Part shown: positions 1-32,909 of the stretch, piece after piece
How positions within the stretch are numbered: position 1 is the stretch's first letter
How the letters are laid out: each line of letters begins with the position of its first letter
Assembly (NCBI GenBank): GCA_022711635.1
Contig: JAKLEQ010000012.1
Location: 1 to 32,909, forward strand
Length of the DNA: 32,909 nucleotides
Direction of reading: 5' to 3'
From: Methanoregula sp.
Lineage (GTDB): Archaea; Halobacteriota; Methanomicrobia; Methanomicrobiales; Methanospirillaceae
The notes under the pieces: generated by a model
Databases searched by the model: none
What the model saw: only the letters and a program-made list of their open reading frames with translations
What the model was told of the DNA's origin: nothing
Translations under genes and position numbers: made by a program

Positions 1-146
1 ATCTTTCTCATAGGCAGGCACCGGGGTTGGGATCCGTTTCTTTTTGGGGAGTCTTTTTGGAATCAGACAAAAACTTTTCGCGTGCGCCGTGAATGTTGCA
101 AAAAAATGGTGGTTCTGACATTTTTTCGTCGGAATGCCTCATGAAG

Positions 147-155
147 AATATTTAA
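147..155 (+). promoter_or_regulatory. TATA box of the rubrerythrin gene
   Basis: The AT-rich stretch aatatttaa lies about 30 nt before the ATG at 181. Archaeal transcription usually starts about 25 nt downstream of the TATA centre, which puts the start at about 176-180. The mRNA would then be leaderless or nearly so, and no Shine-Dalgarno sequence is visible before the ATG. Called by eye. Confidence 0.5.
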
Positions 156-180
156 GTAGTGACTTTTCTTATCTTTGCAC

Positions 181-684
181 ATGGCAACAATCGACAATGT
201 AAAAGCGGCTTATGCCGGTGAATCGCAGGCAAACAGGAAATATCTTGCATTTTCTGAAAAGGCTGCAGAAGAGGGCTTCAGGAACATCGCAACTCTCTTC
301 AAAGCGGCCTCGGAAGCAGAGGCGATCCATGCCCGAAAACTTCTCAAGGTTATGGGTGCTGTCGGGACAACGAAGGACAACCTCCAGGTGAGCATTTCAG
401 GAGAGACCCATGAGTTTACGGAGATGTATCCGGGTTTCATCACCACCGCAGAATCAGAGAAAAAGTCGGATGCGCTCCTCGCATTTACCCATGCCATGAA
501 AGCCGAGCAGGTCCATGCAAAACTCTACGAGAAGGCACTGAACCTCCTGAAGTCGGGAAGCGACATGAGCAGGGAGAAGATCTTCCTCTGCCCGATCTGC
601 GGGAACATCGAGATCGGGAAAGTTCCGGAGAAATGCCCGATCTGTGCCGTCTTTGGAAAACAGTTCCGTGAGATCTCGCTCTAA
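181..684 (+). CDS. rbr: Rubrerythrin
   Basis: Rubrerythrins are cytoplasmic non-haem iron proteins that reduce hydrogen peroxide in anaerobes. The 167-residue product has the usual two parts. The N-terminal ferritin-like four-helix bundle carries the di-iron ligand pattern (an early ESQANRKY helix, EAEAIHARK, and a second ExxH in AEQVHAK). The C-terminal rubredoxin-like [Fe(SCys)4] domain has two CPIC pairs at about residues 137-140 and 152-155. I chose ATG 181; a TTG two codons upstream is also open, but the TATA spacing and the lack of a Shine-Dalgarno sequence favour a leaderless ATG. It is monocistronic: the next gene is convergent, with a hairpin between them. Together with the glutaredoxin-thioredoxin reductase fusion further right it suggests local clustering of oxidative-stress functions. 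The family assignment is secure; the physiological electron donor cannot be read from the sequence. Confidence 0.95.
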   Translation: MATIDNVKAAYAGESQANRKYLAFSEKAAEEGFRNIATLFKAASEAEAIHARKLLKVMGAVGTTKDNLQVSISGETHEFTEMYPGFITTAESEKKSDALLAFTHAMKAEQVHAKLYEKALNLLKSGSDMSREKIFLCPICGNIEIGKVPEKCPICAVFGKQFREISL

Positions 685-690
685 ACCATC

Positions 691-711
691 CCCCGGGGGA
701 CTAGTCCCCGG
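691..711. terminator. Palindromic hairpin between convergent genes
   Basis: A perfect 14-bp palindrome (ggggactagtcccc, 696-709) with flanking C/G pairs forms a strong stem just after the rubrerythrin stop. A T-rich stretch (aattctttt) follows on the plus strand. Its position between two convergent genes fits a terminator. The fold was found by eye. Confidence 0.5.
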
Positions 712-728
712 CGGGATGCTAATTCTTT

Positions 729-2048
729 TCAGGCTTTTCCGTTCTTCTTTTTATGCCGCTGGTGGAGCCAGAGGACGACCAGTGCCAGTGCAATCAGCGT
801 GGCCCAGGAAGCGGTATAAATGACGATGATGGGATTGAGGACAATCTGCGGCGCTTTCGTCGGCGTCGGCCTGGCCGGCGGTTCTGAAACCCGCAAATTG
901 ACAGAGGCCGACGAAGGGAACCGGTACGTACCATCGAAGTACCGGATCCGGACCGTTGCATTTCCCGAGTGAATCACCGGGTTTGATGGTGTATTCCTCA
1001 CGTTCGGAAATGCGATTGAGCGGGTCAGGCGCCTGCCGTTCTCCTCTACCTCAAAATACCATGAGTCCGGATAGAACGGATCATAGGCGTCATTAATCCC
1101 GACAAACAGGGTTGATCCCTGGGGGACATTCACATGAAGGACAGCGGTTTCGTTCTCCCCGGAAACGATGATTCTCTGGGTGAACGTATCCCCCCACGAA
1201 AGGGAAACATACGGTGAGAGTCCGTTACATTCAGACGGGAGCGTCCTATTGGTGAAGGTAAAGTCCGGCACATCGGGTACCCGGGGTTCGACGGCACAGG
1301 CAAACCGGTCGTCCATAACCTGGCCATAGGTCAGCGCATAGTTGTAGATCCTGACCTCATCGAGCCCGCCCTTAAGATATCCGTTGCATTGCGGGTCGGG
1401 CATCGAGCCGGGACCAGCGTCCACTCCGAGCATAACGTCGTTGGGCCGGGTATACACGATCTGTCCTGTCCCATTGGCAATATTGCGCAGGACACCGTCA
1501 AGATAAATCCTGATAACCTCCCCGTCATAGGTGCCGGCCACATGATGCCACCGGTGGAGAAGAATGTTTTCGTGCTGGACCGGTACGGATACATCACCCT
1601 TTTTCGTGCTTACGGTCCACCAGAGGTCATTTCCGTCGTCGAATGCGAGCCGGTACCCGCTCCCGCTGGTATAGGTTGAGACAAGCACCTGCCGATCGAA
1701 TGAGTCGATGGCGAACCACAGATCGACCGTGATCGCCTTTTCCGGGTGGTTGATTGTCCTGTATGGAATGGCGACATAGGAATCGACCCCGTTGAAAAAG
1801 AGAGCCTGCCCACATGATCCGGCACTGATGCGGGTTGCACAGAAAATTTGACCGGAATTCCCGTTTCCGGAAAAATCGATGGCGTACTGGCCTGTCGCCT
1901 CGTTCATACTCAGGAATACGATAGGATCTGCTGAGGCGGGTTTTTCATCGGATGCGGCACAGACGCCTGCCATAATAAAAAGCAGCGCCGTGCAGCAAAG
2001 TGCCAGGCACCCGGCACTCCGTTGGGAAACAGAGGCTGTCACCGTCAC
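729..2048 (-). CDS. Membrane-anchored LamG/concanavalin-like surface protein
   Basis: This 439-residue protein has an N-terminal signal sequence (hydrophobic core about residues 12-30, small residues before SDEKP). A LamG/concanavalin A-like jelly-roll follows at about 40-250, with the typical motifs ALFFNGVDSYV, ITVDLWF, WHHVAGTYDG and IRIYLDGVL, ending in GGLDEVRIYNYALT. After a domain of unknown fold at about 255-400 comes one C-terminal membrane segment (about 405-427) and a basic tail (HQRHKKKNGKA). It should therefore be displayed outside the cell and anchored at its C-terminus. Such domains commonly bind glycans or other surface ligands; the ligand here is unknown. The start is GTG at 2048; an in-frame GTG two codons later is an alternative, and no strong ribosome-binding site separates them. 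It is transcribed away from the glutaredoxin-thioredoxin reductase gene. Confidence 0.8.
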   Translation of the reverse strand: MTVTASVSQRSAGCLALCCTALLFIMAGVCAASDEKPASADPIVFLSMNEATGQYAIDFSGNGNSGQIFCATRISAGSCGQALFFNGVDSYVAIPYRTINHPEKAITVDLWFAIDSFDRQVLVSTYTSGSGYRLAFDDGNDLWWTVSTKKGDVSVPVQHENILLHRWHHVAGTYDGEVIRIYLDGVLRNIANGTGQIVYTRPNDVMLGVDAGPGSMPDPQCNGYLKGGLDEVRIYNYALTYGQVMDDRFACAVEPRVPDVPDFTFTNRTLPSECNGLSPYVSLSWGDTFTQRIIVSGENETAVLHVNVPQGSTLFVGINDAYDPFYPDSWYFEVEENGRRLTRSIAFPNVRNTPSNPVIHSGNATVRIRYFDGTYRFPSSASVNLRVSEPPARPTPTKAPQIVLNPIIVIYTASWATLIALALVVLWLHQRHKKKNGKA

Positions 2049-2157
2049 TTCACGTATCCAGTATAGGGTACGGGTTCAAAAGAATATTGCGTATGATGAT
2101 GGTACGAGCCATAGTACGAGCGCTGCTTTTTTTGCGCTGGAAGGCAGATGACGATTG
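2049..2157. promoter_or_regulatory. Divergent promoter region with a direct repeat
   Basis: This 109-bp space separates two divergently transcribed genes. It holds AT-rich patches around 2080-2095 that could serve as TATA elements. It also holds an 8-bp direct repeat, gtacgagc, at 2102-2109 and 2114-2121 (12-bp period), upstream of the thioredoxin reductase start. A weak ggaag about 15 nt before the ATG at 2158 is the only ribosome-binding candidate. Confidence 0.3.
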
Positions 2158-3327
2158 ATGCAGACGGTTACCGTATATTCCACCAAGAACTGCCCCTACT
2201 GCAGAATGGCGAAAGCATTCCTGGACAGGCAGGGCGTTTCCTATACAAGCATCGACGTCGGCGAGGATGAAGCCGAAGCACGGAAGATGATCGCTCTTTC
2301 CGGCCAGCGGGGGGTTCCGGTAATCACGGTGGATGATGAGGTTATCGTCGGTTTTGATTCCCAGCGCCTGAACGAGCTTTTCGGAAAAACAGGTGCGGGG
2401 ACACGCTGCGATGTCCTGATCGCCGGGGCCGGTCCTGCCGGGCTGACCGCCGCTGTCTACTGCGCCCGAAAGCTCCTGAAGACCGTGGTCGTGTCGGAAA
2501 ATATCGGAGGGCAGGCGCTTCAGTCGTGGGCGATCGAAAACTACATGGGATTCCGTCTGATCACCGGCGAGGACCTGATGAAAAGTTTCGAGGAACAGGC
2601 ACGCTCGCAGGACATCCGGCTCGAGATTGACGGGATTGCCGCGATCGCACGGACGGAGAACGGCTTCCTCGTCACTACTGAGTCAGGTCTCTCGTTTACC
2701 GCAACCTGTGTCATTCTTGCCCTGGGCAAGCGTCCGAGGAAACTCGATGTCCTTGGGGAAGAGCGGTTCATCGGGCGCGGGATCTCGATCTGTTCGACCT
2801 GCGACGGTCCGCTCTTCAAGGGAAAACGTGTGGCGGTTGTTGGCGGCGGGAACTCCGCTCTCCAGACGGCAATCGAGATGAGCGGTATTGCATCGTCAGT
2901 AAGCCTGATCACCCGTAAAGGTATCCGGGCTGACGAGACGTACCAGAAGACTCTTGCACAGAAAGCCAATATCACGGTCCATGAAAACACGAAAGTCACC
3001 GGCCTGAAGGGTGATACGTTCCTGACCGGGGCGATCATCACCGATAAAGAAGGCCGGGAACAGACGATCGATCTCGACGGAATTTTTGTCGAGATCGGGT
3101 GGATCCCCAACACCGAATTCCTCGGCGATTTTTTGGAACTGAACGACCTGAAGGAGATTATTGTCGATCAGGACTGCCACACGAGCATGCCGGGGATCTT
3201 CGCGGCGGGGGATGTGACCTCGGTCAAGGGAAAACAGATCATTATTGCTGCAGGGCACGGCGCGCAGGCAGCGCTCGAGGCATACGAGTGCGTGATGCGG
3301 GCAAAGAGCGAAGGGAAACAGGAATAG
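2158..3327 (+). CDS. Glutaredoxin-thioredoxin reductase fusion protein
   Basis: The 389-residue protein joins a glutaredoxin-like domain (about 1-75, active site CPYC at 12-15, with the cis-proline motif GVPVITV) to a full low-molecular-weight thioredoxin reductase (about 80-385). The reductase part shows the FAD-binding GAGPAGL near residue 90, the redox pair CSTC at about 212-215 followed by DG, the nucleotide-binding GGGNSA near 230, and the C-terminal FAD motif IFAAGDV. The fusion probably channels electrons from the flavin to the attached CPYC domain, which then reduces disulfides in client proteins. Whether the donor is NADPH, NADH or F420H2 cannot be decided by eye. ATG 2158 was chosen over the TTG just before it. 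The gene converges on tfrB with only 12 bp between stops. Confidence 0.9.
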   Translation: MQTVTVYSTKNCPYCRMAKAFLDRQGVSYTSIDVGEDEAEARKMIALSGQRGVPVITVDDEVIVGFDSQRLNELFGKTGAGTRCDVLIAGAGPAGLTAAVYCARKLLKTVVVSENIGGQALQSWAIENYMGFRLITGEDLMKSFEEQARSQDIRLEIDGIAAIARTENGFLVTTESGLSFTATCVILALGKRPRKLDVLGEERFIGRGISICSTCDGPLFKGKRVAVVGGGNSALQTAIEMSGIASSVSLITRKGIRADETYQKTLAQKANITVHENTKVTGLKGDTFLTGAIITDKEGREQTIDLDGIFVEIGWIPNTEFLGDFLELNDLKEIIVDQDCHTSMPGIFAAGDVTSVKGKQIIIAAGHGAQAALEAYECVMRAKSEGKQE

Positions 3328-3339
3328 GGAGGTTCCTTT

Positions 3340-4797
3340 TCATCGCATTTCTGCTTCCCGGTCTTTCTTTCGGTATCCTTCCAGCAGGATCGTCGCAATA
3401 TTCCTGACCGGTTTGTCCGTATGGCCCGAGATATGAAACTCGCAGAACGGGCAGGACGTGATGACGACGTCTGCTTTCGTTCTCCGGATCTCATCGCCCC
3501 GCCTTTTTCCGAGAGCCGCCGCCTCGTCGGGATTTCCTGATCTCACCCCTCCGCCAGAACCGCAGCAGATCGCGGGCATTTCCACGAGATCCACGACCTG
3601 GCGGAGGAGCTCCCGCGGTTCCCTGCGGATCCCCTGCCCGCGCATCAGGTGGCAGGGATCGTGGTAGGTTGCACGGAGGGGGAGTTTTGCGGGAGGCTCG
3701 ATGCCGTACTTCGTGAGGAGTTCGTTGATATCGATGACCGTAAACGGCGTCCGGTAATCATTCTTCAGGGTCGTGCCGCAGCCTGCACACATGGTCAGGA
3801 CCATATCGATCCCCCGTGAGGCAAACGTCTCGATATTACGTTTTTTCAGCGTATCGATATAGTCCAGCTGTCCCGTCCGGATCAGGGGGGATCCGCAACA
3901 GACCTGTTCTTTTGGTATGATGATACGGATCCCGTTCCTCCGGAGTACTTCGATGGCGTCGAGGGCCGACTGCTGCTGCCGGAGGTTGTACATGCAACCG
4001 ACAAAGAACCCGACGGTCGCCTTGACCGGCCCATACGGTTCGATGACCTCCCCCGTTTTTTCGAGGAGAGATTCTGCTGTCCGGGGGACACTCCTCCCCG
4101 TCTTCCTGATGAGCTCGGCAACCTCCAGGTGACGGGGGAGTGTCCGTCCCTGCCTGTTTGCGAGCGCCCGTAGTTTCTCGATGGCTTTTCCCGGGATCTC
4201 GATCTCTTTCGGGCAGACCTTCCAACAGGCCTGGCAGCTGGTGCAGGTAAAGAGCCCTTCCTGGACAGCAGTGGCGATCCGGTCATCGCAATTTCGCGGG
4301 TCGAGCGCAAGGCGCATCTCTTCCCTCATGACGGTGGGACCGAGGAATTTTGTAACGGTCATCGCCGGGCATACCGAAACACAGGCAAGACACTCAATGC
4401 AGCTCCTCAAGGGCTTGATTGCATCGATCTGCTCTTTTGACGGCAGGCAGGGGGCATCTTTCGGCTGGAGCGGGGGGAGGTTCTGCAGCGCCGGCATGAG
4501 ATCCACGACAAGGTCTTTTTTCACCGGAAGGTTCAGGGGCTCGATGACACTTCCGGTATGGGCTTCCTCCATGCATGCGAGAACCGGTTCACCATTGACC
4601 TGCACGGCGCAGCTGCCGCATTGGCCGGATCCGCAGCAGTACCGGTACGAGAGGGAGGGATCGATCTCATCGTGGATAGCATGGAGCACGTGGAGGACCC
4701 GGGCACCATCATTGACCCTGACGGTATACGTTTCCAGCCGGGGGGCAGGATCGCAGGCAGGGTCGAACCGCGAGACCTTGACGGTAATCTCTTTCAT
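3340..4797 (-). CDS. tfrB: Thiol:fumarate reductase subunit B (Fe-S and CCG-domain subunit)
   Basis: TfrB carries the half-reaction that oxidises coenzyme M and coenzyme B to the heterodisulfide while TfrA reduces fumarate to succinate; in methanogens this supplies succinate for biosynthesis. The 485 residues begin with an SdhB-like part: a plant-type [2Fe-2S] cysteine set (CCGSGQCGSC and a later C), then two 4Fe-4S/3Fe-4S ferredoxin motifs (CIECLACVSVCP and CTSCQACWKVCP). The C-terminal half is HdrB-like, with two CCG domains (GCMYN...CCGSPL, and CAGCG...HDPCH...CCGSGGG...SCPFC). The open frame runs on upstream to 5100, but that part lies inside tfrA; ATG 4797 (MKEITVKV) matches the family start and overlaps the tfrA stop by 4 bp. 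All cluster cysteines appear intact. Confidence 0.94.
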   Translation of the reverse strand: MKEITVKVSRFDPACDPAPRLETYTVRVNDGARVLHVLHAIHDEIDPSLSYRYCCGSGQCGSCAVQVNGEPVLACMEEAHTGSVIEPLNLPVKKDLVVDLMPALQNLPPLQPKDAPCLPSKEQIDAIKPLRSCIECLACVSVCPAMTVTKFLGPTVMREEMRLALDPRNCDDRIATAVQEGLFTCTSCQACWKVCPKEIEIPGKAIEKLRALANRQGRTLPRHLEVAELIRKTGRSVPRTAESLLEKTGEVIEPYGPVKATVGFFVGCMYNLRQQQSALDAIEVLRRNGIRIIIPKEQVCCGSPLIRTGQLDYIDTLKKRNIETFASRGIDMVLTMCAGCGTTLKNDYRTPFTVIDINELLTKYGIEPPAKLPLRATYHDPCHLMRGQGIRREPRELLRQVVDLVEMPAICCGSGGGVRSGNPDEAAALGKRRGDEIRRTKADVVITSCPFCEFHISGHTDKPVRNIATILLEGYRKKDREAEMR

Positions 4798-6422
4798 GCA
4801 GCACCCCCGCTTTTCCCGATACCCTCCCGATCCTGTGCAAGGAACGTATGAGAGAAGGGAGAGTTCTGCGCGTCCCAGGTCTGCCGGATGTCGGTCCTCG
4901 TGTGGGCGCCACGAGACTCGGGGCGCAAGAGTGCCGCCCGACAGACGATCGAGGCGGTAAGAAGCATATTCTGCACAGTGCAGCACTCGACAAGGTTTCG
5001 GGAAGAGTCTGCGATGAGAGCGCTCTTCGAGAGCCGTGAGATGACCTTGAGCGTATCTTTCACACCACCGGCCGTCCGGAAGATCCCGGCCCCGTCCCAC
5101 ATCGCGAGCCGGAGCTCCCGGACGACGTAAGCAGGATTTGCATTACCCCGCAAGAATGCCGCGAGCCGCTCTTCCTGTCGCCGGATCTGCTCAGGATCGA
5201 TCTTTTTCCTGCGGGGCTCCGCCTTGCCGGCAAACTCCCCGGCGCGTTTCCCGAAGACCTGTGTATCTGCAAGGGCATTCCCGCCGAGCCGGTTTGCTCC
5301 GTGGACTCCCCCCGCTGTTTCCCCGCATGCAAAAAGGCCGGGAAGGGTCGTCCGGCACTCTCTCGTTATCCGCATCCCCCCCATCATGTGGTGGGCTGTA
5401 GGCGCAACCTCCATCGGCTCCTTCCGTATGTCAACCCCGAACTTAAGGAACTGCTCGAGCATGACCGGCAGTTTCTCCTCGATTTGGTGGCGTGGCAGGT
5501 GGGTGACATCCAGAGAGACGCCGCTATGGGGAGTCCCTCTTCCCTCGAGGATCTCTGTAGCAATTGCACGCGCCACGACATCGCGGGTGGAGAGTTCCAT
5601 CCGCTCGGGGTCGTAATTTTTCATGAACCGTTCGCCAAGGCGGTTTTTCAAAATCCCGCCCTCGCCACGCACCGCCTCAGTAACAAGTCTCCCGCGTGCA
5701 TCGTACGGATATACGGCTCCCGTCGGGTGAAACTGGACCATCTCCATGTCGATCAGTTCGGCACCGGCGCGGTAGCCGATGGCAAAACCGTCCCCGGTCC
5801 CGCTCGAGGAGTTCGTGGAGATATCGTAGATCCGTGTGCCCCCCCCGGTAGCGAGGATGGTGCTGTCGGCGGTCACCGTCAGCAGTTCGCCGCAGTCGTC
5901 AATCGCGACAGCCCCGATCACCCGGTCGCCATCTTTCAGGAGATCGAGGGCGGTCACTTCGCTGAGTACCCGGACATCGCAGGCGCCGAGCCGGTCAATG
6001 AGGGTGACCATCATCTCATGCCCGGTCCGGTCGCCTGCGTAGCAGGTCCGGGGAAAACGCTGGCCCCCGAACGGGCGCTGGCAGACCATCGCATCTTCGG
6101 TGACATCGAAGACCGCCCCCCACCGGATCAGGTCGGCGACCCGGGCCGGGCTTTCCGCGACGAGGGTGGAAACGAGTTCCGGGTCATTGAGGTACGCCCC
6201 TCCCTTCATCGTGTCCCCGAAATGGATCTCGCAGGAGTCCTGCTCCCGGAGCACGGCGTTATACCCTCCCTCTGCCATCGGGGTGCACCCGCCTTTCCCG
6301 GGGATCGTCTTTGTCATGAGAACAACATCCCCGTACCCCGACGCCTCGATCGCCGCCCGGACGCCTGCCCCGCCGCTCCCGATCACGAGCACGTGGCAGT
6401 CACTGCCGTCATCTGCACGCAT
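4794..6422 (-). CDS. tfrA: Thiol:fumarate reductase subunit A (flavoprotein)
   Basis: This is the fumarate-reducing flavoprotein of the thiol:fumarate reductase, 542 residues, of the SdhA/FrdA/L-aspartate oxidase family. Visible motifs are the FAD Rossmann motif GSGGAGVRAAIEA near the N-terminus, GKGGCTPMAEGGYNA, the active-site arginine region STRDVVARAI, the substrate histidine region TAHHMMGGMRI, the FAD motif GLFACGETAGGVHGANRLGGNAL, and the C-terminal ESRGAHTRTDI. The HT..AQGG histidine that binds FAD covalently in SdhA is absent (GGCTPMAEGG), so FAD should be non-covalent. ATG 6422 lies 25-35 nt from a TATA-like ttttatcat, implying a very short leader. The stop overlaps the tfrB start (ATGA), so the subunits are probably made together. 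L-aspartate oxidase is excluded by the adjacent TfrB. Confidence 0.93.
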   Translation of the reverse strand: MRADDGSDCHVLVIGSGGAGVRAAIEASGYGDVVLMTKTIPGKGGCTPMAEGGYNAVLREQDSCEIHFGDTMKGGAYLNDPELVSTLVAESPARVADLIRWGAVFDVTEDAMVCQRPFGGQRFPRTCYAGDRTGHEMMVTLIDRLGACDVRVLSEVTALDLLKDGDRVIGAVAIDDCGELLTVTADSTILATGGGTRIYDISTNSSSGTGDGFAIGYRAGAELIDMEMVQFHPTGAVYPYDARGRLVTEAVRGEGGILKNRLGERFMKNYDPERMELSTRDVVARAIATEILEGRGTPHSGVSLDVTHLPRHQIEEKLPVMLEQFLKFGVDIRKEPMEVAPTAHHMMGGMRITRECRTTLPGLFACGETAGGVHGANRLGGNALADTQVFGKRAGEFAGKAEPRRKKIDPEQIRRQEERLAAFLRGNANPAYVVRELRLAMWDGAGIFRTAGGVKDTLKVISRLSKSALIADSSRNLVECCTVQNMLLTASIVCRAALLRPESRGAHTRTDIRQTWDAQNSPFSHTFLAQDREGIGKSGGAA

Positions 6423-6496
6423 CTTATTATCTGGTGGATCGTATAGTATGATAAAATCGAGGCTGAAAGCAAGAGAATCTGCAGGAATGATTCATT
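6423..6496. promoter_or_regulatory. Shared divergent promoter of tfrA and lysC
   Basis: Only 74 bp separate the two divergent start codons. A single AT-rich core (tatagtatgataaaat, about 6442-6457) holds TATA-like elements on both strands: ttttatcat read towards tfrA and gtatagtat/gataaaatc read towards the aspartate kinase. The two promoters must overlap, so binding at one may interfere with the other. Confidence 0.45.
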
Positions 6497-7900
6497 ATGA
6501 GACTCCTGATGAAATTCGGCGGTACCTCCGTTGCGGACGCGGCGTGCATCGGGCGCGTCGTGGATATCCTGGAACAGCATCATAAAAACGGCGACGAACT
6601 TGCGGTCGTCGTCTCTGCGCAGAGGGGGGTTACCGATCAGCTCATCGAGACCTCGACAAGCCTCACTACGAGCCGTGATGCAGCGCCAATCGAACCGCTC
6701 ATCGAGTCCCTGCGAACCCGGCACATGACAACCCTGCAAGGGGCAGCCCCTGGATTCGTCGCGGAGATCGGGCCGATCATCGAAGAACGACTCTGCGACC
6801 TGCGCAACATCCTGAACGCCGTCCACAACCTCCGGGAGCTCACGCCCCGTTCGAAGGATTACATCATCTCGTACGGGGAACGCCTTCTCGCCCCGATCGT
6901 GGGTGCAGCACTGGAACAGCGGGGCATTCCATCCGTGGTTCTTGATGGGTGCGAGGCGGGAATTGTCACAACATCGCAGCACGGTGAATCCACAGCACTC
7001 CCTGAATGCGACGAGCGGATCCGCCGCCGGATCCGCCCCCTAATCAAAAAGTCCGTCCCGGTCATTATGGGGTTCATGGGGTGTTCACCGGAGGGTAATA
7101 TCACAACGCTCGGGCGCAGCGGCTCGGACTACTCTGCGTCGATCATTGGCGCGGGCATCGATGCCAACGAGATCTGGATATGGACCGATGTCGATGGGAT
7201 CATGACCTCGGATCCCCGGGTCATCAAGGACGCCCGGGTTATCCCGGAGCTCTCGTATCTCGAAGTGATGGAGCTCTCGTATTTCGGTGCCAAGGTGATG
7301 CACCCGCGGTCGATCGAGCCGGCGATGCGCAAGAACATCCTCGTCCGGGTAAAAAATACCTTCAACCCCGCGTATCCGGGGACCACGATCGTCCGGGCCC
7401 AGAGACGCGACCACCGTGTTGTCAAGGCGCTGACATATATCGAGAAGGTAGCCTCGCTCAATGTCAATGGTGCCCAGATGATAGGGCGCCCGGGTGTCGC
7501 AAAGGCCATATTCACCGCACTTGCCGATCGGGAGGTCAATATCATGATGATCTCGCAGGGATCGTCAGAGGCGAATATCTCCCTGATCGTGGATGAAGCC
7601 CACATCGAGATCGCCGTACAGGCGCTCGCACCGCTCGTCGCGAAGGGGATCGTGAGGGAGGTTATGCAGAACCGTGATGTCAGCGCTGTCGCTGTCGTCG
7701 GATCCGGTATGGTCGGGGCTCTCGGGACCGCAGGCCGGATCTTTTCAGCCCTGGGAAAAGCCGGTGTCAACGTAATGATGATCTCGCAGGGTTCCTGCGA
7801 GGCGAATATATCGTTCGTTGTCCGGCAGGAAGACGGTCCGAGGGCGGTACGGATCCTGCATGACGAATTCCGTCTCTCGGAGGCCCCGGACGATGAGTGA
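6497..7900 (+). CDS. lysC: Aspartate kinase with two ACT domains
   Basis: Aspartate kinase phosphorylates L-aspartate, the first step to lysine (via diaminopimelate), threonine, methionine and isoleucine. The 467-residue protein starts with the nucleotide/aspartate-binding motif KFGGTSV (K6). It contains the glycine-rich GRSGSDYSA and DVDGIMTSDPRV motifs of the kinase domain, then two tandem ACT domains (each centred on an NIMMISQGSSEANISLIV-type motif) in the last about 150 residues. The ACT pair implies feedback control by an amino acid, probably lysine or threonine; which one cannot be read. dapF and lysA near the right end of the window belong to the same pathway. ATG 6497 begins directly with the conserved domain; a weak agga is upstream. 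The gene overlaps purM by 8 bp. Confidence 0.95.
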   Translation: MRLLMKFGGTSVADAACIGRVVDILEQHHKNGDELAVVVSAQRGVTDQLIETSTSLTTSRDAAPIEPLIESLRTRHMTTLQGAAPGFVAEIGPIIEERLCDLRNILNAVHNLRELTPRSKDYIISYGERLLAPIVGAALEQRGIPSVVLDGCEAGIVTTSQHGESTALPECDERIRRRIRPLIKKSVPVIMGFMGCSPEGNITTLGRSGSDYSASIIGAGIDANEIWIWTDVDGIMTSDPRVIKDARVIPELSYLEVMELSYFGAKVMHPRSIEPAMRKNILVRVKNTFNPAYPGTTIVRAQRRDHRVVKALTYIEKVASLNVNGAQMIGRPGVAKAIFTALADREVNIMMISQGSSEANISLIVDEAHIEIAVQALAPLVAKGIVREVMQNRDVSAVAVVGSGMVGALGTAGRIFSALGKAGVNVMMISQGSCEANISFVVRQEDGPRAVRILHDEFRLSEAPDDE

Positions 7901-8885
7901 CCACCCGTACGCTGCCGCGGGCGTAGACATCGATCTCGAGGCAACCGCTATCAAGGCGTTGATCCGGAAGCTGACATACCGGCGGAGAGGCACCCCCCGT
8001 ATGACCGGGGAGGTCGGCCATTTCGCAGGACTCATTGAGCTTGGCGATCACGTCCTCGCCCTTACAACCGACGGGGTCGGCACCAAGATGCTGATCGCAG
8101 ACGCGCTGCAGGACTGGACCACGGTCGGGATCGATTGTATGGCGATGAACACAAACGACCTGTATGTTATGAACATCGAGCCGATCGCATTTGTCGATTA
8201 CATCGCTACGGACCGCCTCTCAACGGTAAAGATGGCACAGATCGGGGCCGGCCTGAACGAGGGTGCCCGGCGGGCGAACGTCGATATCGTTGGCGGAGAA
8301 ACGGCCACCCTCAAAGGTCTGGTCAACGGGCTCGATCTTGCCGGCACCTGCCTCGGTATCCAGAAAAAGGGTGCGGTTGTGACCGGCGAAACGATTGTTC
8401 CGGGGGATGTAATCGTAGGTGTCCCGTCAACAGGTATCCACAGCAACGGGCTGACGCTTGCGCGGAAGATCGTCGAGGATTACTCAGACTACGGCACCAT
8501 TTTAAAGACAGAAAAGTCTTTGGGTGCAGAACTGCTCACACCGACGAGGATTTATTCCGAGAGCCTGTCGGTCTGCGCCGCTACGCCGGTCCATGGTATG
8601 TGTCACGTCACCGGGGGAGGTCTGCTCAACTTCAAGCGCCTGACCCGCTACGGGTTCCGGTTCACGGAGCCCATTACCCCGCCGGAAATTTTCCGGTGGC
8701 TCCAGAAGACCGGGGCGATTGACGACAACGAGATGTACCGGACCTTCAACATGGGGATGGGATTTGCGTACATCGTTCCGAAATCCGGAGTATCTGCTGT
8801 CATCGCAAATGTCCCGGACGCACAGGTCGTCGGGACGATCGTTCAGGAACCGGGCGTATTCCTGAAAGATAAGGAAATTACCTGA
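7893..8885 (+). CDS. purM: Phosphoribosylformylglycinamidine cyclo-ligase (AIR synthetase)
   Basis: PurM closes the imidazole ring of FGAM to give AIR in de novo purine synthesis, using ATP. The 330-residue product has the expected family blocks: GHFAGL, the nucleotide-binding TTDGVGTKMLIA, NDLYVMNIEPIAFVDYIAT, GGETATLKG, GVPSTGIHSNG and the C-terminal HVTGGGLLNFKRL. A longer open frame begins at 7818, but ATG 7893 (MSDHPYAAAGVDID) is the usual family start. It overlaps the aspartate kinase stop in ATGAGTGA, so translation is probably coupled. Pairing with an amino-acid gene has no obvious metabolic logic beyond sharing a transcript. It is convergent with the zinc-finger gene that follows, 18 bp away. 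Confidence 0.95.
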   Translation: MSDHPYAAAGVDIDLEATAIKALIRKLTYRRRGTPRMTGEVGHFAGLIELGDHVLALTTDGVGTKMLIADALQDWTTVGIDCMAMNTNDLYVMNIEPIAFVDYIATDRLSTVKMAQIGAGLNEGARRANVDIVGGETATLKGLVNGLDLAGTCLGIQKKGAVVTGETIVPGDVIVGVPSTGIHSNGLTLARKIVEDYSDYGTILKTEKSLGAELLTPTRIYSESLSVCAATPVHGMCHVTGGGLLNFKRLTRYGFRFTEPITPPEIFRWLQKTGAIDDNEMYRTFNMGMGFAYIVPKSGVSAVIANVPDAQVVGTIVQEPGVFLKDKEIT

Positions 8886-8903
8886 ATAGAAATATTTTCC
8901 TTT

Positions 8904-9434
8904 TTAACAGGAGTCTGTCCCGACATCCAGGGGCACTTTTTCCGCCTTTTCAGAGATGATTGCAGAATTTCCCATCGGATCGTCGAGGATAAGCGTAAAA
9001 GCAAGTTTTCCCTCCCGCGCTTCTGCAATGCGGCCTAACAAGCGGCGGGCGTTCTCTTTCTGATCAGGATCCCCCTCCCGCTCCGCTGCGATGACAACCT
9101 GTTCGATCCTGTCAAGCACCCCCTCGATATTCGTGACGAATCCCGTGCAGGCTGGCCCCGGATCGATCTCCACGCCAAGTTCCGGGATTGAAACCGAAGC
9201 TGTCATACTGCGGACGATCCGCACGGCGAGGTCATCTGCTGATGTCACGGCGAAGGTGTAGCGCAACGGTTCGCCTGCTGCGAGAATCTGGGTGTCGACA
9301 TAGCGGTACCCGCATTCCGGGCAGGTTGCGCTGATGATCAAAATATCGGAGAAATAGGGAATATTTTCAGTCTGGTACCGGAACTCTATCTCATGGGAAC
9401 AGGACGGGCACGGGCCAGGAACGGTCTTGAGCAC
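8904..9434 (-). CDS. ZPR1-type zinc-finger protein
   Basis: The 176-residue protein is a single-unit archaeal member of the ZPR1 zinc-finger family. Eukaryotic ZPR1 contains two such units and acts as a folding factor for elongation factor eEF1A; archaeal homologues are uncharacterised, so an analogous role with aEF1A is only a possibility. The N-terminal zinc ribbon is clear: CPSC near residues 9-12 and CPECGYR about 27 residues later. It is followed by the double-stranded beta-helix part (SIPELGVEIDPG, GFVTNIEGVLDRIE) and a conserved end (FTLILDDPMGNSAI). The start is GTG 9434, six bases after the sepF stop, with a ggag about ten bases upstream. It is the last gene of a sepF-zpr1 transcript. 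Confidence 0.88.
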   Translation of the reverse strand: MLKTVPGPCPSCSHEIEFRYQTENIPYFSDILIISATCPECGYRYVDTQILAAGEPLRYTFAVTSADDLAVRIVRSMTASVSIPELGVEIDPGPACTGFVTNIEGVLDRIEQVVIAAEREGDPDQKENARRLLGRIAEAREGKLAFTLILDDPMGNSAIISEKAEKVPLDVGTDSC

Positions 9435-9440
9435 GTCGCT

Positions 9441-9806
9441 TCAGGCTCCGCCAATCTTATCGCGCGATATCTTGACGGACATCGGGGTCAGGACAACATA
9501 CCGCTGGTCCCCGAGACCGATGATGTCCCCGTTGACGTCCTTTGCGACCTCTTTTAAGTCCTTGAGCACCCGCTCGTAGGTGACCTTGTCCATCTTGAGC
9601 CGGGATATGTCGACAATGACGATGTTGCCGGAATAGACCTCGTCCTTCACCCGGGGGGTGTCTTTGAGGTCCGTGATTGTCGCGATCTTTACCAGAAGCG
9701 CAGGCGAACCGCCCTGTTCCTCGTAGGAAGTCAGGTCAAGGTCCATGTAGTCCTCGTCTGAACTCCCCGCACTCTTCCCAAGGAGGGTATCAATGATTTT
9801 AACCAT
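9441..9806 (-). CDS. sepF: Archaeal cell division protein SepF
   Basis: SepF anchors FtsZ to the membrane; in many archaea that lack FtsA it is the sole known anchor. The 121-residue product has the expected architecture: a short N-terminal amphipathic helix (MVKIIDTLLGKS) for membrane binding, an acidic disordered linker (about 14-35), and the compact SepF/DUF552 domain (about 37-118) with VKIATITDL, GNIVIVDISRL, LKEVAKDVNGDIIGLGDQRYVVLTP. Length and order match archaeal SepF. ftsZ is not in the window. ATG 9806 sits about 25 nt from a strong TATA box and lacks a Shine-Dalgarno sequence, so the message is probably leaderless. Co-transcription with the ZPR1 gene (6-bp gap) links division and a translation-related factor, an inference from spacing alone. 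Confidence 0.93.
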   Translation of the reverse strand: MVKIIDTLLGKSAGSSDEDYMDLDLTSYEEQGGSPALLVKIATITDLKDTPRVKDEVYSGNIVIVDISRLKMDKVTYERVLKDLKEVAKDVNGDIIGLGDQRYVVLTPMSVKISRDKIGGA

Positions 9807-9825
9807 AACAAAACTGTAGAAAGAA

Positions 9826-9837
9826 TTTTATTTAATA
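9826..9837 (-). promoter_or_regulatory. TATA box of sepF
   Basis: Read on the minus strand the element is attaaataaaa. Its centre lies about 25 nt before the sepF ATG at 9806, placing the transcription start at or next to the start codon. Confidence 0.55.
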
Positions 9838-9909
9838 GTATCTGTCTCTTGCAGACGAAAACGGGGGGATACGGCGAAGCCCCTCACGCGTTTTTACCCG
9901 ACCCGGTTT

Positions 9910-10410
9910 TCAGAACTCGAGGTTCCAGATTTCGTCACCGACAAAATGGACTTTCTTGCACATCTTGCCGGATGTGCTCTCCATGATGTGGGGGGCATCC
10001 AGGAGTGCAAGAGCGATCGCCAGCGGTTTCCCGTGCCGGTCGTCCACAACCTGGACCGGTGCCTGTGCCTGTACATCGGGAGTTACCTTCGTGATCCCGG
10101 GACGCATGACATCAGCCCCGTTGACGACATACGGGATCGCCCCCGCATCGACCGATACCCTGCGCTGCGGGAATGGGCGTTCGATGGCTCCCTTCAGGGT
10201 CGGGAAGATCCACCCGCCAAACTCCATGATCAGGGGTTTTTTGTTGATCAGGTAGAAGCAAAGGTCATCGCTGCTTGTCTCCAGGATCTCGATCGTGTCC
10301 GCGGAAAATAACGTCGCTCCGTCGCCGATCTGGTCCTTAAGCCGGGAAAAAATTTCGGCTGCCTGACCTTTCCGGATCGTGTGACGTTTTTTAACCGTGA
10401 ATTTTTTCAT
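9910..10410 (-). CDS. PUA-domain RNA-binding protein (MCT-1/Tma20-like)
   Basis: The 166-residue protein resembles the archaeal relatives of MCT-1/Tma20, eukaryotic factors that act with DENR in translation re-initiation and ribosome recycling. It has the basic N-terminal pre-PUA region typical of the group ([16 protein letters not shown]) and a C-terminal PUA domain (about 80-155) with [12 protein letters not shown] and [25 protein letters not shown]. The archaeal role is not established; RNA binding is inferred from the fold. I chose ATG 10410 because homologues begin at this basic segment. A TTG nine codons upstream (10437), nearer to an AT-rich element, is a real alternative. It stands about 100 bp upstream of sepF on the same strand, and is divergent from the lsm gene. 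Confidence 0.83.
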
Positions 10411-10530
10411 GGCCGCAATATCATCTTTTTCCGCCAAGAAATAGTTTCCCGATAATTACCCCGTTCCGGGGATCCCTCGCGGGCATCTTTCCGGGACCCC
10501 GCCCCGGCGCCGCATCCTTTCCACGGTATG

Positions 10531-10539
10531 TTTATGTAT
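10531..10539 (+). promoter_or_regulatory. TATA box of the lsm-rpl37e-purF operon
   Basis: The element tttatgtat lies about 55 nt before the lsm ATG, so this transcript would have a leader of about 30 nt, longer than at most promoters here. Identified by eye. Confidence 0.4.
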
Positions 10540-10589
10540 CCTGCCTGCTCACTAATAGTACTCCAGAGCGATGGATTAGGGAATTTTGT

Positions 10590-10817
10590 ATGACCAAGCG
10601 ACCGTTGGATATTTTGGATCAGACGCTGAACCGCCAGCCCGTGCTTGTCTCGCTGAAAGGGGGCAGGGAGATCCGTGGCGTCCTGCAGGGCTACGACGTT
10701 CACATGAATCTCGTCCTTGACAAAGCGGAGGAGATGGAGAACGGGCAGGTAAAGAAGGTCGGCACACTGATCGTCCGTGGAGATAACGTCATCTACATCT
10801 CGCCATCCATTGAGTAA
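10590..10817 (+). CDS. lsm: Sm-like archaeal protein (SmAP/Lsm)
   Basis: Sm-like archaeal proteins form heptameric rings that bind U-rich RNA and take part in RNA processing and stability. The 75-residue product has the whole Sm fold: Sm1 motif ([26 protein letters not shown]) and Sm2 motif ([15 protein letters not shown]) joined by a short variable loop (MENGQVKK). Length is typical. ATG 10590 directly begins the conserved N-terminal helix ([14 protein letters not shown]). It is followed after 16 bp by rpl37e and then purF, a neighbourhood seen in many euryarchaea. Confidence 0.96.
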
Positions 10818-10833
10818 CCAGAGGTAATACACA

Positions 10834-11016
10834 ATGTCAAAGGGAACGCCCTCGATGGGCAAAATGAACAAGAAGACCCATATTGCCTGCCGGCGCTGCG
10901 GGTCAATCTCGTATCACGCTCAGAAGAAAGTCTGTTCTGCCTGCGGGTTTGGGAGAAGCACCAAGCTGCGCAGCTACAAGTGGACCAGCAAGAGACCGAA
11001 AGTCCCGACGCATTAA
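10834..11016 (+). CDS. rpl37e: Large-subunit ribosomal protein L37e
   Basis: This 60-residue protein is a zinc-binding component of the archaeal and eukaryotic 50S/60S subunit with no bacterial counterpart. The zinc ribbon is complete (CRRCG and CSACGFG), flanked by the conserved basic N-terminus [16 protein letters not shown] and the tail [10 protein letters not shown] Shine-Dalgarno-like agaggt lies about ten bases before ATG 10834. It lies between lsm and purF with gaps of 16 and 12 bp, so all three should be on one mRNA. Confidence 0.97.
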
Positions 11017-11028
11017 TAGAGTTATACC

Positions 11029-12456
11029 ATGTGTGGAATCGTTGGCATCGTGGATGCCGGCGGCGTATCCATCCAGCTCTATTATGCCATGTACGCTCTT
11101 CAGCACCGGGGGCAGGAGAGCGCCGGGATCTCCACCTATGACGGCACGACCCTGTACAAGATCAAGGGGCAGGGCCTCGTTGCCGATGTTTTTTCCCAAT
11201 CCCTTCTCTCAGATCTGAAAGGTTCAGCCGGTATCGGGCATGTCCGGTACCCGACGACCGGCGCCAATCTCGTTGAAAATATCCAGCCCCTCAACTTCCG
11301 GTTCAAGGATCATTCCATCTCGATTGCCCATAACGGCAACCTCGTGAATACCCGGGAACTCCGGGCAGGTTTCGAACAGGAGGGCGAGATCTTCACGACA
11401 ACGACCGATACCGAGGTTATCGCCCGGATCCTGATGGATGAGATCGGCAAATCCGGTGGCGTTGAGGATGCGGTCAACCTCTGTATGCATAAGGTCCGGG
11501 GCTCCTATTCGGTCGTGATGATGATCGACGGGATCATCTATGCATTCCGCGACCCGCTCGGCATTAAGCCGTTCTGCCTCGGGAAAACTCCCGGGGGATT
11601 TATTGTCGCCTCGGAGAGCGTTGCCATCGATGCCCTCAACGGCACGTTCCTCCGTGATGTCAGGCCGGGTGAACTCATACGGATTGACAACGCCGGAATC
11701 CGGTGTACGCAGATCGCCATTTCTGCCTGCCGTGCACACTGTATCTTCGAGTACATCTATTTTGCCCGGGCCGATTCGATCATCGATGGAAAACTCGTAT
11801 ACGAGGTCCGGTCGAAAATCGGCGGAAAACTCTTCGATGAAGACCCGGTAGCCGCCGATGCAGTGTCGCCGGTACCTGACTCCGGCACCGCATATGCAAT
11901 CGGGTATGCCCAAAAGTCAGGGATCCCATTCATCGAGAGCCTCATGAAGAACCGGTACATGGGGAGGACATTTATCATGCCGAGCCAGCAGCAGCGCGAG
12001 AAGGCGGTGCGGATCAAGCTCAACCCGATTTCGGCCCACCTCAAGGACAGATCTGTTGTCCTCATCGACGACAGTATCGTCCGGGGAACCACATCCAAAC
12101 GGATCATCGACCTGATGCGCGAGGCGGGTGCACGGGAGGTCCACATGCGGATCGGGTCTCCCCAGATCAAGGCACCCTGTTACCTCGGCGTAGACTTCCC
12201 CACCCGCAAAGAGCTGATTGCAAGCGACAAGATCGAGGAAGAGGTCCGGAAGAATATCACTGCCACCACCCTCCACCATGTCTCGCTGGATGCCCTGATC
12301 GAAGCGATCGGGTGTGGGAAAGGTAACCTCTGTACCGGGTGCCTGACCGGGTGTTACCCGCTCCCAATCGAAGGGGAGTTCGGGACGATCCCCCATATTG
12401 ACTTTGTAGCCGGGACATACCAGGTCGGTCTTGATTCGTTCGAGAAGGGATCATAG
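11029..12456 (+). CDS. purF: Amidophosphoribosyltransferase
   Basis: PurF makes 5-phosphoribosylamine from PRPP and glutamine, the committed step of purine synthesis. The 475-residue protein starts with MCGIVGI, so Cys2 becomes the N-terminal glutaminase nucleophile with no long propeptide. Other landmarks are LQHRGQESAGI, HNGNLVN, DPLGIKPFCLG, and the PRPP loop VVLIDDSIVRGTTS. The cysteines that bind the 4Fe-4S cluster in the Bacillus-type enzyme appear conserved (HCIFEYIYF, APCYLGVDFP, and the CTGC/TGCYP end), so an oxygen-sensitive cluster form is likely. It is the last gene of the lsm-rpl37e-purF operon. A T-run (12498-12505) after the stop may help termination. Confidence 0.96.
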   Translation: MCGIVGIVDAGGVSIQLYYAMYALQHRGQESAGISTYDGTTLYKIKGQGLVADVFSQSLLSDLKGSAGIGHVRYPTTGANLVENIQPLNFRFKDHSISIAHNGNLVNTRELRAGFEQEGEIFTTTTDTEVIARILMDEIGKSGGVEDAVNLCMHKVRGSYSVVMMIDGIIYAFRDPLGIKPFCLGKTPGGFIVASESVAIDALNGTFLRDVRPGELIRIDNAGIRCTQIAISACRAHCIFEYIYFARADSIIDGKLVYEVRSKIGGKLFDEDPVAADAVSPVPDSGTAYAIGYAQKSGIPFIESLMKNRYMGRTFIMPSQQQREKAVRIKLNPISAHLKDRSVVLIDDSIVRGTTSKRIIDLMREAGAREVHMRIGSPQIKAPCYLGVDFPTRKELIASDKIEEEVRKNITATTLHHVSLDALIEAIGCGKGNLCTGCLTGCYPLPIEGEFGTIPHIDFVAGTYQVGLDSFEKGS

Positions 12457-12546
12457 AGAGAAGAACTCACTGTAGAAGAGATCCCGTTCCGGTGGATTGT
12501 TTTTTTATCATGGTATAACAAATGCGACCGGAAGAGGGGGGTGACC

Positions 12547-13224
12547 ATGGAGCATATCAGAGACGCCTTCAATGCTTTTGCATCGGAATACGACGCCCAG
12601 CGGGAGTACGTGATTCCGGAGCTGCAGGACTACTACGGGGCTGCGGTGTGGGCTGCGGAATCCGGTCACCGGGAGCCCGCCATCCTTGACATCGGGGCCG
12701 GGACCGGCCTCCTCTCCGCACTCATGCTGCAGAAGTTCCCGGAGGCGACATTCACCCTGGTGGACATTGCAGAGAACATGCTGGATGTTGCGCGAACGCG
12801 TTTTAAGGACAGGGAGAACATCCGGTACATTGTCTGCGATTACAGCCGGTCCGATCTTGGCGGACCGTACGACATCGTCTGCTCTGCGCTCTCGATCCAT
12901 CATCTCGTAACGGAGGCCAAGCGCCAGCTCTTCCGGCGCATCTTTTCCTCGTTAAATCCGGGCGGCATGTTCGTCAACGCAGACCAGGCAGACGGGGAGA
13001 CGCTCTACTTCCGCGAGAGGAACCTTGAGTACTGGAATGATTTTCTGAACAGGGGGCCGCTCAACCATGCGGAGCATGCGGAGATCCTCAGGCGGCGGAA
13101 CACTCTTGATCTGAACGAGAAGCTCTCCGTCCAGCTCGGCTGGCTCCACGAGGCCGGGTTCTCCGATGTGGACGTTGTCTACAAGAACCGGACATTCATC
13201 GTGACCGTGGCAAGGAAAACCTGA
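12547..13224 (+). CDS. Class I SAM-dependent methyltransferase
   Basis: The 225-residue protein has the full Rossmann-type methyltransferase core: motif I ILDIGAGTGLLSALML (about 43-58), acidic motif II TLVDIAENML, motif III region IRYIVCDYS, and motif IV-like YDIVCSALSIHHL. A C-terminal beta-hairpin (VDVVYKNRTFIVTV) completes the fold. The substrate cannot be told from sequence. ATG 12547 is preceded by a strong purine run (gaggggggt); the GTG two codons earlier is embedded in that run and is less likely. An AT-rich ggtataacaa at about 12512-12521 could be its promoter. A second, unrelated-looking methyltransferase follows after 42 bp on the same strand, so the two may share a transcript and a pathway. 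Confidence 0.85.
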   Translation: MEHIRDAFNAFASEYDAQREYVIPELQDYYGAAVWAAESGHREPAILDIGAGTGLLSALMLQKFPEATFTLVDIAENMLDVARTRFKDRENIRYIVCDYSRSDLGGPYDIVCSALSIHHLVTEAKRQLFRRIFSSLNPGGMFVNADQADGETLYFRERNLEYWNDFLNRGPLNHAEHAEILRRRNTLDLNEKLSVQLGWLHEAGFSDVDVVYKNRTFIVTVARKT

Positions 13225-13266
13225 CAGCGTAATCTCTATCAGTCCCAACCACAAGACAGGAGTCAT

Positions 13267-14124
13267 ATGACCGAATCCCGGGCAAAGTACGGCGATATTG
13301 ACTGGAATGCTGTCTGGAGAGCCCGGCAGATCCGGCATGAACGATCGGAGAGATCCGAAGATCCCACCCACAACTGGGACAAGGTGGAGAATGCGAAGCG
13401 GTATAACGAGGGAACGTGCGGCGGATTCGACACACGGGTGAAGATGACGCTTGCCGGGCTGGACATCAGCCGGCAGTCGCGGATTCTGGATATCGGTGCG
13501 GGGCCCGGGACGCTTGCCCTCCCGCTCGCTCCCCTCGTCAAGGAAGTTACCGCCGTTGAGCCAGGGAAGGGAATGATCCAGCTCCTTTTTGAGAAAATGG
13601 CCGAGCGGGGAATCGGAAATATAACGATCGTCAAAAAGCTCTGGGAGGATGTCAGGATATATTCCGATCTCTTCCCGCCCTACGATATCGTGATCTCTTC
13701 CCTGTCGCTGACGATGGCAGACCTCAGGGATGCCCTCGCTAAGATGGACGCAGTCTCCTCGCGATATGTCTGCATCTTCTGGTTTGCGGATCCTCCGTTC
13801 TGGGAGAGGATGTACATCGACCTCTGGCCGGACCTGCACGGCAGAAAGTACTATCCCGGCCCAAAGGCAGACTGCGTCTTTAATGTCCTGAACCAGATGG
13901 GGATCTATGCGAATGTGGAGATGCTGCCCCTTGGAAAAGAATACCGGTTCGCATCGCGGGAAGACATGACAGCGTTCTTCCGGCGACGGTTCGGCATTCA
14001 GACTGCACGCCAGGGGAGGGTTCTGGAAACGTACCTTGGCTCCCGGATGCGGGATGACGGATCCGATGTCGTGATCTCCGGGGATTCAGTACTGGCGAAA
14101 ATCTGGTGGAAAAAAGCCGGGTGA
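13267..14124 (+). CDS. Class I SAM-dependent methyltransferase, distinct subfamily
   Basis: The 285-residue product has motif I ILDIGAGPGTLALPLAPLV (about 79-97), motif II VTAVEPGKGM, and the motif IV region YDIVISSLSLTMAD. It differs from its neighbour by a charged N-terminal extension of about 70 residues (WRARQIRHERSERSE) and a long C-terminal insert rich in aromatics (WFADPPFWERMYIDLWPDLHG cut short here), both probably substrate-specific. A clear aggag lies 4 bases before ATG 13267. The substrate is not recognisable. Adjacent placement with another methyltransferase suggests successive or partnered modification of one molecule, an inference only. Confidence 0.8.
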   Translation: MTESRAKYGDIDWNAVWRARQIRHERSERSEDPTHNWDKVENAKRYNEGTCGGFDTRVKMTLAGLDISRQSRILDIGAGPGTLALPLAPLVKEVTAVEPGKGMIQLLFEKMAERGIGNITIVKKLWEDVRIYSDLFPPYDIVISSLSLTMADLRDALAKMDAVSSRYVCIFWFADPPFWERMYIDLWPDLHGRKYYPGPKADCVFNVLNQMGIYANVEMLPLGKEYRFASREDMTAFFRRRFGIQTARQGRVLETYLGSRMRDDGSDVVISGDSVLAKIWWKKAG

Positions 14125-14203
14125 TCGTCCGCCGGGCAATGGTTTATCCTGCACTTCCATGGATTTTTTTCTGATCGAAAAAGGGGAGATGCGATTATTC
14201 TGA

Positions 14204-14875
14204 TTAATTTTTTCCGCAGGACGACCTGCAGCACAGGAATATGCATCCTATGACCAGGATGATCGAAATGAGCCCGGTGATGAGGATCGTAAAACCGCTC
14301 GAATTGACTGCCTTCTCGTAGTCCTGCGCAGAGATGTCAATGCAGAGCACTGCTGCAGTGTTTCCCGTGGAATCCGTTGCCGAATCATCGATCGGGGCAT
14401 AGCCGGTCATGAAGGAACCATACTTCGTCGTATAGGGTTTCTTTGATGAGGAGGGCACGGAGAGCGCCATGAAGATCGTTTCCCTGTTGGGGTCGGTTGA
14501 GACCTCGCCGATCGATGCCGAACCGGCAGGATCGGAGAAGGTGAGGTCGTCAACGAGGAACGTCGCGGTCTGATCAGGATTGACTTTCAGGATATAGGCG
14601 TTGAGAATGTTGTCGTCCATGCTCCTCATGGTGCGCAACTTCTCGACAATTGCCCGGTACTCTGGTGTCGTCTCGTCGCCGGGCTGCAGTGCCGTGATTT
14701 CACTGGCATTGATCTGGCTTGCCATGACCGCAGCCGTCGATTCGAGGCCGGCGCGGGCGGTGTTCCCGACAGCCTCCCCGGCACTGGTATACGCCCAGGC
14801 GGTCAGAAGTCCGATGACGATTATTGCAACCAGGGCAAGCAACAAGGGTTTTGACGAGAGCGAACAGGACGTCAT
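14204..14875 (-). CDS. Two-TM extracytoplasmic sensor-like protein without output domain
   Basis: The 223-residue protein has an N-terminal membrane segment (about 9-29), an extracytoplasmic domain of about 165 residues, a second membrane segment (about 195-216), and a very short cysteine-rich cytoplasmic end (CCRSSCGKN). The extracytoplasmic part (ASQINASEITALQPGDE, YRAIVEKLRTM, NAYILKVNPD, DPNRETIFMAL, GYAPIDDSATDSTGN) resembles the Cache-type sensor region found in front of kinases and chemoreceptors. No HAMP, kinase, MCP or cyclase domain follows. ATG 14875 is one base after the stop of the PEGA gene (TGAAATG), so translation is almost certainly coupled. Its job may be to sense a ligand together with that partner. 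The function is unknown. Confidence 0.7.
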   Translation of the reverse strand: MTSCSLSSKPLLLALVAIIVIGLLTAWAYTSAGEAVGNTARAGLESTAAVMASQINASEITALQPGDETTPEYRAIVEKLRTMRSMDDNILNAYILKVNPDQTATFLVDDLTFSDPAGSASIGEVSTDPNRETIFMALSVPSSSKKPYTTKYGSFMTGYAPIDDSATDSTGNTAAVLCIDISAQDYEKAVNSSGFTILITGLISIILVIGCIFLCCRSSCGKN

Positions 14876-14876
14876 T

Positions 14877-16265
14877 TCAAATCCTCCTTACGGAAAAGCA
14901 GCAGAGCGCAGCGATTACTGCAATCCCCCCGACAGTTACTATGGGTGAAAGGGGGGACTCCGGTGTTGGCGTCGGAGCAGGCGTCAGCGTGACCGCGACG
15001 GGGAGTGTCTGCCCTGCTGTTATCGAGATCGTCGAGACATAGTCGGTATAGCCGGATAACTTCAGGGTGAGGGTATGCTGGCCGGCGCCGATCTGGGTCA
15101 GGGTGACCGGGGAATACCCGCGGAAGACGTTGTCGATATAGACCTCGGCGCTGGACGGAGATGAGACGATCTGGACCGTCCCCAAAGCTCCGGCCGGTGA
15201 TGAACCGGAAGGCGTCATGCTGACCTGGACGTAGTTGTTGGTGTTCGGCTTAATGTAGACCGTCTCGATCCAGTCATTGTATCCCTGTGCAGTTACCTTG
15301 ACGATGTGGTTGCCGGAGGTCACCGAACTTATCGTGAAAGCCCCTGCAGAATTGGTAACCCCGACGAGATTGCTGTCGAGGTAAACCTGCGACCCTGCCG
15401 GTGCCAATCCGATCGTCAGCATGCCGGATATTGCCGTAGAGAGAGAGGGATAGAGCGTCTGGGAACCGCCGGCAGTCACATAGACCGTCGAGGTCCAGTC
15501 GCTGTACCCGGAGAGCCGGAGCGTAACGTCGTGGCTCCCGGTATAAAGTGAGACGGACAGGGGGGTCGTGCCCCGATAGTCCCCGTCGACGTATACAGCT
15601 GCCCCGCTGGGGGAGGACCTGATAGAGACCATCCCCGTGTCACGCGGAGACGGCGGGGACGGCTGGAGTGTCGGGTAATACGAGCTGGTCTGCCCTTCAT
15701 GGACATTCACGATTTGCGCGTCCGCAGAATACCCGGAGAGTACGGCTTTCATGGAATAGGATCCCGGTTCAAGGTCGGTGATCGTAAGGGGGGAATACCC
15801 GTAAAAGACGCCATTGGCGTAGATCGACGCGCCGCTCGGGGACGACCTGGCATAGATCGACCCGGTATCCACCGGTCTTTTGGTCGGGCTTGTCGTAACG
15901 CGGTTCAGGGTGGCGTAGACCGAAACATGTCCGCCGTCGCCGGGCATGTAGGGCGGCGAACCGGCCCAGCTGGAGTACCCGCTCTTCGTTACCTTGATGG
16001 TCTTGACAGGTGTCCCGGTGGGGGAGACACCGACAGAGAGGAGCCCTCCGGCGATCTTCCCCTTGTATGTACCGTCAAAATACACCGAGGCGCCGTCAAC
16101 GTTGCAGTAGGTATCGATCCAGCCCTTCCCGCCACCTACGTTAACGGTATCGATCGGTCCGGGCATGTCGTTATCATCATCCGCGGATACGGCGGGGATC
16201 CAGATGAGCAGCACCAGTGCGGCAAGGATCCCGCAGCTCAGCAGGAATCGGGTTGTGGTACCCAT
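14877..16265 (-). CDS. Secreted PEGA-repeat surface protein
   Basis: The 462-residue protein has a signal peptide (hydrophobic core about 7-27, ending in SADDD), then five PEGA-type beta-repeats at about 48-118, 134-200, 210-275, 280-350 and 360-425. The repeats share the pattern SSPSGAxVYVDGxYRGxTPL...GxHxVxLxLSGY. A proline/threonine-rich spacer (TPAPTPTPESP) and a C-terminal membrane segment with a two-arginine end follow. It should be an exposed, membrane-tethered protein. PEGA domains are carbohydrate- or surface-layer-associated modules common in Methanomicrobiales; the ligand is unknown. ATG 16265 lies about 25 nt from a strong TATA box, so the mRNA is probably leaderless. The next gene, an output-less sensor, begins one base after the stop. 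Confidence 0.88.
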   Translation of the reverse strand: MGTTTRFLLSCGILAALVLLIWIPAVSADDDNDMPGPIDTVNVGGGKGWIDTYCNVDGASVYFDGTYKGKIAGGLLSVGVSPTGTPVKTIKVTKSGYSSWAGSPPYMPGDGGHVSVYATLNRVTTSPTKRPVDTGSIYARSSPSGASIYANGVFYGYSPLTITDLEPGSYSMKAVLSGYSADAQIVNVHEGQTSSYYPTLQPSPPSPRDTGMVSIRSSPSGAAVYVDGDYRGTTPLSVSLYTGSHDVTLRLSGYSDWTSTVYVTAGGSQTLYPSLSTAISGMLTIGLAPAGSQVYLDSNLVGVTNSAGAFTISSVTSGNHIVKVTAQGYNDWIETVYIKPNTNNYVQVSMTPSGSSPAGALGTVQIVSSPSSAEVYIDNVFRGYSPVTLTQIGAGQHTLTLKLSGYTDYVSTISITAGQTLPVAVTLTPAPTPTPESPLSPIVTVGGIAVIAALCCFSVRRI

Positions 16266-16285
16266 ACATCAACATCGTCAGTATT

Positions 16286-16294
16286 GTATTTAAG
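16286..16294 (-). promoter_or_regulatory. TATA box of the PEGA-sensor operon
   Basis: Read on the minus strand the element is cttaaatac, centred 25 nt before the ATG at 16265. This spacing predicts transcription starting at the start codon. Confidence 0.55.
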
Positions 16295-16409
16295 CAGTAC
16301 CGGAACAGGGCTTGGCCACAACCGCGCAGGGCAGGTCGGGTGCCGGAACGGAAACGACATCCAAGCCCAAATATTCATGCCATCCCGTTCCAAATTGCCC
16401 GGTACTCCC

Positions 16410-16670
16410 ATGCTGACGAGCCATGCGCTCCTCCTGAAATACCGGCATGATCCCCGCTTTTCATTTACCGATGTTGGTATCTGGTACATTGATCGCGGGG
16501 CCCCCGGCGACCGATCATGGGCATATGGGGCGGGCATCCTCGCGCTGGAGTCCCAGTACTTCGAAATAGAATCAGGGAGCGGGACAAAATGCATTCCCTA
16601 TCACCGGATCCGGAGGATAACCTATGCCGGTGGGGTTGCCTGGGAAAAGGGTGATGATGCAGGGGAATGA
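16410..16670 (+). CDS. UPF0248 (DUF504) family protein
   Basis: This 86-residue protein belongs to the archaeal UPF0248/DUF504 family: FTDVGIWYIDRGAPGDRSWAYGAGIL and IPYHRIRRITYAGG match the family's conserved IVYIHRGAPGD and IPYHR-I blocks. Members have been linked by sequence and domain fusions to RNA repair, but no archaeal function is established. The open frame extends far upstream to 15699, where it merely lies opposite the PEGA gene; ATG 16410 begins the conserved domain. A caaatattca element at 16368-16376 could be its TATA box. The stop is directly adjacent to the convergent cdc48 stop, with no space between. Confidence 0.8.
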   Translation: MLTSHALLLKYRHDPRFSFTDVGIWYIDRGAPGDRSWAYGAGILALESQYFEIESGSGTKCIPYHRIRRITYAGGVAWEKGDDAGE

Positions 16671-19088
16671 TTACTGGTATTCCGGCGGCTGGACCTGCTT
16701 GTGGAGCCCGCCCTTGAAGTGCTGGAGGTGTCGCTGGTAGTACTCCCGCAGCCGGTCGTTCATGGTCGGGTGCACTTTTACCCTCGCATCCTCGAAGTGT
16801 TTCCGGGTAATGACCATCGAATTCCCGCGAAGTGCGAGCATGCCGGCCTCCCGGCAGAGGGCTTCGAGATCCGAGCCGACAAAACCTTCGGTCAGTTCCG
16901 CCAGTACTGAGATGAATGCCTCCCGTGACGGGTCCGCAAGCGTAAGGGCCCGATCGTTCATCAGCTCGACAATCCTGCGGCGCCGTGCCCCGACGGAGAG
17001 CCCCCGTGCATCTGCAGGTTTCTTCTCGATTGCTGCGGTGAGATCCTTAACGGTTACTGCCCGTTCCCTGCCCCATGCGTCGGCAAGACCTGCCAGCGCA
17101 TCCTCGTCATAGCCATGGGTCTTTTTCACGATCTCCTCCAGTATCGATCCCTCGAGCGGCATGAACCGGGTATGGATGCTGATGATCTTTTTCCGGTCCT
17201 CCGTGCCTGGTTCCCCGATGTAGACCAGCCGGTCGAACCGGCCGGGCCGGAGGAGTGCCGGGTCAACGATGTCCGGGCGGTTGGTTGCTCCCATGATCAC
17301 GACGTCCCCCAGTTCCACGAGCCCGTCCATCTCGGTTAAGATCTGGTTGAGCACGTTGTCGCTCACGTGCGAGTCCCCCGAGCTCCCCCTTGACGGGGCG
17401 AGCGCGTCGATCTCGTCGAAGAAGATGATCGACGGCGCGACCTGCCGCGCCTTCTTGAAGACCTCACGCACCGCTCGTTCGCTCTCACCGACCCACTTGG
17501 AGAGGAGCTGGGGTCCCCGTACCGGGATGAAGTTGGCGCCGCTCTCGGAGGCGACCGCTTTTGCGATCAGGGTCTTCCCCGTCCCGGGGGGACCGTAGAG
17601 AAGAATCCCCCGCGGCGGCTCGATCCCGAGATCCTCGATTCTCCACGGTTCGCGCAGCGGGATCTCGATCGCTTCCCGGATCTCGGTCTTGGCAGCCTCC
17701 AGCCCGCCGACGTCCTCCCACTTCACGTGCGAGACCTCGAGCATGACCTCGCGCATCGCCGAGGGCCCGACATCCCGGAGAGCGCTGCGGAAGTCCGGCG
17801 GGACCACCTTCAGCGTGTCGAGAACCTCCTGTGGGATCTCGGCTGCGTCGAGATCGAGCGTCGGGAGATACCGGCGCAGGGCGCGGATCGCCCCCTCCCG
17901 GGCGAGCGCCGCAAGGTCTGCACCCACGAAACCATGGGTTTGCTGGGCCAGGACATCGAGGCTTACATCCTCTGCGAGCGGCATGCCGCGGGTATGGATC
18001 TTCAGGATCTCGATCCGGTCAGGCTCCGCGGGTACTCCGATCTCGATCTCCCGGTCGAAGCGTCCCGGCCGGCGCAGGGCCGCGTCGATTGCGTCGACAC
18101 GGTTCGTTGCGCCGATCACCACGACCTGCCCGCGTTCCTCGAGCCCGTCCATCATGGTCAGGAGCTGGGCGACGACCCGGCGCTCGACCTCGCCAGTCAC
18201 CTCTTCCCGCCGGGGCGCGATCGAGTCCAGCTCGTCGATGAAGATGATCGAGGGGGCGTTCTCCCGGGCTTCCTCGAACCTCTCCCGCAGGTTCTGCTCG
18301 CTCTCGCCGTAGTACTTCGAGATGACCTCGGGGCCGGCGATGTGGATGAAGTGCGCCCCGCTCTCGGAAGCGACAGCTTTTGCGATCAGGGTCTTTCCTG
18401 TCCCCGGGGGGCCGTAGAGAAGTACGCCCTTGGGGGGTTCGATCCCCAGTTTCTGGAAGAGCTCCGGGTGCCGGAGCGGGAGCTCGATCGTCTCCCTCAG
18501 GCGCTGGAGCTCGTCTTTCAGCCCGCCGATATCCTCGTACGAGACCCGTTTGACCCCTTCGAACCCGGCTGCGGGCTTATCGGAGAACTCGATCGCCGTG
18601 TTCTTGGTGACGATCACCGCTTCCTCCGGCTCGATCTCGACAACCTTGAACGCCACGATCTGGGGCTGGATGAACGGGAGCCCGAGCATGATGGGTACCG
18701 AATCGTTCTTCGCGACCGGGAAATCGATGAGCCCGTTGAGCACGTGGGGGTTGTTCGCTATCGGGATCTTCTTGGGCAGATCCTCGGGGGGTGCGAGCAC
18801 AATCCGTTTTGCCTCGATCTCGGCCGGGATCGTGGATACCTTCACGTTATCGCCGATCGCGATCCCCGCGTTGATCCGGGTGAAATTATCGATCCGGACC
18901 TTCCGCTGGTTCCAGTCCTCGACAAGCGATCGCCAGACTTTCGCGACAGTCCGGCGTTTTCCCTCAATGGCGACAAGGTCGCCGGGGGATATCTTGAGCG
19001 CGAGCATCGTCTCAGGGTCGAGCCGCGCTTTCCCGCCACCCTGATCGCCGGGGTACGCGGAGTCTACCCTCAGTTGCACTTCAGCCAT
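16671..19088 (-). CDS. cdc48: CDC48/VCP-type AAA+ ATPase
   Basis: The 805-residue protein is the archaeal homologue of CDC48/p97 (VAT), a hexameric unfoldase that extracts and unfolds proteins, often for the proteasome. The N-domain (about 1-180) contains the double-psi barrel region. D1 has Walker A GPPGTGKT near residue 226 and Walker [10 protein letters not shown]2 has Walker A near 499 and Walker B IIFFDEID; both have the R-finger region [20 protein letters not shown]. The C-terminus ends QPPEYQ without the hydrophobic-Tyr-X motif found in some homologues that dock to the proteasome. Two ATGs compete. ATG 19103 is only about 17 nt from the TATA centre, probably upstream of the transcription start, whereas ATG 19088 ([16 protein letters not shown]) is about 32 nt away and matches the family start. 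Confidence 0.96.
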
Positions 19089-19135
19089 TACCTTAAAGGT
19101 CATATACGGTGGGATTTATAAGTACTGTCAGAGTT
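19089..19135. promoter_or_regulatory. Overlapping divergent promoters of cdc48 and larC
   Basis: The 47 bp between the two start codons hold ttataaat (about 19116-19124, minus strand) centred about 32 nt before the cdc48 ATG. They also hold catata (about 19100-19106, plus strand) about 32 nt before the larC ATG. Each TATA element lies in the other gene's predicted initiation region. Confidence 0.45.
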
Positions 19136-20332
19136 ATGCGGTATCTTATCCTCGATCCCTTCCACGGTGCCGCCGGCGATATGGTAACGGCAGCACTCAT
19201 CGGCTGCGGGGCCGATCGCGACCGCGTGGCAATGGCGATGGGCTCCGTCGTAGCCGACCCTGCAATCACCACGGTGCCGCGGTGCGGGATCCAGGCGGTG
19301 CGCATCGAGACCCGGGCCGGGCACACGTACCGTACGCTTGAAGAGGTACTGGCGCGGTGTGACCGTGCCGTGACGACGGACGCGGTGCGTGCGATGGCGC
19401 ACCGGGTCTTTGAGCGTATTGCCGCAGCGGAAGGGCGGATTCATGGCGGCACGCCCCATTTCCACGAGGTAGGGGCGGATGATGCGATCGCCGACGTGAT
19501 CGGTGCCTGCACCGCCCTGCAGACGCTGGGGGTCGACGGTGTCGCCGTCCTTCCGATTGCCCTTGGCCGGGGATCGGTTACGGGGTCGCACGGAACATAT
19601 CCGGTCCCGGCTCCCGCGACGCTCGCGATCCTCGAAGGATCAAGCCTTGCCATCCGCCCCTGCGATGATGAGGGGGAAATGCTGACACCGACGGGAGCTG
19701 CGCTGCTTGCGGAGTTTGCGACGGTCCGGGAACAGGATATCGGACCATATACCATCATATCTGCCGGGTATGGCGCCGGTACCCGCGATCCTCCGGGGTT
19801 CCCGAATGTGCTCCGGGCGACAATTGTCGAGACCGTGCCGGAGACCACCCGGGAGGACTGCGTCGATATCCTCGAGACCAATATCGACGATGCCAGCGGG
19901 GAAGTGATCGGAAACGCGATAGCCCGGTGTATGGAGGAGGGGGCACGGGATGCAAGCGCCATCCCCCTCGTCATGAAGAAGGGGCGCCCCGGCAACCTCA
20001 TCCGGGTTATCTGCACACAGGACAGGAGCTTCTTCCTTGCCGCACTCCTCGCACGGGAACTTGGGACGCTCGGGATCCGGTGCATACCCGCAGTCCATCG
20101 GTTCATCGCAGAACGAACGACGGGCGAGGTCCCCGTAACCGTCGAAGGGAAGATGCGGATGATCCCGGTCAAGTATGGCTGGCTCGACGGGAATGTCTAT
20201 TCCGTAAAACCTGAGTTCGAGGCCGCACGGGAGTGGGCGGGGGAGCTCGGCGTCCCGGTCCGTACCGTGCTCCGGGCAGCCACGGATGCCGGCTGGAAAT
20301 TTTTAAAGGAGGGACATGGCAGACACCCGTGA
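19136..20332 (+). CDS. larC: LarC-type nickel-insertion protein
   Basis: LarC is a CTP-dependent cyclometallase that inserts nickel into the pincer nucleotide (NPN) cofactor of lactate racemase LarA and related enzymes. The 398-residue product is full length. It has the N-terminal LarC1 part (YLILDPFHGAAGDM, PHFHEVGADDAIADVIG, LPIALGRGSV..HGTYPVPAPAT, LTPTGAALL) and the C-terminal LarC2 part (ILETNIDDASGEVIG, PLVMKKGRPGN, VKYGWLDGNVYSVKPEFE). Unlike some bacterial genes it is not split by a programmed frameshift. No LarB, LarE or LarA is in the window, so the client enzyme is unknown. ATG 19136 begins the conserved segment and follows a TATA-like catata. Its last 17 bases overlap radB. Confidence 0.92.
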   Translation: MRYLILDPFHGAAGDMVTAALIGCGADRDRVAMAMGSVVADPAITTVPRCGIQAVRIETRAGHTYRTLEEVLARCDRAVTTDAVRAMAHRVFERIAAAEGRIHGGTPHFHEVGADDAIADVIGACTALQTLGVDGVAVLPIALGRGSVTGSHGTYPVPAPATLAILEGSSLAIRPCDDEGEMLTPTGAALLAEFATVREQDIGPYTIISAGYGAGTRDPPGFPNVLRATIVETVPETTREDCVDILETNIDDASGEVIGNAIARCMEEGARDASAIPLVMKKGRPGNLIRVICTQDRSFFLAALLARELGTLGIRCIPAVHRFIAERTTGEVPVTVEGKMRMIPVKYGWLDGNVYSVKPEFEAAREWAGELGVPVRTVLRAATDAGWKFLKEGHGRHP

Positions 20333-20987
20333 AAGCACCGGCATTCCGGCTCTTGACCGTCTTCTCGCTGGCGGGATCGAGCGGAAGGTTATCACCCAGA
20401 TTGTCGGAGAACCGGCGAGCGGCAAGACCAGCCTCTGCCTTATTGCCGCCGTTGCCTGCCTCAGAAGCGGCCGGGCCGTCGTCTGGATCGACTCCGAGGG
20501 ATTCTCAGTTGAACGGTTCCGCCAGGTCGCCGGGGAAGAGGCAGAGACACTTGCCGACCGGCTCTTCCTCTACGAACCGACCGATTTCGCCCGGCAGGGT
20601 ACGATGATCCTCGAAGCGGACAAGACGATCCGGTCCCGGAATGTCGGGCTCATCGTCGTGGATTCAGCTACCGCCCTGTACCGGACGGAACTCGAGCACG
20701 GGAAGGACGCGATGCAGGCCCTCACCCGGCAGATGCTTGTCCTTCTCGGTTTTGCCCGCCGGTACGACATCCCGGTGCTCATCACTAACCAGGTCTACCG
20801 GGATCCCGCAAAGAACATGTATTTCGGGCTCGGTGGTACCGCTCTCGAGCACATCTCCAAGGCGATCGTCATGCTCGAACGCCGTATAAATCTTGGCGAA
20901 CGGAAGGCGACACTTATGAAACACCGGTCCATTCCCCCGGGCGGCTCCTTTACCTTCATCATGACCGGCGACGGGATCAGCGCCTGA
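20316..20987 (+). CDS. radB: RadB, RecA-superfamily recombinase paralogue
   Basis: RadB is the euryarchaeal RadA paralogue that acts as a recombination mediator, promoting RadA function and repair. The 223-residue protein is the bare RecA core with no N-terminal helix-hairpin-helix domain, as expected for RadB. It has Walker A GEPASGKTS (31-39), the Walker B strand VGLIVVDSAT (about 109-118), the loop region TNQVYRDPAKNMYFGLGGTALEHISK, and the C-terminal strand RSIPPGGSFTFIMTGDGI. A very strong Shine-Dalgarno, aaaggaggg, lies inside the end of larC, 4 bases before ATG 20316, so translation is coupled to larC. No functional link between nickel insertion and recombination is known. Confidence 0.95.
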   Translation: MADTRESTGIPALDRLLAGGIERKVITQIVGEPASGKTSLCLIAAVACLRSGRAVVWIDSEGFSVERFRQVAGEEAETLADRLFLYEPTDFARQGTMILEADKTIRSRNVGLIVVDSATALYRTELEHGKDAMQALTRQMLVLLGFARRYDIPVLITNQVYRDPAKNMYFGLGGTALEHISKAIVMLERRINLGERKATLMKHRSIPPGGSFTFIMTGDGISA

Positions 20988-21017
20988 CTGCACCAGTCTG
21001 TATCAAAATTAGAAACC

Positions 21018-21025
21018 TTATATCA
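21018..21025 (+). promoter_or_regulatory. TATA box of the giant PAS protein gene
   Basis: The element cttatatc is centred about 30 nt before the TTG at 21051, predicting a leader of only a few bases. A second AT-rich stretch (gaaatattaaaaataca) lies directly before the start. No Shine-Dalgarno sequence precedes the TTG. Confidence 0.45.
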
Positions 21026-21050
21026 ATCCCGGCGAAATATTAAAAATACA

Positions 21051-24000
21051 TTGGCTCTCAAGAAGGAGATCACCAAGCAGATCCGGGACCTGCTGCGGCA
21101 GAACCCGGGTGGCCTTTCTATCACTGCCATCGTGCGGCAGATCCCCATCAACCGGAACACTGCCGGGCGGTACCTCGAGAACCTGATGGTCTCCGGGCAG
21201 GTAGAGATGCGCCATTTCGGCATGGCAAAGATTTACAGCCTCGCCCAGCGTGTCCCGCTCTCGGCAATGCTCTCGATCTCTTCAGAGCTCATCATGCTGC
21301 TCGACCGGAGCCGACGGGTCATCTACGCCAACGAGCCCATGCTCGATTTTCTGGACGTGACCCAGCGGGGATTATACGGCAAGGCGATTGAGTATACAGC
21401 CCTCCTGAATGTCTTCGATGAAGAATTCGATGCGCTCAGGAGGAAGGTCCAGGAAGGGATTGCCGGCAAGGAGTGGTCCGGGGAGATCGCAGCGAGAAAC
21501 GGAACGATCATCTTCTCCTGCAGGATCGCACCGGCGGTGTTCGAGGAGGGGCAGCGCGGTGTCTCGATCCTTCTCGAAAATATCACGGAGCGGAAAAAAA
21601 CCGAGAAGGCCATCCGGGAGTCTGAAGAGACCCTCCGATCGGTTGCTGACAACACCCCGGATACCATCCTGCTGACGGATCTTGAAGGGAAGATCCTCTT
21701 TATCAACCACTCGTTTACCATCCCGCCGGAAGAGATCCCCCGCCGCTCGGTCTTCGAGTTCATCCCGGAAAAGTATCACGCCCGGGCGAAGGCCAGTATC
21801 ATGCAGGTTGTCAAAACCGGGAACGTGGCGGTCTACCAGTCCGATCACCGTTTCCCTGGCGGGGAGGTCCGGTATTTCGAGTCCACGATCGGACCGGTCT
21901 TCCACGAAAGCAAGGTTATCGCGCTCGTCATCAACAGCCGCGACATCACCGAGCGCATCCTTTCAGAACAGGATCTCCGCGAGAGCGAGGACCGGTACCG
22001 CTCGCTCGTCGAAGTCTCGCCCGATGCAATCTTCCTCCACCAGGACGGGCAGATCATCTACATGAACCCTGCCGCCAGAAAAATCCTCGAGATCCCGTCT
22101 CTCCCGGCAAGCCTGTCTTCAGCAGTTATCGATCGAATACCGCCCGATATCCGGGAGACCGTACGGGAGAATATCCGGAGCGACCTGAATGGCGAAATGA
22201 CACCCCCGCTCGAGATTCCTTTCCAGCGGCACGATGGCTCATGGATAATTCTCGACGGCAGAGGGGTCGGGACGCTTGTCGGGGGCAGAGCTGCCGTCCA
22301 GGTCACCCTGCGGGACATCACCGAACGGAAGAAGGCGGAAGATGCCGTCCGGGAGAGTAAACGCAGGCTGGTGTCCTCGCAGCATATCGCCCGTCTCGGC
22401 GATGTGACCTGGGACCTGAAGACGGGAAAGGCTACCTGGTCTGAAGGGATGTACAGGCTCCTTGGTTTTGACCCGGCTGAGAGGATCGACGCCGGCCGTG
22501 TCTATCTCATGAACCATCATCCCGATGATCGCGAGCGGGTCAGTGCATGGCTGGATGCAGCAATCAGTTCTCCCGGCGACCGTATCCCCCCGAACGAATA
22601 CCGGATTATCCGTGCCGACGGCGAGGTTCTCACCGTCCACGCCGAGGGGGAGATCCAGCGGGTCGACGGGAAGCCGGCCCGGGTCATGGTAACCATCCAG
22701 GACATCACGGAGCGTAAGGAGGCAGAGGATGCGATCCGGAAGAGCCGGTTCAAGCTTGGCGAAGCCCTCGACCTTGCCCGGATGGCAAACTGGGAGTACG
22801 ATGTCGGCAGAAATGTATTCACCTTCGACGACAGGTTCTATGCACTCTACGGGACGACTGCGGAACGGGAGGGTTCTAACGAGATGTGCCCGGATACCTA
22901 TGTCCGGGAGTTCATCCATCCTGACGACCGGTTCATCATGGAGCCGACCATGCGGGCCGCCCTGACCGCGACCGATCCCGATTATCATGCGGAGGTGGAA
23001 CACCGAATCGTCCGCAGGGACGGCGCGGTACGCCATATCGCCGTGCACATCCGGGTCATCCTTGACAACGAAGGACGGGTAGCAAGGACCTATGGAACGA
23101 ACCAGGACATCACCGTGCGGAAGGAGGCGGAGATCGCGCTGCGGAAAAGCCGCCAGTACCTCGAGGATGCCATGGATACGGCAGACCTCTATACGTGGGA
23201 GTACAACCCCGGGACGGATATGTTCCTGTTCAATGACCGCTTCTTCACATTATTCGGGACAGATGCCGGAATTGAGGATGGCTACACTGTACCTATGGAG
23301 GGGTTCATCCGGACGTATGTCCACCCGGACGACCGTGATGTCCTGTTCGCAGCGCTGAGACGAATCCGGCAGTCTCCCGAATCCCAGTTCGTATCCCGGA
23401 GGGAGGGAAAGATCATCCGCAGGGACGGATGCATCCGGCATGTCCTTGCGCTCACCCGCATCCTCCGGAACCCGGAGAACGGGACGATGTCAGTCCAGGG
23501 CACGCTCCAGGATATCACCGACCAGAAACAGGTTGAAGAGGCGCTGCGGAAGAGCAGGCAGCAGCTTGAGGATGCAATGGGGATGGCAGACCTGTACACG
23601 TGGGAATACGATCCCGCCGCGGACACCTTCCTGTTCAACGACCACCTCTTCCCTCTGTTCGGAACGACCCCTGATCAGGAAGGCGGATACGCAATACCGT
23701 CGGACACGTTTCTCCGGGAGTTCGTTCATCCGGCTGACCGCTCCGATCTTATCCGGGGGGTCGAGAACTCCCTGAAATCGGCCGATCCTCACTATGTGGG
23801 GAGGAACGAGGCCAGGATTATCCGGAAGGACGGTGAGATCCGCCACGTCGTCACGCTTATCCGTGCCCAGAAGGACCCGGAGCGGGAGGCTGTCCTCGTC
23901 CAGGGCACGCTCCAGGATGTCACCCGGCAGAAACGAGCGGAAGCTGCAATCCGCGAGAGCGAGGCGACAGCACGCGCCCTGATCAACGCCCCGACAGACC

Positions 24001-25820
24001 GGATCATCCTTACAGATAACGCCGGGAGAATTTTAGATCTCAACGAAGCGGCAGCACAGAGCCTTGGGAAGAAACGCGATGAGATCATGGGGAAACCCCC
24101 GTCAGCCGTTCTTTCTCCGGCAAGTGCCGCCGTCAGGATGCCCAGGATGATGGACGTCATCGCGACCGGAAAAGCGGCCCGGTTCATTGATGAACGCGAG
24201 GGAATCTGGTTCGACAATGTCATTTATCCGGTCTTCAATCCGCAGGGGGAGGTCGCACGCCTTGCCATTGTCGCCCGCGATATCACGGATCAGAAACACG
24301 CGGAGGCCGCACTCCGGGAGAGCGAAAGCAGGTACCGCACCCTCGCCGAAGCCTCACAGGATATCATCTTCCTCATCGGCCAGGATGACACCGTGGAATA
24401 CGTCAACAGCTATGCCGCCGCCATGCTGGGAATTCCTGCCGGGCAGATTATCGGCAGGAATCGCTCGTCCTTCTTTAAGGGGGAACTGGGAGAACGGCAG
24501 GCACGGGGACTGCGCCGGGTGTTCGAGACGGGAAAAGCGGGGAGGAGCGAGGGGCCGATGGAGATGTCCGGGAGCCTGCACTGGTTCGATCACTTCCTCA
24601 TGCCGATAACCGATGCGAATGGAAAGGTCACCGCCGTCCTGGGGGTCTCGCGTGACATCACGGACCGCAGGAGCACCGAAAAGGCACTTGCGGAGAGCGA
24701 GGACCGCTACCGTGACCTCATCACGACCACCCCGGATATCATCTGGGAAGCGGATACTGAGCGGCGTCTTGTCTATGTCAGCCCGGCGGTTGAACAGATC
24801 CTCGGGTATCGCCCGGAAGAGTTGATCGGCCGCTCTCCGTTCGAATTCTTCGATCCGGAGGTCCGGGCCCGGAGCCAGGGTGCATTCGACAATGTCGTCA
24901 GGATGAATGCGCCACTCATCGTGTTTGATTCCCGCTGGCTGCATAAGGACGGCCACGTGGTGATCCTCGAGACCCGGGCACGGCCGATCATCCGGGGCGA
25001 TGGTTCTTTTGCAGGATTCCGGGGGATTGACCGGGATGTCACCGAACAACGGAAGACTGAGGGGGCACTTGCCGAGAGCGAGAAGCGTTTCCGGGATCTT
25101 GCCGAACTGCTCCCCCAGAATGTCTGGGAATGTTCTATCGATGGGAAACTGACGTTTGCCAACCGCTACAGTTTCGAGATGTACCGGTACGCACCGGAGG
25201 ATATACAGAAGGGATTGTATATCTGGCAGATGATACACCCCGACGACCGGGAGCGGGTGATGGGGGATTTTATTGAGGCACTGAAACATCCCCCGGAGGA
25301 TTTTCCGACGCACCATGAATATACCGCAGTACGCAGCGACGGGAGCACCTTCCCGGTCATCATGTACCATGTCCCCGTTATCAGCGACAACACGATCACG
25401 GGGATGCGGGGTATCGGGATCGATCTCACCGGGCGCAGGCAGATGGAAGAGGCGCTGATGGAGACGATCCGTGCCTACCGGCTGCTTGCCGAGACTTCGG
25501 TCGACATCATTACGCGGATCAGGGCGGATGGCACCTGCATCTATGCTTCACCGGCAGTACGGGGGGTTCTCGGCTTCGAACCGGAAGAGGTTGTGGGGCT
25601 GTCGGCACTGGAATATGTCCACCCGGACGATCTCGGCCATGTGATGGAGATGATCGCAGCGTTCAGCTCCAACGGAAACAAGACCGGGACCGACACGTTC
25701 CGCATACGGCATAAGGACGGCTCGTATATACGGTTTGAAGCAACCATCCGTGCAACCCGCGACGAGGGGGGGCAGATTGCAGAGTTCACGCTGGTCTGCC
25801 GTTCCGTCGGCACAGACTAG
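21051..25820 (+). CDS. Giant multi-PAS protein with N-terminal winged helix
   Basis: The 1589-residue cytoplasmic protein starts with a winged helix-turn-helix (about 1-64: KQIRDLLRQNPGGLSITAIVRQIPINRNTAGRYLENLMVSG shortened: ITAIVRQIPINRNTAGRYL is the HTH). It then runs through twelve PAS domains beginning near residues 69, 197, 318, 442, 570, 706, 841, 975, 1097, 1222, 1350 and 1478. Each ends in a PAC segment (DITERK-, DITDQK- or DVTEQR-like) and a short helical linker (AxRESExRYR). There are no membrane segments and no HisKA, HATPase, GAF or receiver domain; it stops at the end of the last PAS. It is therefore best read as a one-component DNA-binding sensor or signalling scaffold, not a kinase. 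PAS 6 and 7 are close duplicates. TTG 21051 is the only start that keeps the winged helix; the next in-frame ATG would remove it. Confidence 0.85.
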   Translation: MALKKEITKQIRDLLRQNPGGLSITAIVRQIPINRNTAGRYLENLMVSGQVEMRHFGMAKIYSLAQRVPLSAMLSISSELIMLLDRSRRVIYANEPMLDFLDVTQRGLYGKAIEYTALLNVFDEEFDALRRKVQEGIAGKEWSGEIAARNGTIIFSCRIAPAVFEEGQRGVSILLENITERKKTEKAIRESEETLRSVADNTPDTILLTDLEGKILFINHSFTIPPEEIPRRSVFEFIPEKYHARAKASIMQVVKTGNVAVYQSDHRFPGGEVRYFESTIGPVFHESKVIALVINSRDITERILSEQDLRESEDRYRSLVEVSPDAIFLHQDGQIIYMNPAARKILEIPSLPASLSSAVIDRIPPDIRETVRENIRSDLNGEMTPPLEIPFQRHDGSWIILDGRGVGTLVGGRAAVQVTLRDITERKKAEDAVRESKRRLVSSQHIARLGDVTWDLKTGKATWSEGMYRLLGFDPAERIDAGRVYLMNHHPDDRERVSAWLDAAISSPGDRIPPNEYRIIRADGEVLTVHAEGEIQRVDGKPARVMVTIQDITERKEAEDAIRKSRFKLGEALDLARMANWEYDVGRNVFTFDDRFYALYGTTAEREGSNEMCPDTYVREFIHPDDRFIMEPTMRAALTATDPDYHAEVEHRIVRRDGAVRHIAVHIRVILDNEGRVARTYGTNQDITVRKEAEIALRKSRQYLEDAMDTADLYTWEYNPGTDMFLFNDRFFTLFGTDAGIEDGYTVPMEGFIRTYVHPDDRDVLFAALRRIRQSPESQFVSRREGKIIRRDGCIRHVLALTRILRNPENGTMSVQGTLQDITDQKQVEEALRKSRQQLEDAMGMADLYTWEYDPAADTFLFNDHLFPLFGTTPDQEGGYAIPSDTFLREFVHPADRSDLIRGVENSLKSADPHYVGRNEARIIRKDGEIRHVVTLIRAQKDPEREAVLVQGTLQDVTRQKRAEAAIRESEATARALINAPTDRIILTDNAGRILDLNEAAAQSLGKKRDEIMGKPPSAVLSPASAAVRMPRMMDVIATGKAARFIDEREGIWFDNVIYPVFNPQGEVARLAIVARDITDQKHAEAALRESESRYRTLAEASQDIIFLIGQDDTVEYVNSYAAAMLGIPAGQIIGRNRSSFFKGELGERQARGLRRVFETGKAGRSEGPMEMSGSLHWFDHFLMPITDANGKVTAVLGVSRDITDRRSTEKALAESEDRYRDLITTTPDIIWEADTERRLVYVSPAVEQILGYRPEELIGRSPFEFFDPEVRARSQGAFDNVVRMNAPLIVFDSRWLHKDGHVVILETRARPIIRGDGSFAGFRGIDRDVTEQRKTEGALAESEKRFRDLAELLPQNVWECSIDGKLTFANRYSFEMYRYAPEDIQKGLYIWQMIHPDDRERVMGDFIEALKHPPEDFPTHHEYTAVRSDGSTFPVIMYHVPVISDNTITGMRGIGIDLTGRRQMEEALMETIRAYRLLAETSVDIITRIRADGTCIYASPAVRGVLGFEPEEVVGLSALEYVHPDDLGHVMEMIAAFSSNGNKTGTDTFRIRHKDGSYIRFEATIRATRDEGGQIAEFTLVCRSVGTD

Positions 25821-26067
25821 ACCCGGGTGCAGGGGCGATCATCCCCCAGACTTCGGGAAACCCGTCTCTCCATCGTTCCACGTTTCTGATTCAGTACCGC
25901 GTCCCGGGCCGGGGCAGGATCCCGTGGGCCCGGACACCTTTCCCCTCAGGACCGGTCCGGTCTCTCCCGTGGCGGGCGGATGCCTCAGGTGCTCTCCCGG
26001 CGAGCCCCCGCGTAACCTGTCGCGAGCGCGACGGCAGGCAGCCCTTCCGGTCTTCTGGCGTTCCGGA
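25821..26067. other. GC-rich convergent intergenic region with inverted repeats
   Basis: No convincing gene is visible in these 247 bp between the stops of the PAS protein and the SRAP protein. It contains a short palindrome ggaccggtcc and a GC-rich stem-loop at 26019-26032 (gtcgcg/cgcgac), either of which could assist bidirectional termination. No T-run follows them. Confidence 0.35.
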
Positions 26068-26754
26068 TCACCCAAACCACGACTTCTGCGGCCGGAGCGG
26101 GCAGATGAGCTCCCCGCCATCGTTCGCCGGGTTGTTCGCTGCCGGAGAGACCGGGTATGCAGTCATCTCCTCCGCCGGGTAGGGGGCGAGCAGTTCGCGG
26201 AGCTCGCCTGCCGCAGGGGGGGACGGGGAGAGCCACCGCTGCTCGTCTTCCCGGCGGAGGATCGCGGGCATCCGGTTATGGAGCGGCCTGACAAGACCGT
26301 TCGGCTCTGTCGTAATGATCGTATAGGTCGCAACCATCTTTCCGGAAGCGTCCTGCCACCTATCACAGAGCCCCGCGATCCCGAAGAGTGCCTTGTCCCG
26401 GATATGGATGAACTGCGGCTTTCGGCTGCCGCCATCTTTTTTCCACTCGTAGAACCCGTTGGCGGGAACGATGCAGCGGTTGCTGGCGAGGAGTCCCGCA
26501 AAGACCGGTTTCTCCGCGAGCGACTCCGCCCGTGCATTGATTGGTCTTGGTGTGGACGGGTTACCCGAAAGCCGGTACGGGACAAGCCCCCACTCCATCA
26601 TCCGGAGCCGGTTGCCCCCCTGCTCACGGATGACGACGGGATTCTCTGTTCCCGGCGCGATGTTGAAATGGGACCGGATCCCGAGCATCGGGTCGATGAT
26701 GAGAAAACGCCCCCCGAGGTCATCGATTCCCCACAGCGCGTACCTGCCGCACAT
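26068..26754 (-). CDS. SRAP-domain protein (HMCES/YedK type)
   Basis: SRAP proteins form a thiazolidine DNA-protein crosslink with abasic sites in single-stranded DNA, shielding them from error-prone processing; bacterial members are often found with SOS and translesion genes. The 228-residue product has all catalytic landmarks. Cys2 is exposed after methionine removal (MCGRYALW), with the asparagine in INARAES, the glutamate in NGFYEWKK and the histidine in LHNRMPAIL. An open frame extends 12 codons upstream, but the N-terminal cysteine fixes the start at ATG 26754. It is divergent from the RecA-like/small protein/PolB2 cassette with 134 bp between, suggesting a shared DNA-damage function. 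The family call is secure; the pathway link is inference. Confidence 0.95.
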   Translation of the reverse strand: MCGRYALWGIDDLGGRFLIIDPMLGIRSHFNIAPGTENPVVIREQGGNRLRMMEWGLVPYRLSGNPSTPRPINARAESLAEKPVFAGLLASNRCIVPANGFYEWKKDGGSRKPQFIHIRDKALFGIAGLCDRWQDASGKMVATYTIITTEPNGLVRPLHNRMPAILRREDEQRWLSPSPPAAGELRELLAPYPAEEMTAYPVSPAANNPANDGGELICPLRPQKSWFG

Positions 26755-26888
26755 GGTACCTGAAACCCTGTCGGTCGTGCCATACTTCAACTTTTCTCTT
26801 CGTTCCTGCAGGCCTCACGTCGCACCGACACTTTCGCGCCGCCCGTTCCCTGAGCCTAATATCCCGGGGCATGAGAGGATCCGGGCGC
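26755..26888. promoter_or_regulatory. Divergent promoter region of the SRAP gene and PolB2 cassette
   Basis: The 134 bp separate the SRAP start from the first cassette gene. On the plus side a taatatc element (about 26857-26863) lies about 28 nt before ATG 26889. The minus side has only a weak TATA-like gaagtatgg. I see no convincing long palindrome that would mark a damage-responsive operator. Confidence 0.35.
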
Positions 26889-27500
26889 ATGGAACTCGAT
26901 CTCTGTCCGTCCGTCACCCTGCAGACCGGCACGTTCAGTGCAGTGACCGCCCCGGCCGAAACGATCACGGGTGCCATCAACGCGAACGCGGACCTGCAGC
27001 GGTTCATGTTCCTCTTCGTATCCGGCAACTATTCCCGGATCATGAGCGACATCCACCGGACCTCCGGAAATTTCGAGGTCCGTCGGGCGTGTACGGCCCT
27101 CCAGCTCGTAACCATCCTTTCCGGGGCGTACCATTCCATCATCCTGGTCGAGCACGACCCGACGCTCTACGAGGGGATCGGGAAGAGTACCATCGTGCCG
27201 CAGGTGACCGAATCCCTGCGCTCCGCTGCGCGGGACGCACTGGTGGTCCTCTACACCCCCGCGGGGGATTTCACCTTCCACACCCTCGCGCGGAAAGCGG
27301 ACCGGGTCGTTATCATCGCGCCGGTCACCCGGAACAGCGCCTCCGGCATGGCGGGGCAATGGGCCGAGAGGGACCGTATGTTCCGGCGCCAGAAGGCCCT
27401 GGAGGAATTTCATGGGACGCAGTATTATGAGCAGCAGGATGGCAGTCAAGGATCTCTCCCGGCGGTGGTCGCAGGCGACGCGGGCGCTCCGGGCCGATGA
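26889..27500 (+). CDS. Uncharacterised protein of a PolB2 cassette, possibly RecA/ImuA-like
   Basis: The 203-residue protein is not one I can identify with certainty. Its central part alternates predicted strands and helices: RFMFLFVSG (about 38-46), YHSIILVEHDP (81-91), DALVVLYTP (116-124), ADRVVIIAP (137-145). The hydrophobic strand ending in EHD resembles a Walker B strand, and the layout resembles an inactivated RecA/ImuA-like core, but no Walker A loop is present. The C-terminal about 40 residues are polar and probably disordered. ATG 26889 is preferred: a TATA-like taatatc is about 28 nt upstream, and agagga lies about 9 nt before it. ATG 26871 is the alternative. It overlaps the next gene by 89 bp. 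By position it is probably a partner of the polymerase; the ImuA-like reading is an inference. Confidence 0.6.
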   Translation: MELDLCPSVTLQTGTFSAVTAPAETITGAINANADLQRFMFLFVSGNYSRIMSDIHRTSGNFEVRRACTALQLVTILSGAYHSIILVEHDPTLYEGIGKSTIVPQVTESLRSAARDALVVLYTPAGDFTFHTLARKADRVVIIAPVTRNSASGMAGQWAERDRMFRRQKALEEFHGTQYYEQQDGSQGSLPAVVAGDAGAPGR

Positions 27501-27684
27501 GCAGAAGTATGGCAGCGAGATCGTGCGGATGGTCCAGCAGCACAGCAGCGAGGGCTTCTGCGCCTTCGACGACCCCCTGGAGTCCGCGGTCTTCTCGGTG
27601 CTTGTCGAGATCCTGAAGGAGCGTGACCGGCATGACCGGTGCAGCAGGTGCAGCCGGGATGACCGGGAGCATGTGGATCCTTGA
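27412..27684 (+). CDS. Small helical protein of the PolB2 cassette
   Basis: The 90-residue protein is not recognised. It looks mostly helical, with a basic N-terminal half (VKDLSRRWSQATRALRADEQKYGSEIVRMVQQ), a conserved-looking acidic/hydrophobic stretch (FDDPLESAVFSVLVEILKE) and a charged tail with two cysteines. The start is decided by the sequence: ggagga (27401-27406) stands five bases before ATG 27412. This makes an unusually long 89-bp overlap with the gene upstream. ATGs at 27427 and 27439 are weaker alternatives. Its last 53 bases overlap the polymerase start, so the three genes form one translationally coupled unit. It may be a small DNA-binding or adaptor subunit; this is inferred from context only. 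Confidence 0.6.
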   Translation: MGRSIMSSRMAVKDLSRRWSQATRALRADEQKYGSEIVRMVQQHSSEGFCAFDDPLESAVFSVLVEILKERDRHDRCSRCSRDDREHVDP

Positions 27685-29713
27685 CTCGGTCGCCCGGGAC
27701 GGTTTCATCGACCTCTGGGTGAAGGAAGCATCCGGGGTGCGGCGGGTCCGCGAGGAGTACCGCCCGCCGTTCTTCGCCCATTTTGCCGACCCGCACCTCC
27801 ACCGGGACCTGATCGGGACGCTGGAGGAAACGTTCGGGGCGACGGAGTGCCGGTTTGCAACCATCTTCGGGGAACTGCCGGGGTACGCCATCGCCGCCGA
27901 CCGGCGGGTTGCGGAGCGGATTGAGGAGCAGGCGGCGTTCGCTGTCGACCTGTTCAACGTGGACACCCGGCGCGACCAGCAGTACCTGGCGGAGCGGGGG
28001 ATCTTCCCCTGCGCGGATCCCGGGGACCTCCGTTTCTCCCCGGGGGTTGCGCACTCCCTCCGGCAGATGGAGATCCGTATCCGGGGGAACCCCGCAGCCG
28101 GCCACGGGATCCGGGAGATCGCGGTCGCCTGCGAGGGCCGGAGCGAACGCATGTGCGGGGGCGAACGGGAGATGATCGCGGATCTCTCCTCGCTCATCGG
28201 ATCCTGCGATCCCGATGTTGTCCTCTGCCCGGATGCCGATACCCGGATGCCACGCATCGTCGCACAGGCCCGGAAGGAGGGGATCCCGTTCCCCCTCAGC
28301 CGGACCGGGCGGTACCGGAGCATGAACTCCCGGTCCTACTGGAGCTACGGGGGGATGGAGCACAAAGAGGGCGCCATGATCCCGGACGGCAGGATCCTGA
28401 TCGACACCGGGCAGAGCTTCATGTACCAGGAGGGGGGTCTTCCGGGGATCCTCATCGGTGCCCGGCTGAGCGGGCTCTCTCCCAATCTCGCGAGCCGGTT
28501 CACGCCGGGGACGCTGATCAGCAGCTACGAGGTGTACGAGGCGCTTTCCCGCCGCATCACCGTCCCGTTCCGGAAGGACGATGCCGAGAAGGTGCGGCAG
28601 TTCGCCGGCCTGAGGGAGATGGACCGGGGCGGGATGATGTTCCAGCCCCGGCCCAGCGTGTACGAACAGGTGTACGAGATCGACTTCACCTCACTGTACC
28701 CGAGCATCATCGTGCACGGCAACCTCTCCCCAGAGACGATCGGGGATCCGTCCCGCCCCGGCCCCCGGGGCTTTCTCGCAGACGTCCTCGATCCGCTCCT
28801 TACGATGCGGATCGGGACCAAAGCGCAGAAGAAGACGGACCCTTCCTGCGCGGGGATTGACTCCATCCTGAAGTGGATGCTCGTCACCTGCTTCGGGTAC
28901 ACAGGGTACCGGAACGCGAAGTTCGGGCGGATCGAGGTGCACGAGGCGATCACCGGGAAGGCCCGGGAGATCCTGCTCCTGACCAAGGAGACCGCGGAGG
29001 CGATGGGTTTTTCTGTCCTGCACGGGATCGTCGACTGCCTCTGGGTGCAGGGATCGCCCATCGCGGCGCTGAAGGATCGCGTGGAGCGGGAGACAGGGCT
29101 CCCGACCGAGGTCGACACCTATTCGTGGATCGCCTTCCTCCCGATGGCGGACGGGTACTTCGGCGCCTACAACCGGTACTACGGCCGGCTTTCCGACGGG
29201 AGCATCAAAGTCAGGGGGATCGCCGCCCGCCGGCACGACACCCCGGACTACGTCCGGAGGATGCAGGAGGAGATGCTGACGGCGATGAGCCGGGTGGCAA
29301 CGCACGCGGGACTCCGGGCGCTGGAAGGAACGGTGATGGAGATCTACCGGCGATACTACGATGGTGTCGCGAACGCCGGGCCCGAAGAGTTCGCCGTCAG
29401 CCGCCGGATCAGCAAGCTCACCTATACCCACCGCTGCCTCGAGGCGTCCGCGGTGCAGGAGTACCGGGCCCGGGGCATGAATGTCGCGCCGGGCATGAAG
29501 ATCGAGTACGTTGTCCGGGACGCGAAGAAGTACCTCGTCGATCCCTCAGGCGAGGCGTCCTGCATCGACGCCGCCTACTACCGTACCCTGCTCGACCGGG
29601 CGTGGGAGGAGATCGCGTTTGCGGTCGGAAGGCCGGGGTTGAGATGCGGAGGGCCGGTGTGCGGGAGTTTTTCGGGTGCGTATACGCCGTACCATATCGG
29701 CAGTTCGCAATAA
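27632..29713 (+). CDS. polB2: B-family DNA polymerase, PolB2 type, exonuclease-deficient
   Basis: The 693-residue protein is a shortened family B polymerase. Motif A is canonical ([10 protein letters not shown], Asp351). Motif B is K414..[14 protein letters not shown]. Motif C reads HGIVDCLWV instead of YGDTDSIYV: the first Asp is Ile466 and the second, metal-binding Asp468 remains. The N-terminal exonuclease region has lost its acidic motifs: [10 protein letters not shown] stands where FDIET is expected, and [14 protein letters not shown] where the NGxNFD block belongs. Archaeal PolB2 (Sulfolobus Dpo2) shows this pattern and has been tied to damage-induced, error-prone synthesis. aaggag (27616-27621) is ten bases before ATG 27632; starts at 27623 (GTG), 27659 or 27671 (MWILDSV) are possible, as the first codons are low-complexity. 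It overlaps the small gene upstream by 53 bp. Confidence 0.9.
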
Positions 29714-29907
29714 TCCCCATTCCCTGTGGTATCGGGACTCATCCCAGAGAGGACAGGAGAAGAGTCTGAATGAAAACCTCCTGCCCGCAGCGCGACCCGC
29801 GAGGATCGATTGTCGCACCAGCGATGACCGGTTTGAGGAGGTCGAAGACCTTCGAGGCGTCGCGCTGGGCGGGGACAATCGTAGGACCGAAGAGTATGGA
29901 GGTTTGA
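29714..29907. other. Convergent intergenic region, possible coding remnant
   Basis: Between the polymerase stop and the dapF stop there is no open gene with a start. On the minus strand, 29897 to about 29739 can be read without a stop as a protein-like stretch (FGPTIVPAQRDASKVFDLLK and onward) with GC-rich third positions, but it has no start codon and no recognised relatives. A short hairpin (aggtc-gaa-gacct) near 29837-29849 could contribute to termination. Confidence 0.25.
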
Positions 29908-30726
29908 TTAGAAGCTGATAATCCCGCTGAACACCGTCGTCGCCGTCCCCTCCAGCTTCGTCACATCACCGAGCGTGATCGTGAGCGGGCCTCCCTGCGT
30001 CTCGACCTGTACGGTTGCGCCAACCTTTCCCAGCTTGTGGGCGATGGCGGCGGATGCTATCGCGCCGGTACTGCAGGAGAGCGTTTCCCCCTCGACCCCC
30101 CGCTCATAGGTGCGGATGCTGATGGCGTCCGGCCCGGTCACCTGTACGAAGTTGACGTTCGCCCCTTCCGGGAACGTCTCGTGGTACCGTATCTGCGGGG
30201 AATGGGCGGCAATGTCGAGGACTTCAAGGTCCGGGACGAATACCACCGCGTGCGGGACGCCGGTGTTCGCCGCATAGACCTCGTGCACCCCGATCGTCTC
30301 CCTGTACTCCCCTTCGCCGGTCGCGGGGATGTCCTTCCGGTCGAACTTCGGGGGCGTCAGGGTGACCGTGGCGGAGAATTCTTCCTCCCGGTATCCCGCA
30401 ACGACCTGCGACTCCCCTGCAGGGGTCTCGACCGAACAGCTCTCCTTTACATACCCCGCATCGAAGGCATACTTGACGAGGCAGCGGATGCCGCTGCCGC
30501 ACATCTCCGCTTCACCTGCATCCGGCTGGAAGATCCGCATCTTAAGATTTGCCGCATCTGATTTCACGAGATACAGGACAGCACCTGCTCCGATCCCGAA
30601 ATGCCGGTCACAGTAAAGTGCGGCGAACTGTGCCTTCATATCGTCCGGGATGGCGGTACGTTCCCATTCATCGATGATGATGAAGTCATTCCCATTCTCG
30701 TGCAGTTTCCTGAAATGAATCTCCAT
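29908..30726 (-). CDS. dapF: Diaminopimelate epimerase
   Basis: DapF interconverts LL- and meso-diaminopimelate by a two-base, cofactor-free mechanism, the step before LysA in lysine synthesis. The 272-residue product keeps both catalytic cysteines: Cys76 in EMCGSGIRC and Cys218 in TLSCSTGA. It also has the N-terminal FRKLHENGNDFIIID, FQPDAGEAEMCGSG, NTGVPHAVVFV, GANVNFVQV and RTYERGVEGET blocks. Two substitutions are noted around the active site (CGSG for CGNG, CSTG for CGTG); both keep small side chains. ATG 30726 starts the conserved fold. It lies 408 bp downstream of lysA on the same strand, with a probable terminator between, so it may have its own promoter; no convincing TATA box or strong Shine-Dalgarno was found. 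Confidence 0.94.
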   Translation of the reverse strand: MEIHFRKLHENGNDFIIIDEWERTAIPDDMKAQFAALYCDRHFGIGAGAVLYLVKSDAANLKMRIFQPDAGEAEMCGSGIRCLVKYAFDAGYVKESCSVETPAGESQVVAGYREEEFSATVTLTPPKFDRKDIPATGEGEYRETIGVHEVYAANTGVPHAVVFVPDLEVLDIAAHSPQIRYHETFPEGANVNFVQVTGPDAISIRTYERGVEGETLSCSTGAIASAAIAHKLGKVGATVQVETQGGPLTITLGDVTKLEGTATTVFSGIISF

Positions 30727-30746
30727 ACGAAAATCCCCGTTTGTCC

Positions 30747-30771
30747 CCTGCAGTCCGGCAGGCGCCCTGCC
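30747..30771 (-). promoter_or_regulatory. Mutually exclusive hairpins in the dapF leader
   Basis: On the dapF-sense strand ggcagg-gcg-cctgcc (plus positions 30771-30757) forms a six-pair stem with a three-base loop. Its 3' arm can instead pair downstream as cctgc-cggact-gcagg (30762-30747). The second hairpin ends 20 nt before the ATG. The stems cannot coexist, as in attenuation-type switches. They matter only if transcription starts upstream of them. Confidence 0.3.
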
Positions 30772-31067
30772 CCGGTGCTATCCTCTGGCAAACAGCTGAG
30801 GGTTGTCCGGTTCGATTAAGGCATCGGTCGGACAGTTGAACCGGAGTTCCGTATCCGGGGCAATGGAGCAGCACCGGATGATGCCTTCACCACGGCGGGA
30901 TCTTCGGTGACACCCCCTCGCCCCCTGCTGCATGAACGTGCGGTACATGCGGGAGGATACCTGCAGAAGGTTTCGAGAGGAAAGCCCCTGAGGGAGATCT
31001 CCAAAATCCCGGTATTCCGGGAGAGATACGGCCTTCTTCCTGCGTACAAAACCGGAAAAAATTTTGA

Positions 31068-31106
31068 TTTTCTTTCCAGGAGAATACGGACTTTCTGGAA
31101 AGAGAA
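31068..31106 (-). terminator. Probable lysA terminator hairpin
   Basis: A perfect nine-pair inverted repeat (tctttccag at 31071-31079, ctggaaaga at 31095-31103) with a 15-nt loop begins about 32 nt after the lysA stop. The pairing resumes beyond one mismatch. On the lysA-sense strand it is followed by aaaatcaaaatttttt, giving the U-rich tail expected of a terminator. Confidence 0.5.
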
Positions 31107-31134
31107 GATCGTGGATTGTGGCCGGCACCAGGCC

Positions 31135-32487
31135 TCATTGTTTTTTTGTTTTTACCGGGGTTAGCGAGGGTGCTTTCTTCCGTGCAAATCCCGAAAAATC
31201 CGATCCTTTGAAGTTGAGGGTGGCAAAATAATCGTTGATCGTTTCTGCCCTCCTGATGAGCTGAAAATTGCCGCCAGCCTGCATCAGGAACTCGGCTGAC
31301 CGGAGCTTGCCGTTGTAGTTGAATCCCATTGCGTGCCCGTGTGCTCCCGTGTCGTGGATGACCATGATATCCCCGGGCCTGACTTCCGGAAGCGGCCTCT
31401 GGATAGCGAACTTGTCATTGTTCTCGCACAGGCTGCCGGTCACATCGTATACGTGATCCAGGGGACGGTTCTCCTTTCCGAGGACCGTTATCTGGTGATG
31501 GGCCCCATAGAGGGCAGGGCGCATGAGATTTGCCATGCATGCATCCAGCCCGACGTAGGCGCGGTGTTTTTGCGTGACATGCCGTACGCGTGAGACGAGG
31601 TACCCGTAGGGCCCGGTCACTGCCCTGCCGCTTTCCATGATAATGCGAATAGGTGAAAGGCCGTTTTCAACGATGATCTCCTGGTAGAGATCGTGCACCC
31701 TGCGGGCATACTCTTCGACATTTACCTGGCGGTCAGCCGGCGCATAGGGAATGCCGATACCCCCTCCAAGGTTGATAAATTCAAGCCGGATGCCGGTCTT
31801 TGTATGGATCTCAACGGCAAGGTTGAACAGGAGCCGGGCAGCATCGGCAAGGATATCCTCCCGGCACTGGTTAGACACGATCATGGCGTGGAGGCCGAAC
31901 CGTTTCACTCCCATCTTCTGCGCCTTGGGATACGCCCTGATGATCTGTTCGTGCGTGAGCCCGTATTTCGCTTCGTCCGGGTTTCCGATGATCGGGTTTC
32001 CGTGACTGTATTCCTCGCCGGGGTTGTAACGGAAGCAGAGGAGTCTGGGGATTCCCGCGGCCTTTTTAAGAAAGTCAATAAAGGTGATATCGTCGAGGTT
32101 GATGATCGCACCAAGCTTTTTTGCGAGAGCGAACTCTTCTGCAGGGGTATCGTTGGAGGAGAACATGATCTCCTCTCCCGTGATCCCGGCTGCTTCAGAG
32201 AGGAGCAGTTCCGGGAGCGAACTGCAGTCCGTGCCCTGTCCCTCTTCGTGCAGGAGACGGAGGATGTACGGGTTGGGGAGGGCTTTTACGGCGAAGTAAT
32301 TCTTAAACCCGCCCTTTTTTCCGTCACTATCCGTCACCCACGAGAATGCCTTGTACAGCCGTCGCGATCCTGCCCGGATCGCTTCTTCGTCGTAGACATG
32401 GAAGGGCGTGGGGAAGGTCTTCTCAAGTTCCTCTACCTGGCTCCGGGAAAAAGGAACGGTTTTTTTTCCTGGCTTTTCTCCCTGCAT
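31135..32487 (-). CDS. lysA: Diaminopimelate decarboxylase
   Basis: LysA decarboxylates meso-diaminopimelate to L-lysine using PLP. The 450-residue product is a fold-type III PLP enzyme. The Schiff-base lysine is Lys68 in NYFAVKALPNP; the phosphate-binding glycine loop is NLGGGIGIPYAP; EMSGRAV is represented by MESGRAVTGPYG; the second-subunit active-site cysteine is in GSLCENND; and HDTGAHGHAMGFNYN precedes the C-terminal barrel. The GSLCENND and HDTGAHG variants mark a LysA subgroup shared with various anaerobic bacteria. ATG 32487 lies about 25 nt from a strong TATA box and has no Shine-Dalgarno, so the mRNA is probably leaderless. dapF downstream and the aspartate kinase at 6.5 kb serve the same pathway. 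Confidence 0.95.
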   Translation of the reverse strand: MQGEKPGKKTVPFSRSQVEELEKTFPTPFHVYDEEAIRAGSRRLYKAFSWVTDSDGKKGGFKNYFAVKALPNPYILRLLHEEGQGTDCSSLPELLLSEAAGITGEEIMFSSNDTPAEEFALAKKLGAIINLDDITFIDFLKKAAGIPRLLCFRYNPGEEYSHGNPIIGNPDEAKYGLTHEQIIRAYPKAQKMGVKRFGLHAMIVSNQCREDILADAARLLFNLAVEIHTKTGIRLEFINLGGGIGIPYAPADRQVNVEEYARRVHDLYQEIIVENGLSPIRIIMESGRAVTGPYGYLVSRVRHVTQKHRAYVGLDACMANLMRPALYGAHHQITVLGKENRPLDHVYDVTGSLCENNDKFAIQRPLPEVRPGDIMVIHDTGAHGHAMGFNYNGKLRSAEFLMQAGGNFQLIRRAETINDYFATLNFKGSDFSGFARKKAPSLTPVKTKKQ

Positions 32488-32497
32488 GCGTATACAT

Positions 32498-32553
32498 GGT
32501 CTCTCTCATAATTTATTTTTTTTAAGGAGGACCGCGATCGCGGTCTCTCTCAT
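32498..32553. promoter_or_regulatory. lysA promoter with direct repeats and a palindrome
   Basis: Read on the minus strand, the TATA box aaaaataaatt (about 32509-32519) is centred about 26 nt before the lysA ATG. A perfect 12-bp direct repeat ggtctctctcat occurs at 32498-32509 and 32542-32553, one copy on each side of the TATA box, 44 bp apart. The second copy overlaps a perfect 16-bp palindrome, gaccgcgatcgcggtc, at 32530-32545. This layout suggests a regulated promoter. Confidence 0.5.
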
Positions 32554-32771
32554 CCGGTTCCTGGCCGGTTGCAGGATCCGTGGCTCGCTGCAGGTCGCCG
32601 CCTGCCAGTTTGTAAAAACAGACACGGTTCGCCGAATTTTTACCTGCAGAGGAGAAAATGGAGGTTAACCTGCGTTGGGAACCATGCGGCCTGTTTCTGT
32701 CGCATAATCCCGGTGGTTTCCAAACCAACACCCCACATTTCCGGATACCGCTCCTCAGGGGCGTACTTCCA

Positions 32772-32909
32772 TTATTCGCCGTTGGAACCGGCAGGGGTAT
32801 TGGAAAGCAGGTTGAATTCCCCAATATCCCAGCCGAGGTAGTCCCGGATGATGACGTACGCCATCTGGGGCGGGATCGCTCCCTCCTCGGTCACAATCAT
32901 GTCGATGAA
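32772..32909 (-). CDS. C-terminal end of an unrecognised protein (truncated by window edge)
   Basis: Reading the minus strand from the right edge gives 45 codons and a TAA stop at 32774-32772. The visible end includes IDMIVTEEGAIPPQMAYVII, RDYLGWDIGEFNLLS and the tail NTPAGSNGE. The mixture of conserved-looking aromatic and acidic residues and GC-rich third positions make it look genuinely coding, although the start lies outside the window. I do not recognise the family. It lies upstream of lysA on the same strand with about 284 bp between, a gap in which I see only the lysA promoter elements. Confidence 0.6.
   Translation of the reverse strand, partial: FIDMIVTEEGAIPPQMAYVIIRDYLGWDIGEFNLLSNTPAGSNGE

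Follow-up and report, generated by a model that had tools for sequence, protein, structure and literature searches.

Genes and features of the locus

This study analyzed a 32,909-nt stretch of DNA from Methanoregula sp. (referred to as the window), in which four genes with open frames were found between positions 26068 and 29713. A SRAP gene occupies the reverse strand, and iRadA, PPB2, and PolB2 follow one another in this order on the forward strand. The features are as follows.

26068..26754, reverse strand: SRAP (HMCES/YedK-type) abasic-site protein, 228 aa, assigned by PF02586 and catalytic residues
26755..26888, no strand: intergenic region shared by the divergent SRAP and iRadA genes, read from the sequence
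26830..26842, forward strand: candidate damage-response box ACTTTCGCGCCGC, located 59 nt ahead of where iRadA starts
26855..26863, forward strand: TATA-like element CCTAATATC of the iRadA operon, assigned by position
26889..27500, forward strand: iRadA, inactivated RadA/Rad51 paralogue, 203 aa, assigned by predicted fold and relatives
27390..27410, forward strand: PCNA-binding-like motif QKALEEF of iRadA, in which Q168 and L171 do not vary across 47 sequences
27412..27684, forward strand: PPB2 (arCOG07300-type), 90 aa, with an MGRS N-terminal arm, from the alignment of relatives
27671..29713, forward strand: PolB2 (Dpo2-type) B-family polymerase, 680 aa, starting with MWILDS, assigned by NF004416

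iRadA, PPB2, and PolB2 are the proteins of 203, 90, and 680 residues, respectively, and their order matches that of the published archaeal PolB2 mutasome. Makarova et al. (2014; PMC4104785) described an operon in which PolB2 occurs with arCOG07300 and an inactivated RadA; Timinskas et al. (2025; PMC11791011) name PolB2, iRadA, and PPB2, model them as a heteropentamer, and report SRAP to be enriched to some degree near polB2. The cassette is therefore a rediscovery of a known system, and the initial annotation, which had proposed an archaeal mutasome here, was right on a point already in print. It had also placed the 203-residue protein in the role of ImuA. The RecA-superfamily fold of this protein agrees with that idea, but the role is one of analogy and not kinship because published work identifies the protein as an inactivated paralogue of RadA and neither a Y-family ImuB nor DnaE2 is involved. 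The cassette resembles the bacterial ImuA-ImuB-DnaE2 system in combining a polymerase with a RecA-type protein under similar logic; nevertheless, its sole polymerase belongs to the B family, with no Y-family ImuB and no C-family DnaE2, and the two are not homologous as systems. Membership in the ImuA/ImuB/DnaE2 group was thus rejected.

The SRAP protein matched PF02586 over the entire profile (E=8.9e-64) and was related to PDB entry 2f20 (E=8.3e-35). Cys2 directly follows Met1, and N73, E103, and H159 lie within the usual motifs of SRAP/HMCES proteins. The SRAP and iRadA genes indeed stand back to back, their start codons being 134 nt apart. On the other side of SRAP, a protein of 1589 residues with many PAS-like repeats (21051-25820) ends approximately 250 nt before the SRAP 3' end.

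Pfam AAA matches for iRadA and PPB2 fell below the cut-off. Because comparing the iRadA profile with PDB sequences yielded chance matches only, we turned to a fold search. The AlphaFold model of iRadA (pLDDT 83.9, pTM 0.74) matched RecA, RadA, Rad51, and KaiC with E values of 3e-5 to 1e-3 and modest TM-scores of approximately 0.4-0.5, consistent with a RecA-superfamily fold. No Walker A motif (GxxxxGK[TS]) was found in the iRadA sequence of the window, and the protein accordingly combines a RadA/RecA fold with a lack of ATPase motifs. Clamp motifs are reported in iRadA in PMC11791011, and not every mutasome has one in iRadA or PolB2; iRadA of relatives ends approximately with Q-x-T-L-E-x-x, and the window reads QKALEEF at this site, followed by a run-on tail of 29 residues (175-203), whereas relatives end near residue 174.

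This tail accounts for the 89-nt overlap of iRadA with PPB2, which the initial annotation had described. The overlap is present in the sequence but is peculiar to the window copy, because the iRadA stop of most relatives lies at or just ahead of the PPB2 start, often as TGATG. The long overlap, derived from a lost stop, also sets the window apart from the published mutasome. The stop codon of relatives is missing at the PPB2 junction (27405-27420), either naturally or through an assembly error; placed behind the PCNA-like motif, the tail could impair iRadA or reflect such an error.

The N-terminal arm of PPB2 reads MGRS in the window and MGR[ST] in nearly all relatives, and the proposal that the small protein acts as an adaptor is consistent with the published PPB2 model. 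PolB2 scored 899 bits against NF004416 (cut-off 516), with the match beginning at residue 1. Alignment revealed an intact motif A and a motif C of IVD, the usual IxD active site of PolB2-type polymerases, in which the first Asp of DxD is substituted. Pfam detected no exonuclease domain, in agreement with the earlier description of the polymerase as exonuclease-less. A 53-nt overlap between PPB2 and PolB2 had also been claimed; because the NF004416 match begins at MWILDS (27671), the real overlap is 14 nt (ATGTGGATCCTTGA), as in 28 of 33 relatives examined. Thus, the four genes, the 89-nt overlap, and the back-to-back SRAP of the initial annotation stood and the 53-nt overlap did not; of its interpretation, the mutasome reading was retained, the ImuA role became one of analogy, and membership of SRAP was weakened.

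The promoter box upstream of iRadA and radA

The sequence ACTTTCGCGCCGC at 26830-26842 is the only box match within the window. The box has the consensus ACTTTCRCnCC and lies approximately 17 nt ahead of a TATA-like site. Its core, ACTTTC[AG]C, was found in 77 of 88 iRadA promoters of Methanomicrobiales operons (window included), and the exact core was missing from the other 11. Counting of 8-mers in the same upstream regions revealed ACTTTCAC in 50 of 88 (0.85 expected), spread over 15 groups, and ACTTTCGC in 27 of 88. The core is mostly positioned 54-60 nt before the iRadA start codon, and the gap between box and TATA is most often 17 nt at iRadA and 17-18 nt at radA. At Methanothrix-type loci, the core occurred 54-61 nt ahead of iRadA in 9 of 12 cases; it was not found upstream of PolB2 at the nine haloarchaeal PolB2 loci sampled. 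A sigma-70 promoter scan was set aside as inapplicable to archaea.

The same box marks radA. The core ACTTTC[AG][CT] was present in all 41 anchored radA upstream regions, a count that leaves out 18 further loci which the search pattern could not anchor, compared with 3.3% of random windows; the 41 came from genomes with and without PolB2. Just 8 of 596 other promoters carried it. Of these eight, three were PolB2 genes or fragments and one was iRadA; two more resembled iRadA paralogues as judged by eye, and the last two were a SRAP gene and an unrelated gene. Six of the eight therefore appear to be PolB2-system genes.

Related elements have been described in other archaea. The UV-B-induced genes radA1, top6B, vng17, and vng280 of Halobacterium share the motif TTTCACTTTCA, which was also noted in the radA promoter of Methanospirillum (PMC2556686; we cite Boubriak et al. 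as the literature for this box). The box at radA has therefore been described before; that the PolB2 operon also carries it looks new, and a literature search, itself incomplete, returned no earlier description of the box there or at the other genes listed below. The element resembles the Halobacterium motif in that the radA promoter has the core CACTTTCA upstream of TATA and approximately 50 nt before the start codon, and differs in being followed by a C-rich stretch, in allowing either A or G at one position, and in occurring at the PolB2 operon and at RPA, Mre11, and exonuclease genes. The upsE promoter of Sulfolobus acidocaldarius requires the hexamer ACTTTC ahead of its BRE (PMC5817253), and Sulfolobus Orc1-2 binds the DDRE, ANTTTC (PMC9738581). 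Like these elements, the box here places ACTTTC ahead of BRE/TATA in damage genes, but it is longer, and none was found before the Orc1/Cdc6 genes examined. Orc1/Cdc6 was considered as a box-bearing regulator and rejected, since no convincing box preceded 30 orc loci (for some of which the longest-ORF frame was wrong).

Proposed activation of the cassette and the place of SRAP

The box is shared with radA and has been connected with UV-induced genes of other archaea; the cassette is therefore probably switched on by DNA damage, and the sequence pattern suggests that it belongs to a radA-type damage regulon. The earlier reading of the cassette as damage-inducible thereby gains support. Sulfolobales PolB2 operons are damage-induced according to work cited in PMC11791011, and the radA-shared box is a point of difference from the mutasome as set out in the available part of that paper, where it is not described. 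In the model that we favor, with a probability of roughly 0.8, the cassette is a Methanomicrobiales member of the known PolB2 mutasome, activated by damage through the box, with SRAP as an optional neighbor. For this organism, we infer that DNA damage would lead an activator to bind the ACTTTCRC box upstream of TATA, and that iRadA-PPB2-PolB2 would then be expressed along with radA and further repair genes. By analogy with published work on relatives, iRadA and a trimer of PPB2 would hold PolB2 in place, and the C-terminal motif of iRadA would link it to PCNA. When forks stall, PolB2 would extend ends that are damaged or mispaired, an activity reported for Sulfolobus Dpo2 in work cited in PMC11791011, at the price of mutations. 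SRAP may be co-induced through the common intergenic region and would cap abasic sites.

The likeness to the published mutasome extends from gene order, the inactive RecA-type fold, the MGR[ST] arm, the IxD site, and the D(K/R) motif to the SRAP neighbor, and we investigated this neighbor in 232 genomes of Methanomicrobiales. PolB2 was present in 130 genomes, SRAP in 137, and both in 121. SRAP lay less than 5 kb from PolB2 in 19 of the 121, compared with approximately 0.5 expected under random placement, indicating that adjacency exceeds chance. In the window and genus g11, where most of these cases fall, the SRAP gene is divergent and precedes PolB2 by approximately 0.9 kb; in family f6 it follows PolB2 on the same strand. 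Among near-complete genomes of the order, SRAP occurred in 75 of 77 with PolB2 versus 7 of 58 without it, a contrast inflated by relatedness; the same trend was observed within one family (14/14 versus 4/13). Outside the order, SRAP was present in 55 of 56 PolB2 genomes of SRAP-rich families and in 0 of 28 of SRAP-free families; SRAP is therefore dispensable for the mutasome. The window branches next to the g11/g1 clade in the PolB2 tree, and its SRAP clusters with two divergent g11 SRAPs in the SRAP tree.

Conservation of the SRAP-cassette neighborhood, which the initial annotation had proposed to survey, was found in part: the divergent arrangement recurs in about a dozen relatives of the window, but in the window's own genus all seven remaining members have SRAP on another contig or far off. 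The box core preceded only 4 of 66 separate (non-adjacent) SRAP genes, and at least one of these four (in G187) is in fact the divergent iRadA promoter, with a contig end separating the polymerase. On this basis, SRAP was rejected as a regulon member, and its absence from many PolB2 genomes outside the order, together with the neighborhood not being kept in the genus, led us to reject it as a fixed partner. The claim that SRAP is part of the cassette is weak despite the strong co-occurrence with PolB2 in Methanomicrobiales; SRAP is a loose partner and an optional neighbor.

In line with the initial annotation, SRAP might instead be a true functional subunit that protects abasic sites met by PolB2; the adjacency in two arrangements, the excess of SRAP in PolB2 genomes, and the SRAP enrichment reported in PMC11791011 all argue for it. 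We nevertheless regard such a subunit as unlikely, because all 28 PolB2 genomes of the SRAP-free families dispense with it, 62 of the 66 separate SRAP genes lack the box, adjacency switches at least six times on the SRAP tree of two related genera, and the co-occurrence partly reflects common ancestry.

Slightly less likely again is that the box acts constitutively, as an upstream activator for genes of replication and recombination, and that the cassette is expressed always or with growth. Both radA and RPA are also housekeeping genes, as this explanation would have it; however, the same core marks the UV-induced genes of Halobacterium (PMC2556686) and is required by UV-inducible promoters of Sulfolobus (PMC5817253), and it is rare in other promoters. 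The 29-residue tail that runs on into PPB2 might instead indicate a decaying cassette, the lost iRadA stop being a loss of function. This we consider very improbable, given that all three frames are open and that the catalytic and interaction motifs and the box are retained.

Other genes carrying the box

The wider regulon was examined by pattern searches. A strict pattern of box and TATA gave 27 matches in ten genomes, compared with 2 for the reversed control, and the genes found besides iRadA included radA in two genomes. A looser 13-mer gave 91 sites in nine genomes versus 43 for the reversed control, so that about half of its sites are background; at only about twice the control frequency, single matches outside radA and PolB2 are uncertain. 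The box was found upstream of RPA (13-mer scan) and of an RNase-H-like exonuclease (RNase_H_2) in three genomes each, of a radical-SAM/HhH protein in two, and of Mre11 in one. An orphan protein of approximately 136-143 residues, without a match in Pfam or NCBIfam, carried it in at least eight genomes, including that of the window (L393 [G000:C112], L404, L454, L462, L479, L314, L327, and L310).

We find it reasonably probable that Methanomicrobiales and Methanothrix-type archaea possess an SOS-like regulon under one box, which would comprise radA, the PolB2 mutasome, RPA, Mre11, the RNase-H-like exonuclease, the radical-SAM/HhH protein, the orphan of approximately 136 residues, and some IS605-type transposons, with a core common to the UV elements of haloarchaea and Sulfolobus. 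Such a regulon would bear on the question of how mutagenic repair is switched on in euryarchaea that lack LexA, and one conserved box at radA and the PolB2 operon provides defined target genes and a defined site for seeking the regulator.

Several further loci were observed. In G046, a genome without PolB2, the box precedes IS605-type OrfB/TnpB-like genes (L464, L476, L491, L493, L495, and L498), which recall the UV-induced transposase of Halobacterium. At L489 (position 4378) and L490 (position 2576), box and TATA are followed by no clear ORF and then by a putative ion-transport operon; an Rfam search of the box-bearing loci without an ORF returned no match. At L407 (G157:C1:416656), the box stands before an apparent second PPB2-like locus, separate from the PolB2 operon of that genome. 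SemiSWEET-like membrane protein genes carry the box in two genomes (L481 and L484).
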